Under the pieces are notes generated by a model. That model was not told the origin of the DNA. It worked only from the letters and a program-made list of their open reading frames with translations, and searched no databases. A DNA stretch of 64,000 nt, from positions 248,001 to 312,000 of the forward strand of contig NZ_AP014924.1 of the NCBI RefSeq assembly GCF_001544015.1, written 5' to 3'. Origin of the DNA: Limnochorda pilosa (lineage in GTDB: Bacteria > Bacillota > Limnochordia > Limnochordales > Limnochordaceae). Positions 1 to 64,000 of the stretch are shown piece after piece. The number at the start of each line of letters is the position of its first letter. The stretch's first letter is position 1. Position numbers and translations under genes: made by a program.

Positions 1-298
1 GCGGTGGTCACGCGACAACTCGTTCAGACGCCGCTCCAAGCCCGCTGGCTTCAACGGAGCCACCGCTCTCCAGCGGTGGTCACGACGCGAAGTCCGTCAC
101 GCCCCACTCGGCGTAGTCGCTTCAACGGAGCCACCGCTCTCCAGCGGTGGTCACGGGAGCTTGGCGATGAGGTCCCGCAGCGCGCCGACGCTTCAACGGA
201 GCCACCGCTCTCCAGCGGTGGTCACCAGCGAACGAGACGCCGGTTGCCACGTCGATATCGACGCTTCAACGGAGCCACCGCTCTCCAGCGGTGGTCAC
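1..298 (-). CRISPR. CRISPR array, type I-G, right-hand end; continues beyond base 1
   Basis: Four complete identical 36-bp repeats lie at 48-83, 119-154, 190-225 and 263-298, and the last 11 bases of a fifth at 1-11. Spacers are 12-47 (36 bp), 84-118 (35), 155-189 (35) and 226-262 (37). Each repeat contains a perfect 8-bp inverted repeat CCACCGCT/AGCGGTGG with a CTCC loop. Read on the minus strand, the repeat ends GTTGAAGC, resembling the usual ATTGAAAC-type 3' handle, with the hairpin just upstream. This suggests transcription leftwards on the minus strand, as for the cas genes, with the leader at 299-571 and the newest spacer at 226-262. The orientation is inferred; the repeats are read directly. 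Confidence 0.97.
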
Positions 299-571
299 CC
301 CTCCTTGTGCAGGACGCTTCCCTAGGGCTCTCTCGCCCTTCCTTTCGAGCACCCCCCTTGGCTCCAGTGGAGCAGGGGTCTCTCTGGCACGCGCACCAAC
401 CGCGCGACTCCGTCTGCGTCGAGCTTTCGAGCACCGCCAGGCGATTCGTGCTCACTGGAGCGCTCGAACCGTGGACCGAGTCTCGTCACTGCTCCCGTCT
501 TCACCACCCGGCTTCTTTCAATTGTCAAGGTACAAAGACAAGGCAAAGGCATTCCGTCTCCGTCGGTCCCC
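299..571 (-). promoter_or_regulatory. Probable CRISPR leader between csb3 and the array
   Basis: This 273-bp stretch has no convincing gene. It separates the last repeat from the csb3 stop codon, and by the inferred repeat orientation it is the leader. On the minus strand a TTGACA lies at 523-528 next to an A/T-rich patch, but I see no good -10 box at the right distance. The motif CTTTCGAGCACC occurs twice (near 342-353 and 424-435), each followed by a CCAGTGGAGC- or CACTGGAGC-like string, so the leader carries an imperfect internal duplication. Confidence 0.55.
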
Positions 572-1519
572 CTAGACCGCAACGACCTCCCGTGGACCAG
601 CGCCAAGGAGCGCTCGTGCGGCCGAGAAGTTCCGGTACCGGTCTTCGGTGGACCGCAGGGACTCGAACACTTCCACTACCCCCAGCGCATGCAGCCTTCT
701 CGGATCAGGTCGCTCGCGCCCGAGCTCGGGGTGGGTCATCAGCGAGCGCGCAACGTCCAGAGGGATCGCCGGCTCCCAAATGGGCCAGCGTGTGGCCCAG
801 CCGCGCTCGTTGCGCACGAAGGAGGCCGTGAAGAGCATCCTCCCCACGATGGCTGTCGGGAAGAACGGGAGCGCCTCAATGGCGAGCCTATTCGCCCCGC
901 GCTCGGTTCGGATGGGGAACTCCTTGGAGTCCTTCGGGTCGTCGGCTCGGTACGCGTAGCGCCGATCATCCGCCGGGTCCCAGCGCATGGCCGGGCTTGG
1001 GTCCCGATAGCGCCAAACCTCGAAGAGGGCCTGACGGATGTGCTCGGGCTTCGTACCCCGCACGAGCTTTCCGATCATGTCGAAGAACCGTTGCTGTCCC
1101 GCACCGACCGTCCGAAGGGCCGTGTCCTGGATGCGGCCGTTATCGTTGGTGACGAGCTCACAGCCGTAAGCCAGCGCAAAGTCCGCGAGCCTCCGATCCG
1201 TCGCTCCCGCAGCGTCCGCCGCTTGGCGAGCGAACGCGGCAAACGCTGGTCCCTCCACGGGGAGGCTGTTCCCAAGGGCCGTGAACTCGGGCGCCCCGTC
1301 CCTCGCACTCAGGTATTCGTGCAGTGCTTCGACAAGCGCCTCCTGAGAGACGTCTGGGGCAACATGCCAAGCCGGCCGCCATCCCTGGGGGAGCAACTGC
1401 CATCGCATCCGGACGTCGCTCGAAGGCCGGATCTCGGTCAAGGTTCTGAACGTCCCCATCGTCGCCAGGAACCCCAGGAGGTTCTCCCCCGGTGGGCCGA
1501 TCGCGATGTGTTCGCTCAT
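572..1519 (-). CDS. csb3: Csb3 / GSU0052-like type I-G Cas protein
   Basis: A 315-residue protein and the last gene of the cas operon. The N-terminal GENLLGFLATMGTF segment resembles the start of Cas8-like and csb3/GSU0052 proteins, and a later MRWDPADDRRYAYRADDP stretch fits what I recall of that family. It probably acts as an accessory or large-subunit-like component of the type I-G effector; its exact role is not settled. The ATG at 1519 was chosen because GGGAGGGG lies 7-8 bases upstream and the start overlaps the cas3 stop as ATGA. A longer reading starting at 1594 lacks support. The family call rests on remembered motifs plus the very clear neighbours. Confidence 0.8.
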   Translation of the reverse strand: MSEHIAIGPPGENLLGFLATMGTFRTLTEIRPSSDVRMRWQLLPQGWRPAWHVAPDVSQEALVEALHEYLSARDGAPEFTALGNSLPVEGPAFAAFARQAADAAGATDRRLADFALAYGCELVTNDNGRIQDTALRTVGAGQQRFFDMIGKLVRGTKPEHIRQALFEVWRYRDPSPAMRWDPADDRRYAYRADDPKDSKEFPIRTERGANRLAIEALPFFPTAIVGRMLFTASFVRNERGWATRWPIWEPAIPLDVARSLMTHPELGRERPDPRRLHALGVVEVFESLRSTEDRYRNFSAARALLGAGPREVVAV

Positions 1520-4479
1520 GCCGACCCCTCCCTCTCGGAGACCCGGTGGTCCGCAAGCCGGAGCACCGCCTCCAGGTAGGCCAGGCCGTACCATCCGAAC
1601 CGCCGGGTCAGCCTCCAGAACCGCTCCGCGACCCCGCCGTCCAGCCTCGCGAAGCCGTCAGGTCTGAGGGCAAACCGTCTTCCTGCATGTCCGACAGAGA
1701 CTACAGGTGCCTGGTGGTCATCTACGGGAGGCATGAAGGGCCTTCCACACCCGTGGTGACTCGACACCAGGTGCATGAAGAGCTCCCTTTGCCACTCCTC
1801 CCACCCTTCACGGCCCCGGGCCTGCTCTTCCACGAGAAGGAGCGATGTCGCCTCGTGGCGATACCCTGCAGGTAAGCCGCTGGCGCGTCGTGCAAGCTGA
1901 ATGCCGGCCCGTGAGCGGGCTGGCATCGGTGACTTGGCGAGCGGGGCCTCCGCCACGGCAGCCGCCACTTCGTCTCCGCCATGAAGGAGGAGCTGGAAAC
2001 GGGGGTCCAGCTTGCCCAGGTCGTGAGCGGCGCCAGCCTGTTCGAGGACCTCAACCACACGTTCCGCGAGTCCGCACGCCTGGGCGGTCGCTTTGGCCTC
2101 TTGCGCCACACTTTGGAGGTGCGAGGCGAGCGGCACCCCCCCTACGAACGACGTCTCATCGTCCTCGTCCGTCAGTCCCGCCATGACCTCTACCGGGTCG
2201 TGAAGGAAGCGACCGCCAACCAGAAGCACCCCTTCCCCTGCCGGGTGGGCGAAGCGCCGTCGAGAGGGGTCCCGGGCCAGCGCCCCGGCAGCGGTCTTCA
2301 TCCACCCCGGCGCCTGATCGAGCTCTGGCAGATGCTCGAGGAGCCGTTGCTCTGCTTGCACCACCCCGGACCGGGTCTCGTCCTGTCGAACCGCAGTGAG
2401 GAGCTTCTCCAGGAGGTCCGGGACCGGCGCCGGGACGTCCTCTCGAAGAGCCTGATCCAACAGGGCACCGTGAAGCCGCAAGACGGCCTTGCCCCTTGCG
2501 CTGGCGGACACCCGATCGCCCAGGTCGTCCACCGGGAGGGAGGAGGCCGGATGCCAGCCGAAGCGGTCGCACCCGCCATAGGAGGACGGCACCACGATGG
2601 TGTCACCAGGAGTGATCTCCCCGGGGGTGATAGGCTGCGTCCTATCCGCATCGGGCCCCATCCACCTGAGCGCCACGCGCCTTGCCCCTGCCGGTCCCTC
2701 CGGCTCCTCGGCCCGCGGCGTACCCTCCAGGTCCGGCACGTCGTCCACCGCGCCCCCGGCGAGCCAGCGCTGGACGGCCCAGACAGGCAAGGCGAGCGCC
2801 TCGCCTGAGGTCGGCGGGAGGAGCGTCACCACGTCCCGCCACAAGGATGGGTCCTCAGGCAGGTCCGCCCGCCAGACCACCTGAACATCCGCAGGCTGCG
2901 CATCGGGCCCGTGGAGGAAGAGGGACGGGTCCGGGTCGGGGCGAGGCACGGGGCTCGTCTGTACCCAGAGGTCCAGGTGACCCGGTAGCATCACCGGAGC
3001 CGGCCGCGCGGGGGTGCAGAGCTCGGCCAACGCCTCACCCTCGGGAAGGATGGCGTCCATGGCAGCAGTGCCGAGGTCGACGGTACGCACCTTGGTCCCG
3101 GGCTGCTTGGTGGCGTGTTCCTCAAGCCACGCCCAGGTCCTGGCCAGCGCCGGGCCGTAGATGGGATCCGACGGGCTCTTGCCCGTCACCGCGTCCGCTC
3201 GAACCACCACGGCCGCTTGGCTCGTGCCCCGGCGACCGAGACGATCGAGGCGCCCGAAACGCTGCCGCAGGGCGTCAATAGGGGCACACTCGGTCACGAG
3301 GACCTCAAAGTCCAGGTCCGCCCCGACCTCGATGCACTGGGTGGCCACGACGAAGAGCGGTCGCTCTGCGTCCACACCCACCGAGGAGCTGGCCCGAATA
3401 CGGGGCAGGTACTCGTCCAGCACTTCGGCCCGCTCGTACGGACGGGACCGCCCTATCAGCAACAACGCTTCGATGCTGGGATCGCCGGCAAGCTCAGAGA
3501 AAGCCCGGCGCGCCGTCCCCACCCGGTTGACTATGACGCCCACCGTGCGGGCCTTCGTTTCCTGCTGGACGCGTCGGGCTTCTGCAACTATGTGGGCGGC
3601 CAGCTTCTCCATGTTCTCCCGTTCGGCCCTGCGTCGGGCGCGAGGATCCCGTTCGGTTGCCTTGGCCGTCGGCACCTTCACCAGGCGTGCAGGCTTGCTC
3701 GCGGTGAGCCTGGGGCCCAGGACCTCGTGCCTACGGTCCTCGTCGTTCTCCCGGAAGACTCCCGCCGGCTCCTCCCGAAGGGTGGCGGACATCTGCACCA
3801 CCGCCCAGGGCGACGAGACGGGCGCCTCCGCCCACGTTCGGTAACGAGCGATCGCCTTGAGCGTGGCGGCGAACGCGTCCGACATGTGCGCCTCGTCCAG
3901 CAGGATCAGCGCGTCGTTGCCCAGGAAGGCTGCTTGGATGGGCAGAAGGTTGTTCGGCTTCGAGCCGTTCACCCCGTACCCGCGAAAGAGGAGTCGTGAC
4001 CCGACCTGGTCCACGGTGGAGACGCAGACCATCGGCTGAGCCGGAAAGCGGGCCCACCCGTGGTCCAGGTGCATCCCGCCTCGAAGGATCGTCGCCTGGA
4101 GGGGGACCTCCCCACCGTACCGTCCCAGGGCGGTGGCCACCTCCCGCAGGATACCCTCGCCGCCGCTCGAGGCTTCGCGAAGTGACTCCGCAAGCTTCCG
4201 GGCTCGCTCGAAGGCCGCATCGACCACCACGCGACGGTCCACCACAAAGAAGAGCCTCCTGGGCGTTCGCCGGTCCGCGGGCCCGCGGCATGCCTCGGCC
4301 GCCAGCGCGAAGACGCCGATGTCGATCAACGCGGTCTTGCCCGCTGCGGTTGGTAGTCCGATGGCCTCAGGCCACCCCGGCCCTTCCAACACCCGATGGA
4401 CCAAGCGCTCCTGCCAGGGGAACGGGTCATGACCGTGGAGAGCCTGGAGGAAACCGGCGAAGGCATCGGGGGTGATCAT
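1516..4479 (-). CDS. cas3: Cas3 helicase-nuclease, type I-G (helicase first, HD at the C-terminus)
   Basis: A 987-residue protein that unwinds and degrades DNA bound by the crRNA complex. Superfamily 2 helicase motifs are visible: GLPTAAGKT at about 41-49, DEAH at 195-198, SAT at 231-233, and QRFGRLDR at about 406-413. The HD nuclease is C-terminal: AHDLGKLD near residue 819, then HLVSSHHG and LADHRVS. C-terminal HD placement is the known arrangement for this subtype. The ATG at 4479 follows AGGAGGG by about 8 bases and overlaps the csb2 stop (ATGA); the 3' end overlaps csb3 in the same way, so translation is coupled. All key motifs look intact. Confidence 0.95.
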   Translation of the reverse strand: MITPDAFAGFLQALHGHDPFPWQERLVHRVLEGPGWPEAIGLPTAAGKTALIDIGVFALAAEACRGPADRRTPRRLFFVVDRRVVVDAAFERARKLAESLREASSGGEGILREVATALGRYGGEVPLQATILRGGMHLDHGWARFPAQPMVCVSTVDQVGSRLLFRGYGVNGSKPNNLLPIQAAFLGNDALILLDEAHMSDAFAATLKAIARYRTWAEAPVSSPWAVVQMSATLREEPAGVFRENDEDRRHEVLGPRLTASKPARLVKVPTAKATERDPRARRRAERENMEKLAAHIVAEARRVQQETKARTVGVIVNRVGTARRAFSELAGDPSIEALLLIGRSRPYERAEVLDEYLPRIRASSSVGVDAERPLFVVATQCIEVGADLDFEVLVTECAPIDALRQRFGRLDRLGRRGTSQAAVVVRADAVTGKSPSDPIYGPALARTWAWLEEHATKQPGTKVRTVDLGTAAMDAILPEGEALAELCTPARPAPVMLPGHLDLWVQTSPVPRPDPDPSLFLHGPDAQPADVQVVWRADLPEDPSLWRDVVTLLPPTSGEALALPVWAVQRWLAGGAVDDVPDLEGTPRAEEPEGPAGARRVALRWMGPDADRTQPITPGEITPGDTIVVPSSYGGCDRFGWHPASSLPVDDLGDRVSASARGKAVLRLHGALLDQALREDVPAPVPDLLEKLLTAVRQDETRSGVVQAEQRLLEHLPELDQAPGWMKTAAGALARDPSRRRFAHPAGEGVLLVGGRFLHDPVEVMAGLTDEDDETSFVGGVPLASHLQSVAQEAKATAQACGLAERVVEVLEQAGAAHDLGKLDPRFQLLLHGGDEVAAAVAEAPLAKSPMPARSRAGIQLARRASGLPAGYRHEATSLLLVEEQARGREGWEEWQRELFMHLVSSHHGCGRPFMPPVDDHQAPVVSVGHAGRRFALRPDGFARLDGGVAERFWRLTRRFGWYGLAYLEAVLRLADHRVSEREGSA

Positions 4480-5918
4480 GACGCGTCCCTCCTGATGCCG
4501 CGGCCACGCCGGTAGGGTCGCAGGAGGCCGAGGCCACGGTAGCGGCCCGCCCCGAGAAGGAGCGGCCCAGCGACGGGTTGGTCGAAGGCGACCAGTGCGT
4601 GCACAGCCGCCCGGCCCTTGCTCCACGGCTCGCGATGGAAGGCGTGCGAGGCGGGAACACCCTCGAAGAGCGATTGGACCGAAGTGAGGACGAAGGACGG
4701 CTCAGGCAGGCCCACCCAGCGGCACGCCCGGGCGACCAGCTCTTCCTCCTCCCCTTCCCGTTTCGGAAACCGGTCCAGGAGCAGCGGGGTGACCGTGGCC
4801 CACCGCGTGGAAGGGCTCATCCAGGTGGACGGGGTGAGTTGTCTCTGGGGCGGGGTGCCCGTCACGCGCTCGAGCTCCCACTCACCCAGGCGGCCCATCA
4901 CCAACCGGGTTACCCTCCCTAGGGCACGCAGAACCTGCAGGCGTTCGGAGCCGGCAAGCCCCTTGGGCAAGAAGGCGGCAAGCCCCATGAGGTGCCCGTC
5001 TGCGTGCGGGCGGCCCACATCGGGAAGTGGGGCGAACGCGACGTGCGGCCGGGTGGATGGCGCCCCGTCGGCCCTATGACCGGACAGGGCTTCAGGAACG
5101 GGTTCCGGGCACTGAGCCATGGCCGCCGCGCGGAATAGCTGCGTCACAGCGTCAGCGGCAACTATGGGGAGCACCGGCCCGGCCACCCTGCGGAAGACCA
5201 GCATCTCCTCGAACACACCGCTCAGGGCGCGCTGGCCCTCCGTAGCCTCCCCTAGCGTCCGGTACGCCTGCGCACGGGATGGGAGAAGGCCCCACACCCC
5301 CGTTTCACCCCTGCGCTGGTAGGAGCGATCCAGGGCTTCCAATTGACCCTCGAAGGTGACCCGGAGCACCACCGTGTCTGCGGCAGGCTCCGTCGGGACG
5401 TGGGTGGGAGCTGGGGGCTGTTCACAAAGACGCAGGGAGACCAACGAGGAGGAGTGCCCGAGCGAGGCGACCCTTCCTGCGAGCTCCGCCGCCGCCTCCA
5501 GAAGGGCCTGGGAGGGCGTGGCATCAGGCCAAGTCATGTACACCGTCGGACGGTGAGGTATCACTGAAGGAAAGGTCCGGGGCTGGCGGGGCCTGGCCTC
5601 TGGGAGGAGGCGTCTGGCCGCGGCAAAGTCACCGTTGCCGGCAGCCTTCGCTTGAGGAGCCCGCACGTCGTTGACCGGAACGTGGTGGATCGGGACGTCA
5701 GCCCTTTCGGCGTCGGAGGCCGAGATCACTGGAGGGGGCTGTAGTTCCAGCCACTCCAGGAAGGCCCTGTGGGGCTGGGCGGCTCCAGTTTCACAGAACG
5801 CAGCCACGAGAGCCGAGAAGACCCGCGCGGGATGCGGAGGCCATTCGGGGACGCTCCGATCCTCCACAGACTGGGCCACCGCCCGGCCCGTCAGGTAGCG
5901 AATCTCGAGCCCGAACAT
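4476..5918 (-). CDS. csb2: Csb2, Cas5-Cas6 fusion of type I-G (GSU0054 family)
   Basis: A 480-residue protein. The N-terminus (LEIRYLTGRAVA followed by EWPPHPARVFSALVAAF) is the characteristic Csb2/Cas5 start. The C-terminus has the glycine-rich loop of a Cas6-type RAMP endonuclease, GPLLLGAGRYRGLGLLRP at about 451-468. In this subtype the protein caps the crRNA 5' end (Cas5 role) and cuts the repeat transcript (Cas6 role). Its GAGGAG ribosome site overlaps the csb1 stop codon; the gap to csb1 is 5 bases. The cleavage His is probably within the ASHAFHREPW segment, which is inference. Confidence 0.93.
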   Translation of the reverse strand: MFGLEIRYLTGRAVAQSVEDRSVPEWPPHPARVFSALVAAFCETGAAQPHRAFLEWLELQPPPVISASDAERADVPIHHVPVNDVRAPQAKAAGNGDFAAARRLLPEARPRQPRTFPSVIPHRPTVYMTWPDATPSQALLEAAAELAGRVASLGHSSSLVSLRLCEQPPAPTHVPTEPAADTVVLRVTFEGQLEALDRSYQRRGETGVWGLLPSRAQAYRTLGEATEGQRALSGVFEEMLVFRRVAGPVLPIVAADAVTQLFRAAAMAQCPEPVPEALSGHRADGAPSTRPHVAFAPLPDVGRPHADGHLMGLAAFLPKGLAGSERLQVLRALGRVTRLVMGRLGEWELERVTGTPPQRQLTPSTWMSPSTRWATVTPLLLDRFPKREGEEEELVARACRWVGLPEPSFVLTSVQSLFEGVPASHAFHREPWSKGRAAVHALVAFDQPVAGPLLLGAGRYRGLGLLRPYRRGRGIRRDAS

Positions 5919-5923
5919 CGGCC

Positions 5924-7180
5924 CTACTCCTCGCCCTCGGACAACGTACCCCGCTGCATGCTCAGGCGGATGAGCTGGACGAGCTCCTCGGACGGCGTGA
6001 GCCTGATCTCCTCCTCTCCCCGGGTCGGCCAGGGCAGACCGACCTCACGGACCCTCCGCACGGCGTCTTCGAAGACGTTGACAGACTCCTCCACCCCAAG
6101 GGTAACCGGTGTGTCGATAAGGTTGCCATCCGGGCCGAGGAACTCGAAGACCTGGGGATCGTCCGGGAGCAGAAGGCACCTGGACCGAAGATCGTATCCT
6201 TCCTGTCTTTGGTGGACCACAGCTGCCAGAGATAGGGAGGCAAGGAGCGTCTGCGCAGCGAGGTCCGCCTCCGGCGAGCGCTCCCCCGTCGCCGGCTTGG
6301 GGAAGCCCAGGCGTCGGAGCGCGACGAGCGAGAGCAGGGTGGTCTGCTCGGCGTGGCTGATGGTCACCCCGCCCGGGAGGGGCTCATTGCCTCGCTCTTC
6401 CCGCACCAGGTCTGGGGTGACGTTCCCGAGGTTGAGTTCCGAAGCCTTTCCTTTCTTCCGGAAGGGCTTCTCGACGCCCTTCGCATCCCGCTGCGCCTTG
6501 CTGCTCTCGACGGTCCACCCGTAAGGAGCCCCCTGACCCGGCTCGGCCTGGTAGACTGGCACCTCGGCTCTGATCGGTAAGGGATCCACCCGGCTTGCGG
6601 TGCGCACCCCCACCACAGCATCGAATCCGACGATTTCGGAGACGAGCGCGCGCTGGAACTTGGCCCCAAGACCTCCAAGAGGACCTGTGGAGTCCCAGAC
6701 ACCGAAGATGAGCGCCGTTGGGCACAGCTCCAGCATCGCGGTGGCGTTGGCTACACGCGCTGCCACGAACCGACGTCCCGGCTCCGAGTCCCGAAAGGCC
6801 GTCCCGTCGAGGAAGCTGTCGCGAAAGACCGCATCGGCAATCCGGTGTGGCGCTTCGAGCGCCGTGATCCTGCGGATGGGCAGGTCCTCCCAGGTCCCGA
6901 AGTCTACGGAGAGCAAGGGAAACCGCAGGCTGCCGCGCTGCCACGCGGCGAGGAGAGCGAGCTCCATGCGGTTGGCCTGGGATGCCACCGAATCCAGGAG
7001 GACGACGTCCACAGCCTTCCCGTCGACCAGCCGCTTCTCCAGGGCATACCGGCCTCCCTGATAGGTGGGCGGGAAAACCTTCTCGTGAGCTCCACCGGCA
7101 GGCGTCAGGCGGGTGCGCACACGAATAGCCACGGCACGTCCGCCTACCGCCTCTTCCAGCCTGGCATAGAAGCTGTCCAC
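5924..7180 (-). CDS. csb1: Csb1, Cas7 backbone subunit of type I-G (GSU0053 family)
   Basis: A protein of about 418 residues and first gene of the operon. The signature KVFPPTYQGGRYALE followed by VLLDSVASQANRMELALL near the N-terminus is diagnostic for Csb1. It forms the repeated backbone along the crRNA. I chose GTG at 7180 because GGGGAG lies 8 bases upstream; a TTG at 7198 would add six residues but has no clear ribosome site. Order csb1-csb2-cas3-csb3 with overlaps or a 5-base gap indicates a single transcript. Confidence 0.94.
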   Translation of the reverse strand: MDSFYARLEEAVGGRAVAIRVRTRLTPAGGAHEKVFPPTYQGGRYALEKRLVDGKAVDVVLLDSVASQANRMELALLAAWQRGSLRFPLLSVDFGTWEDLPIRRITALEAPHRIADAVFRDSFLDGTAFRDSEPGRRFVAARVANATAMLELCPTALIFGVWDSTGPLGGLGAKFQRALVSEIVGFDAVVGVRTASRVDPLPIRAEVPVYQAEPGQGAPYGWTVESSKAQRDAKGVEKPFRKKGKASELNLGNVTPDLVREERGNEPLPGGVTISHAEQTTLLSLVALRRLGFPKPATGERSPEADLAAQTLLASLSLAAVVHQRQEGYDLRSRCLLLPDDPQVFEFLGPDGNLIDTPVTLGVEESVNVFEDAVRRVREVGLPWPTRGEEEIRLTPSEELVQLIRLSMQRGTLSEGEE

Positions 7181-7499
7181 TTCGGAGTCTCCCCTCAAGG
7201 GCGATCGAGGCGGACCGCCCCATCGCCGCGAGATTGCTGCTATTCACATTCCATGGAAACGGAACCATCCCTTCCCGGGCGTTGATGACGGAGCAGCACG
7301 CGCAAACGAGGGTCATGAACGAGAGCTTCCGTCGGAGGCCTGCTGTTACGTACCTGGAACAGCGGCTTGTACTCCTCCCTAACGCACATTCCGCACCCTT
7401 CGAGTCATACACCGGCCTTTTTTAGGAGCAACGAGACTTCAAACTTTGGTCATCGGCGTAACGTAGATTTCCGTCCCAAAGCCGGCTAGATCGAGGATG
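7181..7499. other. Intergenic region upstream of the cas operon, no gene seen
   Basis: About 320 bp between csb1 and the transposase remnant. It must contain the cas operon promoter, but I could not find a convincing -35/-10 pair on the minus strand. Open frames here have no recognisable homology. Confidence 0.5.
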
Positions 7500-7985
7500 T
7501 AACCTCGGCTGATCCTCACCAGCTCTTTGCCCGGGTGTGCCTCGAGGAACTTCCGGTCACCCTCTGTCGGCTCAAACTCGCCGTAGACCGAGACGGAGGT
7601 GGTGTCGGCGTGCACGGAGCGCGCACTTCCATCTCACCCAGGTGGACCGCCGAGAGCCCTACGGTCTGGAGGAGCTGGGGAAGGTCGATCTCGGCCAGCC
7701 TATCGAGAGCCCGCCCAAGGGCGTCGTCGTTCAAGGCCTCCACGTCCACCGGTTCCTCGAAGAGCAACCCCAGGTCGCGCTGGCGGTAGAACTCCTTTAC
7801 CTTGTAGAGCGGCTCGCGATCGAGCAGGAGGTTGACGATGAGGGCGACGACGAGCGTTCCCGGCGAGACCTTGCACTGAGTGGGATCCCACCGGACCATG
7901 GCGTTCACGATGGGACGGATGCGCAGCTGCTGGCAGAGGCGGGCCAAAAGGACCGCCGCTCCTCTATGACGAATGGCGAAACGCT
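7500..7985 (-). pseudogene. IS1634-type (DUF4277) transposase remnant, frameshifted and truncated
   Basis: The minus-strand reading from about 7983 to 7654 matches the N-terminal part of IS1634-family transposases: MVRWDPTQCKVSPGTLVVAL, DREPLYKVKEFYRQRDLGLLF and NDDALGRALDRL-like segments. The frame then breaks, and from about 7640 another frame reads SVHADTTSVSVYGEFEP and KELVRISRGY, the first DDE aspartate region of the same family. Most of the catalytic domain is missing. Terminal inverted repeats were not identified. The element is dead, but it marks past insertion next to the cas operon. Confidence 0.8.
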
Positions 7986-8149
7986 CTCGGCTGGGATCCA
8001 GTGGCCCTCCCCCGGTTTCGGGGGAAAGGCTGCGTATCCGGCGGCCGCAGCCCTGTCTGCTCCGGCGAAACCGCAATCGCGGGTCTCGCGTCACTCGCAC
8101 CAATTATCGTGCAGCGTTTCCGACTCACGAGACGCTTCTATGCAAAACT

Positions 8150-8457
8150 CCGTGGATCCTGCTGAGAAAGGGTGCGGAATACGGGCTGAAGGGGCTCTCG
8201 GACACCCGGGAGCGGCGCCGGCGGGTGGAGGACGTGCTGGACCTGGTGGGCCTGCGCGAGGCGGCGAGCCGGCCGGGTCGAGAACCAGGTGTGGGAGAAC
8301 GTGACCCCGTACGGCGAGCGACCCGACGACGGGCTCCGCGTCGTGGCCACCGCCCAGCTTCGGGAAGGCACCCGCCACCGGGCGGTGGGGAACGAGGCGA
8401 GCCATCCGGATGCAGTGCCGGTGACGCCCACCCTGGAGGACGGCTCGTCTGGCTCAT
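8150..8457 (+). pseudogene. Decayed gene fragments, one resembling an ABC-transporter ATPase
   Basis: Plus-strand frame 8166-8274 reads GAEYGLKGLSDTRERRRR then VEDVLDLVGLREAASR, resembling the segment between the Q-loop and signature motif of ABC ATPases. It lacks Walker A, Walker B and a start. The frame then shifts and reads ENQVWENVTPYGERPDDG to a stop at 8457, which I do not recognise. The stretch looks like rubble left by rearrangement next to the transposase remnant. The ABC assignment is tentative. Confidence 0.35.
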
Positions 8458-8508
8458 GAAAGGCGCCGAGGGCGCCGCCGGCCCCAGGTGAGAGCACGCC
8501 CGGCCGGG

Positions 8509-8784
8509 CTATGAGCCGCCGGCCATGGCTGGGATGATGAGGATCTCGTCGGACTCGGCCACGGGCGTCTCCAGCCCGCGCAGGAACCGGATGTCCTCCT
8601 CGTTGACGAAGAGGTTGACGTGGGTGCGGAGGGTGCCGTCCTCGGCGAAGAGGCGGCTGCGGGCCTCGGGATACAGGCGGGTGAGAGCCGCGAGCGCCTC
8701 GGCCACCGTGCCGCCCTCGGCGGGCACCTCCCGCTCCCCGGCGGTGATCGATTGGAGCAGTCCTGGAATGACGAACCTGGGCAT
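8509..8784 (-). CDS. CysO/MoaD/ThiS-like sulfur-carrier protein
   Basis: A 91-residue ubiquitin-fold sulfur carrier. It resembles CysO: VNLFVNEEDIRFLRGLETPV and the C-terminal ILIIPAMAGGS. Carriers of this family are adenylated and thiocarboxylated on a C-terminal Gly-Gly; here one serine follows the GG, so trimming would be needed. The ATG at 8784 sits 6 bases behind AGGAGGT. It lies 62 bp downstream of a threonine-synthase-like gene under a SAM riboswitch, so it probably supplies sulfur for homocysteine/methionine synthesis rather than for molybdopterin or thiamine. The sequence shows the family; the pathway is inference. Confidence 0.88.
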   Translation of the reverse strand: MPRFVIPGLLQSITAGEREVPAEGGTVAEALAALTRLYPEARSRLFAEDGTLRTHVNLFVNEEDIRFLRGLETPVAESDEILIIPAMAGGS

Positions 8785-8846
8785 GGGTTTACCTCCTCTA
8801 TGTCGCATGGACTGCTGCGAGCTGGTGCCGCACCTGCCTCAGGGGG

Positions 8847-10094
8847 TCAGACCGCCTGGCGGATCGGTGCCGGGGCGGAGCCGTACCACCGCTCGAACTC
8901 GGCAAAGCGGGGCTCGAGCACCGGCGGCTGCTGCACCGTGCCCTCCAGGGCAGTGACCGTCTTGTAGCCGTTGCCGGTGATGTAGAGCACGATCCGTTCC
9001 CCGCGCTTCACCTGGCCGCGCTCCACGAGCCGCCGCAGGGCCGCTACCGTGACACCGCCGGCCGTTTCGGCGAAGATGCCTTCGGTGCGGGCCAGGAGCT
9101 GGATACCTTCCACGATCTCCCGATCCGTGACCGCCGCCGCGGCACCCCCGCTCTCCCGGATGGTGCGCAGGGCCAGGGCACCGTCCGCGGGGTTCCCGAT
9201 GGCCAGGGAGCGGGCGATGGTGTTGGGGCGCACGGGCTGCACCTGGTCCCGGCCCTCTTCCCAGGCGTGGGCCACGGGCGCGCAACCCGCCGCCTGGGCC
9301 GCCGAGATCCGGGGCAGCGTTCCCGAGACCAGGCCCAGGTCCAGCAGCTCGCGGAAGCCCTTGCCGATCTTGCTCAGGAGGGAGCCGCCCGCGACGGGGA
9401 CCACCACGTGATCGGGCAGGCTCCAGCCAAGCTGTTCGGCCGTCTCGAAGGCCAGGGTCTTGGAACCCTCAGAGTAAAAGGGCCGCAGGTTGATGTTCAC
9501 GAAGCCCCAGCCCAGGCGGTCGGCGATCTGGACGCAGAGCCGGTTGACCTGGTCGTAGCTGCCCCGCACCGCGACGACCTGGGGGCCGTAGACGGCGGCC
9601 CCCAGCAGCTTCTCGGGTTCCAGGTCCGCCGGCACGAAGACGTAGGCCGGAAGGCCCGCCCGGGCCGCGTGGGCCGCCAGGGCGCCGGCCAGGTTGCCGG
9701 TGGAGGCGCAGGCCACCACGGGAATCTCCATCTGCTGGGCGGCGGTGACCGCCACCGAGACCACCCGGTCCTTGAACGAGTAGGTGGGGTTGACGGTGTC
9801 GTTCTTGATCCAGAGCTCCTCCAGGTCCAACTCCCGGGCGAGCCGGTCGGCCCGCAGAAGCGGGGTGAAGCCGGTGCCCAGGTCGATCAGGGGCCCGCCG
9901 CCCACGGGCAGGAGGGCCCGGTAGCGCCACAAGTTTGGGACGTGACAGGGGAAGGGCTCCGTGGTGAGGCGATGGCGCACCGCGTCCCAGTCGTAGGCCA
10001 CCTCCAGGGAACCGAAACACTGGGTGCAGACGTACTGGGCCGACACCGGATACCGCGCGCCACAATGGGAACAGACCAGACCCACCGCCGACAT
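8847..10094 (-). CDS. Threonine-synthase-like PLP enzyme, SAM-riboswitch controlled
   Basis: A 415-residue fold-type II PLP enzyme with an N-terminal zinc ribbon (Cys pairs at about 8/11 and 23/26) and the PLP lysine in NPTYSFKDR (about residue 108). By sequence it would be called ThrC, which converts O-phosphohomoserine to threonine. However it is controlled by a SAM riboswitch and followed by a CysO-like carrier. That suggests it may instead use an activated homoserine and a protein thiocarboxylate to make homocysteine, analogous to CysM/CysO and the Wolinella thiocarboxylate methionine pathway. The ATG at 10094 follows AAGGAG by 9 bases. Family call is firm; function is inference. Confidence 0.85.
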   Translation of the reverse strand: MSAVGLVCSHCGARYPVSAQYVCTQCFGSLEVAYDWDAVRHRLTTEPFPCHVPNLWRYRALLPVGGGPLIDLGTGFTPLLRADRLARELDLEELWIKNDTVNPTYSFKDRVVSVAVTAAQQMEIPVVACASTGNLAGALAAHAARAGLPAYVFVPADLEPEKLLGAAVYGPQVVAVRGSYDQVNRLCVQIADRLGWGFVNINLRPFYSEGSKTLAFETAEQLGWSLPDHVVVPVAGGSLLSKIGKGFRELLDLGLVSGTLPRISAAQAAGCAPVAHAWEEGRDQVQPVRPNTIARSLAIGNPADGALALRTIRESGGAAAAVTDREIVEGIQLLARTEGIFAETAGGVTVAALRRLVERGQVKRGERIVLYITGNGYKTVTALEGTVQQPPVLEPRFAEFERWYGSAPAPIRQAV

Positions 10095-10136
10095 GGTCTC
10101 ATGCTCCTTTGGGCCGGCATCCGAGGGTGGCGGGGC

Positions 10137-10167
10137 AAAGGAAAAGCTCCCTCGGGGATGAGAGAGC
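10137..10167 (-). terminator. Intrinsic terminator of the SAM riboswitch expression platform
   Basis: On the minus strand an 8-bp stem GCTCTCTC/GAGGGAGC (one G-T pair; arms 10160-10167 and 10146-10153) with loop ATCCCC is followed by TTTTCCTTT. It lies between the SAM aptamer and the thrC-like start, as expected for a transcription-terminating S-box. Confidence 0.85.
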
Positions 10168-10215
10168 AACGGGTGACGTTCTCCCCCGCATCTCCCAGGA
10201 CCCCTACGAAAAGGT

Positions 10216-10301
10216 CCTGCAGGATTTGGCACCGCACGGCAAATGGAGCCGCCGGTTGCCGGGCTTCATCGGGCCAGTCCCTCCGCCACTCTGGATGCAG
10301 G
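10216..10301 (-). promoter_or_regulatory. SAM-I (S-box) riboswitch aptamer
   Basis: The minus strand contains the conserved S-box core AGAGTGGCGGAGGGACTGG, then CCCGATGAAGCCCGGCAACC, and later GGTGCCAAATCC. It is closed by P1 strands CCTGCA (10296-10301) and TGCAGG (10216-10221). This is a near-consensus SAM-I aptamer, followed by an intrinsic terminator 49 bases downstream, so high S-adenosylmethionine should switch off the downstream operon. Confidence 0.97.
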
Positions 10302-10334
10302 CAATAGGTTGTCGGGGCCTTGCAAGTTGATGCT

Positions 10335-10364
10335 ATTATAGGAGCTTGCCGCGAATGCTGTCAA
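10335..10364 (-). promoter_or_regulatory. Consensus sigma-A-type promoter for the SAM-riboswitch operon
   Basis: On the minus strand TTGACA (10359-10364) and TATAAT (10335-10340) are separated by 18 bp, both perfect consensus. Transcription should begin near 10328, about 27 bases before the riboswitch P1 stem. Confidence 0.9.
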
Positions 10365-10468
10365 GAGATGGTTTGGAGGTATGTCGCCCAAGGGAGGTGA
10401 CTCGTCGGCTGGGGGGTGTTCCTCCTCTCCCTCGGACAGGGAGGATGGGGTGAACCGCCCCGGGTGCC

Positions 10469-10849
10469 TCAGCGGAGCCAGATGGCGGCCATCAGAGAGA
10501 TCCAGGTCGTGATCACGAGCGTAACGATCCAGCGGGTGTCCGAGCGCAGCATGGCGTGAACGTCGCTCTTCCAGGCGGCCCTCAGTTGGTCGCGTAAGGC
10601 CGCCTGCTCGCTCTTGAACTCGTCGCGTAGGGCGGCCATCTCGCTCTTGAACTCGCCACGGAAGGCGAGCAGCTGCTGGCCGAGCTCCTGTCGGATCGCC
10701 TCATCGCCGGCTCGCATCTCGGTCCGGAGCTCGTGCAGAGCCACCTCCACGCCGGAGAGACGCTTGTCGACCTGGCCGAAGGCGCCGCCGACTCGGGCCA
10801 CGCTCTCCTCCAAGCGCCTGATCCGTTGTTCCAGAGCTTGCACAGACAC
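10469..10849 (-). CDS. Small coiled-coil protein with C-terminal membrane anchor, unknown function
   Basis: About 126 residues. The bulk is heptad-like coiled coil (VQALEQRIRRLEESVARV and repeated FKSEMAALRDE / FKSEQAALRDQ segments), ending in one transmembrane helix (WIVTLVITTWISLMAAIW). I do not recognise a specific family; similar anchors are common and poorly characterised. The start is uncertain. GTG at 10849 follows GGGGGG; ATG at 10882 and TTG at 10891 are further upstream. A possible promoter (TTGTTC-17-TACACT, minus strand) lies just above 10890, which favours the 10849 start. Confidence 0.6.
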   Translation of the reverse strand: MSVQALEQRIRRLEESVARVGGAFGQVDKRLSGVEVALHELRTEMRAGDEAIRQELGQQLLAFRGEFKSEMAALRDEFKSEQAALRDQLRAAWKSDVHAMLRSDTRWIVTLVITTWISLMAAIWLR

Positions 10850-10992
10850 GAGCTGCCCCCCCGGCGAGGCGGGACCATGCATGGAATTCAATGGTAGTGT
10901 ACCACGGGTTTACACCGCGAACAACCCTGCGGACGCGCCCGTGCTCACCCTTCGCTGCCAACCACCCTGCGCCTGCCACCTGTGCGGGCGCC

Positions 10993-11835
10993 TTACTCGC
11001 CCAAGAAGGCGAGCAGCCTCCGGTTGAACTCTTCCGGGCTCTCCTGCATGGGCACGTGCCCGATCCCATCCAGGATCTCCAGGCGGGCGCCCGGAATGCG
11101 TGCCGCGGCGTCGCGACCGTCCTGGAGCGGGAAGGTGCGATCCTCGGAGCCCCAGATCACCAGCGTGGGCAGCCCGAGCCGGTCGAGCCGCGGGTAGAGG
11201 AACGCGTCGGGGAGCATGAGGGTGACGCCCGTGACGAGCGACGCCAGCCGGCTGTGCCGGTGCGCCTCCAGGGTCTGCTCGATCCACGTACCGGTCACCG
11301 CCTGGGGAGACGCGAAGATGGCCTCCTCCAGGAACCGTTTGACGACGCTCCGCCTGGGGCGGCCCAGCGCCTGCCAGAAGAGCGAGGGCATGAAGCGCTG
11401 GCGGGAGGCCCACGACTGAGGGCGACGGCCCACGCCCGCCGCGTCCACCAGGACCAGGCGGGCCAGCCGCTCCGGATGGCGAAGGCCGACCGTAGCGACG
11501 ATCGCGCCTCCCAACGAGACGCCCACGAGCGCCACGTCCTTCAGGTCGAGGGCGTCCATGAAGGCCGCCACGTGGCGGGCGTAGTACGAGACGGTGTAGG
11601 GCGCGAGCGGCCGGCCGCTGCCTCCGTGGCCCACCAGGTCCAGGGCGAGGGCGCGGCGCTTCTCGGCGACGGCCGGGAGGTTCTCCGCCCAGACGCCATG
11701 ATCTGAGGCAAAACCGTGCACGAAGAGAACGGGACGGCCCTCAGGCGGCCCCAGATCCACGTAGGCCGTGGCGCAGCCGCGGACGTTCACGCGGCGAATC
11801 GCCGGGCCTTCGGACGCCGTGCCGGCACCTCCCAT
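10993..11835 (-). CDS. Alpha/beta hydrolase fold protein
   Basis: A 280-residue cytoplasmic hydrolase. Visible features are the oxyanion HG motif (VLFVHGFASDHGVW), the nucleophile elbow GVSLGG, the acid in WGSEDRTFP and the catalytic His in GIGHVPMQESPEEF, so the Ser-Asp-His triad is complete. Substrate cannot be told; the fold covers esterases, lipases and C-C hydrolases. ATG at 11835 has GGGAGGG about 9 bases upstream; a GTG at 11892 would add 19 residues. It is transcribed alone and divergently from the next gene. Confidence 0.85.
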   Translation of the reverse strand: MGGAGTASEGPAIRRVNVRGCATAYVDLGPPEGRPVLFVHGFASDHGVWAENLPAVAEKRRALALDLVGHGGSGRPLAPYTVSYYARHVAAFMDALDLKDVALVGVSLGGAIVATVGLRHPERLARLVLVDAAGVGRRPQSWASRQRFMPSLFWQALGRPRRSVVKRFLEEAIFASPQAVTGTWIEQTLEAHRHSRLASLVTGVTLMLPDAFLYPRLDRLGLPTLVIWGSEDRTFPLQDGRDAAARIPGARLEILDGIGHVPMQESPEEFNRRLLAFLGE

Positions 11836-12098
11836 GACCCCACTGCCCTCCCCGAGGCCGAACGTTCCTGGAAGCACGGCCTGCGGTTCCACGATACCAC
11901 ATGCAGGAGGCCGCCGCTACCGCGACGCGCCACGGGGAACGCGCCTCAACAGCACCGATCGCCCCGGTCCGGCCCGGCATGGTACAATGAGAACGATCAC
12001 GAAACGCGACGGGCGCCCGCGTCGAACCTTCCAGCCCCTGCGAAGCACCGGCGGACCCGGCGGGCGCGGAGCGTTACCGAACCGAAAGGAGCCGCATC

Positions 12099-13079
12099 AT
12101 GGCTTCCACAGCTGCAGCCGGATCGGCACGCCGGCTGGGTCTTCGCCATGCGATCGTCGTCTTCGGCATCCTTATCGGGGTCTCCGCGCCCGTGAGAGCG
12201 GACGAGTCGGCGGTGCGCCTCACCGGCGAGGCCTTCGTGGTCACCCAGCGGGAGGCCGCCGCGGTGGACGTCTTCCAGCTCTTCACGCTGGCGAACGAGG
12301 GAGCCGTGCCGGTCGAGGCGCCGGTCCTGCCCGTAGCCGAAGGGGCCGTTCGCCTCCGGGTGGACCGCCTGGGGGAGGGGGGACAGCCCACGACGCTGGT
12401 GGAGCGGCTCGGGCCCGGCGAGCCTCCCCGCGACCCCGAGCCGCTGGCTCCGGGCGAGGCCCGGAGCTACCAGGCCGTCTACCGGCTTTGGGCGGGGCAG
12501 TGGCCCGTGCCACTGAAGCGCTCCCTTCCCTATGCAAGCCACGGTGCTACCGTCTTCGCCCGGCCTGGGGAGCTGGAGGTCTCGGGGCTGAAGGTGGCGC
12601 GCGCCGGGCGCCAGGAAAGCCAGGGCGTGGAGCTGGACGTGTACCAGGTGGAACCGGGCGAGCCCGCCGATCGGTGGCAGGTTCTGGTCCGCCTGGCGGA
12701 AGCCGTGCGGCTCCCGGTCCTGGCCGGGGCCCAGGCGCGCAACCCGCTGGACGCGTTCCCTGGGGGCGGCCGGTGGGCGTTGGGGCTGGGGGTCGCGCTG
12801 CTGGGCGGCGCCCTCCTCCTGGGGAGGCGACGGTTGCTGGGACCGGTCCGCCGGGGCCGGTCACGGGCCGGCACCCCCGCGGATCCGCTGGCACCCTGGG
12901 TGGACAGGCTGGCCTCGCTCGATCTCTCGTTCCAGCGCCGCGAGCTTCCGGAGGAGGCGTACCGCCTTCAGCGCGAGGCGCTGGTGGCCGCTTTCCGGCG
13001 AGGGCAGGCCTCCCCAGGTCCGGCGGGGGCCCGCGCCCCTGCCCGACCGTCGCCTCCCCCTTCCGTTGACCAAAGATAG
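12099..13079 (+). CDS. Exported, membrane-anchored protein of unknown function
   Basis: A 326-residue protein with an N-terminal signal sequence (about residues 10-34, ending near APVRADE), an extracytoplasmic beta-rich domain, a transmembrane helix near residue 230-248 (WALGLGVALLGGALLLG) and a charged cytoplasmic tail. The tail contains FQRRELPEEAYRLQREALV, similar in style to CcmH/CcmI-like tails, but I cannot assign a family. The start is well supported by AAAGGAG 8 bases before ATG. A TACAAT at 11982-11987 may be its -10 box; no good -35 was seen. Confidence 0.75.
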   Translation: MASTAAAGSARRLGLRHAIVVFGILIGVSAPVRADESAVRLTGEAFVVTQREAAAVDVFQLFTLANEGAVPVEAPVLPVAEGAVRLRVDRLGEGGQPTTLVERLGPGEPPRDPEPLAPGEARSYQAVYRLWAGQWPVPLKRSLPYASHGATVFARPGELEVSGLKVARAGRQESQGVELDVYQVEPGEPADRWQVLVRLAEAVRLPVLAGAQARNPLDAFPGGGRWALGLGVALLGGALLLGRRRLLGPVRRGRSRAGTPADPLAPWVDRLASLDLSFQRRELPEEAYRLQREALVAAFRRGQASPGPAGARAPARPSPPPSVDQR

Positions 13080-13094
13080 CCCCGGGGCTATACT
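13066..13094 (+). promoter_or_regulatory. Promoter for the DUF302 gene
   Basis: TTGACC (13066-13071) and TATACT (13089-13094) are separated by 17 bp, a good sigma-A-type match. The promoter overlaps the last codons of the preceding gene and lies 72 bp before the DUF302 start. Confidence 0.75.
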
Positions 13095-13165
13095 GATAAC
13101 GCCTCGCATTCGTGACACCCGACGGGCCCCCGTGCCCGCATGCCCTGGTGGAGGAGGATCTTCGC

Positions 13166-13561
13166 ATGGGCGCGCGTGTCTACGGTTTCGGCAAGGACCT
13201 ATCCCTTCCGTACGAACAGGCGGTGGCCCGTCTTCAGGAGCGGCTGAGGGAGCAGGGCTTCGGCGTGCTCTGGGAGATGGACGTTCCCGCCATCCTGAAG
13301 GAGAAGCTGGGCGTGGAGATGGCCGGCCGGTACACGATCCTCGGGGCCTGCAACCCCGGCTTGGCCCATCAGGCCCTGGAGAAGGAGACCGAGATCGGCC
13401 TCCTCCTGCCCTGCAACGTGGTCGTGTACGAGCACCAGGGTGCGACGCGGGTGGCTGCGGTCGACCCGAACGCGGCCCTGGGCATCGTGGACAACCCTGA
13501 GCTTGATCCCATCGCCTCCCAGGCGGCCGACCGGTTGCGGGCCGCCATCGACGCCGTCTGA
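13166..13561 (+). CDS. DUF302-family protein
   Basis: A 131-residue cytoplasmic protein. The pattern SLPYEQAVARLQERLREQGF, then VPAILKEKLGVE, YTILGACNPGLAHQAL and LLPCNVVVYE is the classic DUF302 core, including the conserved ACNP and PCNVVVYE blocks. Function is unknown; the family is often linked to redox or heavy-metal stress. The ATG at 13166 has GGAGGAGG about 8 bases upstream and a dedicated promoter, so it is probably monocistronic. Confidence 0.9.
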   Translation: MGARVYGFGKDLSLPYEQAVARLQERLREQGFGVLWEMDVPAILKEKLGVEMAGRYTILGACNPGLAHQALEKETEIGLLLPCNVVVYEHQGATRVAAVDPNAALGIVDNPELDPIASQAADRLRAAIDAV

Positions 13562-13611
13562 CCGCGCCAGCGTCGACTCGCCCTTCCTGCCTGCCTCCTT
13601 CCAGGCAAGAC

Positions 13612-13634
13612 GGCCCGGCCAGCCCGGCCGGGCC
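13612..13634 (+). terminator. GC-rich hairpin after the DUF302 gene, possible terminator
   Basis: An 8-bp stem GGCCCGGC/GCCGGGCC with a 7-base loop lies about 50 bp after the DUF302 stop. No T-run follows, so it is at best a weak or factor-dependent terminator. Confidence 0.4.
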
Positions 13635-13694
13635 CATGCCTGATCCCGTCCCGGCCGGTGTTCGCCGCTCCGGCCCCAGCGTAGGCATGAGGTG

Positions 13695-14990
13695 ATGGAG
13701 ACCTCGCGCCTTCCCCGCCTGCTTCGCGGGGCCAAGCCTCCCCGCCGGACCGTCGTGGCCCTCCTCGCCGCGCTCGCGGCCCTCGTCCTCACAGCCGGAG
13801 CGGGTCAGGCCGGCGTTGCGGGGACCTGTGCCGATGGGGTCCTCCGCCTGGCCATCGTGGGCGACTCCATCGGCGTGGGGGTCGGCGCTGGACCCGGGGC
13901 AGGCTACGGTCATGGGCTGGCCTGGATCGCGGCCGGCGCCTCACGGTGCCCGGTGGACGTGCGCTCCTTCGCCCACGTGAGAGACACGTCGGCGGACGTC
14001 CTCGCACACGGGCACGTGGAGAGCGTCCTCCGCTTCGACCCCCACCTGGTGGTCATCACCGTGGGCGGAAACGACGTAAACCACGCCCTGGTGGCCGGTC
14101 GCATGGGGCCCGACGTGCGAAGCCGGCTGCGGGCGAATCTGGAGGAGATCCTCCGGCGGCTCTCTGCGCCGGGGCGGGTGGTGGTGCTGGCGGGGCTCTA
14201 CTCGCCCTTTCCGCCGGGCCACCCACTGGCAGCCGACGCGGACGCGTGGCTGGAGGAAGTCGGGGCGGACATGGCAGAGGTCGCGGCCGGGTCCAATGCC
14301 CTATGGGTTCCGCTGCGCGAGGCCTTTGCGGGCAAGGCCGGGCGCCTCACCTGGATCACCCGGGGGGATCCGCACCCCAGCCCCGAAGGCCATGCCCTCA
14401 TCGCCCGGTGCATCGGCCATGCGTTGGGCCTGACCCCGGTATCCTGCGGCGCGCTGGGGCCGGAGCCGCACAACGCCCTTCCCCGTTCCCTGGTGGTCCA
14501 TGTCGCCGGGGGAGGCGCGCCGCCGAACCCGGTCGGATCCAGCGAGGAGCCGGTATCCAGGGCCGAGATCCTCTGGGTGGACCTCTCCCAAGGACCGCAG
14601 CTCGCCGGCCCTGGAGCAGTCCTGGACGTAGCGGGGGACGGAGTGGCCGCCGCCGCCCTGGTGCCCGTCCCCCTCAATGCGTATGCCGCTCTCTGGCTTC
14701 AGGTGGGGCCCCGCTTCGTGCGAGAAGGGCCGCCGCGGTTGGAGGCCGGAGCCCGCCGGTTCCTCCTCTACAGCGTGGACGTCTCGATCCACGTGCGCAC
14801 CGATCCGCTGGCGCTGGAGCTCGGCGCCCGGTGGACACCCGCGGGCCCGTGGCAAGCGTACGCAGGTCTCTGTGCGCCCCTGGGTTTGGAAGGCATTCAT
14901 CCCGCGGCAGAAGAGGGCGAACCGCCCCAGCCGCCCTGCCCCAGGGAGGGAAGGTTGGGCGCCCTCTTCTGGCTGCGGTGGCGTTTCTGA
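13695..14990 (+). CDS. Secreted SGNH/GDSL hydrolase
   Basis: About 431 residues with an N-terminal signal peptide (TVVALLAALAALVLTAGAG). SGNH blocks are present: GDSIGVG (nucleophile Ser), GGND in VITVGGNDVNHA, and DPHPSPEGH carrying the Asp-His pair. It is an extracytoplasmic esterase or lipase-type enzyme. The C-terminal third (after about residue 260) is an extension I do not recognise. GTG at 13692 and ATG at 13695 are adjacent; the ribosome site is poor, so the start is uncertain by a few residues. Confidence 0.85.
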   Translation: METSRLPRLLRGAKPPRRTVVALLAALAALVLTAGAGQAGVAGTCADGVLRLAIVGDSIGVGVGAGPGAGYGHGLAWIAAGASRCPVDVRSFAHVRDTSADVLAHGHVESVLRFDPHLVVITVGGNDVNHALVAGRMGPDVRSRLRANLEEILRRLSAPGRVVVLAGLYSPFPPGHPLAADADAWLEEVGADMAEVAAGSNALWVPLREAFAGKAGRLTWITRGDPHPSPEGHALIARCIGHALGLTPVSCGALGPEPHNALPRSLVVHVAGGGAPPNPVGSSEEPVSRAEILWVDLSQGPQLAGPGAVLDVAGDGVAAAALVPVPLNAYAALWLQVGPRFVREGPPRLEAGARRFLLYSVDVSIHVRTDPLALELGARWTPAGPWQAYAGLCAPLGLEGIHPAAEEGEPPQPPCPREGRLGALFWLRWRF

Positions 14991-15001
14991 ACCCCTTCGG
15001 G

Positions 15002-15844
15002 CTAGATCCACATGGCGTCCGGGTTGACGTGGAGGTGGACGGGCGCCAGCACCTTGAACGCCTCGGCCCGTTCGGCCTCCACCTGCCTTCCGTACTCCGC
15101 GGCTTTGGCGCTGAAGTAGCTTTCGAAGAAGGGCCAGCTCACCTCGGGGAACTGGCTTGCGTGCGCCCGGATGGCCTCCATCTTCCGCTCCCAGGTGGTT
15201 GTGACGTCGATGAAGGTGTTGGGCGAGGCGGTGATGCAGAGGGCTACGGAGGTGACGGCCTGGGCCGCGGGGTTGCCCTGAGCAACCGGCGCCGGCTCCT
15301 TGGCCGGTCCCTCGGCGCCCGAGCGGGCCGCAGCCGCGCCCGGGAAGGTGGAGAGGAGCGCTGCGCCCACGGCCGCGAAGCCCGTCTTGCGGTGGTCCGG
15401 GTGGGCCTCGTAGGGAAGCCACGGGTCCACGGTGAGCACGGTCTCGGGCTGGAAACGGGCGATCTCCGCCAGCAGCCGCCCGCGCACCTCGTCCTCGGAG
15501 TAGGCGCCCCCGTCGGGGAAGTCCAGCCAGCGGAGCTCGGAGACGCCCAGGATACGGGCCGCTTCCTCCTGCTCGCGGCGCCGGCGGAGCGCCACCTCCC
15601 GGCGGGGATCCCGGGGGTTCAGACTGCCCAGCCCGCCGTCGGTGACGGTCACATAGGCCACCGTCGCGCCTGAGCTCGTCAAGCGGGCGATGGTGCCGCC
15701 CGCACCGACCTCCACGTCGTCGGGGTGGGGCTGCACGCAGAGGATCCGCCGGGCCTTGAGCAGGTCCGGTACGGGCAGCATCTGAAGCAGCGCCTGGAGT
15801 TCGGGCTTCTCCACGGAGGGAGCCTGGCTGGTCGCGGTCGGCAT
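15002..15844 (-). CDS. PIG-L/LmbE-family zinc deacetylase
   Basis: A 280-residue protein with the zinc-binding PHPDDVEVGAGG motif near residue 40 and the second motif HPDHRKTG near residue 150. The family removes N-acetyl groups from sugars such as GlcNAc-inositol, bacillithiol precursors or chitobiose. The substrate is not evident. ATG at 15844 has GAGGAGG about 11 bases upstream. It is convergent with the SGNH hydrolase and divergent from the GPH transporter, so a role in sugar-derivative use is possible. Confidence 0.85.
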   Translation of the reverse strand: MPTATSQAPSVEKPELQALLQMLPVPDLLKARRILCVQPHPDDVEVGAGGTIARLTSSGATVAYVTVTDGGLGSLNPRDPRREVALRRRREQEEAARILGVSELRWLDFPDGGAYSEDEVRGRLLAEIARFQPETVLTVDPWLPYEAHPDHRKTGFAAVGAALLSTFPGAAAARSGAEGPAKEPAPVAQGNPAAQAVTSVALCITASPNTFIDVTTTWERKMEAIRAHASQFPEVSWPFFESYFSAKAAEYGRQVEAERAEAFKVLAPVHLHVNPDAMWI

Positions 15845-16021
15845 GCGCCGGTCGCCTCCTCGTCGCGGCTGGGACGGACTCGTCTCGGCACGAGCTATCC
15901 GCAACGTTCGTCGCAGGACGGCGGGCGTCCTCTACCCCGCCCTCAGCTTCTCTCGCGCCGCGGGGCCGGATGCCGCGAGAAGGTGTCGTCCCCGCCGCCT
16001 CGAACGTACATGGGGTCGGGT

Positions 16022-17371
16022 ATGCCAGGCGCGGGGGGCTGGGCCGTGTCCACCTGGAGGAAGCTCGTCTACAGCGGGGGAGCCGTGGGGTCGTCCCTTG
16101 GAGCCCAGGCCCTGGGTGCCTACCTCTTCTTCTTCTACGTCGATGTCTCCAAGATGGCGCCGGCCGTCGTCGGTTACGGCCTGGCGCTCTACTCGCTCTG
16201 GAACGCCATCAACGACCCCGTCCTGGGGTTTCTTTCGGACCGCACGCGGACCCGCTGGGGACGGCGGATCCCCTACGTACTGGCCGGTGTGGTGCCGCTG
16301 GGTATCGCCTTCTACCTGGTCTGGTCACCCCACCTCTTCTTCGGGGAGGGCCGGCCCACCCTGGCCTACTTCCTGGCGGTCACCTTCGCTTTCGACTTCT
16401 TCTATACCCTGGTCGTGCTCAACTGGACCGCCCTCTTCCCGGAGATGTTCCCCAGCCTGGAGGAGCGGGCCCAGGTGTCCGCGTGGCGGCAGGTCTTCGG
16501 CTTGATCGGCCTGGCAGGCGCCCTGGGGGGAGCCCCCCTCGTCTACTCCACCCTCGGATGGCCCGCCATGGGCGTGCTCTTCGGTGCCCTCACGGCCATC
16601 CCCTTGGCGCTGAGCATGCTGGGCGCGAAGGAGGACCCGACCCGTCGCGGTCAGGACGTGGGGCTGGACGAGGCCCTGGCACGTACCCTGGTCAATGGGT
16701 CGTTCGTCTCCTTCGCCCTCACCAGCTTCCTGATCCAGCTGGTCTTCGGGCTCTTGCTGGCGGCCCTGCCCTTCTACGTGAAGTACGTCCTGAGGCTGGA
16801 GCCGGTGGCGCTGACCTTCATCCAGGTGGGGCTCATCCTGGTCACCCTGGTATCGCTCTTGGTCTGGCGGCGCTTCACCGTGGCCTGGGGGCCCAAGCGG
16901 GCCATGCAGCGCTCGATTGGATTGTTCACCCTGCTGCTGGTGCTCTTCTGGTTCCCCAACGACCTGACGAGTGCCGTCGCCGCAGCGGCAGCGGTGGGAA
17001 CGGGCCTGGGGGGCATCCTCCTGCTCCTGGACGTCCTCCTCTCGGACGTCATTGACGAGGATGCCGTGAAGTCCGGCGCTCGCCGGGAAGGCATGTACTT
17101 CGGCGTTCACGCGCTCATCATCCGTCTGAACATCTCGGCCCAGGGCTTCATCCAGAGCGCGGTCCTCACCGCCACCGGGTACGACGCCGAGCTGGCCGTT
17201 CAGCCCGCGTCGGCCGTACTGGGGATGCGCCTGCTCATGACCGCCATTCCCATCGGTGTCAGCCTTCTGGCCCTCTTGGCCCTCCACTTCTACCCCCTGG
17301 CTGGAGAGCGCCTGCGTGAGATGAAGGAAAGGCTCCAGGAGCGGGAGAGGCTGGCGGGGCGGGAGGCCTGA
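16022..17371 (+). CDS. GPH-family sugar:cation symporter (MFS)
   Basis: About 449 residues with roughly 12 hydrophobic segments. The start (KLVYSGGAVGSSLGAQALGA, then YLFFFYVD) and NDPVLGFLSDRTRTRWGRRI are typical of the glycoside-pentoside-hexuronide symporter family, which imports sugars or glycosides with H+ or Na+. The start is unsure among ATG 16010, ATG 16022 and GTG 16046 (the last follows GGGGGG). The downstream FadR regulator, 2-hydroxyacid dehydrogenase and sugar isomerase are on the same strand, suggesting import and breakdown of a sugar acid. Confidence 0.87.
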   Translation: MPGAGGWAVSTWRKLVYSGGAVGSSLGAQALGAYLFFFYVDVSKMAPAVVGYGLALYSLWNAINDPVLGFLSDRTRTRWGRRIPYVLAGVVPLGIAFYLVWSPHLFFGEGRPTLAYFLAVTFAFDFFYTLVVLNWTALFPEMFPSLEERAQVSAWRQVFGLIGLAGALGGAPLVYSTLGWPAMGVLFGALTAIPLALSMLGAKEDPTRRGQDVGLDEALARTLVNGSFVSFALTSFLIQLVFGLLLAALPFYVKYVLRLEPVALTFIQVGLILVTLVSLLVWRRFTVAWGPKRAMQRSIGLFTLLLVLFWFPNDLTSAVAAAAAVGTGLGGILLLLDVLLSDVIDEDAVKSGARREGMYFGVHALIIRLNISAQGFIQSAVLTATGYDAELAVQPASAVLGMRLLMTAIPIGVSLLALLALHFYPLAGERLREMKERLQERERLAGREA

Positions 17372-17528
17372 GCCCCGCCGGGCAGGGCCCCCACGCGTGG
17401 GAGGGAGACCCCGGGAAGGAGCCGGGGCCCCGGCGGCGAACCCAAGTGGTCAGAGAGCCAGGAAGCCTGGAACCCAGGCTTCGCTGAGCGCGTGGGCGGG
17501 CAGGTCGCGGGGCGACGGGGGCAGCGAC

Positions 17529-18290
17529 ATGGAGAAGTTCAGGGCCATCCAGCGCAAGAAGGGCTACGTGGAGATCGTCGAGCAGCTCCGGGGCCTCATC
17601 GAGCAGGGCACGCTCTTGCCGGGCGAGAAGCTGCCCCCCGAGCGGGAGCTGGCTCACCACTTGGGCTCCAGCCGCCCCACGCTGAGGGAAGCGCTGGCGG
17701 CCCTGGAGATCCAAGGATACCTGACCATCGTCAACGGCCGCGGCATCTACGTGGCCGAAAGCGCCCGGGAGCGCTCGCCGGCCGTGACGTGGGAGCCCGA
17801 CCTGGCCGACAGCCCCTTCCACCTGCTGGAGGTGCGCCTGGCCCTGGAGCCGGCCGCCGCCGCCCTCGCGACCCGGCGTGCGGGGGAGCAGGACCTGGAG
17901 ACGCTGGACCGGCTGGTGGGGGAGATGGGCAGCCACTTGGAGGCCACGGGCCGGTTTCCGAGCGAGCTGGACCTGCACTTCCACCGGGCCGTGGCGCGCG
18001 CCACGGGCAACCCGCTCTTCCAGAGCCTCACCGAAGCGGTGCTGGAGCGGATGACCCACCCGCTCTGGACCCGCCTCAAGGGGCGGACCTACGAGCACCC
18101 CGGACGGGCACGGCTCTACCTGGAGCAGCATCGGGAACTCCTGGAGGCGATCCGGCGGGGCGATGCCCAGGCCGCCGAAGCCGCCATGCACACCCACCTG
18201 CGCCAGGTGGAGGGCGACCTCCTGCAGGACCCCGAGGAGGCGGCCCGAGTGCGGCCGGAGGCCGCCGGACCGCCCGGCAACACGGGGTAG
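17529..18290 (+). CDS. FadR/GntR-family transcriptional regulator
   Basis: 253 residues. The N-terminal GntR winged helix contains GTLLPGEKLPPERELAHHLG followed by SSRPTLREALAALE. The C-terminal FCD domain is all-helical, with metal-site style residues in ELDLHFHRAVARATGN and EQHRELLEAIRRGD. FCD regulators sense small organic acids. It is likely the local repressor of the transporter and the two downstream enzymes. The ATG at 17529 is preceded only by a G-rich stretch. Confidence 0.9.
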   Translation: MEKFRAIQRKKGYVEIVEQLRGLIEQGTLLPGEKLPPERELAHHLGSSRPTLREALAALEIQGYLTIVNGRGIYVAESARERSPAVTWEPDLADSPFHLLEVRLALEPAAAALATRRAGEQDLETLDRLVGEMGSHLEATGRFPSELDLHFHRAVARATGNPLFQSLTEAVLERMTHPLWTRLKGRTYEHPGRARLYLEQHRELLEAIRRGDAQAAEAAMHTHLRQVEGDLLQDPEEAARVRPEAAGPPGNTG

Positions 18291-18368
18291 GCTGAAGACG
18301 GGACGCCCGGGTCCTTGCGGGGCCCGGCCGGCCACCGCGGGTCGAAGGCCCGCCCCGAACGCTGCACC

Positions 18369-19376
18369 ATGAAAAAGGGGGAACCGTTCTTGGCCAAGTG
18401 GAAGGTCTTCGTCACCCGGCGGCTGCCGTCACCGGGCCTCGAGCTCGTGGCGGAGGAGTGCGACGCGAGCGTCTACGAAGGCGACCGCCCCATTCCCAGG
18501 GAGGAGCTGCTACGGCGGGTCCGGGGCGTGGAGGGGCTGCTCCCCCTGCTCACCGAGGCCATCGACGCGGAGCTCATGGAGGCTGCGGGGCCGCAGCTGC
18601 GGGTGATCGCCAACTACGCTGTGGGTTTCAACAACATCGACGTGGCCGAGGCCACCCGCCGGGGGATCCTGGTGACCAACACGCCGGGCGTGCTCACCGA
18701 GACCACGGCGGACCTGGCCTGGGCCCTCTTGATGGCGACGGCCCGGCGCCTCGTGGAGGCCGACGCCTACATGCGGGCCGGGAAGTACGCGGGTTGGTCG
18801 CCCACCCTCTTCCTGGGCCCGGACGTGTACGGCAAGACGCTGGGGATCGTCGGCTTCGGGCGCATCGGCGAGGCGATGGCCCGCCGGGCTCGAGGCTTTG
18901 GCATGACCGTGCTCTACCACGACGTCCGCCGGCGCAGCGAAGCCGAGGAGCAGCAACTCGGGGTTGTCTTCCGCGAGATGGACGACCTCCTGGCCGAGGC
19001 CGACTTCGTCACCCTCCACGTGGACCTGAACGAGAGGACCCACCACCTCATCGGGCGCCCGCAGCTGGAGCGGATGAAGCCCAGCGCGATCCTGATCAAC
19101 GCCGCCCGGGGGCCCGTGGTGGACGAGGCGGCCCTGGTGGAAGCCCTCCGCACGGGGCAGATCGCCGGCGCAGGGTTGGACGTCTTCGAGCGGGAGCCTG
19201 AGATGGCCCCGGGGCTGGCCGATCTCCCGAACACGGTCCTGGTGCCCCACATCGCGAGCGGCAGCCTCGAGACCCGGGCCAAGATGGCGGAAATCGCCGC
19301 CACCAACCTTCTGGAGGCGCTCCGGGGTCACCGCCCGCCCAACCTGGTCAACCCTGAGGCCTGGGGGAAGGAGTGA
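18369..19376 (+). CDS. D-2-hydroxyacid dehydrogenase, glyoxylate/hydroxypyruvate reductase type
   Basis: About 335 residues. The NAD(P)-binding motif GIVGFGRIGEAMARRARGFG, the catalytic Arg in INAARGPVVDE, Glu in FEREPEM and His in VPHIASGS are all present. The family reduces glyoxylate or hydroxypyruvate. TTG at 18390, seven codons in, follows AAGGGGG by 8 bases and gives the usual AKWKVFVTRRLP start, so the true protein may be slightly shorter. It is followed at once by a sugar isomerase gene and belongs to the same probable operon. Confidence 0.9.
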   Translation: MKKGEPFLAKWKVFVTRRLPSPGLELVAEECDASVYEGDRPIPREELLRRVRGVEGLLPLLTEAIDAELMEAAGPQLRVIANYAVGFNNIDVAEATRRGILVTNTPGVLTETTADLAWALLMATARRLVEADAYMRAGKYAGWSPTLFLGPDVYGKTLGIVGFGRIGEAMARRARGFGMTVLYHDVRRRSEAEEQQLGVVFREMDDLLAEADFVTLHVDLNERTHHLIGRPQLERMKPSAILINAARGPVVDEAALVEALRTGQIAGAGLDVFEREPEMAPGLADLPNTVLVPHIASGSLETRAKMAEIAATNLLEALRGHRPPNLVNPEAWGKE

Positions 19377-19381
19377 GGAAC

Positions 19382-20293
19382 GTGAGGGAACCCATCGAAG
19401 CGTACATGCGGGTGGGGATCGTCCACTTCATGGCCTTTCCCGCGGCCGAGGCCGAGGGTACGGTGGCGGAGACGGTCCGGCGCATCGCGGAGGATGACTT
19501 CTTCGAGGCCATAGAGATCACCCGGGTGAAGGATCCGGCCGAGCGCGAGCGGGTGGCCCGGATCCTGGATCAGGCGCAGATGGCGGTGGGCTTCGGCGCC
19601 CAGCCGATCGAGCTGGGCGGCAAGCTGGACCTGAACGCCGCCGGCGAGGCCGCCCGGCGGCGGGCGGTGGAAGAGCTGAAGGCGGCCATCGACGAGGCGG
19701 ACGCCATGGGCATCCACCGGGTGGCACTCCTCTCGGGGAGGGACCCCGGCGAGGCCGAGCGGGCCGCCGCCACCGATCGCCTGGCTGTCTCTCTGGAGGA
19801 GCTCTGTGCCCACGCAGCGCCGAAGGGCACCACCGTGATCCTGGAGACCTTCGACCGCACCGTGGACAAGAGGGCCCTCATGGGCCCGTCCGGGGAGGCG
19901 GCCGCCCTCGCCAAGCGGATCCGCGCCCGGTACGACAATTTCGGCCTCATGCTGGACCTCTCGCACCTGCCCCTGCAGGACGAGGAACCAGCCGGCGCCC
20001 TCGGTAACGCTCGGGACCACCTCGTCCACGCCCATGTGGGCAACTGTGTGAAGGACCCCTCCCACCCGCTCTACGGCGACCAGCACCCGAGGTTCGGCAT
20101 CGCGGGTGGCGAGGTGGAGGTCCCCCAGCTCGCGGACTTCCTTCGGGTGCTGCTGCAGATCGGCTACCTGGGACCGAATCCCAAGGAGCGGCCGGTGGTG
20201 GCCTTCGAGGTGAAGCCCCAGCCAGGGGAGAGCTCCGAGCTGGTCATCGCCAACGCCAAGCGCACGTTGCGGGAGGCCTGGGCCAGGGTGTGA
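19382..20293 (+). CDS. TIM-barrel sugar phosphate isomerase/epimerase-like protein
   Basis: About 303 residues with the AP-endonuclease-2/xylose-isomerase-like barrel pattern: VALLSGRDPGEAERAAAT, VILETFDRTVDKRALMG with a metal-binding Glu, GLMLDLSHLPL with Asp/His, and HAHVGNC with His. It probably acts on a ketose or sugar acid derived from the transported substrate. GTG at 19382 has AAGGAG 8 bases upstream; another GTG at 19373 overlaps the stop of the previous gene. Specificity cannot be told. Confidence 0.83.
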   Translation: MREPIEAYMRVGIVHFMAFPAAEAEGTVAETVRRIAEDDFFEAIEITRVKDPAERERVARILDQAQMAVGFGAQPIELGGKLDLNAAGEAARRRAVEELKAAIDEADAMGIHRVALLSGRDPGEAERAAATDRLAVSLEELCAHAAPKGTTVILETFDRTVDKRALMGPSGEAAALAKRIRARYDNFGLMLDLSHLPLQDEEPAGALGNARDHLVHAHVGNCVKDPSHPLYGDQHPRFGIAGGEVEVPQLADFLRVLLQIGYLGPNPKERPVVAFEVKPQPGESSELVIANAKRTLREAWARV

Positions 20294-20316
20294 AGCCCGA
20301 GCCCGCCTCCTCCACG

Positions 20317-20342
20317 CCCCGGCTCCGGCCGGGGTTCTTTTT
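20317..20342 (+). terminator. Intrinsic terminator of the sugar-catabolic operon
   Basis: Perfect 7-bp stem CCCCGGC/GCCGGGG with a TCCG loop (20317-20334) followed by TTCTTTTT. It lies 24 bp after the isomerase stop. Confidence 0.95.
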
Positions 20343-20353
20343 GCGGGAGTCCC

Positions 20354-20393
20354 TTGACAGCCGTATCACGTGTGCACTATGATACTAGTGCAC
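20354..20393 (+). promoter_or_regulatory. Promoter with YtrA-type palindromic operator
   Basis: TTGACA (20354-20359) and TATGAT (20378-20383) are spaced by 18 bp. A perfect inverted repeat GTGCACTA-N6-TAGTGCAC (20372-20393) spans the -10 box. This spacing and sequence resemble operators of YtrA-subfamily GntR regulators, and the next gene encodes one, so autorepression is likely. Confidence 0.88.
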
Positions 20394-20484
20394 TAGATCT
20401 CAGGGGTAAGCTGCTCCCCGATGCGGCCTGGATGCGGAAAAGGCTATGCGACGGGGCGGCCCGATCCGGAAAGGAGGGTGGACC

Positions 20485-20901
20485 ATGGGCGGCGACGGGT
20501 TCACCCTGCACCTCGACTTCTCGGCAACGCGCCCGATCTATCTGCAGATCGTCGACGAGGTGAAGCGGGCCATCGCACGGGGCGAGCTGCGGCCGGGGGA
20601 CCGGATCCCCTCCCAGCGCGACCTGGCCGTGCAGGTGCGGGTCAATCCCAATACCGTCCAGAGGGCCTACCGGGAGATGGAGCGCCTCGAGATGACCGAG
20701 ACCGTTCGGGGAGAGGGAACCTTCGTGACACAGAATCCGGCGCTGGTGCGGTCGCTGCGTGGAGAGATGGCCCAGCGGGCGCTGGAGCGCTTCCTGCAGG
20801 AAATGCGGGGTCTCGGCTTCGAGGAGCCGGAGATCAGGAAACGGGTCGAGCGGGCCCTCGGGAGCCACGGGGAAGGAGAGGATGGACATGGCGGAGCGTG
20901 A
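20485..20901 (+). CDS. YtrA-subfamily GntR transcriptional regulator
   Basis: 138 residues: an N-terminal winged helix (PIYLQIVDEVKRAIARGEL, PGDRIPSQRDLAVQVRVNPN, TVQRAYREMERL) and a short helical C-terminus instead of a ligand domain, as in YtrA regulators of ABC exporter operons. The ATG at 20485 follows AAGGAGGG. A palindromic operator covers its own promoter, and the 3' end overlaps the ABC ATPase start by about 14 bases. It probably represses the operon until a membrane-active compound or cell-envelope stress is present. Confidence 0.92.
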   Translation: MGGDGFTLHLDFSATRPIYLQIVDEVKRAIARGELRPGDRIPSQRDLAVQVRVNPNTVQRAYREMERLEMTETVRGEGTFVTQNPALVRSLRGEMAQRALERFLQEMRGLGFEEPEIRKRVERALGSHGEGEDGHGGA

Positions 20902-21670
20902 GCGTGACAGGGCCGCCGGGCGCGACGGGAATCCGCTCGAAGAGGGTGCCGGCCGGGTGCCTGCCGGCGGTGGGACGCCCGTGCTGGAGGTTCACGACCT
21001 GGTGAAGCGCTACCCCGGAGCGGACGCGGTGAACGGCATCAGCCTCATTCTCCAGCGGGGCACGGTGCTGGGCCTGCTGGGGCCCAACGGCTCGGGCAAG
21101 TCGACGCTGCTCAAGACCGTCGCCGGGCTGGTCCACCCCGACTCGGGCGAGATCAGGGTGGAGGGCCTCCCCGTGGGCACCGCCACCAAAGCCCGGGTGG
21201 CCTACCTGCCCGAGGTGGACCCCTTCCACCGGTGGATGCGGGTGGGCCAGGTGCTGGATCTGGTGGGTGCCTTCTACGGCGACTGGGATCCGGCGCGGGC
21301 CCAGGAGCTGTTGCACTTCATGAACCTCACCCCCGACGCGAAGGTGGGGAGCCTCTCCAAGGGCATGCGGGCCCGCCTGCGGCTGGTGGTGACTCTGGCC
21401 CGTAATGCGCCGCTGCTTCTCCTGGACGAGCCTCTCTCGGGCATCGACGTCGCCTCCCGGGCTCGCATCATCCAGGGCCTCATCCGTCAATACCGGGGCG
21501 GCGAGCAGACCCTGGTGGTCTCCACCCACGAGGTGGGGGAGGTGGAGGGGATCCTGGAGCGGGTGGTCTTCCTGGAGACGGGCCGGATCCGCCTGGAGGG
21601 TGAGGCCGACGCGCTGCGCGACGAGCACGGCGGCTCCCTCCAGCAGATCTTCGAGGAGGTGTTCGCATGA
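20888..21670 (+). CDS. ABC transporter ATP-binding protein
   Basis: 260 residues with Walker A LLGPNGSGKST, signature-region SLSKGMRARLRL (a degenerate SGG motif, usual in YtrB/BcrA-like exporters), Walker B LLLLDEPLSG and the switch His in VVSTHEVGE. It energises the permease encoded next. ATG at 20888 has AAGGAG 9 bases upstream; ATG at 20882 is an alternative. The operon context with a YtrA regulator suggests export of an antimicrobial or lipid. Confidence 0.93.
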   Translation: MAERERDRAAGRDGNPLEEGAGRVPAGGGTPVLEVHDLVKRYPGADAVNGISLILQRGTVLGLLGPNGSGKSTLLKTVAGLVHPDSGEIRVEGLPVGTATKARVAYLPEVDPFHRWMRVGQVLDLVGAFYGDWDPARAQELLHFMNLTPDAKVGSLSKGMRARLRLVVTLARNAPLLLLDEPLSGIDVASRARIIQGLIRQYRGGEQTLVVSTHEVGEVEGILERVVFLETGRIRLEGEADALRDEHGGSLQQIFEEVFA

Positions 21671-22476
21671 GCGCGATCGCTTCGGGCATGGGGGCACGCC
21701 TCACGGGCATGACGGCCCGCGGCTTCGGCAGGCTCCTGCGCAAGGAACTGCGGGGTCAGGAGAACCTCTTCCCGCTGCTCCTCGGGCTCACGGTCCTGTG
21801 GGACCTCTTCCTGGCCACCCGGCGCGGGGCCTGGGGACCCGAGATCGTCGGCGGCTTGAGTCTCATCCCCCTGGGGCTCCTGCCTTTCTGGAGCCTCTGG
21901 GCCGGCTTCCAGAGCGTGCGCTCCGAGTGGAGCGGGGACCACGCCCAGATGCTGCTGGCCTTCCCCGTTCCCTACTGGCAGGTGCAGGCCACCAAGCTGC
22001 TGGCCATCTGGCTCCAGGTCCTGGCGGTGGCCGTGGTGGCGGGGGGGGCTTCCCTGGTCTATTTCGGGCCCCTGGTCCAGCGCGGCATGCAGGAGCTGTG
22101 GCAGCACCTGAGGTTCGCGGACCTGGTGCAGGTGGGCCTGCTCTGCGGTCTGGTCGTCGTCCACCTGTCGGTCTTCGGCCAGTTCGTCAGCGCCGCGTGG
22201 CGGAGTGTGGCCCGCTACGGCGCCCTGGTGGCCCTGTGGGCGACGGTGCTGGTGGGATGGGCCTCCGGGCGCATCTCGGGGCTCCTGGGCTACCTCTTCC
22301 GCTGGGTACCGGACCTCACCCTGGTGGGTGTGAGCGTGAGCAGCGACGCGATGCGAACGCAGGTGGTTCGCCAGCCCGTGATCCTGGACAGCGCGCCGCT
22401 CCTGGGAAGCGTGCTCTTCGCCGCGATCCTCTTCGCGGTAGGGGCGCTCCTGCTGGAGCGGGCGGCGGACGTGTGA
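21667..22476 (+). CDS. ABC-2-type permease
   Basis: 269 residues with about six hydrophobic segments (for example FPLLLGLTVLWDLFLA, LLAIWLQVLAVAVVAGGASL, LLGSVLFAAILFAVGALLL). Its start overlaps the ATPase stop as ATGA, so the two are translationally coupled and surely form one exporter. No family signature tells the substrate. Confidence 0.85.
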   Translation: MSAIASGMGARLTGMTARGFGRLLRKELRGQENLFPLLLGLTVLWDLFLATRRGAWGPEIVGGLSLIPLGLLPFWSLWAGFQSVRSEWSGDHAQMLLAFPVPYWQVQATKLLAIWLQVLAVAVVAGGASLVYFGPLVQRGMQELWQHLRFADLVQVGLLCGLVVVHLSVFGQFVSAAWRSVARYGALVALWATVLVGWASGRISGLLGYLFRWVPDLTLVGVSVSSDAMRTQVVRQPVILDSAPLLGSVLFAAILFAVGALLLERAADV

Positions 22477-22489
22477 GGAGGGGTTGACC

Positions 22490-23548
22490 ATGCGCACTCG
22501 AAGGATCTTTCTGCTGAGCCTGCTGGTGCTGACGGTGCTGGCCGTGATCGACGGGTATGCGGGGTCCCCTTCGGCATCGTGGGGGTGGAGGGACTTCGCC
22601 CGGATGGGCTCCCAGCAGGTGGTCGGTGGCAGCGCCCACGCCTCCGTTTCGGGCCGGGCGTCGGCTTCCTTGCCGGAGGGCGGTGTGGTGACCATCGCCA
22701 ACCCTCGGGGCAGCATCCGAGTCACGGGCGAGGACCGCCAGGACGTGGCCATCGACTACACCATCACGGTCTTCGCGGAGAAGGAGGAGCAGGCCGCCGC
22801 CTACGTGGGCCCGTTGCGGGTGGAAGCGGCCCGGGAAGGCGATGGCATCTCGCTGGACGTGATCGAGCCCGGCGCGCGCCCGCAGGGCGTGGCCGGCATC
22901 TCGGTCGACTACGAGATCCGGATGCCCCGCCGGGGGCGGGTGGACCTCTCCAACGCCTTCGGGTCCGTGGACGTGCAGGGTGTGGCCGGTCCCTCCCGGG
23001 TGGATAACCAGTACAAGGAGACCGACATCCGCCGAGTGGAGGGCGACTGGGACGTCCACGGCCGCTTCGCGCCCGTGCGGGTGGCCGGCGTGGGCGGCTC
23101 GCTGAAGATCGACGGCGGCTATGGCGCCGCCCAGGTGAGCCAGGTGGCTGGGCCGGTCACCGGTGGGTTCGAGTTCGGCGCGGTCGAGGTGGAGGGCGCG
23201 GCCGCCCTGGATCTGAAGAGCTCGTACGGCGCCGTCCAGGCCGACCGCATCCGCGGCCCCCTTCGGCTCGAGCTCTCCTTCAGCGGTGCCGAGATCGGCC
23301 GCCTGACCCACGACCTGCAGGTATCCGGCCGCTACGGCGATGTCTCCGTGGACCTGGACCCCGCGGCCCCGGGCTTCCGCATCGACGCCGAGACCCGTGG
23401 GGGCCAGCTCTGGAACCGCATCGGCGCTCTCCAGGGCCGGGCCGTCTCCCGGAGCGGCGATCGGAGTCGCTTCGAGGCGGTGCTGGGCGACGGGTCGCGG
23501 CAGCTGCGGATCTCCCTGCGCAACGGCAGCATCACCCTGCGGCAGTGA
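22490..23548 (+). CDS. DUF4097 beta-repeat protein with N-terminal membrane segment
   Basis: 352 residues. After an N-terminal hydrophobic segment (RRIFLLSLLVLTVLAVIDGY), the protein is built of short beta repeats typical of DUF4097 (putative adhesin, YvlB-like), e.g. GGVVTIANPRGSIRVTGED, VDLSNAFGSVDVQGVAG, LDLKSSYGAVQADRI. It is 13 bp downstream of the ABC permease, with GAGGAGGGG 7 bases before ATG, so it is probably part of the YtrA operon. DUF4097 proteins are often found with envelope-stress exporters. The TGA stop is followed in the same frame by a DUF2087-like ORF. Confidence 0.85.
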   Translation: MRTRRIFLLSLLVLTVLAVIDGYAGSPSASWGWRDFARMGSQQVVGGSAHASVSGRASASLPEGGVVTIANPRGSIRVTGEDRQDVAIDYTITVFAEKEEQAAAYVGPLRVEAAREGDGISLDVIEPGARPQGVAGISVDYEIRMPRRGRVDLSNAFGSVDVQGVAGPSRVDNQYKETDIRRVEGDWDVHGRFAPVRVAGVGGSLKIDGGYGAAQVSQVAGPVTGGFEFGAVEVEGAAALDLKSSYGAVQADRIRGPLRLELSFSGAEIGRLTHDLQVSGRYGDVSVDLDPAAPGFRIDAETRGGQLWNRIGALQGRAVSRSGDRSRFEAVLGDGSRQLRISLRNGSITLRQ

Positions 23549-23785
23549 CATGGGCGGTCGCCGCTTCCGGCGCAGCGGAAGAGGCGCCAGGTCATCCTAC
23601 GCTCCCTGGCGCGCAGGTTCGAGCCGGGCCGGCCCTACCCGGAGAAGGAGGTCAACGCCGTACTGGGAAGCTTCCACTGGGACACGGCTACCCTCCGGCG
23701 AGAGCTGATCGCGTCTGGGCTCATGGCCCGGGAGCGGGGGATCGACCGGAGGGTGGAGGCTGAAGCAGGGGGGCGGCCCCGTTGA
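23549..23785 (+). pseudogene. DUF2087-domain ORF without a usable start codon
   Basis: The frame directly after the DUF4097 stop reads KRRQVILRSLARRFEPGRPY, PEKEVNAVLGSFHWDTATLR and RELIASGLMARERG, a clear DUF2087 domain. In this frame there is no ATG, GTG or TTG before the domain. An ATG at 23550 lies in the wrong frame and would need a one-base shift within the next 30 bases. Either a frameshift inactivated the gene, the assembly has an indel, or a non-standard start is used. Its end overlaps the hutP start as TTGA. DUF2087 proteins are small and often associated with regulators; function unknown. Confidence 0.6.
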
Positions 23786-24258
23786 GCGGAGCGTCTTCTG
23801 TGATCGCCGCTCTGGCAGGGGGAGGCCTGGGGAGTGTAGCGGTGCTCTACGCCTTCTCCCGGGACGAGGAGTTGGACGGAGCCATCCGGCGCGAGGCGGC
23901 GCGCCGGGACATCCGCCTCATGAAGGGCCACGTCGGCTCCATGCAGACCCAGAAGGTGATCGCCGCGGTGGAGACGGGCGCCAAGCGGGAGGGCCTGGTC
24001 TCCGACGCGTCGTACCGGGAGGAGCACGCCCTCTACCACGCCACCGTGGAGGCCCTGCACGGGGTGGGTCGCGGCCAGCTAGGCCTGGGCGAGGTGCTCC
24101 GCACCGCCGGTCTCACCTTCGCGGTGGCCCGGGGGCCCCGCAGCCGGCGCTTCCCCGAGGACGGCAAGTGGCTGGCCGTCGCCCTCTACGGCACCATCGG
24201 CGCCCCGGTGCGGGGCTTCGAGCACGAGACCCTGGGGCTGGGGATCAACCACATCTGA
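23782..24258 (+). CDS. hutP: HutP, histidine-responsive RNA-binding antiterminator
   Basis: 158 residues matching Bacillus HutP closely: [57 protein letters not shown] and the C-terminal [20 protein letters not shown] followed by GINHI. HutP binds L-histidine and Mg2+, forms a hexamer and binds NAG-N4 repeats in the hut leader to prevent termination. In this window four such repeats lie just before a hairpin upstream of hutH. The TTG at 23782 overlaps the preceding stop; GTG at 23800 is an alternative. hutP is separated from hutH by about 5.4 kb of minus-strand genes. Confidence 0.95.
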
Positions 24259-24323
24259 GCCGTGGTCAGGCGAAGCCATGAGCCAAGACCGGGGTGAGAA
24301 GTTCATCGAGCACGAGGCATCAC

Positions 24324-25778
24324 TCATCCCAGGTGCTGCCGCCGGCGGTTCTCGTCGTGCATGGCGGTCGTCAGACGCCCGAGAGCCTGGCGCCAGCGGA
24401 CCTGCGCCTGCTTGCTCCGGCGGAACCTCTCCCGGTCGGGGGCGCCGAGCCGCTGGACCTCCATCTGCAGCAGGGCCGAGAAGGTGCCGATCTCCGTCTT
24501 GAGGCGCTCGATGTCGGTCTCCTTGTCGAACGAGAGCGTGAGGAGCCGCACGCCGTAGAGGTTGCACATCTCGTTCAAGGCATCCTTGGCCATCCCCTCC
24601 GGCATGCACTTGAAGGGATAGACGTGGAGGATCCCGTCCACCCCCTCGTGCTCGATCAGCTCCCGGGCGTGCCCCACCGTGGGCAGGCCGTCGCCGCCCA
24701 CCTCGCGGAGCATGAAGGGGCGCGCTCCGGGCGTGCGGGGTCTCTCTTCGAGGAGGTTGACGTTCCTTTTCCGCAGGATCTCCAGCACCGGCTGCAGCAG
24801 CGGGTGCTTGGCCCAGCCCCTGCGCCTGGCTTCCCGGAGCATGCCGTCCAGGAAGCTGCTCAAGGTGATGCCCTCGACCACCTCGACGCCGGCCCGGCCG
24901 AGCAGGTTCTCGATCGCTCCCCGGTTGGCGAAGGAGGTGAGGGCGATGTAGATCTCCCCTACCACGCCGATGCGCGGCCGGATCGCCCCGTCGCGGGGCA
25001 CGAGGTCCAGGAGCCTCAGGGCCTTCTCCCGCGCTCCCCTGATGGCCGCCACGCCGTGGGCATCCCGGAGGAGCGCGAGCCCCTCCCGGTAGGCCCGGGT
25101 CGTCGCTCCCGGTTCCTGCTCGTGAGCCCGCACGGCGAGGGACCGGGCTCGTACGGCCTCCGCTGCTTCCATCTTGGCGCGCACCGGCCGCAGCAGGCGG
25201 TCCACGCAGAGCGCGAGCCTCAGCCTGGCGCGGAGCCGCTGGTGGACCGGCAGCCGCTCCAGCCCGTGCTCCCAGGCGTCCAGGTACTCCACGGCGCCTG
25301 CCAGCCTCTCGGGGTTCCCCAGGCGGGCCAGCTGGCGGAGGAAGTCCGGGGCGCCTCCGGAGAGGCCCAGGGTGGTCATCTCGAAGGTATGGCCGTGCTT
25401 TTCGAGATCGTGCGCGAACTCCTGCGGCAGGTGTCTCTCCTGCACGATGGCATACCACCCGAAGGTGCAGGGCCCCCGGGCCCCGGCCATCAGGCAGACG
25501 ATGCGCCGGGGCTCCACCGGCCGCCCCGTCCTCTCCGCGTCGTCCTCCAGGTGGCGGAGGAGGGAGCGCAGGCTCTCTTTCAGGCTTCCGGTGCTGCACG
25601 CGTAAGGGGAGCACGACTCGGTGTACCGGTTGTTCCCCAGGTCGATCGATTCCTCAGAAACGGGTCCGGGGAGCCAGAGGAACCGCTCCAGCCCCACCTG
25701 GGTGAAGAGCTCGTGCACCATGAGGTCCAGGGTGTGGCCCATGTGCGGCCAGATGAATACGGGCTCCATCGCAGCCAC
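24324..25778 (-). CDS. 2-hydroxyacyl-CoA dehydratase-like (HgdB-type) protein, third gene of the activase operon
   Basis: 484 residues. Segments such as FIWPHMGHTLDLMVHELF, YTESCSPYACSTGSLKES, RIVCLMAGARGPCTFGWY and ILHVYPFKCMPEGMAKDAL carry the cysteines expected for a Fe-S-binding HgdB/DUF2229-type partner of acyl-CoA dehydratase activases. The GTG at 25778 follows GGAGGGG by 6 bases and is 3 bp from the preceding stop. In many Firmicutes this region is the C-terminal part of one roughly 1,400-residue protein; here it is a separate gene. The reaction is unknown. Confidence 0.82.
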   Translation of the reverse strand: MAAMEPVFIWPHMGHTLDLMVHELFTQVGLERFLWLPGPVSEESIDLGNNRYTESCSPYACSTGSLKESLRSLLRHLEDDAERTGRPVEPRRIVCLMAGARGPCTFGWYAIVQERHLPQEFAHDLEKHGHTFEMTTLGLSGGAPDFLRQLARLGNPERLAGAVEYLDAWEHGLERLPVHQRLRARLRLALCVDRLLRPVRAKMEAAEAVRARSLAVRAHEQEPGATTRAYREGLALLRDAHGVAAIRGAREKALRLLDLVPRDGAIRPRIGVVGEIYIALTSFANRGAIENLLGRAGVEVVEGITLSSFLDGMLREARRRGWAKHPLLQPVLEILRKRNVNLLEERPRTPGARPFMLREVGGDGLPTVGHARELIEHEGVDGILHVYPFKCMPEGMAKDALNEMCNLYGVRLLTLSFDKETDIERLKTEIGTFSALLQMEVQRLGAPDRERFRRSKQAQVRWRQALGRLTTAMHDENRRRQHLG

Positions 25779-25781
25779 GAA

Positions 25782-26981
25782 CTACCCCTCCGTCCCTGCA
25801 TCGTTGAACGTGCCGGTGGGTTCTGCCGAAGTCGCCCCGATCTGGGGGCGCCGTGCAACCCGCTGGTCCCGGCGCTCCTGCAAGAAGCCCAGGATCGTCT
25901 CGTACCGGGTGCGAAAGCCGGCGCTGCCCGCCTGCTCGTCGTACTTGAAGGTCCAGCAGGGGAGGCCTCTCTCCCGTACCACGTCCGCCAGGTAGTCCAC
26001 CATGAAGGCGTCGGGATGGCACCCGAAGCTCCCCACGATGACGAAGCCGTCGACGACGGTGGTCGCCCAGTCGATGAACGCCTCCCCCAGGCGGTGGGTG
26101 TCGTAGAACCCCTTGACCCGGAGGTAACGCTCGCGCAGGAGCTCGAACGGGACGTCCTCCGCAGTCAACACCGCCGCCCCGGCCTTCTGGAAGAACGTCC
26201 TCAGGTCACACGTCAGGGCCGGGTCGTGCACCAGGTAGCTTCGCCCCACGATGGCGAGGCGGACCCGGCTCTCATCCCGCAGGAGCGCGTTCAGGCGGGC
26301 GTGCCGGGGGGCCATCACCTCCGCCCAGGCCCGGTCGAAGGCCTGCTCGACCCGGGAGAGACGAGGCGCCAGCCAGCGGCGCAGCGCTCCGGGGATGAAG
26401 AACTCACCCCGCACCCACCGCGGCAGGCGGAAGATGTCGGCGTAGGTATCGAAGCAGACGTTCCGCATGTGGACGGGCTCCAGCAGCCGGACGTTGGGCT
26501 GGATGATCCGGGGGAGGTTGGACGCCTGCCCCAGCAGCCGCTCCACCTCGGCCCTGCCGGCCAGACGGCTCATCCGTTCCCGCCATCGGGGCGCGGCGAA
26601 CTTCAGCGTGTAGCCCACGGTGGTCCCCAGGGAACGGATGCTGACGCCGCCCACGTCGCGGTACTTGGAGCAGGTGGAGCTGGACGCGTCCTCGCTGAGG
26701 ACGTTCGGCGCCACGATGCACTCCAGGTCCCTATGTTCCTTGACCAGGTGGTAGACGTGCCCCACGTACGCCCGCAAGGGAATGCAGAAGTCCTGGCTGG
26801 CGAACGTGGTTCCCGCGGCGAGGATCTCCGGCGTCGTGACGCGGCTCTGGACCAGGCGGACCCCCGCGTGGTGCAAGAACCGCGAGATGACGTGCACGGA
26901 CCGGTAGTGACCGCTGAACGCGTGGACGATCCCCACCTTGGGTGCGAGGCTTCCTGGCATCTCCCCCTGGTGCGCGCTCAA
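25782..26981 (-). CDS. Acyl-CoA dehydratase activase-related protein (DUF2229)
   Basis: 399 residues. VGIVHAFSGHYRSVHVISRF, FASQDFCIPLRAYVGHVYHL, CIVAPNVLSEDASSSTCSKY and VGSFGCHPDAFMVDYLAD match the DUF2229/HgdB-like module that follows the activase domains in large CoA-activase proteins. Conserved cysteines suggest an iron-sulfur cluster. The TTG at 26981 overlaps the activase stop (TTGA) with GGGGTGG 7 bases upstream. It most likely forms a complex with the two neighbouring gene products. Confidence 0.82.
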   Translation of the reverse strand: MSAHQGEMPGSLAPKVGIVHAFSGHYRSVHVISRFLHHAGVRLVQSRVTTPEILAAGTTFASQDFCIPLRAYVGHVYHLVKEHRDLECIVAPNVLSEDASSSTCSKYRDVGGVSIRSLGTTVGYTLKFAAPRWRERMSRLAGRAEVERLLGQASNLPRIIQPNVRLLEPVHMRNVCFDTYADIFRLPRWVRGEFFIPGALRRWLAPRLSRVEQAFDRAWAEVMAPRHARLNALLRDESRVRLAIVGRSYLVHDPALTCDLRTFFQKAGAAVLTAEDVPFELLRERYLRVKGFYDTHRLGEAFIDWATTVVDGFVIVGSFGCHPDAFMVDYLADVVRERGLPCWTFKYDEQAGSAGFRTRYETILGFLQERRDQRVARRPQIGATSAEPTGTFNDAGTEG

Positions 26982-29215
26982 GCAAGCACCACCCCTTCCA
27001 GCTGCTCACCGACCCGCTGCCTTGCCGCCTCCGTGGTGATCATCCCGTCGAAGAGGCCGAAGTCGCAGTCGATGGACCTATAGCCGGCCACGGGCCGACC
27101 GTCCTCCAGGAGAGCCAGGACCCCCTGGCATCGGCGCGGGCACGGCCCGTGGTCGCAGGTCGTCGTGACCATCCGAAAGGAGGCCCCCAGCACCCGCTCG
27201 AAACCCTTGAAGGAGGAGTCGAAGCCCTCCTCGAACCGGGCCTTGCTGAGGAGCGCCGCCCCCAACGCCCCGGCCCCCAGCACGAAGCGTCTGTCTGAAG
27301 CCACGATGAACTCCTCCGGCCCGAGCCGCAGGGTGCGGCGGAACGCCTCCTGAACGGCCTCGTTGAGGAAGGTGCCCCCCTGGGCGACGACGGGCAGCCG
27401 GATCGGCTTGCCCCGGGCGACGTCGGAGAGGTACGTCCGGCAGATGCTGAAGGCCAGGCCCATGAAAAGGTCCCGGGTCGGAAAGCCGGTCCTGGACTTG
27501 TGCACGATGTCCGACTCTCCGAAGACGGCGCACCGGCCGGCGATGCGGGTCGGGTCCCTCGACTCCAGGGCCGTGGGGGCGTACTCCTCCAGCGGAACGC
27601 CGAACCGCCTCGCCACCGCTTCGACGAAGGAGCCGGACCCGGCCGCACACTTGTCGTTCATGGCAAAGTCCAGGCCCGTCTCCTTCACGCAGATGATCTT
27701 GAGGTCGTTGCCGCCGATGTCCATGATCGTCCCGACGCCGGGGACCATGTGGGCCGCCCAGGTGTAATGCGCCAGGATCTCGGTGCTGAGGCAGTCCGCC
27801 GTCCGGTCCGGGCGGGTGGTGATCATGTCCCGGGCCAGCTCGCCAGCGCTGCCGGTGGTGCCGATTCCCCCCAGGAGCCCCGGGTCGGGCAGGGTATCCC
27901 TGATCCGGCCCACGGCGCGGAGGATCGCGCCCATGGCATCCCCGGCGGTGTCCTCCGAGCCCACGGCCACCACGTCCACCTTCTCCCCGAGGCTCTCGAC
28001 CACGGCCCACTTGGTGCCGCGGGAGCCGCCGTCGATCCCGGCGAAGAAACGGCCGTGGGACGCGCGCACCCGGGCGCCGCCGGCGCCGAGCGGAGCCCCC
28101 CGGAGGGGGGTGCGAATGATGGGAAGCTCAATCTCCTGGGGTCTCTGAGGCACCTCCTTGACGTTCCGGGGATTCAGGCAACCCTCGCAGCGCCCGCCCA
28201 TGGTATCCAGGACGATCCGCTCCTGACCCACCCTCTCCAGGGGCTGGGTCAGCTCGCACGCGTTCTGACACCCGTGGCAGTAGCGCACCTGGCTCTCGTA
28301 GGTCCGCTCGAAGAAGTCGTCCTTGAACTGGGTGGCCACGGTGTCCATGCCCAGCATCAGGTCGCGGACGATCACCGCCATGCCGAGGGCACCCACCACG
28401 TCGTTGTGTGGCGGCACGATCACCCGCGTGCCCAAACGCCGTTCGAACGCGCGCCGCACCGCCGCGTTGAAGGCGGTCCCACCCTGGAAGACCACCGGGT
28501 CCGGCAGCGGCCGGTTCTTCACGACGCCCTGCATGTAGTTGTTGACCAGGGCGATACAGATACCCATCAGGCGGTCCGGCAGGGCCACGCCCTTCTGGGT
28601 CATGTGGCGAAAGTCGCGCTTGGAGAAGACCGTGCAGGTGGCGTCGATGCGGGCCGCCGCGGTGGATCGGAGGGCGATGGCCCCGAAATCGCGCAGGTCG
28701 ATGCCGGCGTCGTCGGCGAGCTGCTTGAGGAACTCCCCCGTGCCGGCCGAGCAGATGGTGTTCATGTTGAAGTAGATGGGCAGGCCTTCCTCGGAGAAGA
28801 CGACGACCTTCGAATCCTGGCCGCCGATCTCCAGGACGGTCCCAATCCGATCCAGAGGCCGCGGCCGCCCGTCGGCGCCTTCCGTCCAGACCTCTCGCTG
28901 CTGCACCAGGTGACGGATGCCCATGACGTGGGCGAAGATCTCGGTACGGCTCACGTCGGCTCCGATCACCTTGCGCACCAGCTCACGGCCGCTCCCGGTG
29001 GTTCCGACCCCCGCCACCCTGACGCCGCCCTGCTCCAGGTACTGGCGCAGGGCGAACTTGACGGCGTCCACCTGCCCGGGAAATCGGTCGTGCCGGAGAT
29101 AGACCGGTGAGCCCACCATCTGCCCGCCGCGGTCGACGCCGGCCACCTTCACGGTGGCCGAGCCGATGTCCACGCCGATGAACGTCCCGTCCCCCGCGCC
29201 TGCCGTCCCCGCCAA
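26978..29215 (-). CDS. Tandem acyl-CoA dehydratase activase (BadF/BadG/BcrA/BcrD ATPase family)
   Basis: 745 residues with two ASKHA ATPase domains. Domain 1 starts FIGVDIGSATVKVAGVD and has the cluster cysteines in NTICSAGTGEFLKQ and DATCTVFSKRDF. A linker with Cys pairs (YCHGCQNACELT, GGRCEGC) follows. Domain 2 starts FFAGIDGGSRGTKWAVVES and has NDKCAAGSGSFVEAVARRFG and GRCAVFGESD. Activases use ATP and a [4Fe-4S] cluster bridging the subunits to deliver low-potential electrons to dehydratases. Substrate unknown. TTG at 29215 has GAGGGGG 9 bases upstream. It is transcribed away from hutH. Confidence 0.9.
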   Translation of the reverse strand: MAGTAGAGDGTFIGVDIGSATVKVAGVDRGGQMVGSPVYLRHDRFPGQVDAVKFALRQYLEQGGVRVAGVGTTGSGRELVRKVIGADVSRTEIFAHVMGIRHLVQQREVWTEGADGRPRPLDRIGTVLEIGGQDSKVVVFSEEGLPIYFNMNTICSAGTGEFLKQLADDAGIDLRDFGAIALRSTAAARIDATCTVFSKRDFRHMTQKGVALPDRLMGICIALVNNYMQGVVKNRPLPDPVVFQGGTAFNAAVRRAFERRLGTRVIVPPHNDVVGALGMAVIVRDLMLGMDTVATQFKDDFFERTYESQVRYCHGCQNACELTQPLERVGQERIVLDTMGGRCEGCLNPRNVKEVPQRPQEIELPIIRTPLRGAPLGAGGARVRASHGRFFAGIDGGSRGTKWAVVESLGEKVDVVAVGSEDTAGDAMGAILRAVGRIRDTLPDPGLLGGIGTTGSAGELARDMITTRPDRTADCLSTEILAHYTWAAHMVPGVGTIMDIGGNDLKIICVKETGLDFAMNDKCAAGSGSFVEAVARRFGVPLEEYAPTALESRDPTRIAGRCAVFGESDIVHKSRTGFPTRDLFMGLAFSICRTYLSDVARGKPIRLPVVAQGGTFLNEAVQEAFRRTLRLGPEEFIVASDRRFVLGAGALGAALLSKARFEEGFDSSFKGFERVLGASFRMVTTTCDHGPCPRRCQGVLALLEDGRPVAGYRSIDCDFGLFDGMITTEAARQRVGEQLEGVVLA

Positions 29216-29560
29216 ACGGGCTGCCCCCTCTTCCGGTCCGTGAGGAACGCGGGAAAGAGTGTGGCCCGGATCGTGGCAGCATATCCCGCCTTTCTCGTCT
29301 CACTGCCACCACGGGGTCGGCCGGGGCCGGTCGGGCCTTGCGGAAGTCCTGGGGCTGAGGATCAAGCACATCTGGGGCAGTGGCTTTGGCGGGAGCCCAT
29401 TCCGGACGTGCTGGAGGTCGCGCGCTGGATGGGCGTGCTGTAAGGCCGATGATCGATCGCGTATCGCCTGACCCGTCGCCACGTACAGGCGTGTATGATA
29501 CCATGTAGCTGATGGCCGATCCACACGATGGCGACGGATCCGTGAACAAACAGTACCTCT

Positions 29561-29584
29561 GAGGCCAGAGACGTGAGCGATCAG
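29561..29584 (+). promoter_or_regulatory. Probable HutP-binding site (four NAG motifs, 7-nt period)
   Basis: GAG, GAG, GAG and CAG triplets start at 29561, 29568, 29575 and 29582, each separated by exactly four bases. HutP is known to recognise NAG triplets spaced by four nucleotides. The site is about 23 bp before a GC hairpin with a T-run and about 90 bp before hutH. A TATGAT at 29494-29499 could be the -10 box of the leader promoter, but no good -35 was found. Confidence 0.7.
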
Positions 29585-29606
29585 GGGCCCGGAGGCGTGC
29601 CTGGGG

Positions 29607-29630
29607 CGCGCCGCCGGGCCCGGCGCGTTT
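29607..29630 (+). terminator. Leader terminator upstream of hutH
   Basis: A perfect 7-bp stem CGCGCCG/CGGCGCG with loop CCGGGCC (29607-29627) followed by TTT. Its place between the NAG repeats and hutH fits the terminator that HutP would bypass when histidine is present. The T-run is short, as is common at high GC. Confidence 0.65.
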
Positions 29631-29673
29631 GCCTGGAGACCATGGGGCAGACCAGAAAGGGAGGCGGGCCGGC

Positions 29674-31275
29674 ATGGTGGTGGTGGACGGTGAGCACCTC
29701 ACCCGGGAGGACGTGGTACGGGTGGCCCGGCTGGGCGAGACGGTCGTGCTGGCCGAAGAGGCCCGGCGACGGGTCGAGCGCAGCCGCCGGGTGGTGGAGG
29801 ACCTGATCGCGCGGGGCGAGACCGTCTACGGCGTGACCACAGGGGTGGGCGAGCTGCGGGAGGTGCGGATCCCCCCGGAGGACGTGGAGGCGCTCCAGCG
29901 GAACGTGGTCCGCTCCCACGCGAGCGGCGTGGGTCCCCCACTTCCGCCCGAGGCGGTGCGCGCCCTCATCCTCCTGCGGATCAACGCCCTGGCCCGGGGC
30001 CTCTCGGGTATCCGTCCCGAGACCCTGGAGAAGCTGGTGGCCATGCTCAATCTGGATCTCTTGCCCCTGGTTCCTTCGCAAGGCTCGGTGGGGGCCAGCG
30101 GCGACCTGGCCCCCCTGGCCCACGTGGCCCTGGCCCTGATGGGCGAGGGAGAGGCGACCTGGCGAGGCCGGAAGGCTACCGCCGGCGAGCTGCTGCGGGA
30201 GGCGGGGCTGGAGCCCGCCCGGCTCCAGGCCAAGGAAGGTCTCGCCCTCATCAACGGCACCCAGTTCATGACGGGCATCGGCATCCTGGTGAGCTGGGAT
30301 GGCGACCGGCTGCTGGAGGCGGCGGACGGGGCCGCAGCCCTGACCTTGGAGGCTCTCGGCGCGAACCGCGCCGCTTTCCACCCCTTCGTGCACGCGCTCC
30401 GGCCCCATCCAGGCCAGGTGGAGACGGCCCGGCGCATCCTCCAGCTCACCCGGGGCAGCCACCGGCTCGACTCACCCCAGGCGGCCGCCCGGGTGCAGGA
30501 CGCGTACAGCCTCCGCTGCGTCCCTCAGGTGCATGGAGCCAGCCGGGACGCCCTTGCCTACGTGGCTCGGGTGCTGGAGCTCGAGGCCTGCAGCGTCACC
30601 GACAACCCCCTGGTGATCCCCCCCGAGGCCATGGAAGACCTGCGGGACCGTTCAGCCGCCGACGGGGGGCCCGGCCCGTGGGAGATGGAACGCTCGGATC
30701 CGGGCTCGGGCCTGGTCCTCAACGGAGGCAACTTCCACGGCCAACCCGTGGCCATCGCCATGGACCTGGCGGCGATCGCCCTGGCCGAGGTGGCCAGCAT
30801 CTCCGAGAGACGCATCGAGCGGCTGGTGAACCCCCACCTGAGCGGTCTTCCTCCCTTCCTCTCCCCCAACGGCGGGCTCAACGCCGGCTACATGGTGGCC
30901 CAGTACGCGGCCGCCGCCCTGGTCTCGGAGAACAAGAGCCTGGCCCACCCGGCCAGCGTCGACTCCATCCCCACCTCCGCCAACCAGGAGGACCACGTGA
31001 GCATGGGCTCCATTGCCGCCCGTCACGCAGCCCAGGTGCTGGAGAACGCCCGCCGGGTGGTGGCCGTCGAGCTCCTCTGCGCCGCCCAGGCGGTGGATCT
31101 GTCGGGAGGCCCGGACGGCCTGGGCGAGGGCAGTCGGGCGGTCTACAGGGAAGTGCGGGAAAACGTGCCGTCCCTGCAAGAGGATCGGCCCCTGCGGGAG
31201 GAGATCGAGGAGATGGCGGAACGTATCGCCCTGGGGGTGTTCCAGGAGGCGGTGGTGCCCATGGGCCGGACGTGA
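29674..31275 (+). CDS. hutH: Histidine ammonia-lyase
   Basis: 533 residues. Converts L-histidine to urocanate and ammonia, the first step of histidine degradation. The MIO cofactor tripeptide Ala-Ser-Gly is at 141-143 in GSVGASGDLAPLAH; Tyr52 in VYGVTTGVG and the FHGQPVAIAMD segment also fit the family. ATG at 29674 is preceded by GGGAGG; a longer frame from 29629 runs through the leader terminator and is unlikely. Expression is probably controlled by HutP antitermination. hutU, ftcD and hutI lie 6.5 kb downstream on the same strand. Confidence 0.96.
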   Translation: MVVVDGEHLTREDVVRVARLGETVVLAEEARRRVERSRRVVEDLIARGETVYGVTTGVGELREVRIPPEDVEALQRNVVRSHASGVGPPLPPEAVRALILLRINALARGLSGIRPETLEKLVAMLNLDLLPLVPSQGSVGASGDLAPLAHVALALMGEGEATWRGRKATAGELLREAGLEPARLQAKEGLALINGTQFMTGIGILVSWDGDRLLEAADGAAALTLEALGANRAAFHPFVHALRPHPGQVETARRILQLTRGSHRLDSPQAAARVQDAYSLRCVPQVHGASRDALAYVARVLELEACSVTDNPLVIPPEAMEDLRDRSAADGGPGPWEMERSDPGSGLVLNGGNFHGQPVAIAMDLAAIALAEVASISERRIERLVNPHLSGLPPFLSPNGGLNAGYMVAQYAAAALVSENKSLAHPASVDSIPTSANQEDHVSMGSIAARHAAQVLENARRVVAVELLCAAQAVDLSGGPDGLGEGSRAVYREVRENVPSLQEDRPLREEIEEMAERIALGVFQEAVVPMGRT

Positions 31276-31330
31276 GCGACCCCCCGGCCTCGGTCGACGG
31301 AACCGCGGACGGCGCGAGTCCCGGCGGACC

Positions 31331-32503
31331 CTACCCAGGCAACGCGCCCGCCTTGGCCAGGAAGCGTTCCAGGCGGTCGAGACCTTCCTTGATGGCCTCC
31401 ACCGGCGCCGCGTAGCTGAGCCGCAGGAACCCCTCGCCCCGGGTGCCGAAGTCGATGCCGGGAGCCACCGCAACGCCGGCTTCCTCCACGAGGCGGTACG
31501 CGAGCCGGAGGGAGTCCCCGTCCACGTGGCGGGCATCGGCGAAGACGTAGAACGCGCCCCGCGGAGGCACCTCCGGGGCCAGGCCAAGGCGGGCCAGGCC
31601 GTCCAGCATCACCCGGCGCCGCTGGGAATACTCCTGCCGCATGGTCTCCGCCGGCCCGTTCCCCTCCTGCAGGGCAACCAGACCCGCCCGCTGGACGAAC
31701 GCCCCGGCGCATATGAAGAGGTTCTGCTGCAGCTTCTGGACGGTGCGCAGGTGCTCGGCGGGCACCACCATGTAGCCCAGCCGCCACCCGGTCATGGCGT
31801 AGCGCTTGGAGAAGCCGTCCACCACGAAGCCCGCGCCGGTGTACTCGGCCAGGGAGTGCTCCCGATCCGGCAGGTCGTACGAGAGCCCGTGGTAGATCTC
31901 GTCGGAGATGGGTACCAGGCCCTCCTCCGCCGCGGCCCGTGCCACCGCCTCCAGCTCGGGCCCGGAGAGAACGGCCCCCGTGGGGTTGGCCGGGGAGTTG
32001 ATCAGGAGCGCCCTCGGGCGTAGCCCCTGCGAGCGGGCCGAGGCGGCCGCCCCCCGCACCGCCTCCGGCCGCAGCCGGAAGCCGTGGCCCGGGTGGACCG
32101 GGACGGACACGACCTGGCCTCCCGCAGAGGCCACCACGTTGGGATAGCAGGCGTATCCGGGATCCGGGAGGAGGAAGGCGTCCCCGGGCTCCAGGAGGGC
32201 CCGGACCGCCAGGAAGAGCGCGGGCGAGGTTCCCTGGGTGACCACGATGCAGCCGGGATCGACCATGGCGCCGTACCGGTCGCGGTAGCGCGCGGCAATG
32301 GCCTCCCGGAGCTCCAGCAGCCCCAGGGAGTGGGTGTAGTGGGTCTCACCCTCGACGAGGGCTCGACGGGCCGCTTCCCGTACGGCGAGAGGCGTGTCGA
32401 AGCCGGGCTCGCCCACCTCCAGGTGGACGATGGAACGCCCCTGCCGCTCCAGGGCCTGGGCCCGCTCGAGCACGTCCATGGCGAGGAAGGGTCGGATCTC
32501 CAT
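31331..32503 (-). CDS. Class I/II PLP aminotransferase
   Basis: 390 residues of the aspartate-aminotransferase fold family: HLEVGEPGFDTPLAVREAAR, TQGTSPALFLAVRALLEPGD, NSPANPTGAVLS, ISDEIYHGLSYD and the Schiff-base lysine in VDGFSKRYAMTGWRLGYMV. The C-terminal Arg in GEGFLRLSYA binds the substrate carboxylate. Substrate not evident; it could act on a product near the hut pathway but it is convergent with hutH. The ATG at 32503 has only a weak AAGGT upstream. Confidence 0.9.
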   Translation of the reverse strand: MEIRPFLAMDVLERAQALERQGRSIVHLEVGEPGFDTPLAVREAARRALVEGETHYTHSLGLLELREAIAARYRDRYGAMVDPGCIVVTQGTSPALFLAVRALLEPGDAFLLPDPGYACYPNVVASAGGQVVSVPVHPGHGFRLRPEAVRGAAASARSQGLRPRALLINSPANPTGAVLSGPELEAVARAAAEEGLVPISDEIYHGLSYDLPDREHSLAEYTGAGFVVDGFSKRYAMTGWRLGYMVVPAEHLRTVQKLQQNLFICAGAFVQRAGLVALQEGNGPAETMRQEYSQRRRVMLDGLARLGLAPEVPPRGAFYVFADARHVDGDSLRLAYRLVEEAGVAVAPGIDFGTRGEGFLRLSYAAPVEAIKEGLDRLERFLAKAGALPG

Positions 32504-32550
32504 GACGGGACCTTCGGCGCGGCGGTCGTTCTCCCTCTCGCGGGGCCATA

Positions 32551-33123
32551 TCAAGGATGCCTCGAGGCTCGACCCGCCTCGGCCCCAGGAGCCGGAGCTT
32601 GGCCTGGATCCTCGCTTCCTGGATCTGAGGCGGCTGGTAACGGAGCAGATCCGGGAGGAGAACCCGAAGACGTTGCAGCCTTTGGGCCCGGGCCGGCCCG
32701 CGGCGCCTGCTCGCCAGGCCCGCGCAGTAGGAAGCTTCGAACCGTCATGACGCGAACGGGGAGGTCCGCGCGGTCCATCAAGTGTCCGAAATGCGTCCGA
32801 TCCCCGGTGATGAGAACGGAGGCGCCGGCTGCCGCCGCTGCCGCCAGGACCGGTGCGTCCTTCTCGGGCAGAAGCGACCGGGCCCACTCCAGATGCTCGT
32901 CACCGCTTCCAGTGAGCTCTACGGATCGCATGCGCTCGACAAGTTTCCCGAGGCGCGTCGACCTCTTCCTCTGTAGGTTCTCCCGGGCCTCCGTGTGGCA
33001 GTAGACGCTCGTGACGAATCGAACCTTCGCGGTTTCAGCGAGCTCCCAGAGCAGGTCGAAGCTCTCACCGCCGAGAGAAGCGGAGAAGAGCACGTTGGCG
33101 TCCAGGAAGACGGTTGTGCCCAG
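32551..33123 (-). CDS. PIN-domain toxin (VapC-like) with non-canonical start
   Basis: The reading contains the PIN core: the first acidic site in TTVFLDANVLFSASLG, then CHTEARENLQRK, DAPVLAAAAAAGASVLITGD (acidic residues) and FGHLM. VapC toxins are Mg2+-dependent ribonucleases neutralised by the adjacent antitoxin. The frame begins right after the antitoxin TAG, and the only usable codon that keeps the first catalytic Asp is CTG at 33123, with GGGGG about 9 bases upstream. GTG at 33093 would delete that Asp. The C-terminal 50-60 residues are a proline/alanine-rich tail outside the domain. Confidence 0.72.
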   Translation of the reverse strand: MGTTVFLDANVLFSASLGGESFDLLWELAETAKVRFVTSVYCHTEARENLQRKRSTRLGKLVERMRSVELTGSGDEHLEWARSLLPEKDAPVLAAAAAAGASVLITGDRTHFGHLMDRADLPVRVMTVRSFLLRGPGEQAPRAGPGPKAATSSGSPPGSAPLPAASDPGSEDPGQAPAPGAEAGRASRHP

Positions 33124-33444
33124 CTAGGACAGCCCCCAACGCTTCCGGGCAGCGTCCAGTTCCTCCGGGGACATCTCGGCCTCCCTGGCGAATTCACGCA
33201 TGCGTTCTTCCGTGTAGCGCTCGACGGGTACGATCACTGCCGGTTCTAAGACGATCCGTCCACCCTCGACCCGCACCAGCAGATGATCGCCGGGCCTCAC
33301 CTGCGCTGCCCTTCGTATCTCAGCGGGAAGCGTGATTTGTCCTCGCGTGGAAACCTGGGTCAACATCTCAGCGGAGACGGCCGCGGCGCGCACTCCTGAG
33401 CGGCGGTTTCGTGCTCGCTTCTCCGACGATGCCTTGACCTCCAT
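33124..33444 (-). CDS. AbrB/MazE-type antitoxin (VapB-like)
   Basis: About 106 residues. The SpoVT/AbrB DNA-binding motif is clear: QVSTRGQITLPAEIRRAAQV then RPGDHLLVRVEGGRIVLEP. The C-terminal helix presumably binds the PIN toxin. ATG at 33444 follows a GGGTGAGG stretch; GTG at 33453 is an alternative. Its stop codon is immediately followed, in the same frame, by the toxin. A good promoter lies just upstream, so it is an independent toxin-antitoxin unit. Confidence 0.85.
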   Translation of the reverse strand: MEVKASSEKRARNRRSGVRAAAVSAEMLTQVSTRGQITLPAEIRRAAQVRPGDHLLVRVEGGRIVLEPAVIVPVERYTEERMREFAREAEMSPEELDAARKRWGLS

Positions 33445-33461
33445 GAACCTCACCCTACGTC

Positions 33462-33490
33462 AGTATATCCGTTTTGCTGAAGTCCCGCAA
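33462..33490 (-). promoter_or_regulatory. Promoter of the VapBC-like operon
   Basis: On the minus strand TTGCGG (33485-33490) and TATACT (33462-33467) are spaced by 17 bp. The start of transcription would be about 10-12 bases before the antitoxin start. Confidence 0.65.
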
Positions 33491-33507
33491 TGCGCAAACG
33501 AGGGCAG

Positions 33508-34797
33508 TCACCGCATCCCCAGCGCCCAGGGCAGCCATAGCGAGAGCTGGGGCACGTAGGCCACGATCAGGAGTCCCACCGCGGCGGCCGCCGCGAAGCG
33601 CCAGACCTCGCGCCACACCTCCTCGAGCGAGAGGCCCGCTACATGGGCGCCCATGTACAGGTTGACGGCCACGGGCGGGGTGATCTGGCCCAGGGCCAGG
33701 TTCACGGTCATCATGATGCCGAACCAGATGGGGTTCCACCCCAGGTGAGCCATCACCGGGATGAAGATCGGCAGGAAGATGTAGTAGACCGAGATGGCGT
33801 CCAAGAACATCCCCACCACCAGCAGGAAGAGGTTCAGCACCAAGAGCAGGAGCAGGGGCGATCCATCCAGGGCCAGGATCGCCTGCGTCACGCGGTCGAT
33901 GACGCCGATGGTGGACGCGGTCCACGAGAAGATGCCCGCCAGCGTCACCACGATCATGATCACCGAGGTGGAGATCGTTGCTTCCACCAGGGTTCGGTAG
34001 AGCGACCTGAGGCTCAGGCTGCGGTAGACCACCAGACCCACGAAGAGCCCGTAGAAGACCGCCACGGCCGCCGCCTCGGTAGGCGTGAAGACGCCGCCAT
34101 AGATCCCACCCAGGATGATGACGGGCGCGAGCAGCCCCCAACCCGCTTCCTTGAAAGCCTCCCAAACCTGGCCAGGCTGCGTCGGCTCTTCTCCCCCGTA
34201 GCCCCGGCGAATCGAAAGGACCAGCGCCAGGGCGCCGAGCAAGGCGCCCACCACCAAACCCGGTACGACGCCTGCCACGAAGAGGGTGCCCACCGACTGG
34301 CTGGTGAGGGTGCCGTAGACGATGAGCGCGATGGAAGGCGGGATGACGATCGAGAGCTCGCTCGTGGCCGCGACCACCGCCGTGGCGAAGGCCCGGTCGT
34401 AGCCCACCCGCGCCATGCCCGGGATCAGGATGGTTCCCAGGGCCGCCACCGTGGCGGGTCCCGACCCCGAGACGGCCCCCCAGAAGAGCGCGACCCCCAC
34501 CGCCGCCAACGCGAGCCCGCCGGGCAGGTGCCCCACCAGCAGCCGGATGAAGTGAACGATGCGCCCGGCCATGCCCGCCTTCTCCATGATGACTCCTGCC
34601 AGGATAAAGAAGGGGATCGCCAGCAACGGGAACTTGGCGATGCCCGCCCAGACGTTGTAGGAGAGGACGGGGATCCCCAGGTCATAGATCCAGATGGTGA
34701 ATACCGACGAGAGCCCCAGCGCCACCGCAATCGGGGCGCGCAAGAGCAGGAGCAACGCGAAGGAGCCCACGAGCAGGGCCGCGGCCCACTCGCTCAC
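33508..34797 (-). CDS. dctM: TRAP transporter large permease, DctM type
   Basis: About 429 residues with around 12 hydrophobic segments. FFILAGVIMEKAGMAGRIV and FWGAVSGSGPATVAALGTI are hallmark DctM segments. It forms the Na+-coupled channel of a DctPQM TRAP system for organic acids. The GTG at 34797 overlaps the DctQ stop (GTGA) and follows GGGGGGTGGG. The operon order on the minus strand is dctP-dctQ-dctM. Confidence 0.94.
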   Translation of the reverse strand: MSEWAAALLVGSFALLLLLRAPIAVALGLSSVFTIWIYDLGIPVLSYNVWAGIAKFPLLAIPFFILAGVIMEKAGMAGRIVHFIRLLVGHLPGGLALAAVGVALFWGAVSGSGPATVAALGTILIPGMARVGYDRAFATAVVAATSELSIVIPPSIALIVYGTLTSQSVGTLFVAGVVPGLVVGALLGALALVLSIRRGYGGEEPTQPGQVWEAFKEAGWGLLAPVIILGGIYGGVFTPTEAAAVAVFYGLFVGLVVYRSLSLRSLYRTLVEATISTSVIMIVVTLAGIFSWTASTIGVIDRVTQAILALDGSPLLLLLVLNLFLLVVGMFLDAISVYYIFLPIFIPVMAHLGWNPIWFGIMMTVNLALGQITPPVAVNLYMGAHVAGLSLEEVWREVWRFAAAAAVGLLIVAYVPQLSLWLPWALGMR

Positions 34798-35357
34798 AGA
34801 CCCACCCCCCGCGGGTCCCCGTCGCCCCGGACATCCCCACTGTGTGCCGACGGCTCGACGGCCCCGAGGACCTCTCCCTGCTGCCGGATCAGCCGCCACG
34901 AGGACTGCAGGATCCGGATGCCGACGAGCCCGGCCCCTACTGGGAGGCCGCTGGTGAAGACCCAGCTGGGCCACCCGAGGGACTCGGTGACCACCCCGAG
35001 CAGGATCTCGTCGGCCACCTGCCGGTACCCTAGCACCAGGAGGATGCCGAAGAGCAGGAGCGAGGCGCCGCTCGCAACGAGCCGCACCGCTCGCTGCCAT
35101 GCGGGCGGCAGCCGGTCGGCGAAGAAGACCACCTTCAGATGCGCATCGTGGCGGAAGGCCATGGCGGTGCCCAGGAGCACCAGCCAGACGAAGAGGCTTA
35201 CCTCCAGCTCCTCGGTGAAGGCCAGGGGGTAGTGGACCAGGTAACGCGTCACCACGTTGACGAAGGCCACCCCGGCCATCACCGCCAGGACCGCGGCGGC
35301 GATGGCCTCCTCCACGTGGTCAGCCAGCCACCCCAGCCCGCGCCGCAGGGGGCTCAC
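34794..35357 (-). CDS. dctQ: TRAP transporter small permease, DctQ type
   Basis: About 187 residues with four transmembrane helices; FVNVVTRYLVHYPLAFTEEL and WLVLLGTAMAFRHDAHLKVV are classic DctQ motifs. It partners DctM in the membrane. GTG at 35357 overlaps the dctP stop (GTGA), so translation is coupled along the operon. Confidence 0.93.
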   Translation of the reverse strand: MSPLRRGLGWLADHVEEAIAAAVLAVMAGVAFVNVVTRYLVHYPLAFTEELEVSLFVWLVLLGTAMAFRHDAHLKVVFFADRLPPAWQRAVRLVASGASLLLFGILLVLGYRQVADEILLGVVTESLGWPSWVFTSGLPVGAGLVGIRILQSSWRLIRQQGEVLGAVEPSAHSGDVRGDGDPRGVGL

Positions 35358-36436
35358 CTCGCCGACGCCTTGTCCGCCTCGGCTGCCGTGACCAGGTCCT
35401 CCCCGATGGTGGCCCGCCACTTGGCCCGCACCGGCTCGGTGGCCTTCCGGAAGGCCTCCATCGCCTCAGACGTGGGCGAGATCACCTGCACCCCCTGGCC
35501 CTCGAGGAACCCGAGAGGGTCCGTCACCTCCACCTGCTCCCCCAGCTCCGCCAGGGTGGCCAGAGCAGCCCCGTCGTCCAGGCCGGCCCGGGCCACCGCC
35601 TTCTCGTAGACCATGGCATCGACGGCCGCTTGCGCGATCACCTGGCGCAGGTCCTCGGGGAGGCCCTGCCACACCCGCTCGTTGACCGTGAGCAGCAGCG
35701 GGTCCAGGGTGTAGTGCCAGATCGTGAGGTTAGGATGGACCTCCCAGAGCCGGTGGGGGATGTAGATGCCAGTCACAGGGTTTTCCTGGCCGTCGACGAT
35801 CCCCTGCTGGAAGGCGGTGACGGCCTCGCTCCAGTTCATGGCCACGGGATTCGCGCCTAGGGCCTGGAAGGTATCGATGAAGATGGGGCTCCCCACCGCC
35901 CGGACCTTCAGGCCCCTCAAGTCCTCGGGACGCGCCACGGGCCGCACCGAGTTGCTGAGCTCCCGGTAGCCGTTCTCTCCCCAGCCCAGCACCCGCACGC
36001 CTAGCTTCCCCAGGAGCTCCTCGATGCGCCGGCCGGCCTCGCCCGAGGTGACCGCGTCTACCTCGGTATAGTCGGCGAAGAAGAATGGGAGCGAGAATAG
36101 GTTGAGCTGGGGCACCTGGGGCGACCAGTTGATCGTGGATGAAAGGGTGAAATCCGCCACGCCGCGCCGCAGCAGGAGGAACTCGTTGGTTTGCTGCCCG
36201 GCGAAGAGCTGGCCCGAGTAGTAGACCTTGATGTTCACCCGGCCGCCCGTACGCTCCCGAACCAGGTCCGCGAAGCGCTGGGCACCCATGCCCCACGCGG
36301 TGTTGGGGCCGGGTACCACGCTCAGCTTGTACTCAGGCTTCAGGCTCTGGGCCACGGCCGGCGACGTCAGGCCGGTAGCCACCAGGGCGAGGACCACTGC
36401 GAGGCAGGTGAGCTGCATGAAGATGCGACGCGTCAT
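35354..36436 (-). CDS. dctP: TRAP transporter substrate-binding protein, DctP type
   Basis: 360 residues with a signal peptide (IFMQLTCLAVVLALVATGLT, cleavage after AVAQ). The DctP/TAXI-like fold is shown by GAQRFADLVRERTGGRVNIK, GVADFTLSSTINWSP, and the substrate-carboxylate Arg region ELSNSVRPVARPEDLRGLKV followed by RAVGSPIFID. It captures a carboxylic acid in the extracytoplasmic space. The ATG at 36436 has AAGGAGGT 6 bases upstream. A TTGAAA about 110 bases upstream might be a -35 box but lacks a good -10. Confidence 0.94.
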   Translation of the reverse strand: MTRRIFMQLTCLAVVLALVATGLTSPAVAQSLKPEYKLSVVPGPNTAWGMGAQRFADLVRERTGGRVNIKVYYSGQLFAGQQTNEFLLLRRGVADFTLSSTINWSPQVPQLNLFSLPFFFADYTEVDAVTSGEAGRRIEELLGKLGVRVLGWGENGYRELSNSVRPVARPEDLRGLKVRAVGSPIFIDTFQALGANPVAMNWSEAVTAFQQGIVDGQENPVTGIYIPHRLWEVHPNLTIWHYTLDPLLLTVNERVWQGLPEDLRQVIAQAAVDAMVYEKAVARAGLDDGAALATLAELGEQVEVTDPLGFLEGQGVQVISPTSEAMEAFRKATEPVRAKWRATIGEDLVTAAEADKASAR

Positions 36437-36555
36437 CCAGGCACCTCCTTGAGGGGATCCTTGATCGAACGCCGGGGCTGGACGGGAGGCCGCCCCAGGG
36501 CACCGGTTTCGGGTCGGACCAGGTGCGGGCATGCTGTCCAAGGTTGTAAGAAGTT

Positions 36556-37578
36556 TCAACGCCTCGTAAGCGTATCCTTCCGCAACAGAGAGGTTTCTGG
36601 ATCCGGCGAGCCGGTCCGACGGGCCAGGCGGGCCGCCACCAGCGCCGCGAGCGGCTCCTGGACAGCGAAGGCGATCATGGCGGGAAGGGCGCTTTCCGGC
36701 CCTGCGGCCGCCGAGGCCAGCGCGATGACGAGCGCCGTGTTCCGCATGCTCTGGAGGAAGGAGAAGGCCCTGGATGGGCCTGGAGGCAAGCGGAAGCGCC
36801 GAGCAGTCCGGCTTCCCAGGGCGTAGATGGAGCCCTCGATCCCCACCACCCCTGCGCCGATCAACGCCACGAGCGTCAAGGGCGGGCGGCTTTGCTGCCA
36901 GAGAGCGGCCGCGTTGACCAGCATGATGGCTAGGACCGCGATCCGAGCCAGGAGCCGGAAGCCCTGCTGCCAGCCGGGCCCGCGGAAGGGGTCGCGGCCT
37001 CCCAGAGCCATGCCTGCCAGGGCCGGAACCAGAACGTAAGGAAGCAAGATTCGCCACGCCAGCACCAGGCCTGTGCCGGCCTCCACCCCAGTACCGGCCA
37101 AGGCGAGCGGCAAGGCCAGGAGGAGGGGCGCCACCACGTTGCCCAGCGCGATCCCGCTCAGCGCCACGGCCACATCGCCGCCGGCCGCGCTCGTCCACAC
37201 CGAGGCGGTGTTGGCCGGCGGAGCGAGCGCCAGGAGGAAGAGGCCCAGGTGAGCCGGCCCCTCGAGCCCCAGCGCCTTCCCCAGCACCCACGCGCCGGCG
37301 GCGTAGGCAGGGTAACCGACGAGGAAGACGCGTGCCCAGGAGGCCGGATCCACCCCGCTGGCCCGGAAGGCCGCGAAGTCCAGGCCGGCGCTCACCGCCA
37401 GGATCACCAGGGCCAGCAGGTAGGGCGAGAACCGGCCCGCCGGCGCCAGGGGCTCGGCAAGCCAGGCTCCCACCCCGATCGACGCCACCAGCATGAAGAA
37501 GGCCCACCGGGCGGTGAGGCGCTCCAGGCGCTCCATCGGGGGCACGTCGGCGCGCGGCCTGGGGAACGGTTCGTCCAT
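36556..37578 (-). CDS. BASS-family (bile acid:sodium symporter-like) transporter
   Basis: 340 residues with about nine or ten hydrophobic helices. SPYLLALVILAVSAGLDFAA, ALAPPANTASVWTSAAGGD and ALSGIALGNVVAPLLLALPL resemble the SBF/BASS fold, in which Asn and polar residues in broken helices bind Na+. SMRNTALVIALASAA also fits the family. Substrates range from bile acids to pantoate and keto acids; no clue here. ATG at 37578 lacks a clear ribosome site, and ATG at 37536 is an alternative start. Confidence 0.75.
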   Translation of the reverse strand: MDEPFPRPRADVPPMERLERLTARWAFFMLVASIGVGAWLAEPLAPAGRFSPYLLALVILAVSAGLDFAAFRASGVDPASWARVFLVGYPAYAAGAWVLGKALGLEGPAHLGLFLLALAPPANTASVWTSAAGGDVAVALSGIALGNVVAPLLLALPLALAGTGVEAGTGLVLAWRILLPYVLVPALAGMALGGRDPFRGPGWQQGFRLLARIAVLAIMLVNAAALWQQSRPPLTLVALIGAGVVGIEGSIYALGSRTARRFRLPPGPSRAFSFLQSMRNTALVIALASAAAGPESALPAMIAFAVQEPLAALVAARLARRTGSPDPETSLLRKDTLTRR

Positions 37579-37766
37579 AGAAAGCCCGGTACGCCGTGGG
37601 AGCGATCGTTCCCTGCTATGACCTGGCGGATGCCCCGCAGGGACCGGGGGAGGACAGGATAAGCCCCGTGAGAGCGGCGCGGCATTCGGCAGGACCGGTG
37701 GCTCCCGGGCCGAAGGCTCCTCAGGGGAGTCGAGCGACGCGGTCGCCGGTGAAAGGTGGGATGGGC

Positions 37767-39443
37767 ATGTCCCAGGTAACGTCCCGAACGGTTCGCGCCC
37801 CCCGCGGCACCACCTTGAGCTGCCGGGGCTGGCAGCAGGAAGCGGCCATGCGGATGCTCATGAACAACCTGGACCCTGAGGTGGCCGAGAAGCCGGACGA
37901 GCTCATCGTCTACGGAGGGTCCGGCAAGGCGGCCCGGAGCTGGGAAGCCTTCGACCGCATCGTGGAGACCCTGAAGGACCTGAAGGACGACGAGACGTTG
38001 CTGGTCCAGTCGGGGAAGCCCGTGGCCGTCTTCGAGACCCACGACCGGGCCCCCCGGGTCCTCATCGCCAACTCGCTCCTGGTGCCCCGGTGGGCCACCT
38101 GGGAGCACTTCTGGGAGCTGGAGGGCAAGGGGCTGATCATGTTCGGCCAGATGACGGCCGGATCGTGGATCTACATCGGCGCCCAGGGCATCATCCAGGG
38201 TACCTACGAGACCCTGGCCTCGCTGGCCCGCCAGCACTTCGGCGGCTCGCTCGCAGGCCGGGTGGTCCTCACCGGCGGCATGGGCGGCATGGGCGGCGCC
38301 CAGCCGCTGGCCATCACCATGAACGGCGGTGTGGGGCTCATCATCGAGGTCGACGAGCGGCGCATCCGGCGGCGTGTGGAGAAGGGTCTCTGCGATCGCT
38401 GGACCGCGGACCTGGACGAGGCGCTCCGCTGGGTGGCGGAGGCCCGGCGGAAGAAGGAGCCCCTCTCCGTGGCCGTGCTGGGCAACTGCGCCGACGTGGA
38501 GCCCGAGCTGGTGCGCCGGGGCTGGACGCCCGACGTGGTCACGGACCAGACCTCCGCCCACGACGCTCTGAACGGCTACGTGCCCGCGGGTCTCAGCGTG
38601 CCCCATGCCGAGGCGCTCCGGGCCAAGGACCCGCAGGAGTATGTCCGCCGGGCGATGGAGAGCATGGCCGTCCACTGCCGGGCGATGGTCGACTTCCAGA
38701 AGGCGGGTTCGGTGGTTTTCGACTACGGCAACAACCTGCGGGGCCAGGCGAAGGAGGCCGGTTTCGAGGAGGCGTTCGCCTACCCCGGCTTCGTTCCCGC
38801 CTACATCCGGCCCCTCTTCGAGGAGGGCAAGGGCCCCTTCCGCTGGGTGGCGCTCTCGGGGGAGCCGGAGGACATCCACCGCACCGACGAGGTGATCCTG
38901 CGCGAGTTCGGCGAGCAGAACGAGGGGCTCGCCCGCTGGCTCCGCCTGGCCCGGGACCGGGTGCCCCTCCAGGGCCTCCCGGCCCGCATCTGCTGGCTGG
39001 GCTACGGCGAGCGCGACCGGGCCGGCCTCCTCTTCAACCGCATGGTGAAGACGGGCGAGCTCAAGGCGCCCATCGTGATCGGGCGCGATCACCTGGATGC
39101 CGGGTCGGTGGCCTCCCCCAACCGGGAGACCGAGGGGATGCGCGACGGATCCGACGCCATCGCGGACTGGCCCATCTTGAACGCCCTGGTGAACACCGCC
39201 GCGGGCGCCTCCTGGGTCTCGGTCCACCACGGGGGCGGGGTGGGGATCGGCTACGCCCTCCACGCGGGCCAAGTGGTGGTGGCCGACGGCAGCGAGAACG
39301 CCGAGTGGCGCCTGGCCCACGTGCTGCGCACCGATCCCGGGCTGGGGGTGGTGCGCCACGCGGACGCGGGCTACGAACACGCCCAAGAGGTGGCTCGGGA
39401 GCGGGGCATCCGGATGCCCTCCCTGGAGGACGGCCCGTCGTAG
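37767..39443 (+). CDS. hutU: Urocanate hydratase
   Basis: 558 residues. Adds water to urocanate using tightly bound NAD+ to give imidazolonepropionate. [40 protein letters not shown] (nucleotide-binding glycines), [18 protein letters not shown] and the active-site Cys region [15 protein letters not shown] are highly conserved. ATG at 37767 lies 7 bases after AAGGTGG; ATG at 37761 is close by. It heads a hutU-ftcD-hutI cluster. I found no NAG-N4 array upstream, so HutP may act only at hutH. Confidence 0.97.
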
Positions 39444-39513
39444 GTACCGGGAAGGACGTGGAACCGCCCGGGAGAAGCCCGAACCAGGGATGTCAGCAGG
39501 TTGGAGGAGGGGG

Positions 39514-41151
39514 ATGCGGTTGGTGGAGATGATCCAGTGTGTGCCCAACTTCAGCGAGGGGCGGCGCCAGGAGGTGATCGACGCCCTGGTGGCCGCATGC
39601 CGGGCTCCGGGCGTCGCCCTGCTGGATCACCACGCCGATCGAGACCACAACCGGCTGGTGGTCACCTTCGTGGGGGACCGGGCGGCGGTCCGGGACGCTG
39701 CCCTGCGGGCGGCCCGGGCGGCCATGGAGCTCATCGACGTGGAGTCCCACCAGGGCAGCCACCCCCGGATGGGCGCGCTGGACGTCCTCCCATTCGTGCC
39801 GGTGCGGGGTGTCACCATGGCCGACTGCGTGGCCCTGGCGGAGGAGGTGGGCCGGGTGCTGGGCGAGATGGGCCTGCCCGTCTACCTTTACGAGGAGGCG
39901 GCCCGCACGCCCGAACGCCGCAGCCTGGCCGACGTGCGCCGGGGCGAGTACGAGGGCCTGCGGGCGGACGTGGCCGAGGGCCGACGGCTTCCGGACTTCG
40001 GCCCCCCCGCCCTGGGCCGGGCGGGCGCGACGGCCGTGGGCGCCCGAAAGCCGCTGGTGGCTTTCAACGTGAACCTGGGTACCCCCGATGTGAAGGTGGC
40101 CAAAGCCGTGGCCAACCGGGTTCGGGAAGCCCGGGGCGGCCTAAGGAACGTGCGGGCCATCGGGCTGGCGCTCGAGGGCCGGCCGGCCGTGCAGGTCTCC
40201 ATGAACCTGGTGGACACCGAGGCGACCCCCATCTACCGGGCCCTGGAGCTGGTGCGGGTGGAGGCGGCCCGGTACGGAGCGCCCGTGGTGGGCACGGAGG
40301 TCGTGGGCCTGGCGCCCCAGGCGGCCCTGGTGGACTCGGCCGCCTACTACCTCCAGCTCGAAGGGTTCAGGGCCGACGAGCAGGTGCTGGAGAACCGGGT
40401 GACGGAGGCGCTCCTGGTCGAGGTGGAAGGGCACGAGCCGGCGGGGGCGGACAGCGGCCCGCTCGCCCCGGACGCGACCCCTCGGGCAGGCGAGGTCGCG
40501 GCCATGGGGAAGCTCCCCCTGGAGCAGTTCCTTGAGGTCCTGGCCTCCGAGGCCCCGGCACCGGGGGGCGGGAGCGCCGCCGCTGTGGCCGGAGGCATGG
40601 CCGCGGCGTTGGTGGCCATGGTGGCCCGGCTGAGCCAGGGCAAGCGGTTCGCCGAGGTGGCCGAAGAGATGGTCCGGGTGGCCCAGGAGGCTGACGCCCT
40701 CCGGCGCCGCCTCGAGACGCTGGCGGAGGCCGACACCGAGGCCTTCCGGCAGGTAATGGCCGCCTACCGCCTACCCAAGGAGACGGAGGCCGAGAAGCGC
40801 ACCCGCAGGCAGGCCATCGCCCGGGCGCTGGAGCGGGCGGGACGCATCCCGCTGGAGACGGCCCGCGCGGCCCTGGAGCTCCTCCCCCTGGCCACCGCCG
40901 TGGGCGAGCGGGGGAACGGGTCCTCGGCCAGCGACGCCGCCGCGGCGGCGCACCTCCTGGGCGCCGCGGTCGAGGGCGCGCTCCTCAACGTGGAGATCAA
41001 CGCGGCAAGCTTGAAACGGATGGCGGACGTGGACGCGGCACGATCCGGCGAGGAGCTGGCCGGGGCCGTGGTGGAGCTGCGCGGGCGCCTGAACGCGATG
41101 CTGCCCCCGCTCGTGGCCGCCTGTGAGGCCCGAGTCCGGGGAACCGGATAG
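39514..41151 (+). CDS. ftcD: Bifunctional glutamate formiminotransferase / formimino-THF cyclodeaminase
   Basis: 545 residues with two enzymes in one chain. Residues 1-about 300 are the formiminotransferase (IQCVPNFSEGRR, DHHADRDHNRLVVTFVGD, ESHQGSHPRMGALDVLPFVP). Residues about 335-540 are the cyclodeaminase (LEVLASEAPAPGGGSAAAVA, VARLSQGKRFAEV, AVGERGNGSSASDAAAAAHL). It moves the formimino group of formiminoglutamate to tetrahydrofolate and releases ammonia, so hutG-type hydrolysis is not needed. The ATG at 39514 has GGAGG 6 bases upstream. The fusion mirrors the animal enzyme and is known in some bacteria. Confidence 0.95.
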   Translation: MRLVEMIQCVPNFSEGRRQEVIDALVAACRAPGVALLDHHADRDHNRLVVTFVGDRAAVRDAALRAARAAMELIDVESHQGSHPRMGALDVLPFVPVRGVTMADCVALAEEVGRVLGEMGLPVYLYEEAARTPERRSLADVRRGEYEGLRADVAEGRRLPDFGPPALGRAGATAVGARKPLVAFNVNLGTPDVKVAKAVANRVREARGGLRNVRAIGLALEGRPAVQVSMNLVDTEATPIYRALELVRVEAARYGAPVVGTEVVGLAPQAALVDSAAYYLQLEGFRADEQVLENRVTEALLVEVEGHEPAGADSGPLAPDATPRAGEVAAMGKLPLEQFLEVLASEAPAPGGGSAAAVAGGMAAALVAMVARLSQGKRFAEVAEEMVRVAQEADALRRRLETLAEADTEAFRQVMAAYRLPKETEAEKRTRRQAIARALERAGRIPLETARAALELLPLATAVGERGNGSSASDAAAAAHLLGAAVEGALLNVEINAASLKRMADVDAARSGEELAGAVVELRGRLNAMLPPLVAACEARVRGTG

Positions 41152-41163
41152 GTGGCGAGGAGC

Positions 41164-42513
41164 ATGGCAGACCCGAAGGAACCGGACCTCGGAACCACCG
41201 GCGTCACACCACGCGGCGCCCAGCCATCCGGCACCGGGCGCCCGCCCCTGCGCCAGCTCTATACCGAGATCGCCCAGCTCGTGACGATGGCGGGTCATTC
41301 GGAGCGACCCGTCGCGGGCTCCGCTGCTGGCAAGATCGGCCTCATCGAAGACGCCTACATGCTGGTGGAAGGCGACCGGGTGGCCCGGGTGGGGCGGATG
41401 AGGGATCTGAAGCCCACGCTGCTGCGTGAGGCCACCGTCCACGAGGTGGGCCGGCGGGTGGTCGTGCCCGGCTTCGTGGACCCCCACACCCACGCGTGCT
41501 TCACCGGTTGGCGTGCCCAGGAGTTCCGCCAGAGGGTGCTGGGGGCGACGTACCGGGAGATCATGGAGGCCGGCGGCGGCATCCTGAGCACCGTGGAGGC
41601 GGTACGGGCCGCGAGCCAGGGCGAGCTGGAGGCGGCCCTGAGCGAGTTCCTGGGGCAGATGCTCGCCCAGGGGACCACCACCGTGGAGGTGAAGAGCGGC
41701 TACGGGCTCGCCACCTCCGATGAGTTGAAGCAGCTTCGAGCCATCAGGGAGGTAGGGCGCTTGCAGCCGGTGGAAGTGGTGCCCACCTTCCTGGGCGCCC
41801 ACCAGGTGCCCCCCGAGTTCCGCAACAACCGGGCCGGATACGTGCAACTCCTGGTGGAGGAGATGCTCCCCGCCGTCGCCCGTGCCGGGCTCGCCGAGGC
41901 GTGCGACGTCTTCTGCGAGGAGGGGGTGTTCAGCGTCGAGGAGACCCGGCAGATCCTCCTCCGAGGCCGGGAGCTGGGGCTGAAGGTGAAGCTCCACGCC
42001 GACGAGCTGGCGGGCAGCGGCGGGGCGGAGCTGGCAGGGGAGCTGGCCGCCCTGAGCGCGGACCACCTGCTCCAACCCAGCGACGCGGGGCTCGAGCGGC
42101 TGAAGGAGGCCGGCACGGTGGCCGTTCTGCTGCCGGGCACCGCCCTTTTCCTCGGTTCCGACCGCTTTGCACCGGCCCGGCGCATGGTCGAGATGGGCAT
42201 CCCCGTCGCGCTGGCCACGGACTTCAACCCCGGCAGCTCGCCCCTCCAGAGCATGCCGCTCGTGATGAGCCTCGCCTGCGTCCGGATGGGCCTCAGCCCC
42301 GAAGAAGCCCTGGTGGCCGCCACGATCAACGCCGCCCACGCGCTCGGCCGGGCGGACCGGGTGGGCAGCCTCGAGCCTGGCAAGCAGGCGGACTTCGTCC
42401 TCGTCGACGCCCCGGGCTACCTGCACCTCGCCTACCGGTTCGGCGCTCCCCTGGTGGAGCAGGTCTTCAAGCGGGGCCGGTCCGTCTGGCGAAGGGCGCC
42501 CGAGCAGGTCTAG
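41164..42513 (+). CDS. hutI: Imidazolonepropionase
   Basis: About 449 residues of the amidohydrolase superfamily. Metal ligands in VVPGFVDPHTHACFTGWR, VKSGYGLATSDELKQLRAI, KLHADELAGSGG and ALATDFNPGSSP are conserved; together they identify HutI, which opens imidazolonepropionate to formiminoglutamate. It starts 12 bp after ftcD; ATG at 41164 is preceded by AGGTGG, and GTG at 41152 is an alternative. The N-terminal 35 residues are an unusual Pro/Gly-rich extension. Confidence 0.96.
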   Translation: MADPKEPDLGTTGVTPRGAQPSGTGRPPLRQLYTEIAQLVTMAGHSERPVAGSAAGKIGLIEDAYMLVEGDRVARVGRMRDLKPTLLREATVHEVGRRVVVPGFVDPHTHACFTGWRAQEFRQRVLGATYREIMEAGGGILSTVEAVRAASQGELEAALSEFLGQMLAQGTTTVEVKSGYGLATSDELKQLRAIREVGRLQPVEVVPTFLGAHQVPPEFRNNRAGYVQLLVEEMLPAVARAGLAEACDVFCEEGVFSVEETRQILLRGRELGLKVKLHADELAGSGGAELAGELAALSADHLLQPSDAGLERLKEAGTVAVLLPGTALFLGSDRFAPARRMVEMGIPVALATDFNPGSSPLQSMPLVMSLACVRMGLSPEEALVAATINAAHALGRADRVGSLEPGKQADFVLVDAPGYLHLAYRFGAPLVEQVFKRGRSVWRRAPEQV

Positions 42514-42672
42514 GGTCCGTTTAGGGTGGAGGTTCCGTTCCAGGGCCGTGGGGTACGAGGGGGCAAGGGCACGACCCCGAAAGTATAGGATGGAGTGGGC
42601 GAGGCAAGAAGGCAGGTACCGGTGACGGCACGCCCGGTTGTGAACGCGGCCGGGCGCTTGGGGGTGTGTGGC

Positions 42673-43620
42673 GTGGCGAAGCCCCGAGTGGGCGTGGTGT
42701 GCGGGGGCCCGTCGGCCGAGGCGGAGGTCTCGAGGGTATCGGGACGTGGCGTGGCCGAGGCGCTCCGGGCCACGTACGAGGACGTGGTGGTCCTGGAGCT
42801 CGAGCCGTCGATCTCCGGGCGCCTGCAGGAAGAGCGGGTGGACGTGGTCTTCCCCGTCCTTCACGGCCCTCCGGGTGAGGACGGCTGCTTCCAGGGTCTC
42901 CTGGAGATCCTGGGGCTTCCCTACGTGGGTAGCGGCGTGCTGGCCAGCGCCTGCGCTATGGACAAGGTGACCGCCAAGCGGCTCTTCCGGGCTTCCGGGC
43001 TGCCCGTGGCCCGGGAGGTGGTGGTGGCGCCCGCCGAGAGGCCGGCCGAGGCGGCAGAGCGCGTTCGGGCCGAGCTGGGCGCCGACGTGGTGGTGAAACC
43101 CGCACGCCAGGGCTCGGCCGTGGGCGTTGGCTTCGGGCACGACGGGACCCTGGAGGAGGCCCTGGCGCAGGCCCTGCACTTCGGCGATGCAGTGTTGGTG
43201 GAGGAGCGGGTGCGTGGGAAGGAGATCACCGTGGCCGTCCTCGAACGAGACGATCGGGTCGAGGCGCTGCCCGTCATCGAGATCCGCACACCACCGGGTT
43301 CCTGGTACGACTACCCGCACCGGTATACCCCCGGCTGGAGCGAGCACGTCATCCCGGCACCCCTGCCCGAGGCTACGTACGCTCGAACCCAGGAGGTGGC
43401 CTGCCTGGCCCACCAGGCCCTGGGCTGCCGGGATCTCTCCCGCGTCGACTTCGTGGTCCCCGATTCTGGGGAACCAGTGCTTCTTGAGGTGAACACCATC
43501 CCCGGTATGACGCCCACCAGCCTCTATCCCGACGCCGCCCGGGCCGCGGGGATCTCCTTCGAGCAGCTGGTCGCCCATCTGGTCGAGCGGGCGCTGGCGC
43601 GGGGCGGGAGCAGAGGGTGA
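42673..43620 (+). CDS. ddl: D-alanine--D-alanine ligase family protein
   Basis: About 315 residues of the ATP-grasp family. VGVVCGGPSAEAEVSRVSG at the N-terminus, FPVLHGPPGEDGCFQGLLEI, KPARQGSAVGV, VEERVRGKEITVAVL and EVNTIPGMTPTSLYP are the classic Ddl motifs. It joins two D-Ala for peptidoglycan. The start is uncertain: GTG at 42673 gives the usual N-terminus, while upstream GTGs at 42595 and 42622 would extend it. It lies 160 bp after hutI on the same strand but probably has its own promoter. Confidence 0.92.
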   Translation: MAKPRVGVVCGGPSAEAEVSRVSGRGVAEALRATYEDVVVLELEPSISGRLQEERVDVVFPVLHGPPGEDGCFQGLLEILGLPYVGSGVLASACAMDKVTAKRLFRASGLPVAREVVVAPAERPAEAAERVRAELGADVVVKPARQGSAVGVGFGHDGTLEEALAQALHFGDAVLVEERVRGKEITVAVLERDDRVEALPVIEIRTPPGSWYDYPHRYTPGWSEHVIPAPLPEATYARTQEVACLAHQALGCRDLSRVDFVVPDSGEPVLLEVNTIPGMTPTSLYPDAARAAGISFEQLVAHLVERALARGGSRG

Positions 43621-43633
43621 CCGGCGGGGGGAC

Positions 43634-44110
43634 TCAGGGTTCGGGCGGATCCTCGTGCGGATCGGAGGGACGGTCGGAGGAGGCCTGTTCCAGGTACCTG
43701 GTCACCTCGTGGGCGTAGGCCTCCAAGTCCCCGAGCCCGGCAGCAAGCAGCTCCAGGAGACGCTGGTCATCTATGTCCAAGTAGCCGTGCACGAGCCGGT
43801 TCCGAAGACCGATCAGGCCGTGGAGCCGCTTCGCCGTCCCCGCGGAGAGCACGCCCTCTTGGACCAGCTTGTCGACCGCTTCGTGAGGATCGCCAGGGGC
43901 TTTGTGGTAGGCCTTTGCACAGATGTGGTAGGCTACGTCAGCGATGGCCTCCACGGAGGTTTGGAGCGCGTAACGCGTCCCGCGGCGCTTCCATGCGTCC
44001 TGCAGGAGTTGGGCGCGATCCGGAGTGGTCGTGAGGAGGTCACGTAGCGCGGTGACCTCCCCCATGAGATAGGCCAGGCGCGTCTTCATCCGTTCGGAAT
44101 CCAGGCCCAT
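43634..44110 (-). CDS. HEPN-domain toxin, HepT-like (DUF86)
   Basis: 158 residues, all helical. The HEPN ribonuclease motif R-X4-H is visible as RNRLVH (about 103-108) followed by GY, as in HepT toxins, where this Tyr is polyadenylylated by the antitoxin. It is encoded 74 bp downstream of a MntA-like nucleotidyltransferase gene. ATG at 44110 has GGGAGGGAG upstream. It probably forms a type VII-like toxin-antitoxin module. Confidence 0.88.
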   Translation of the reverse strand: MGLDSERMKTRLAYLMGEVTALRDLLTTTPDRAQLLQDAWKRRGTRYALQTSVEAIADVAYHICAKAYHKAPGDPHEAVDKLVQEGVLSAGTAKRLHGLIGLRNRLVHGYLDIDDQRLLELLAAGLGDLEAYAHEVTRYLEQASSDRPSDPHEDPPEP

Positions 44111-44184
44111 CGGCGCTCCCTCCCGCAGCTCAGGTTTCGAAGGGTATCCGTTTCGACCGTGCGATGACCAACAGGTCCCCTAGT

Positions 44185-44643
44185 CTAGCCTTCAAGGACC
44201 TCTTCGAGGGCTCGCCGATACCTAGGGTAGAGGTCCGCGTGCTGTCGCGTCACGTCCTCCAGGAAGTTCGTAACCCGTTCTTCATCCGCCAGATAGACCA
44301 GCCTGCCCGAGTGGACGACCCTGAAGGAGAAGAACCACCCATTGGGGTCGAGGGCCGTGACGTGAAAGGGATGGTCCTCTCGCCGGCCCAACCGTAGCTG
44401 GGCCTCCGCCTCTACTTCGAGCGTGCGGCGCAGGTCCCGCTGGGTCGCGGCATCCACGATCAGGGCGACGTCGATGTCACTCTGCGGCTGGAAGTCCGCC
44501 AAAACCGATCCGAAGAGATAAGCGCCCGCTACCTCGGGCAGGCCTTCGAGGCGGGCTGCGATGAAGGCGGCCAGCTCATGGAGATCGATCCCTGCCGGTG
44601 GGGTTGCCGATTCGCTTTGCCTGGACGGATCCGGCGTGAGCAA
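44185..44643 (-). CDS. MntA-like nucleotidyltransferase antitoxin
   Basis: 152 residues with the minimal nucleotidyltransferase motif GSVLADFQPQSDIDV (Gly45-Ser46, Asp56 and Asp58), the pattern GSX9-10DXD of MntA antitoxins. It neutralises HepT by AMPylating its Tyr. The start is TTG at 44643, with GGAGG about 11 bases upstream; this is a little far, so the start is uncertain. A TATACT at 44715-44720 (minus strand) may be the promoter -10. Confidence 0.87.
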   Translation of the reverse strand: MLTPDPSRQSESATPPAGIDLHELAAFIAARLEGLPEVAGAYLFGSVLADFQPQSDIDVALIVDAATQRDLRRTLEVEAEAQLRLGRREDHPFHVTALDPNGWFFSFRVVHSGRLVYLADEERVTNFLEDVTRQHADLYPRYRRALEEVLEG

Positions 44644-44886
44644 GGCCGCATCTCACCTCCCGCCCTTTCTCAAAGGTTGCGGCCGCCAGGTGCGGTTCAC
44701 GAGACCTCGTTGCCAGTATAGCCCATCCGCGCCAGGAGCGCAGTACGTCCTGCACAGGTTTGCGCGGGTTCCCACGGCGCAGGCGTGGGTATGACCAGGC
44801 GTGTTGCCTCGTCCAGGGAAGCCCCGTGTGTGAAGAGAAGGTAACAGGGGCCAGGAAGGAGATCCCGCTCGGGGGAGGTTGGAGCT

Positions 44887-45795
44887 TTGGACGACGTGCG
44901 CATCGGCTGGATCGGCCTGGGGATCATGGGGAAGCCCATGGCCCGAAACCTCATGCGTGCTGGCTACCGGCTGTCCGTCTTCAACCGCAGCCGGGCCGCG
45001 GTGGACGAGCTGGCCGCCGAAGGGGCCGAGCCGGCGGCCTCTCCCGCCGAGGTGGCCCGCCGGTCGGACCGCGTCTTCACCATGGTGACCGACTCTCCTG
45101 ACGTGGAGCAGGTGGTGCTGGGGCCCCAAGGCGTGCTGGAAGGCGCCCGCCCCGGTACGATCCTGGTGGACATGAGCACCATCTCGCCCGAGGTTTCCCG
45201 CCGGGTGGCTCGCGAGGCCGCGGCCCGGGGGATCCTCGCCCTCGACGCGCCCGTGAGCGGGGGCGATGTGGGCGCCCGTGAGGGGACGCTCTCGATCATG
45301 GTGGGCGGGGACCGGGAGGCCTTCGACACCGTGCTTCCGCTGCTCCAGGTTCTGGGCCGCACCGTCACCCACGTGGGGCCGCCGGGATCCGGCCAGGAGG
45401 TGAAGCTCGTCAACCAGATCGTCTGCGGCCTCAACCTGCTGGCCATGGCCGAGGGGCTCGCCTACGCGGAGAAGGCGGGCCTGAACCTGGAGACGGTCCT
45501 CAAGGTGATCACCAAGGGCGCGGCCGGCTCGTGGATGCTCTCCAACCTGGGTCCGAAGGTGGCCCGGCGTGATTTCGCCCCGGGCTTCATGGTGCGCCTG
45601 CAGCAGAAGGACCTGCGGCTGGCGCTGGAGGCGGCCGCCGCGGCTGGCCAGCCCTTGCCCGGTACGGCCCTGGTGCAGCAGCTCTTCCGCCATCTGGAGG
45701 CGACAGGCCGCGGGGATGAGGGAACCCAGGCCCTGGCGAAGGTGTTGGAGCGGCTGGGTGGGCGGGAGGAGGCCCCCGGAAGCCTGACCGGCTGA
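44887..45795 (+). CDS. Beta-hydroxyacid dehydrogenase, tartronate-semialdehyde reductase (GarR) type
   Basis: 302 residues. IGWIGLGIMGKPMARNLMRA is the NAD(P) motif, APVSGGDVGAREGTLSIMVG the substrate motif, and the catalytic Lys is in GSGQEVKLVNQIV; FMVRLQQKDLRLALE completes the family signature. It likely reduces tartronate semialdehyde (2-hydroxy-3-oxopropionate) or a related compound and could work with the glyoxylate reductase-like enzyme at 18.4-19.4 kb. TTG at 44887 has GGAGG 8 bases upstream, a good site for a rare start. Confidence 0.92.
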   Translation: MDDVRIGWIGLGIMGKPMARNLMRAGYRLSVFNRSRAAVDELAAEGAEPAASPAEVARRSDRVFTMVTDSPDVEQVVLGPQGVLEGARPGTILVDMSTISPEVSRRVAREAAARGILALDAPVSGGDVGAREGTLSIMVGGDREAFDTVLPLLQVLGRTVTHVGPPGSGQEVKLVNQIVCGLNLLAMAEGLAYAEKAGLNLETVLKVITKGAAGSWMLSNLGPKVARRDFAPGFMVRLQQKDLRLALEAAAAAGQPLPGTALVQQLFRHLEATGRGDEGTQALAKVLERLGGREEAPGSLTG

Positions 45796-45853
45796 AGACG
45801 GCGGTGCCGCCACCCAGAGCGGCGGTGCGGCCGGTGGGGACGCCTGGCAGGCT

Positions 45854-46390
45854 CTACCGCAGGAAGACCGCCCCCACCACCAGCGCGCCAGCCACCAGAA
45901 CCGCCGGGTGGAGGTGCAGGAGATAGATGCCAGCGAGGGCTGCTCCTGCAATGAGAATGGCCGGCGGGGTCTTGACGAAGGCCAGGTAGTCAATGGCCAG
46001 CGAGATGAAGAGGACCCAGACCACCGGCCGCACGCCCTTGAGCATGCCTGCCACCACGGGGCTCTCGCTGAACCGCTGGAGCAGCCCCAGCAGCCCGATC
46101 AGGAGGAGGGCGGTGGGGAGGACGACGGTGATGAGGCCGACCAGGGCGCCCACCCAACCAGCCACGTGGTATCCGATGTACCCGGCCATCTTGGTGAGGA
46201 TCGGCCCGGGTAGGGCGTTCCCCGCAGCCAGGAGGGTGGCGAACTCATCGGGTGTCAGCCAGTGGTAGTGCTCGACCGCCTCCGCCTCCAGCAAGGGGAT
46301 GCTCGCGGGGCCTCCCCCGTAGCCGAGCATGCTGGCCCGGAAGAGGCCGACGAAGAGGTCGAGGAGCCGGTGCAGGAAGGTCGCGGGCAA
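45854..46390 (-). CDS. chrA: Single-domain chromate transporter (ChrA half)
   Basis: 178 residues forming one CHR domain: GLFRASMLGYGGGPASIPLL, then LAAGNALPGPILTKMAGYIG and YHVAGWVGALVG are the family signatures. Full-size ChrA has two such halves, and short ChrA genes normally occur as adjacent pairs; no second half is seen here. It may work as a homodimer or be a remnant. TTG at 46390 has GAGGTGG about 7 bases upstream. The substrate (chromate or sulfate-like anions) is inferred from family only. Confidence 0.88.
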   Translation of the reverse strand: MPATFLHRLLDLFVGLFRASMLGYGGGPASIPLLEAEAVEHYHWLTPDEFATLLAAGNALPGPILTKMAGYIGYHVAGWVGALVGLITVVLPTALLLIGLLGLLQRFSESPVVAGMLKGVRPVVWVLFISLAIDYLAFVKTPPAILIAGAALAGIYLLHLHPAVLVAGALVVGAVFLR

Positions 46391-46473
46391 CGGGATGCCA
46401 CCTCTCGAAAGGGATCTGTGCCGCTAGGGGTCCCCTGAACCCGGGACGGGCTGGGGCGCTTCGATTCTCTTCG

Positions 46474-47283
46474 CTAAGGGTTCGGCCGGCTCCTGGGCCG
46501 TCCGCCGGCAGGCTGGAAGGCGAACCAGGCGGCGCGTGCCGCCAGCGGGTCGTAAAGCCGGGCCGGCAGGAGCCGCACCAGCCGCAAGGAGAGGGCCAGA
46601 GGCCAGGGGAAGGCGAGGGTGGGCGCCCCCCGCTCGGCCGCCCGCAAGATCCGCCGGGCGGCCACGTCCACGGGGACCAGCAGAGGCAACCCGCTGCGGC
46701 CAGCGGTCATGGGTGTGTCGATGAAGCCCGGATCCACCACCGTGACCCGGATCCCATGGGAACGCAGGTCCACCCGCAGGCTCTCGAAGTAGGTGGAGAG
46801 GGCCGCCTTGCTGGCCGAGTAGGCGGCCGTACCGGGGAGCCCTCTCCAGCCCGCGAGGCTGGAAACGGCCACGATCTTTCCGGACCGGCGCTGTAGCATG
46901 GACGGCAGCACGCAGCCCACCGCGTGGATGGCCCCCAGCAGGTTGGTGCGGATCACCTTGGCGTGGCGCTCGGGATCGATCCGCTCGACGGGCCCCGATC
47001 CCCCCACCCCTGCGTTGACGACCAGCAGGTCCACGGGCCCGAAGGCCTCGTGCAGGCGGGCCGTGGCCGCTCGAACCGCGGCCACGTCGCCCACGTCGGC
47101 CGGCAGGGGTAGGGCGCGCCCGCCGGCCGCCTCCACCTCCCGAGCGGCCTCGGCGAGCTCCGCCTCCCGGCGCGCGAGCAGGCCGACCCGAGCCCCGCGG
47201 CGGCCGAGCTCCCCCGCGAGCTGGCGCCCCAGCCCGCTGGAGGCGCCGGTGATCAACGCAACCGTGCCGGTCCACGGTGACAT
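46474..47283 (-). CDS. Short-chain dehydrogenase/reductase
   Basis: 269 residues. Cofactor motif TGASSGLGRQLAGELGRRG, NAG in VVNAGVGG, catalytic Ser in VSSLAGWRG and the YSASK motif with Tyr and Lys are all present. The C-terminal extension resembles the DltE/YqjQ-type classical SDRs. Substrate unknown. The ATG at 47283 follows GGAGGTGG by about 5 bases. It is 66 bp downstream of the PaaK-like ligase gene and on the same strand, so they may share a transcript. Confidence 0.9.
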   Translation of the reverse strand: MSPWTGTVALITGASSGLGRQLAGELGRRGARVGLLARREAELAEAAREVEAAGGRALPLPADVGDVAAVRAATARLHEAFGPVDLLVVNAGVGGSGPVERIDPERHAKVIRTNLLGAIHAVGCVLPSMLQRRSGKIVAVSSLAGWRGLPGTAAYSASKAALSTYFESLRVDLRSHGIRVTVVDPGFIDTPMTAGRSGLPLLVPVDVAARRILRAAERGAPTLAFPWPLALSLRLVRLLPARLYDPLAARAAWFAFQPAGGRPRSRPNP

Positions 47284-47349
47284 GGCTACCACCTCCGGCG
47301 CCAGCATTCCACGTCGGGTGGCCGATTTCATGCCGGACGGTACGGCCAG

Positions 47350-48615
47350 CTACCGAGCCTCCCAGGCCCGGGCGTCCTCCAGCAGGCGGCCCTGGGGCAG
47401 GGCATCCGGCGGGAGGAAGTCGATGCGGTCCGGGCGGACCCGCGTCACCTCGCGGGCCTGGGCAACGATCCGCTCGCGCAGGTCCTGGGCCCGATCGGGG
47501 TCCGGGAGGGGGTCGGCCGCGAAGGCCAGGTGGAGCACGTCCCGATGCTCCTCCCGGTCCACCCGGCCGTGGACGGCGGTGAGCTCGGGGAAGCGGGAGA
47601 GGAGCTCCCGGAGGTGGTGGGGGTACAGGAACATGCCCCGCACCTTGACGGCTTCGCCCACGCGGCCCAGGATGCCGCTGAGACGGGGGGACGGCCGCCC
47701 ACAGGCGCAGTCTCCCGGAAGGACGCTGGAAAGGTCGCCCGTGCCGAGACGGACCAGAGGATAGGTCTCGCCCAGCGACGTCACGACCACCTCGCCCGGC
47801 GTTCCGTCGGGCACGGGTTCACGGGTGGCGGGATCCAGGAGCTCCACCACCACCGCGTCCACCAGGTGCATCCCGCGGCGCTCCACGCACTCGTAGGCGA
47901 GCATCCCGAGCTCAGCCGTACCGTAGCCCTGGTACGCGTCGATGCCGTAGACGTCCTGGAGGCGCTGCCGGAGGGACTCGTCCAGCTTCTCGGCGGTGAA
48001 CCACGCCTTGCGGAGCCTGAGGCCTGTTCGGGGGTCCGAGCCTGGAGGCGCTGCTGCCCGTCCCTGCCCCACTTGGCGCTCGGCTTCCTCCAGCAGAGCC
48101 AGGAGGTAGCTGGGCACCCCGGTGTATCCGGTCGCGCCAGCCTCCCGCATGACCTGCACCTGCTGCTCCTTGGACCCCACGCCGGCCGGGATCACCGTGG
48201 CGCCCAGCTCGTGGAGGCCCGCCTCCACCAGGAACGAGGCGGGGCTGAGATGGTACGAGAAGGTGTTGATCACCACGTCTCCGGGGCCGAAGCCCGCGGC
48301 CACCAGCGCCTCACGGCTGTGCCAGAAGCCCGCCTCGGCGCCTTCCACGTCGTAGATGGGCCCGGGGGACATGAAGACCCGCTTTACCTGGTGCAGCGGT
48401 GCGGCCAGGAAACCGCCGAAAGGCGGGTCCTCCCGCTGCATGGCGGAGAGATGCTCCTTCGGGGTCACCGGGAGGCGGGCCAGGTCCGAAGGGGTACAGA
48501 CCTCCTCCACGGCCACCCCGGCCTGCTCGAGGAGGCGGCGGATCCCTACCGAACGGGCGTGGGCCTCGGCCAGGCGGCGCGCAAAGAACCCGTCGGACAT
48601 GGCGGCGTGGAGCAC
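47350..48615 (-). CDS. Phenylacetate-CoA ligase (PaaK)-like adenylate-forming enzyme
   Basis: 421 residues. LPVTPKEHLSAMQREDPPFG near the N-terminus, YTGVPSYLLALLEEAER, YQGYGTAELGMLAYEC and LVRLGTGDLSSVLPG, with CGRPSPRLSGILGRVGEAVK and VRGMFLYPHHL, match the PaaK family of aryl-CoA ligases, which activate aromatic acids with ATP and CoA. The substrate is unknown. GTG at 48615 follows GGGGAGG by 9 bases. Its promoter contains a perfect palindrome overlapping the -10 box, so it is likely controlled by a dimeric repressor encoded elsewhere. Confidence 0.88.
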   Translation of the reverse strand: MLHAAMSDGFFARRLAEAHARSVGIRRLLEQAGVAVEEVCTPSDLARLPVTPKEHLSAMQREDPPFGGFLAAPLHQVKRVFMSPGPIYDVEGAEAGFWHSREALVAAGFGPGDVVINTFSYHLSPASFLVEAGLHELGATVIPAGVGSKEQQVQVMREAGATGYTGVPSYLLALLEEAERQVGQGRAAAPPGSDPRTGLRLRKAWFTAEKLDESLRQRLQDVYGIDAYQGYGTAELGMLAYECVERRGMHLVDAVVVELLDPATREPVPDGTPGEVVVTSLGETYPLVRLGTGDLSSVLPGDCACGRPSPRLSGILGRVGEAVKVRGMFLYPHHLRELLSRFPELTAVHGRVDREEHRDVLHLAFAADPLPDPDRAQDLRERIVAQAREVTRVRPDRIDFLPPDALPQGRLLEDARAWEAR

Positions 48616-48644
48616 GGCAAGGACCTCCCCGGCGCGGATATCTG

Positions 48645-48687
48645 ATGAGTTGTACTCATTTTACGGTTAGTCCGGGGGCGCCGTCAA
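48645..48687 (-). promoter_or_regulatory. Promoter and palindromic operator of the PaaK-like gene
   Basis: On the minus strand TTGACG (48682-48687) and TAAAAT (48658-48663) are 18 bp apart. A perfect inverted repeat ATGAGT-N3-ACTCAT (48645-48659) begins inside the -10 box. This is the expected place for a repressor site. Confidence 0.75.
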
Positions 48688-48698
48688 CGCAACCTCGC

Positions 48699-51377
48699 TC
48701 AGTGGCCGTGGCTCGCGTCCGCCGGGCGGGCGGGCCGCGACAGCAGCGACGTAGCCGGCGCCACCCGCACCGATGCGCCCCTCGCCGAGCAGTGGGCCTC
48801 GGTGAGATCCACCTCCGGCAGATCCACCTCCACCACCTCGGGAACCTCCTCGGCCAGGCGAGAGAGCCGGAGGAGAAGATCCGCCAGCCCCTCGGCGCAT
48901 GCCCGGGCGACGGCGGGGGTAAAGCCGGACAGGGCTGCACGGGCCATCTCGTGTGCATCCAGGTCCGTTAGGGGCGTGATGCGGACCAGCGGGGCCCGGT
49001 GAATCAGGGGGCGCTCGGGTGGAGCCGTGGCGCCCGCCCCGCGCGCCGGAGCGGCCGGCGTCTCACCAGGCTCGCCGGAGGCGCCAGGCTGCCAGGCGAC
49101 CCCGAGAGGCTGCGCGCCGATCACCGGACCGAACAGTCGATCGTAGGCCACGCCCAGCGCGAGCCGGGCCAGGGGGGCCTTCCGAGGTTCTTCAGACGCC
49201 CCCGCCCCGGGCTGCCCCGCTTCCCCTGAGCCGTTGCCGTCGCGCTCGAATACGGCAGCCGCCGTGTGGGACGCCGGCACTGAGAGCTCGCCGTCGGGGC
49301 TGAGGCGGATCCCCATGGCGCCCAGGAGCGCGGCCGTCTGCTCCGGTTCCAGCCAAAGACCCTCCTCGGGCGGGGATGCGGCGCCGGCCAGCACCTCTCG
49401 GGCAAGCGCCCGGGCCTGGCCCGAGTCGGCGCCCGGCAGGTCCGGTACCCGACCCCGGGGGCGCCGGCGGAACTCGGCGTAGCGGGCGACGGCTCCCAAG
49501 GCCCGCACGGCCCGCTCGGGGAAGGGGTAGACGGGGATCCGCTGCCCCTCGGCCTCGAGGTAGCGGACGGGACCGCCGCCCGGCGACATGAGGAAGTTGG
49601 CCACGATCGGCTTGCGGATGCCCTGGAACCGTTCACGGCCGGCGGCCAGGTCGCTTCGCCCTGCCACCTCCTGCACCGCGTCCACGATGGCTTGCGCCAC
49701 CGCCTCTTCCTCCTGGGTGCCCACGGGGATGAACAGGACGATCACCGCGTCCACGTCGGGGTCTCGCAGCAGCTCGGGAAGGGCCGCCCGGTAGCCCTCG
49801 GCCAACGCTTCGAAGCCCAGGTCGATGGGCGGCCGGGCCAGCTCCAGCTCCTGGCCGGGAAGGGCATCCACCGTGATCACCGCGCCGCCCGCCGTGTTGG
49901 TGACTACCGCCACCCGGCGCCCCTCGGGCAAGGGCCCCGCTGCCAGCAGCGCGGCTGCGTCGAAGAGATCCTCCAGGGTATCCGCCCGGATGATGCCCGC
50001 CTGGCGGAAGAGGCCCTCCACCACCACGTCGCTCGCGGCCACAGCCACCGTCCGCTTCTCCGACACCGCGAGCCCCGCCGCGGTGCGCGCCCCCTTGACG
50101 GCCAGGATCGGCTTGTGGGGCGTGATCTCCCGACAGATGCGCGAGAACTTGCGGGGGTTGCCGAAGGACTCCAGGTAAAGAATGATCATTTCGGTGTCCG
50201 GGTCGTCGGCCCAGTACTGGAGCAGGTCGTTGCCCGATACGTCGGGCTTGTTCCCCAGGCTCGCGAAGCTGGAGACGCCCACGCCGATCCGGCTGGCGTA
50301 CTCCAGGATGGCGATGCCCAGTGCGCCCGAGTGGCTCGCGATGGCCACTCGCCCCCGGCGCGGCAGGGTCGGGGCGAAGCTTGCGTTGAACCGCACCTCC
50401 GGGTGGGTATTGAGGAGGCCCAGACAGTTGGGGCCGATGAGCCGGATCCCTGCGTCTCGCAGCCGGTGGAGCGCCTGGCGTTCCAGCTCGAGCCCCACCG
50501 CGCCCGTCTCGGAGAAGCCGGCCGACGTTACCAGCACGCCCCGCACCCCGGCCTCCACCGCCTCGTCCACCACCGCCAGCACCTGGGCGGCAGGGACCAC
50601 CACCACAGCCAGGTCCACGGGTTCGGGCACTTCCTTCAGGCTGGGGTAGGAGCGGACGGCCGCCACCGACCGGGCGCTGGGGTTCACGGGGTAGACGGTT
50701 CCCTGGAACCCGCCGTCGAGGATGTGACGGAAGAGGGCGTGCCCGAGACGGTCCGGGTCCCGGGAGGCGCCCACCACGGCCACGCTCTGCGGGCGGAAGA
50801 AGGGCTGCAGCGAGGCGGCGGTGGCCAGCTTCTCCCGGGTGGCCTGGAGGGCCCGAGTGCGCTCCGTCTCCCCCAGAGGAAGCACCACCCGCAGCTCCCG
50901 GGGGTCGTTCTTGGGATCCCACCGTTCCTCGGCCTCGAAGCCGCTGTCGTGGAAGACCTGCATCATCTTGTGGTTGTCGCGGAGGACGAAGGCTTCGAAG
51001 CGCTTCAGCCCATTCCGCCAGGCTGCCTGGGCCAGGTGCTCAAGCAGCAGGGTGCCCAGCCCCTTGCCATGGTAGCGGTCGTCCACGAAGAAGGCCACCT
51101 CGGCCGTGTCCGCCGGCTCGGAGCGCACGTAGTTGCCGATGCCCAGGATGTGATCCCCGGCGACGCAGACCAGGGAGAGGGCGCTCACGCCGTCGGCGGT
51201 CACCATCTGCTCGATCCACTTGGCATCCACCTCGCCCACCGAGGTGAAGAAGCGGAAGTAGCGGCTCTCGGCCGAGGCGTTACGGAACAGCTCCCGCAGC
51301 ATGGACCGATCCCGGTGGTCGTTGCGGGCAGGCCGAAGGTCGGCCACCGTCCCGTCGCGAAGGATCACCCGCGCCAT
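48699..51377 (-). CDS. GNAT acetyltransferase fused to acyl-CoA synthetase-like domains (Pat type)
   Basis: 892 residues. Residues 1-about 170 are a GNAT domain with acetyl-CoA loop VDDRYHGKGLGTLLLEHLA. Then come a CoA-binding domain (RPQSVAVVGASRDPDRLGHA) and succinyl-CoA-synthetase-like domains (IASHSGALGIAILEYAS, VVTNTAGGAVITVDAL). The final ATP-grasp-like region is degenerate and interrupted by Gly/Pro/Ala-rich inserts. Proteins of this kind are protein lysine acetyltransferases that regulate acyl-CoA synthetases, with the synthetase part as a sensor. The GNAT-first order matches the actinobacterial type. It could modify the adjacent PaaK-like ligase, though this is inference. Confidence 0.88.
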   Translation of the reverse strand: MARVILRDGTVADLRPARNDHRDRSMLRELFRNASAESRYFRFFTSVGEVDAKWIEQMVTADGVSALSLVCVAGDHILGIGNYVRSEPADTAEVAFFVDDRYHGKGLGTLLLEHLAQAAWRNGLKRFEAFVLRDNHKMMQVFHDSGFEAEERWDPKNDPRELRVVLPLGETERTRALQATREKLATAASLQPFFRPQSVAVVGASRDPDRLGHALFRHILDGGFQGTVYPVNPSARSVAAVRSYPSLKEVPEPVDLAVVVVPAAQVLAVVDEAVEAGVRGVLVTSAGFSETGAVGLELERQALHRLRDAGIRLIGPNCLGLLNTHPEVRFNASFAPTLPRRGRVAIASHSGALGIAILEYASRIGVGVSSFASLGNKPDVSGNDLLQYWADDPDTEMIILYLESFGNPRKFSRICREITPHKPILAVKGARTAAGLAVSEKRTVAVAASDVVVEGLFRQAGIIRADTLEDLFDAAALLAAGPLPEGRRVAVVTNTAGGAVITVDALPGQELELARPPIDLGFEALAEGYRAALPELLRDPDVDAVIVLFIPVGTQEEEAVAQAIVDAVQEVAGRSDLAAGRERFQGIRKPIVANFLMSPGGGPVRYLEAEGQRIPVYPFPERAVRALGAVARYAEFRRRPRGRVPDLPGADSGQARALAREVLAGAASPPEEGLWLEPEQTAALLGAMGIRLSPDGELSVPASHTAAAVFERDGNGSGEAGQPGAGASEEPRKAPLARLALGVAYDRLFGPVIGAQPLGVAWQPGASGEPGETPAAPARGAGATAPPERPLIHRAPLVRITPLTDLDAHEMARAALSGFTPAVARACAEGLADLLLRLSRLAEEVPEVVEVDLPEVDLTEAHCSARGASVRVAPATSLLSRPARPADASHGH

Positions 51378-51607
51378 CCTCGAGCCCCCCGTGCGCCCGC
51401 CGGTTCCGTCCGTCCGGGCGCGGTGCTCTCTCCAGTGCTTTCCTGTAGAGTTCCCGCTCGGGGGGGTTGGACCCTCCAGAGGACCGCGTCGCCCTTCGGA
51501 GGAATGGGTCGGAACCGAGGTCGATCCGGTCGTCGAGTTCGTTCCTCGAGCCGGTGACCGTGCAGGTGAGACTCTGCTGTGCCGCCATGCCGGGAATCTC
51601 GATCGGC

Positions 51608-51985
51608 CTCACGCAGGCGGTGGAGAGAGGCAAACAGGAGGGCGGCCCTGAACATGCGCACCGCCGCCTGCACGTGGGTCGCCCGCCCACCGCCGGCTTC
51701 GACGACGTGTCGAAGCCGGGCCTGAATCAAGTCTGTCCCTTCGTCCCGCAGCTGCTTGAAGGCTGCGGCAACGAGGGGTTGCGTCAAGAACTCCCCGAGA
51801 AGGAGCCGCGCCAGCCTTTCGCGAGCGCCGAGCTCGGCAAGCAGTCGCCGGCCCAGGGACGTGAGCAGTTCCTGAAGACTCTCCTGGTCCGATGACGCCA
51901 GGACTTCCCTGATGGCCGGGAGGAGGCTACGCTCGGCCAGGAGGGTTTGGAGAAGTTCTTCCTTCAGGGCCGCAAGTGGGTCCGA
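51608..51985 (-). pseudogene. Remnant of a TetR-family regulator, C-terminal part only
   Basis: One frame within 51.4-52.4 kb reads ALKEELLQTLLAERSLLPAI, LQELLTSLGRRLLAELGARE and RLARLLLGEFLTQPLVAAAF, the style of a TetR C-terminal ligand domain. No HTH domain or start is found upstream, and the following residues are meaningless. It may have been the repressor for the neighbouring operon before decay. The rest of 51.4-52.2 kb shows no gene I can support. Confidence 0.35.
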
Positions 51986-52193
51986 ACCGTGCCGAGAACA
52001 TGCAGATCCGATAGGTTTTCGGGTCAGAGCGCTTCGAGATCGTCCCGCACAGATGCTGGGGTGGTGGTCTTGCCGGGAAGTCATGCGGGAGGAAGGTCGG
52101 TCCCCTGCTGAAGCTGCGCAAGGAGACGACCTTCTTCCCGCTCGCCCCGACGTCCGTCGGGACGGAGCCCGCCCGCCGGGAAGACGGGCCGGC

Positions 52194-52508
52194 TCACAGG
52201 CCTGGAGCCGGCTGCTCGCCCCTGCGATCCTCCGCGTTGGCGGGCGGATCGTCGGGGTCGGGGCCCAGGGGGCGGGTGAGCCCCGGGCCGATGGTGATGG
52301 TGTGGAGGCTGCCGTGGCCCCCCTTGGGCTGCCATCCGACGCCCTTCCGATACAGCAGCTCGGCGATGGGACGCGTCTCGTGGGCATCCTCCCGCTCCAT
52401 CACCAGCACCAGGCGATCGTCCGGCCCCAGCCGGTTCACCTCTTCCTCGATCTGTCTCAGGTGGTGTGCTCCGATACGGGGCCTCAGGTCCAGAGTGCGC
52501 TCCGCCAC
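52194..52508 (-). CDS. Small protein resembling TusA/DUF2249-type folds, tentative
   Basis: About 104 residues beginning at GTG 52508 with GAGGGA 6 bases upstream. The pattern AERTLDLRPRIGAHHLRQIE, RLGPDDRLVLVMEREDAHET, RPIAELLYRKGVGWQ resembles the small alpha/beta fold of TusA/DUF2249 proteins, but the family Cys-Pro motif is missing. The C-terminal 20 residues are Pro/Asp-rich and likely disordered. It follows the PadR-Nudix gene on the same strand at 96 bp. Function unknown. Confidence 0.5.
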   Translation of the reverse strand: MAERTLDLRPRIGAHHLRQIEEEVNRLGPDDRLVLVMEREDAHETRPIAELLYRKGVGWQPKGGHGSLHTITIGPGLTRPLGPDPDDPPANAEDRRGEQPAPGL

Positions 52509-52604
52509 GACAGATCCCTCGCTTCCGGCCTGTAGCCTCTCCCGCGGGTGGCACGGCCATGCCGATGGGGACGGACGTGGATGAAGCACGACCGCTTGGG
52601 GCAG

Positions 52605-53525
52605 CTAGGACGGCACGATCCTGCGGATGACCTCCTTTTCCCATGCTCCGTGGACCGTGCGGGGCAGTTCTGCCACGGAGAACCAGCCGGCCGGATACGC
52701 CCCACCCGGCTCGCCCTCGGCGCTCACCCCGTAGTTGAAGACCACGTGCCAACCCCGACGACCACGGAACGAGTCGACGAAGGACATGGAGAGGACCTCG
52801 GGGCGGAGTCCGGGGAACGCTGCCAGGACCTCCCGGGCTGCCTGGTCGGGATGCTGATAAGGCTCCAGGTCGGCGCCAGGAAGCCACCAGCGCTCGTCGT
52901 CAGGGTCGTAGCGCACCAAGAGGATGCGGCTCTCAGCGTCGTGCACCACCAGATTGGCGATCAGCTGCACCTCGGGCCTGCTCTTGGGCACCGCTCGGTC
53001 ACCTCCATCTTGATCTCCCCCCTGACTCCTGATCCATTCCTCCAGCCACCTGAACTCCGCTTCCGTCAGGACGGCCTCCCGGCCAGCCACTGCGGCAGCA
53101 GGAGCCGAACGGGAACGCGCCTGGATGGTTGCCAGCCGTTGCTCCAACATGGTTAGCCGGGTTTGAGCCAGCCGACGAACAACCTCATCCCCAAGCTCCG
53201 ATGGCGCGGCCAACGCCAGTTGGAAGGGATCCCCTTTCTTGGGCGGCGAGATCCAGGCCTCCTGTAGGAGCATCTGGAAGTGGCGCCGCCCCTCGGGTGT
53301 GATGGCGAACTGGGTTCGCTGGGGCCGGCGCCCCTCGCGCTCCACGCCCACCACACGTACATGACCCTCCCGCTCAAGGGTGCGAAGGACCGAGTAGAGC
53401 GACCCGACCTCAACAGGGAACCAGAACCGCAGACCCTCTTCGTCCAGGATCTGCTTGATCCGGTACCCGTGGAGCGGACGCTCCGAAAGGAGCCATAGGA
53501 TGAGCAGCCGCGTGAGCAGCCTCAA
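52605..53525 (-). CDS. PadR-family regulator fused to a degenerate Nudix domain
   Basis: 306 residues. Residues 1-about 90 are a PadR winged helix (LLILWLLSERPLHGYRIKQI, VGSLYSVLRTLEREGHVRVV). A helical linker follows, and residues about 185-306 form a Nudix-like domain (LVVHDAESRILLVRYDPDDE, RWWLPGADLEPYQ). In the Nudix box the stretch HPDQAAREVLAAFPGL keeps R-E but replaces the catalytic Glu pair with Ala-Ala, so it is probably a ligand sensor, not a hydrolase. The TTG start is only about 2 bases from GAGGAGG, so the true start is uncertain. A near-perfect palindrome overlaps its promoter. Confidence 0.85.
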   Translation of the reverse strand: MRLLTRLLILWLLSERPLHGYRIKQILDEEGLRFWFPVEVGSLYSVLRTLEREGHVRVVGVEREGRRPQRTQFAITPEGRRHFQMLLQEAWISPPKKGDPFQLALAAPSELGDEVVRRLAQTRLTMLEQRLATIQARSRSAPAAAVAGREAVLTEAEFRWLEEWIRSQGGDQDGGDRAVPKSRPEVQLIANLVVHDAESRILLVRYDPDDERWWLPGADLEPYQHPDQAAREVLAAFPGLRPEVLSMSFVDSFRGRRGWHVVFNYGVSAEGEPGGAYPAGWFSVAELPRTVHGAWEKEVIRRIVPS

Positions 53526-53554
53526 TGCCTCCTCGTCGTCAATAGGAGATACGC

Positions 53555-53587
53555 GAATAGTCTAGATAGAGTATTCATCCGCGTCAA
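53555..53587 (-). promoter_or_regulatory. Promoter and palindromic operator of the PadR-Nudix gene
   Basis: On the minus strand TTGACG (53582-53587) and TAGACT (53559-53564) are 17 bp apart. A 22-bp inverted repeat GAATACTCTA-TC-TAGACTATTC with one mismatched pair (53555-53576) covers the spacer and the -10 box. Autoregulation by the encoded PadR-type protein is likely. Confidence 0.8.
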
Positions 53588-53687
53588 GGAGTCTTCGCGA
53601 GAACGGATCGTCTCAGACTACCCCGGGGGAACTGAACCAGTTCTGCTTTCGGTGCCGCTTCTAGCAAGAAGCAGGCCTGCGGGAACC

Positions 53688-54590
53688 TCAGATCATGCGA
53701 GGGTCCATCAGCATCCTTTCGGACCAGGACATACCCGAGCTGCGTGCCTGGAGCCGCTGGACGAGGCGGTAGCCGAGGTGGTAGCCGGAGCGCCCTGGTA
53801 GGGCCGGCTCCACGAATTCGTCCGCACCCTCGAACCACAGGAGGTAGTGCTCCTCGCCGGCGGCCTCCTTCACGTGCTGGAAGCGGGACCAAAGCTCCGC
53901 CTCGTGCTCCTGGCAATAGCGGAGCTGCCGGTGGGTGTACCCAAGGTAGGCGGTGAGTGGGAAGCCAGGGACGGTCGCCTCGGAGAAGGCGACCGCCAGA
54001 CCCTCGGACAACAGCCATTCGGCCAGCGGCACGGCGCGCACCAGCCGCCCCTTATCAAAGTCGCCCTTGCCCACGGAGCGGCGGACGAGGCTCGCGCTCT
54101 CCCCGCTGAAGCGCACGCAATGAGCGTACTCGTGAGCCAGCCAGATGGGAAGCTCGCGCGGGTCGATCCCCAGGGAAGCTGGGTGCCTGCCGGGTGCGGG
54201 GACGAAGTGCTCGAGGCAGAGCCCAAGAGCGGGACGACCGCCGATCACCGTCTCGAAGGCGTTCGACGTGTATACTCCGACCATCAGGTAGACGTCGGGT
54301 TCGACCGGGGGCGGCAAGAGCCTTCGGCATATGTCCAGCCAGCCGGTCGCTGCTCGCACCAGCCCGTCGCCCCCGTAGAGGCTCTTGAGGTACTGGATCA
54401 TCGGCTCAGGGTAGAGTGACCCGAAGCGGTCCACGACCCAGCCGACCCCGAGGCCCGACCAGTTGCGGTGGTAGCTCTCGAGAAACCGCCGGTTCGGCTT
54501 GTGGTAGGCCAGCCGGTAAGCCTCGCCGCGCGCTTCAGGCGGTGCACCAGCCACCTCGCCCAGAAAGACGGTATGAAGCGGATGGATCAT
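53688..54590 (-). CDS. Putative zinc-dependent protease (DUF2268-like)
   Basis: 300 residues with an HEXXH zinc motif in WLAHEYAHCVRFSGESAS and a downstream Glu in LLSEGLAVAFSEATVPGF, the arrangement of gluzincin-like DUF2268 proteins. IGGRPALGLCLEHFVP precedes the motif as in that family. No signal peptide, so it is probably cytoplasmic. The ATG at 54590 has GGGAG about 6 bases upstream. It lies 61 bp downstream of thiO on the same strand but has no obvious link to thiamine. Confidence 0.7.
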   Translation of the reverse strand: MIHPLHTVFLGEVAGAPPEARGEAYRLAYHKPNRRFLESYHRNWSGLGVGWVVDRFGSLYPEPMIQYLKSLYGGDGLVRAATGWLDICRRLLPPPVEPDVYLMVGVYTSNAFETVIGGRPALGLCLEHFVPAPGRHPASLGIDPRELPIWLAHEYAHCVRFSGESASLVRRSVGKGDFDKGRLVRAVPLAEWLLSEGLAVAFSEATVPGFPLTAYLGYTHRQLRYCQEHEAELWSRFQHVKEAAGEEHYLLWFEGADEFVEPALPGRSGYHLGYRLVQRLQARSSGMSWSERMLMDPRMI

Positions 54591-54651
54591 CCGATCTCCC
54601 CCCTTCTTGCATGGCGAGGTCCGGACCGGCTTTTCCTGGCACCCGCTCAGG

Positions 54652-55842
54652 TCACCGGGCCAAGCGATCGGGCAGGAAGGGCGCAAGGTCGTCGAGGTGG
54701 GCCGCCGGCGGCAGATCCGCTCCCGTGGCCTCTTCCAGCGCGACGAGCGGGTCGGAGCCTTGCATCCAGGCCGACAGGAGCCATCCGCTCACCGGGCCCA
54801 GGAGGATCCCGTTCCGGAGGTGACCGGTGGCGACGAAGAGGCCCCTGTGGCCCGGGACGGGTCCTAGGATGGGAAGGCCGTCCGGGGACCCTGGCCTGAG
54901 CCCCACCCGCCAGCCCGCAATGCGAAGGCCCGGCGCGCCGCCGGGCCAGAGCGCGTCGAAAAGGCGCACGCCTCCGTCCAGGAGCATCCGGGACCCCGCC
55001 AGGCTCGGGGCCGTGTCGGTCGCGCCCGGCTCCATGGTGGCGCCCAGGTAGAGGCGCCCTGACGCCTTGGGTACCAGGTACGCTCCTGGGCCGAAGACCG
55101 TCCGCCGGAGCGGCGTCGGTCCCTGGAGAACCAGCATCTCCCCCTTCACCGGGGGTACCGAGAGACGCACCCCGAGGCCACTCAGGAGCGGGCCGCTGCC
55201 ACACCCTGTGGCCAAGAGCACTCGATCGGCCTCGACCGACGCGCCGCCGGCCAGATCCACGCTCCAGCCCCTCGCTGCCGGCCGGATCGATACCGCCTGA
55301 CGGCCCAGCATGAGGCGCAGGTGGGGCGCGGACGCGATGAGCGCCGCGGTAAGCGCCTCCGGCTCGATCTGGCCGTCCTCCTCCAGGAGCACGGCCCCCT
55401 CGACCCGGGGCGGTTCCGGGAGCCCCAGGACGCTGGCGAGGTCGGCCGCCTCGACCCACCGGGCGCGCAGCCCCAGGGCTTCCTGCTGCTTGGCGGTCGC
55501 GTGCAGGACCTGAGCGCCTTCCTCGTCCAGGGCCACCCTTACGATGCCTTCGGGCCGGTACCCGAGCGAGAGGCCCGTCGCCTCTTCGAGTGCGGGAACG
55601 AGGGTGTCGAAGAGGCGGCGGCCCCTCAGCGCCAGAGCCAGGAGAGGCCCTGGCTCCTCCACCTCCAGCTGGGCTCCCAGCATGCCGGCCGCCGCCCCCG
55701 ACGCGCCGGAGGCGACCGCCCCCGCTTCGATCAGGACGACCCGGAGGCCTGCCCGGCTCAGGCAGTAGGCGGCCGAAGCCCCTACCACGCCGCCGCCCAC
55801 CACCGCCGCGTCGAAACGTCCTGCCCGGCTCGTCTCGTTCAC
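54652..55842 (-). CDS. thiO: Glycine oxidase ThiO
   Basis: 396 residues. The FAD motif AAVVGGGVVGASAAYCLSRA, SGASGAAAGMLGAQLE, the active-site GRLYLGATMEPGATD and the FAD C-terminal motif GLFVATGHLRNGILLGP fit ThiO, which oxidises glycine to iminoglycine (dehydroglycine) for thiazole synthesis. The GTG at 55842 overlaps the thiSG stop (GTGA). Position in a TPP-riboswitch operon supports the call over other amino-acid oxidases. Confidence 0.94.
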   Translation of the reverse strand: MNETSRAGRFDAAVVGGGVVGASAAYCLSRAGLRVVLIEAGAVASGASGAAAGMLGAQLEVEEPGPLLALALRGRRLFDTLVPALEEATGLSLGYRPEGIVRVALDEEGAQVLHATAKQQEALGLRARWVEAADLASVLGLPEPPRVEGAVLLEEDGQIEPEALTAALIASAPHLRLMLGRQAVSIRPAARGWSVDLAGGASVEADRVLLATGCGSGPLLSGLGVRLSVPPVKGEMLVLQGPTPLRRTVFGPGAYLVPKASGRLYLGATMEPGATDTAPSLAGSRMLLDGGVRLFDALWPGGAPGLRIAGWRVGLRPGSPDGLPILGPVPGHRGLFVATGHLRNGILLGPVSGWLLSAWMQGSDPLVALEEATGADLPPAAHLDDLAPFLPDRLAR

Positions 55843-56873
55843 GAGGCCCGGACCACCCCGCGGGCTGGGCTGCTGGGCTCAGCGGTCTCCCGGCGCGGCA
55901 TCAGCCCGGCTCGGTAGGCCAAACGGCCCGCGTCCACGGCCAGCCGCAGCGCGCTCGCCATGCCTACCGGGTCGCTGGCACGTGCGATCGCCGAGTTCAC
56001 CAGCACCCCGTCAGCCCCCAGCTCCATGGCCATCGCCACGTCCGAGGGCGAGCGCAGGCCCGCGTCCACGATCACGGGGACCTTCACCCGCTCCACGATC
56101 CGCCGGATGCTGGACCAGTCGATGAAGCCTTGCCCGGAGCCGATCATGGAGGCCATGGGCATCACCGTGGCGCATCCGGCCTCCTCCAGGCGGAGGGCGG
56201 TCACCAGGTCGTAGCTGGTGTAGGGGAGAACGGCGAAACCCTCGCTCACCAGGATGCGGGCCGCCTCCAGGGTTCCCTCGGGATCGGGCCAGAGGGTCTC
56301 GGGGTCGCCGATCACCTCCAGCTTCAGCCAGGAAGTCCCCGTCGCTTCGCGGGCCAGGTGGGCCATGTGGATCGCATCCCGGGCGGTGCGGGCGCCGGCG
56401 GTGTTGGGAAGGAGACGGAAGCGGCTCAGCTCCAACTGGTCCAGGAAGAGCGGGTCGTCGCCGCTTCCCGTCAGATCCATGTACCGGATGGAGCAGGTGA
56501 CCACCTCGGCCCCCGACGCCTCCAGCGCGCGGCGCATGGCCCGCGGGTCGCTGAACTTGCCGGTACCGGCCATCAGCCGGGAGCGGAGCGGTACCCCGGC
56601 GATGACCAGGGCGTCTCCTTCGGCCGGTCCGGCCTCATGCGGGGCGCGCTCCGTGGGCTCGGCCTGCTGGGAGCCACCGGCCATCACCCGCACCAGATCC
56701 ACCCGGTCGCCCTCGGCCAGGCCGACCTGGTCCCACCGCTCTCGGGGGACGACCTCTTCGTTGACGGCCGCGGCCAACCGTTCGGGCAGGCGATCCAGCG
56801 ACCGGACCAGATCGGCCAGGGTGGCGGTCGTCCCTTCCAGCTCCCGCGACTCGCCGTTGAGCAAGATCCGCAT
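55839..56873 (-). CDS. thiG: ThiS-ThiG fusion: sulfur carrier and thiazole synthase
   Basis: 344 residues. Residues 1-67 are ThiS (MRILLNGESRELEG ... RVMAGG) and a linker of about 20 residues leads to ThiG (VIAGVPLRSRLMAGTGKFSD). The Schiff-base Lys is in SWLKLEVIGD, about residue 184. ThiG condenses DXP, dehydroglycine and ThiS-thiocarboxylate into the thiazole phosphate. ThiS needs a free C-terminal Gly-Gly, but here the GG (66-67) is followed by Ser and the ThiG domain, so cleavage would be required. Such fusions are known. ATG at 56873 follows GGAGGAGGG. Confidence 0.94.
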   Translation of the reverse strand: MRILLNGESRELEGTTATLADLVRSLDRLPERLAAAVNEEVVPRERWDQVGLAEGDRVDLVRVMAGGSQQAEPTERAPHEAGPAEGDALVIAGVPLRSRLMAGTGKFSDPRAMRRALEASGAEVVTCSIRYMDLTGSGDDPLFLDQLELSRFRLLPNTAGARTARDAIHMAHLAREATGTSWLKLEVIGDPETLWPDPEGTLEAARILVSEGFAVLPYTSYDLVTALRLEEAGCATVMPMASMIGSGQGFIDWSSIRRIVERVKVPVIVDAGLRSPSDVAMAMELGADGVLVNSAIARASDPVGMASALRLAVDAGRLAYRAGLMPRRETAEPSSPARGVVRAS

Positions 56874-56894
56874 CGGATTCCCTCCTCCTTTGTC

Positions 56895-57590
56895 CTACGG
56901 TGATCCAGACTCGTGCCACGCTGCGTCGAGCGCCCTCCGGAGGGCCTCGGTCGCCCGGGCCGGATCCGGTGCCTTCGTGAGGTAGGAGCGGACGGCGACG
57001 CCCGCCGCTCCTGCACCGATCACCTGCGCCACCCGATCCGGGGTGATCCCACCGATGGCCAGCACAGGCGCGCCCGCGCTCCGCGCCACGTGGGCAAGCG
57101 ACGGAAGCCCCCGGCCCGGAAGCCCCTGCTTGGACGCGGTCTCGAAAACGTGCCCGAAGATGAGGTAGGTCACATCGGTGGCTTCCACGGCTTCCCCCAC
57201 GGAGTGGACCGACCGCCCGAGGATGGGAGGGTTGCCGGGATGGAGGCGTTCCCACAGCTCAACGGCCACATGGGGGGAGAGCCCGTCCGCGCGCAGGTGC
57301 ACGCCGTGCGAGTCCATGGCAAGGGCGAGATCCAGGCGATCGTTCACCAGCAAGGGGATCCGTAGCGGTCGGAGGACGCGGATGAGCGCCTCGCCTACCG
57401 CCAGGACCTCGCGGGCAGGGAGACCTCGGAGGCGGAGTTGCACCGAGTCGAGGCCATGTGGGGCGGCCCGCCCCACCAGATCCACCAGCGCCCCGGGCTC
57501 CATCTCGGAGGTGACCAGCTGCAGGTGGGGGAGGGCGAGGTTCCCCGGGAGTAAGGCGGAATCGCCTCGCGGCGAGCCGTACGCGTCCAT
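56895..57590 (-). CDS. thiE: Thiamine phosphate synthase family protein
   Basis: 231 residues of the ThiE/TenI fold: LQLVTSEMEPGALVDLVGRA, VNDRLDLALAMDSHGVHLRA, ILGRSVHSVGEAVEA, YLIFGHVFETASKQGLPGRG and VLAIGGITPDRVAQVIGAGA. It joins the pyrimidine and thiazole moieties, or is a TenI-type thiazole aromatase. It is the first gene after a TPP riboswitch and 21 bp before thiSG. The ATG at 57590 has only a weak GAGG upstream, which suits translational control by the riboswitch. Confidence 0.92.
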   Translation of the reverse strand: MDAYGSPRGDSALLPGNLALPHLQLVTSEMEPGALVDLVGRAAPHGLDSVQLRLRGLPAREVLAVGEALIRVLRPLRIPLLVNDRLDLALAMDSHGVHLRADGLSPHVAVELWERLHPGNPPILGRSVHSVGEAVEATDVTYLIFGHVFETASKQGLPGRGLPSLAHVARSAGAPVLAIGGITPDRVAQVIGAGAAGVAVRSYLTKAPDPARATEALRRALDAAWHESGSP

Positions 57591-57622
57591 GGGATCCGGC
57601 CTCTCACGGGCCGGGCGGGGGG

Positions 57623-57645
57623 TGCACAGGAGAGACGCCTGTGCA
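57623..57645 (-). promoter_or_regulatory. Hairpin in the expression platform of the TPP riboswitch
   Basis: A perfect 8-bp stem TGCACAGG/CCTGTGCA with a 7-base loop lies between the TPP aptamer and the thiE start. It is followed by C residues, not T, so it is more likely part of a translation-control structure than an intrinsic terminator. Confidence 0.55.
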
Positions 57646-57670
57646 GAGCACTTCGACCGGGAGGAGGCCG

Positions 57671-57750
57671 CTTCCCTCCGCTGGCATGACCCAGATCAGG
57701 TTCCAGGGTTCGGGCGTGCCCGTCTCAGCCGGCTCCCGCCGGCACCCCCA
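57671..57750 (-). promoter_or_regulatory. TPP (THI-box) riboswitch
   Basis: The minus strand shows the conserved TPP aptamer elements: GGGGTGCC, GGCTGAGACGGGC, CGAACCCTGGAACCTGATCT and GGGTCATGCCAGCGGAGGGA. It lies about 80 bp before thiE, the first gene of thiE-thiSG-thiO. High thiamine pyrophosphate should reduce expression. Confidence 0.97.
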
Positions 57751-57822
57751 CGGCACCCGGTCACTGCATGAAATCGACCGCTCGTTTTTCATTCTACCGC
57801 AACCCGGGCCCTCGAGGCCACC

Positions 57823-58287
57823 TCATTCCTCCAGGATTTCCCACTCGTGCTCGATCTGCACGCAACCCTTCAGCGTCTGGGCCATGGGGCAGCCCCGCTC
57901 GAAGACGGCCAGGGCACGCTCCGCCTCCGGTCGCTTGCCGGCCGGGATTCTCAGATGGTAGCGGCAGCGGATGCGGGTCACCTTCATGACGCCTTCGGGC
58001 GCTTCCACGAACCCCTCCGCCTCGGTCCACAGCTTATCCGGATGGCTTGGGATCTGGCGCGCCTCCAGCGCGCCTGCGAGCGTGCCGGTGAGTCAGCCGG
58101 CGGTGGCCGCCACCAGGTGGTCGAGGGTGGCGGGGTGCTCTTCTTCGGGCGTGATGCCGTAGAACTCTCTTACCCCGGCGTGCACCCCGTAGCGAACGGG
58201 ATCGGGGAAGTCGGCGATGTACGCCCGGCGGTTGGGCCTCTCGTCCTGATGGACACGGATGCGGGCGATGTGGACCGGTTCGGGCAC
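57823..58287 (-). CDS. OsmC/Ohr-family peroxidase with in-frame TGA at the catalytic Cys (probable selenoprotein)
   Basis: A 154-residue reading if TGA at 58093-58095 is decoded. Upstream is IARIRVHQDERPNRRAYIAD ... HPATLDHLVAATAG; directly after the TGA comes LTGTLAGALEARQIPSHPDK, exactly where OsmC proteins have Cys followed by (T)GTLAGALEAR. The second family cysteine is intact in FERGCPMAQTL (C133). A perfect 7-bp hairpin starts 18 bases after the TGA. The simplest reading is selenocysteine at residue 65 of a thiol peroxidase; OsmC-like selenoproteins have been reported. A plain Cys-to-stop nonsense mutation is the alternative. Confidence 0.82.
58056..58074 (-). promoter_or_regulatory. 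Candidate bacterial SECIS hairpin
   Basis: On the minus strand GGCGCGC/GCGCGCC forms a perfect 7-bp stem with loop TGGAG. It starts 18 bases after the in-frame TGA of the OsmC gene, and the loop is about 25 bases after it. Bacterial SECIS elements lie in this range and carry a G in the apical loop. Confidence 0.65.
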
Positions 58288-58361
58288 GCGATCATCTCCT
58301 CGGGATCAGCCTCTGGCCTTGACCCCATTATAGGTAGGCCGGGCCATCTTGGCGACGTCGC

Positions 58362-58508
58362 TCAGGCCGGCCAGCTTCGGAGGCCCAGGATAGCGGTGAG
58401 CACCACGGGGCCGGAGAGTGCGAAGAGGTAGTGGTACAGGATCCCTGTCGCCGTCACGCCCAGTAGCAGACCGAACACGGTGGTGAGGCCCACGGTTTTC
58501 CGATTCAT
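58362..58508 (-). CDS. Small membrane protein, 48 residues
   Basis: MNRKTVGLTTVFGLLLGVTA followed by TGILYHYLFALSGPVVLTAI, then LGLRSWPA: two hydrophobic helices and a positive N-terminus. The ATG at 58508 has AAAGGAG about 9 bases upstream, good support for such a short gene. It follows a four-helix membrane protein gene by 45 bp on the same strand, so the two may form one unit. No family recognised. Confidence 0.6.
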   Translation of the reverse strand: MNRKTVGLTTVFGLLLGVTATGILYHYLFALSGPVVLTAILGLRSWPA

Positions 58509-58553
58509 CGCTTCATCTCCTTTGCAGGGCTGTGTTCCCCGACGGCATGGCCG

Positions 58554-58946
58554 CTACCGCGGCGCCACGCCCGGAGTCACGAGCGTCAGGATCAGGAAGG
58601 CAACGATCACCGCGTTGACGATGGCGCCTCGGAAGGCGCTGGCCCAGTCCAGAGCGATGAGACCCGTGGAGAGAACGACGGTACTCACCAGGGCGGGGCG
58701 CCACCAGTCCTGGCCTGTTACCAGGCCGATTGCGGCGGCAAGAAACCCGAGGGCTGCGGCCAGCCAGAGGACGCTGAACACCCGCATGCCCAGTGGGCCC
58801 ACGTCCCAGCGTCCTCCCGCCAGAGTCGTCTTGTAGGGCAGGTCCGCCACGGCGGCCAGCGGCCAGTAAGCGACGAACCCCATCAGGTGGATGAGCCCGT
58901 GAAGGACCACCACGATGCCCGCCGCGTAGATCAGGACTCTCGACAT
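58554..58946 (-). CDS. Four-helix integral membrane protein, unknown function
   Basis: 130 residues with about four transmembrane helices (LIYAAGIVVVLHGLIHLMGF, VFSVLWLAAALGFLAAAIGL, ALVSTVVLSTGLIALDWASA, IVNAVIVAFLILTLVT). The conserved-looking HGLIHLMGF motif in helix 1 and absence of a known domain put it among uncharacterised small membrane proteins. ATG at 58944-58946 has AGGGTGAG upstream. It is followed by the 48-residue membrane protein. Confidence 0.7.
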   Translation of the reverse strand: MSRVLIYAAGIVVVLHGLIHLMGFVAYWPLAAVADLPYKTTLAGGRWDVGPLGMRVFSVLWLAAALGFLAAAIGLVTGQDWWRPALVSTVVLSTGLIALDWASAFRGAIVNAVIVAFLILTLVTPGVAPR

Positions 58947-58952
58947 GCTGGC

Positions 58953-59372
58953 TCACCCTTTCGATGAAGTCGGCGTGCGGGCGAGGAGCCGAGCGAAGAG
59001 GGCGTGGGGCCGGCAAACGGGCTCGCCCTCTTCTTCGGCGGTGAGGGCGGCGATGGTCAGGTTGTGGCGGTAGAGCCGTTCGAGGAGCTGCCCCGCATCC
59101 TCTCGAACGGTGACGGCCCGGCAGATGGAGGGTGTCATCTCTGCCAGCACCGAGGTCTGCATCAGGATACGCCGCAGGTCACCGGGCAGGTGGCGGAGCA
59201 CCTCCTCGGCCAGGAAGCCGGAGGCGTGCCGCTCCATGTCGGAGACGGCCGCCATGAACCGGGTGCGGTCGGGCGGGTTGCCCATGCGCCCCAGGGGGCC
59301 CCGGAGAGCCAGGGCCAGACCGACCGGCTGCACTCCGGGTGGAGCCGCTGCAGGGCGGTGGGCTGCCGACAC
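58953..59372 (-). pseudogene. Fragment of a LuxR/MalT-type (LAL) regulator
   Basis: The reading RHASGFLAEEVLRHLPGDLR, RILMQTSVLAEMTPSICRAV and CRPHALFARLL matches the middle region of large MalT/LAL regulators, between the ATPase and the repeats. Both the P-loop N-terminus and the C-terminal HTH are missing, and only about 140 residues of a roughly 900-residue protein remain. It is a deletion remnant. Confidence 0.6.
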
Positions 59373-60019
59373 TCAGAACACCACCCGGGGGCTACGTGCT
59401 CGGAATGCCCGCTACAGGGTGCCCTTCGTGCTTCGCGGACGCCTTCCTGCCGGGGGAGGGCGGCGGGCAGGAACCGTGAGCCAAGTCAGAAGGTGCCAGA
59501 GCGCCACGCCACGCATCCGTCGGCTCGATCGTTCAACTCGTCCAGGGAATCGGGGTAGGGCGTCAACCAGCAGGTGGTCCGGGGGCTCTTCATCGCGGCT
59601 TTCCTCACGGCCGCGGCCGGGGCCTCCGCCTCCTTATCCTTCACTGTCCTTGGACCGGTCGGGGTCGGCCTGCTTCTCTACGGGTGGCTCACGAAGCGGG
59701 TCGCAGGGTAGGCACGGGCACCAGGCGGCTGATGCCTGGAGCCCATGGAACAGGGATCCCTCCGTCGATGGGAAGGGGTGCGTCAGGAAAAACGCGCCAC
59801 GGCGGGGGCCCCTCTATGGCCTCCGCGCCGGTCGGCGTGCGGGTCCTGGATGATCCTCCAGGGACCTTTGCCCCGGTCTCGGTATCCGCACTTCGCCCGA
59901 ATGGGCGATCCACAGGGCGCCATCGGAGTGATAGCATTGAGATCAGTGCTAGGAGCGGGTTTTCGCCTCCAGGCCGGATAGGGCAGTCCCGACAACGACC
60001 CATCGGGTGGGGCGATCGT
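59373..60019 (+). other. Gene-poor region; possible 45-residue membrane ORF at 59574-59711
   Basis: Nothing convincing is encoded here apart from a short frame from GTG 59574 to TAG 59709-59711. It reads VVRGLFIAAFLTAAAGASAS, then LSFTVLGPVGVGLLLYGWLT: two hydrophobic segments with AGGTGG too close to the start to serve well. The stretch just before 60020 must hold the response-regulator promoter, but I found no clear -35/-10 pair. Confidence 0.3.
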
Positions 60020-60703
60020 ATGCACCTGCAGCGCATCTTGCTGGTGGACGATCACGTCCTCTTCCGTAAAGGAATCGCAGCACTCATCCAATCCCGTCCG
60101 GACATGACGGTCTTGGGCGAGGCGGGCGACGGTCTGGAAGCCGTGACCCGGGCCAGGGAGACGCATCCTGACGTGATTCTCATGGACATCGGGCTGCCGG
60201 GATGTGACGGCCTCGAGGCGACGCGCCTCATCAAGAAAGAACTTCCGAATACCCACGTCGTCATGCTTTCCGTCTCGGACGACGATCAGGATCTGTTCAA
60301 CGCGATCAAGGCTGGGGCGGAGGGCTACCTTCTGAAAGACGCGCAGCCCCAGGAGCTCTATGGGGTCCTGGAGGCGCTCCAGCGCGGTGAGATCCGGCTT
60401 TCGGGTCCCGTTGCGGCCCGGATCCTGACGGAGTTCGTCAAGCCATCCACGGAAACGCCTGAGAACGAGCCAGAGGACCCCACGCTGACACCTCGGGAGT
60501 TGGAGGTCCTCCAGGAGCTGGCCCGTGGCTCGACCAACAAGGAGATCGCCACCACGCTGCAGATCTCCGAGAACACGGTTAAGATCCACCTGAGGAACAT
60601 TCTCGAGAAGCTGCACCTGAAGAACCGCACCCAGGCGGTGGCCTACGCCGTACAGAACGGTCTGGTGCGCTGCGAGGTCGAGGAGGCGGAGACCGAGCGG
60701 TAA
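60020..60703 (+). CDS. NarL/FixJ-family response regulator
   Basis: 227 residues. The receiver domain has phospho-acceptor Asp56 in VILMDIGLPGCDG, acidic pair at 10-11 and Lys in AGAEGYLLKDAQPQE. The C-terminal LuxR HTH is LTPRELEVLQELARGSTNKE followed by IATTLQISENTVKIHLRNIL. ATG at 60020 is preceded by GGTGGGG. It is 56 bp before the sensor kinase gene. The pair probably controls an anaerobic respiratory operon whose remains follow at 63.2-64 kb. Confidence 0.95.
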   Translation: MHLQRILLVDDHVLFRKGIAALIQSRPDMTVLGEAGDGLEAVTRARETHPDVILMDIGLPGCDGLEATRLIKKELPNTHVVMLSVSDDDQDLFNAIKAGAEGYLLKDAQPQELYGVLEALQRGEIRLSGPVAARILTEFVKPSTETPENEPEDPTLTPRELEVLQELARGSTNKEIATTLQISENTVKIHLRNILEKLHLKNRTQAVAYAVQNGLVRCEVEEAETER

Positions 60704-60759
60704 CCCTGCACGGGAGAGGTCGGCACGTGTAGCGACCCGAAGGGTGGAGGGAACGCCCC

Positions 60760-62751
60760 TTGAACTTCGGAGGGCTTCGTCGGACTCGGCGCCAGCCTCG
60801 CCTCGCGCTGAAGCTGGCGGTGCTGATCGTGGGCGTCTCGCTGATGGGCGTGACGGCGTCCTTCCTGCTGGGTACGATCGTTCATCGCGGCCAGTTGGTC
60901 GACGCCGCGCGCCAGTCCGCGGAGAGACTCAGCCTGACGGTCCGGGCCGCCCTCGAGGACGCGATGATACGAAACGACCGGGCCCTAATGTCCAACATCA
61001 TCGATGAGATGGGCGAGTACGGGGTCGTCTCCCGGGCGTGGCTGCTCGATGGGGCAGGCGAGGTCTACCTGAGCACGGATCCCGAGGACGAGGGCCCATT
61101 CCGGCCGGTGGCAAGCCAACGGCGCACCTCCTCCACGAGCGCTGACGCGTCGCCCGGCTCGGCCTTGCAGGCCGTACTCACCGATCATGATACGCTCCTG
61201 AGCACGCACACCCTCAAGAACGCCCCCGAATGCCAGGTGTGCCACGGAACCGACCCGACGGTGCTGGGCCACCTGGTCCTCGAACTGCCGATGAACGACC
61301 TGCGCGGCCAGCTTGCTGCCTCCCTGCGTCCGATGGCGGTGGCCACGGTCACGGCACTCCTGCTGCTGGTAGGCTTACTGATCGCGGGCGTCCGCCGGCT
61401 GGTGGTTCGTCCCGTTGAGGCGTTGGGTGACGTGACGGCGCGCCTCGCGACGGGCGATCTGGACCACGAGATCGCGTTGACCTCGAGCGACGAGTTCAAG
61501 GAGCTGGCCGGAGCCTTCGACCAGATGCGCCGCAACCTGAAGGTCACGATGGCAGAGAAAGACCGGCGCAACGAGGAGTTGGGAGAGCTGAACCGGCTGG
61601 CCATCGCCGCCGCAGAGTCTTCCTCTCCGCACGAGATTGCCCGGCTGGGGCTCGATGTGCTGGCGAACCACCTGGGGGTCGAGGCGAGTGCCGCCTACCT
61701 GGCCCACGGGCACCGGTATCGCCTTGCGGCCTCGACCGGGCTCTCGGACGCGCAGCGCCCGCTCCTCGAGCGTGCCGCCAGGGCATCCACGGCGCTCGAG
61801 CAGGTCTTGAGGAAGGGCGTGGTGATCCGGCGGGGGGGCGCATTTCCGGGGTGCGAGGGCGTCGCACCTTGCGTGCCGGGGGGACTGCAGGTCGACGAGC
61901 GCCTTCCTTTGGAGCGGTATCCATTGGTGGAGGCTCTAGGTGGACGCCTGACCGGTGTCTACATCTGTCTTCCCCTCATTTCCCGCGACGTCATCGTGGG
62001 GGTTCTGGAGCTGGTAGGCCCTGGGGCGACCATGGCCTCCCCCGAGCGGGTGGACTTCCTCAACCTGCTGGCGCACGAGATCGGAGTCGCGATCCACAAC
62101 CTTAGCCTCCTTTCCCGGAGCAGGGAGATCGCCACCCTCGAAGAACGCGACCGGATCGCACGAGAGCTGCACGACCGCCTTGCCCAAGCCCTCGCTTACC
62201 TCAAGCTGCGGGCGTCGGTGGCGGAAGAAGCGGCCCGTGAGGGTCGCATCGCTGATGTGGCACGAAGCCTGAATGAGATCAAGGGGGTCGCTGACGCCGC
62301 TTGTGGAGAGACGCGGGAGGCCATATTCCACCTGCGCGCCTCGACCCGCGAGAACGGGCAAGGGCTGGTGCCCATCCTTCGGGCGTTCGCCGGGGACTGC
62401 GCCAGACGGTACGGGCTCGACGTGGCGGTCGAGGCGTCCGACGGGTGGGAAGGGAAGGCACTCTCGCCCGACATTGAGACCCAGTTGCTCCTTGCCGTCC
62501 AGGAAGCGGTGTTCAACGCCTGTCGGCATGCCCGGGCAGAGCGGGTCGTCGTTTCCCTCGAATGCCCCGCCGACGCTCTCCGCGTCCGCGTGACGGACGA
62601 TGGCTCAGGTTTCGATCTCACGTCAACGAATCCCAAGGATGGTTACGGTCTTCGCATCATGCGCGAGCGGGTCGAGGGCGTAGGCGGGCGGATGGAGATC
62701 CGCTCGGAGGCAGGCCGGGGGACCCAGGTCGAGTTTGCACTGCCTGGTTGA
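60760..62751 (+). CDS. NarX-like sensor histidine kinase with a c-type heme motif in the sensor domain
   Basis: 663 residues. TM helices at about 18-40 and 190-212 flank an extracytoplasmic domain that contains Cys158-X-X-Cys161-His162 (CQVCHG), the covalent heme c attachment motif. Then come HAMP, a GAF-like domain (about 280-450), a HisKA_3 box with the phospho-His in ARELHDRLAQALAYLKLR (near 470) and HATPase motifs (NACRHARAERV, DDGSGFD, GYGLRIMRER). It probably senses redox state, O2 or NO by its heme. TTG at 60760 has GGAGGG 8 bases upstream. Confidence 0.94.
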   Translation: MNFGGLRRTRRQPRLALKLAVLIVGVSLMGVTASFLLGTIVHRGQLVDAARQSAERLSLTVRAALEDAMIRNDRALMSNIIDEMGEYGVVSRAWLLDGAGEVYLSTDPEDEGPFRPVASQRRTSSTSADASPGSALQAVLTDHDTLLSTHTLKNAPECQVCHGTDPTVLGHLVLELPMNDLRGQLAASLRPMAVATVTALLLLVGLLIAGVRRLVVRPVEALGDVTARLATGDLDHEIALTSSDEFKELAGAFDQMRRNLKVTMAEKDRRNEELGELNRLAIAAAESSSPHEIARLGLDVLANHLGVEASAAYLAHGHRYRLAASTGLSDAQRPLLERAARASTALEQVLRKGVVIRRGGAFPGCEGVAPCVPGGLQVDERLPLERYPLVEALGGRLTGVYICLPLISRDVIVGVLELVGPGATMASPERVDFLNLLAHEIGVAIHNLSLLSRSREIATLEERDRIARELHDRLAQALAYLKLRASVAEEAAREGRIADVARSLNEIKGVADAACGETREAIFHLRASTRENGQGLVPILRAFAGDCARRYGLDVAVEASDGWEGKALSPDIETQLLLAVQEAVFNACRHARAERVVVSLECPADALRVRVTDDGSGFDLTSTNPKDGYGLRIMRERVEGVGGRMEIRSEAGRGTQVEFALPG

Positions 62752-63212
62752 TCCCTTCGGAGGGCCGCGTTGTGGGCATGACCCAGTTTGAGGTAGACAT
62801 TTCCAGGAACGCCACCCTGTAGGGCTATCATCGGTAGCTCGAAATCCGGCTCGGGCCCACCCGAAAAGGTGTGGCGCTTGCCCCAGTGTTATGTAACTCT
62901 GAATATAGTGATCCGGAGCACTCGAATGGGGGGTACTACGGTCGCGCGGCGCGGCGTGGCGGTTGCGCTGTGGGACCCTCTCCGACACGCCCTCCTCCAG
63001 TGGGAGCCTGAGCCTGGGTATCCGGCTCGTCAAGATCGGCCAGTTCGCGGGCGGCTTTGCGTGAGCGAGGTCGTCTGGTACGCAAACGTCGCCGCAGCCG
63101 CCGAGGCTTCGACAACGTCGGGCGAGAGCGTGAAGCCCCGGGGAAACTGACGGCAGTCAGTGTCAGGTAGACCGCGCAAGGCGAGACAGCAAGGACGAAG
63201 GAGGCAACGAGC
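62752..63212 (+). other. 460-bp region without a supportable gene
   Basis: Short frames here have no recognisable domain. An A/T-richer patch near 62888-62915 contains TATAGT and may be a promoter for the downstream respiratory genes, but no proper -35 is seen. Confidence 0.35.
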
Positions 63213-63429
63213 ATGCCGTTTGCTGCGGAGAGGGCAAGAGGGATAAGCCGGCGGCTGTTCATCCAAGGCGTTGCCACCTCCGCTGGTCCTGGGGCTGGTG
63301 ACAGTGCGCCGCGGGCGTCGCACGATGTCGCTTGGGATGGCGGAAGCCATCGGCCTGCTGGTAGGCGGAGTCATGCTCCGCTACACGATCCTCGCCGCCG
63401 GCGCGAGGCTGCCCATCCTGCTGCCCTGA
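63213..63429 (+). pseudogene. Deletion remnant joining a Tat signal peptide to the C-terminus of an NrfD-like membrane subunit
   Basis: ATG 63213 has a perfect AAGGAGG ribosome site and encodes a twin-arginine signal (RGISRRLFIQGVATSAG), as in exported Fe-S oxidoreductases. From about 63289 a different frame reads MAEAIGLLVGGVMLRYTILA then AGARLPILLP to a stop at 63427-63429, typical of the last helix of NrfD/PsrC subunits. At least one whole gene's worth of sequence between them has been lost. Confidence 0.65.
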
Positions 63430-63536
63430 CGGGTTGGGTCGGGTCCCGATCGTGCCGACGGATGGCTCCTCTCAACCGGGAAGTGCCGTGGGTTGTCCGC
63501 GGGCGCCGAGGCAGCAGGAGAGCGGGGTGATCCACG

Positions 63537-63853
63537 GTGCGGCGGGTGATGGTCGTCACGCGGCGCGCGCTCCTCCGCGAAGGGCTGAAGGAGCTCCTGC
63601 GCGGGAAGGATGAGATCCAGGTCGTTGACCAGGCGGAGCGGGTGGAGGAAGCGCTGGAGCAAGTCGGGAGGCTCGAAGTCGACGCGGTGCTGGTCGACTG
63701 CACGGATCCCAAGCTCGACTCCGTGGAGGTCGCCGCACGTCTGCTCAAGGCCGGCTCGCGATCCGGGTAATCGCGGTCGACCTGGAGAGCAACGTGCTCA
63801 CCACGTACCGGGGTCGCAAGCAGGTGATGGCTGAGGTGGATGATCGGACGGAC
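63537..63853 (+). pseudogene. Receiver-like small protein, frameshifted
   Basis: Reading from GTG 63537: VMVVTRRALLREGLKELLRG, VDQAERVEEALEQVGRLEVD, AVLVDCTDPKLDSVEVAARL, like a response-regulator receiver. The frame ends at 63768-63770, but another frame continues the same fold from about 63750: LAIRVIAVDLESNVLTTYRG followed by RKQVMAEVDD. A one-base shift near 63752 explains it. It could be real decay or an assembly error. Confidence 0.55.
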
Positions 63854-64000
63854 GTGCTGCGGGGAGATGGTTGGGGAGAGGAAGAACTGAGGGCGGCGGA
63901 CCTTGCTGCGCTGGCCCAGAATCGGAGCGGCGTCTACGATTTCCTCGCGGCCATCTACAACCAGCTTCCCGACGACGAGCTTGTCGAGATGCTTCGGGGC
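63854..64000 (+). CDS. TorD-like molecular chaperone, N-terminal part, cut by the window end
   Basis: The frame reads LAALAQNRSGVYDFLAAIYN followed by QLPDDELVEMLRG at the window end, the usual first helices of TorD/DmsD-type chaperones that help mature Tat-exported molybdenum or Fe-S oxidoreductases. GTG at 63854 is a possible start; ATG 63827 is in the same frame. It fits with the Tat/NrfD remnant just upstream and suggests that more of the respiratory cluster continues to the right. Confidence 0.5.
   Translation, partial: MLRGDGWGEEELRAADLAALAQNRSGVYDFLAAIYNQLPDDELVEMLRG

Follow-up and report, generated by a model that had tools for sequence, protein, structure and literature searches.

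A TGA-containing gene of Limnochorda pilosa that probably encodes a selenocysteine member of the OsmC family

The minus strand of the window (the whole 64,000-nucleotide stretch analysed, bases 248001-312000 of a single-contig 3.8-Mb genome) carries a gene that, judged from its sequence and from that of its homologues, is very probably intact and encodes a 154-residue selenoprotein of the OsmC family. Its reading frame, 58287-57823, has one internal stop, a TGA at codon 65, and the read-through product scores 50.7 bits against the Pfam OsmC model (PF02566), whose cut-off is 27.5. The features of the gene, in coordinates of the window, are these:

57823-58287, minus strand: predicted OsmC-family selenoprotein gene, with a GTG start, 154 residues, Sec at residue 65 and a terminal TGA
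58093-58095, minus strand: in-frame TGA, presumably read as selenocysteine, residue 65, in the peroxidatic position; TGA at the same codon in 14/14 homologues
58056-58074, minus strand: SECIS-like hairpin GGCGCGC-UGGAG-GCGCGCC, starting 18 nt after the TGA
57889-57891, minus strand: TGC codon of Cys133, invariant in the clade and aligned with the resolving Cys of OsmC
57823-57825, minus strand: terminal TGA
58296-58300, minus strand: Shine-Dalgarno-like AGGAG, 8 nt before the GTG, read directly from the sequence
58327-58355, minus strand: match to a sigma-70-like promoter, TCGCCA-17-TATAAT, 40 nt ahead of the start codon; a consensus match only, of which shuffled sequences would give 0.1

A preliminary description of this DNA had placed a lone TGA in the minus-strand OsmC frame, at the codon of the peroxidatic Cys, with the second Cys intact and a 7-bp hairpin with loop UGGAG beginning 18 nt further on, and it proved accurate on each of these points. 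The TGA is exact to the base (58095-58093), a profile alignment to solved OsmC structures sets residue 65 on the peroxidatic Cys, Cys133 is present and aligned with the second Cys of OsmC, and the hairpin (58074-58056) is perfect. On the downstream side, a TPP riboswitch (61 bits; window 57655-57759, minus strand) lies between the OsmC gene and thiE. Beyond it come thiE, a thiS-thiG fusion and a ThiO-like FAD oxidase (window 57590-54652); the fusion is a single frame of 344 residues on the minus strand (window 55839-56873), with ThiS and ThiG domains. That the riboswitch might form part of the unit of the OsmC gene was considered and rejected; it belongs to the next operon, downstream. Plasmid and phage collections, searched for a mobile origin of the OsmC gene, gave no match.

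Fourteen homologues were found, 40-76% identical: nine loci from genome contigs, three from relatives, and two, more distantly related, from scanning 399 genomes of the phylum with a profile. All 14 have TGA at codon 65, with conserved sequence on either side of it, none has TAA or TAG there, and the frames are intact except that of L079, which comes from a draft genome and is frameshifted once downstream. Thus the decayed copies, with additional stops or frameshifts, that the preliminary description had named as grounds for abandoning its reading were not seen, L079 apart. The records are metagenome-assembled genomes (MAGs) labelled Bacillota, ANGP1, Gemmatimonadetes, Armatimonadetes, Acidobacteria and Hydrogenedentota; several are near-identical despite their unlike labels, some of which may be wrong, and about ten of the homologues are independent. 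Because Cys stood at position 65 of the queries and that site was left out of the peptide seeds, Cys forms would not have escaped the search. None was found in the clade, the one Cys protein returned by the 399-genome profile search being an ordinary OsmC (E 4e-6). The base rate of such a stop is low: among more than 140 OsmC-family matches listed in a scan of the phylum with the OsmC_like_Se model, an in-frame TGA occurs in one, and this sole other TGA-bearing match is an OsmC selenoprotein of the known type in genome G429. That genome carries both kinds, the present one at L078 (G429:C7) and the known one at L091 (G429:C67); the ORF just upstream of the L078 gene encodes a peptide that looks AhpD/CMD-like, as judged by eye. 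Genome G110 has two Sec OsmC copies (L036 and L037), both with the same 126-residue protein (MFKRIDHVEI...) downstream. Across the clade, no conserved gene neighbourhood was seen.

In bacteria, the SECIS element is a stem-loop whose small apical loop contains a guanosine and which stands right after the UGA (PMC1088965), and the loop UGGAG conforms to this rule. The six inner pairs of the hairpin form in 13/13 genes analysed, that of the window included, and in the alignment of 10 distinct sequences 100% of the pair cells are formed and no pair is broken. Three pairs change, two of them on one side and one on both, from G-C to A-U, together with an Ala to Val replacement in the protein; covariation is slight, this single double change being matched by 49/500 shuffles. 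Minimum free energy z-scores, which are near 0 for the hairpin of the window gene, are uninformative in a gene so rich in GC, and a synonymous-codon test was used in their place. Here the window gene gives P = 0.02-0.03, weakly significant by itself, because a GC-rich gene that encodes the peptide GALEAR readily forms a hairpin of this kind. The codon usage was taken from the loci themselves, which makes the test approximate, the more so in GC-rich loci, whose true P probably exceeds the computed one. The two G110 copies have a GC3 of 20-23%, yet their six hairpin codons have a GC3 of 67-83%, and synonymous sampling forms 6/6 pairs in 0.0002-0.0004 of the trials. Two further genomes, with a GC3 of 40%, give P = 0.003 and 0.001. 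GC-rich hairpin codons that synonymous sampling hardly reaches in AT-rich genomes point to a hairpin held by RNA-level selection at a fixed distance from the TGA.

Absence of the selenocysteine machinery was the other result by which the preliminary description would have been overturned. No such absence was seen, selA, selB, selC and selD all being present in the same complete genome: one selA (562 bits), two selB above the cut-off, two selD (400 and 391 bits), both interrupted by a single in-frame TGA, and two tRNA-Sec genes (81 and 69 bits), which share the anticodon UCA and are each followed by G73 and CCA. Other genes of the genome use TGA as an ordinary stop. Among the 13 homologue-bearing genomes checked, tRNA-Sec is present in 10; it was not found in the other 3 MAGs, possibly through incompleteness. 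The genome of a genus-mate (86% complete) has neither the OsmC selenoprotein gene nor a tRNA-Sec.

This machinery is in part duplicated, and the duplication is a more unusual feature than the OsmC gene itself. A second Sec-decoding set occupies about 10 kb at genome positions 368797-378100 (G000:C1, L062), 57-66 kb past the window end, and contains a selD with TGA, a tRNA-Sec, a selB and three UGSC-type selenoprotein genes (peptide D-TGA-GSC), which are next to this second tRNA-Sec and selB; tRNA-Sec, selA, selB and selD occur elsewhere in the genome as well. The two SelB proteins are 40% identical to each other, the one encoded beside selA being nearer to the SelB of a genome of the same order (44%), and at the DNA level the selD copies share 86% identity. 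In the second tRNA-Sec (L010:1501-1595; G000:C1:373376-373470), the anticodon loop reads CCUCAAA, with C33 for U33, and G73 and CCA are intact. To our knowledge, U33 is near-universal in tRNA. One further genome of the class, G020, has two good tRNA-Sec genes. Duplicate tRNA-Sec genes are known in bacteria and are rare (PMC5330540). The UGSC-containing selenoproteins (PMC2398784) are, like the OsmC gene, TGA-encoded Sec genes of this genome; they belong to another protein family with another hairpin, and are its company, not its kin. One speculative model, to which we give little credence, assumes that two separate Sec-decoding systems, with two divergent tRNA-Sec, two SelB and one SelA, divide the selenoprotein genes by hairpin type, one serving the UGSC island and the other genes such as that of OsmC. 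A single comparison of hairpins did not assign the OsmC gene to either of the two SelB.

The same data bear on two readings in which no selenocysteine is made. An ordinary Cys OsmC gene could have become a pseudogene by a point mutation of its Cys codon to a stop: the stop does stand in frame, the genome has a second, uninterrupted OsmC-family gene (G000:C1:99715-100005), and the selenoprotein gene is patchy among relatives. However, a chance mutation is hardly credible when TGA is kept at one codon in 14 homologues recorded from several phyla, whose frames are otherwise intact and have neither TAA nor TAG at the site, when synonymous sites of the hairpin are constrained, and when the genome holds the Sec machinery; on the retention of the TGA in particular, this explanation was rejected. 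The UGA might instead be decoded by a suppressor tRNA as another residue, such as Trp or Cys, or act as a regulated truncating stop, since UGA readthrough is possible in principle and most of the fold comes after the stop. This is very improbable as well, given that codon 65 is the position of the catalytic chalcogen, that the hairpin is conserved at SECIS distance, that most homologue genomes have a tRNA-Sec with a selenocysteine-type fold, and that UGA normally ends other genes of this genome.

A selenoprotein of the OsmC family is therefore the reading that we retain, and its place in the family may be defined further. OsmC-like selenoproteins were reported in 2005 from the Sargasso Sea, with the motif UxxT (PMC1088965); they are of the COG1765/YhfA type and are modelled as NCBIfam NF041052, OsmC_like_Se. 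The preliminary description, whose selenoprotein reading is supported, had missed both this known type and the existence of a separate clade that appears to use Sec only. The present proteins share with OsmC_like_Se the OsmC fold, Sec in place of the peroxidatic Cys and a bacterial SECIS after the UGA. Membership in NF041052 was nevertheless rejected: against a cut-off of 95 bits, the window protein scores 23.1 and the other clade members 21-23 or give no match, and the motif is ULTG, not UxxT. In full, the clade has U-L-T-G-T (UxxG) where L091, of the known type, has U-L-L-T (UxxT), and it has, unlike the known type, an extra N-terminal segment (YGVHAGVREFYG) before the Sec helix. The clade forms a group of its own in the tree (support 0.99), whereas L091 falls among Cys proteins. 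With the Cys-based OsmC/Ohr proteins (E. coli OsmC, 1nye; T. thermophilus, 1ukk) it has in common the fold and a two-residue redox pair, and differs in having Sec in place of Cys and in scoring 23-35 bits with TIGR03562, whose cut-off is 86. Curated OsmC models as a whole give 19-35 bits against cut-offs of 86-166, and none of the NCBIfam models in the scan matched the clade above its cut-off. On the available sequences, the clade is thus a second OsmC selenoprotein subfamily, apparently Sec-only; we found no earlier description of it in the open-access literature, which is no proof of absence.

The product is predicted to fold like OsmC. The AlphaFold model (mean pLDDT 86, pTM 0.82) has as its best PDB matches only OsmC/Ohr proteins (E ~1e-7), at moderate TM-scores of 0.5-0.6, and identity to the best solved structures is 18-21%. 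Sec65 and Cys133 do not vary within the clade, and neither do Arg20/21. For the catalytic Glu of Ohr/OsmC there is no exact equivalent; where the aligned YhfA-type proteins have their Glu, nine residues before Sec, the clade has an invariant Asp56. For this reason we infer peroxidase chemistry by analogy, and hold it to be probable. The product could also be a selenoprotein without peroxidase activity, a Sec oxidoreductase of other specificity (acting on persulfides or disulfides, for example) built on the OsmC fold. The distance of the clade from the curated OsmC models, the additional stretch ahead of the Sec helix and an Asp close to where the Glu usually stands would suit such an enzyme, which we consider unlikely, though well worth keeping in mind, as the Sec/Cys pair stands in the peroxidatic/resolving register of OsmC.

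In Ohr, the hydroperoxide oxidises the peroxidatic residue, which forms an intramolecular bond with the second Cys, and this bond is reduced by a lipoylated protein or dithiol (PMC5962072). By analogy, the OsmC selenoprotein is likely a Sec65-Cys133 selenenylsulfide hydroperoxide reductase. SelB carrying Sec-tRNA(UCA) would bind the hairpin 18 nt past codon 65, the UGA at that codon would be decoded as selenocysteine, and the final UGA would still terminate translation. Sec65, in the place of the peroxidatic Cys, would then reduce organic hydroperoxides to alcohols; the selenenic acid formed on it would condense with Cys133 to a selenenylsulfide, which a cellular dithiol (a lipoylated protein or other) would in turn reduce.

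Standard gene finders would split a gene of this kind. The genome, with its duplicated machinery, would allow a direct test of whether one cell runs two SelB/tRNA-Sec pairs that are orthogonal. For the OsmC peroxidases, the finding adds a second, apparently Sec-only branch, which suggests that selenocysteine was taken up independently in the OsmC family, or that it was kept there without reversion to cysteine.
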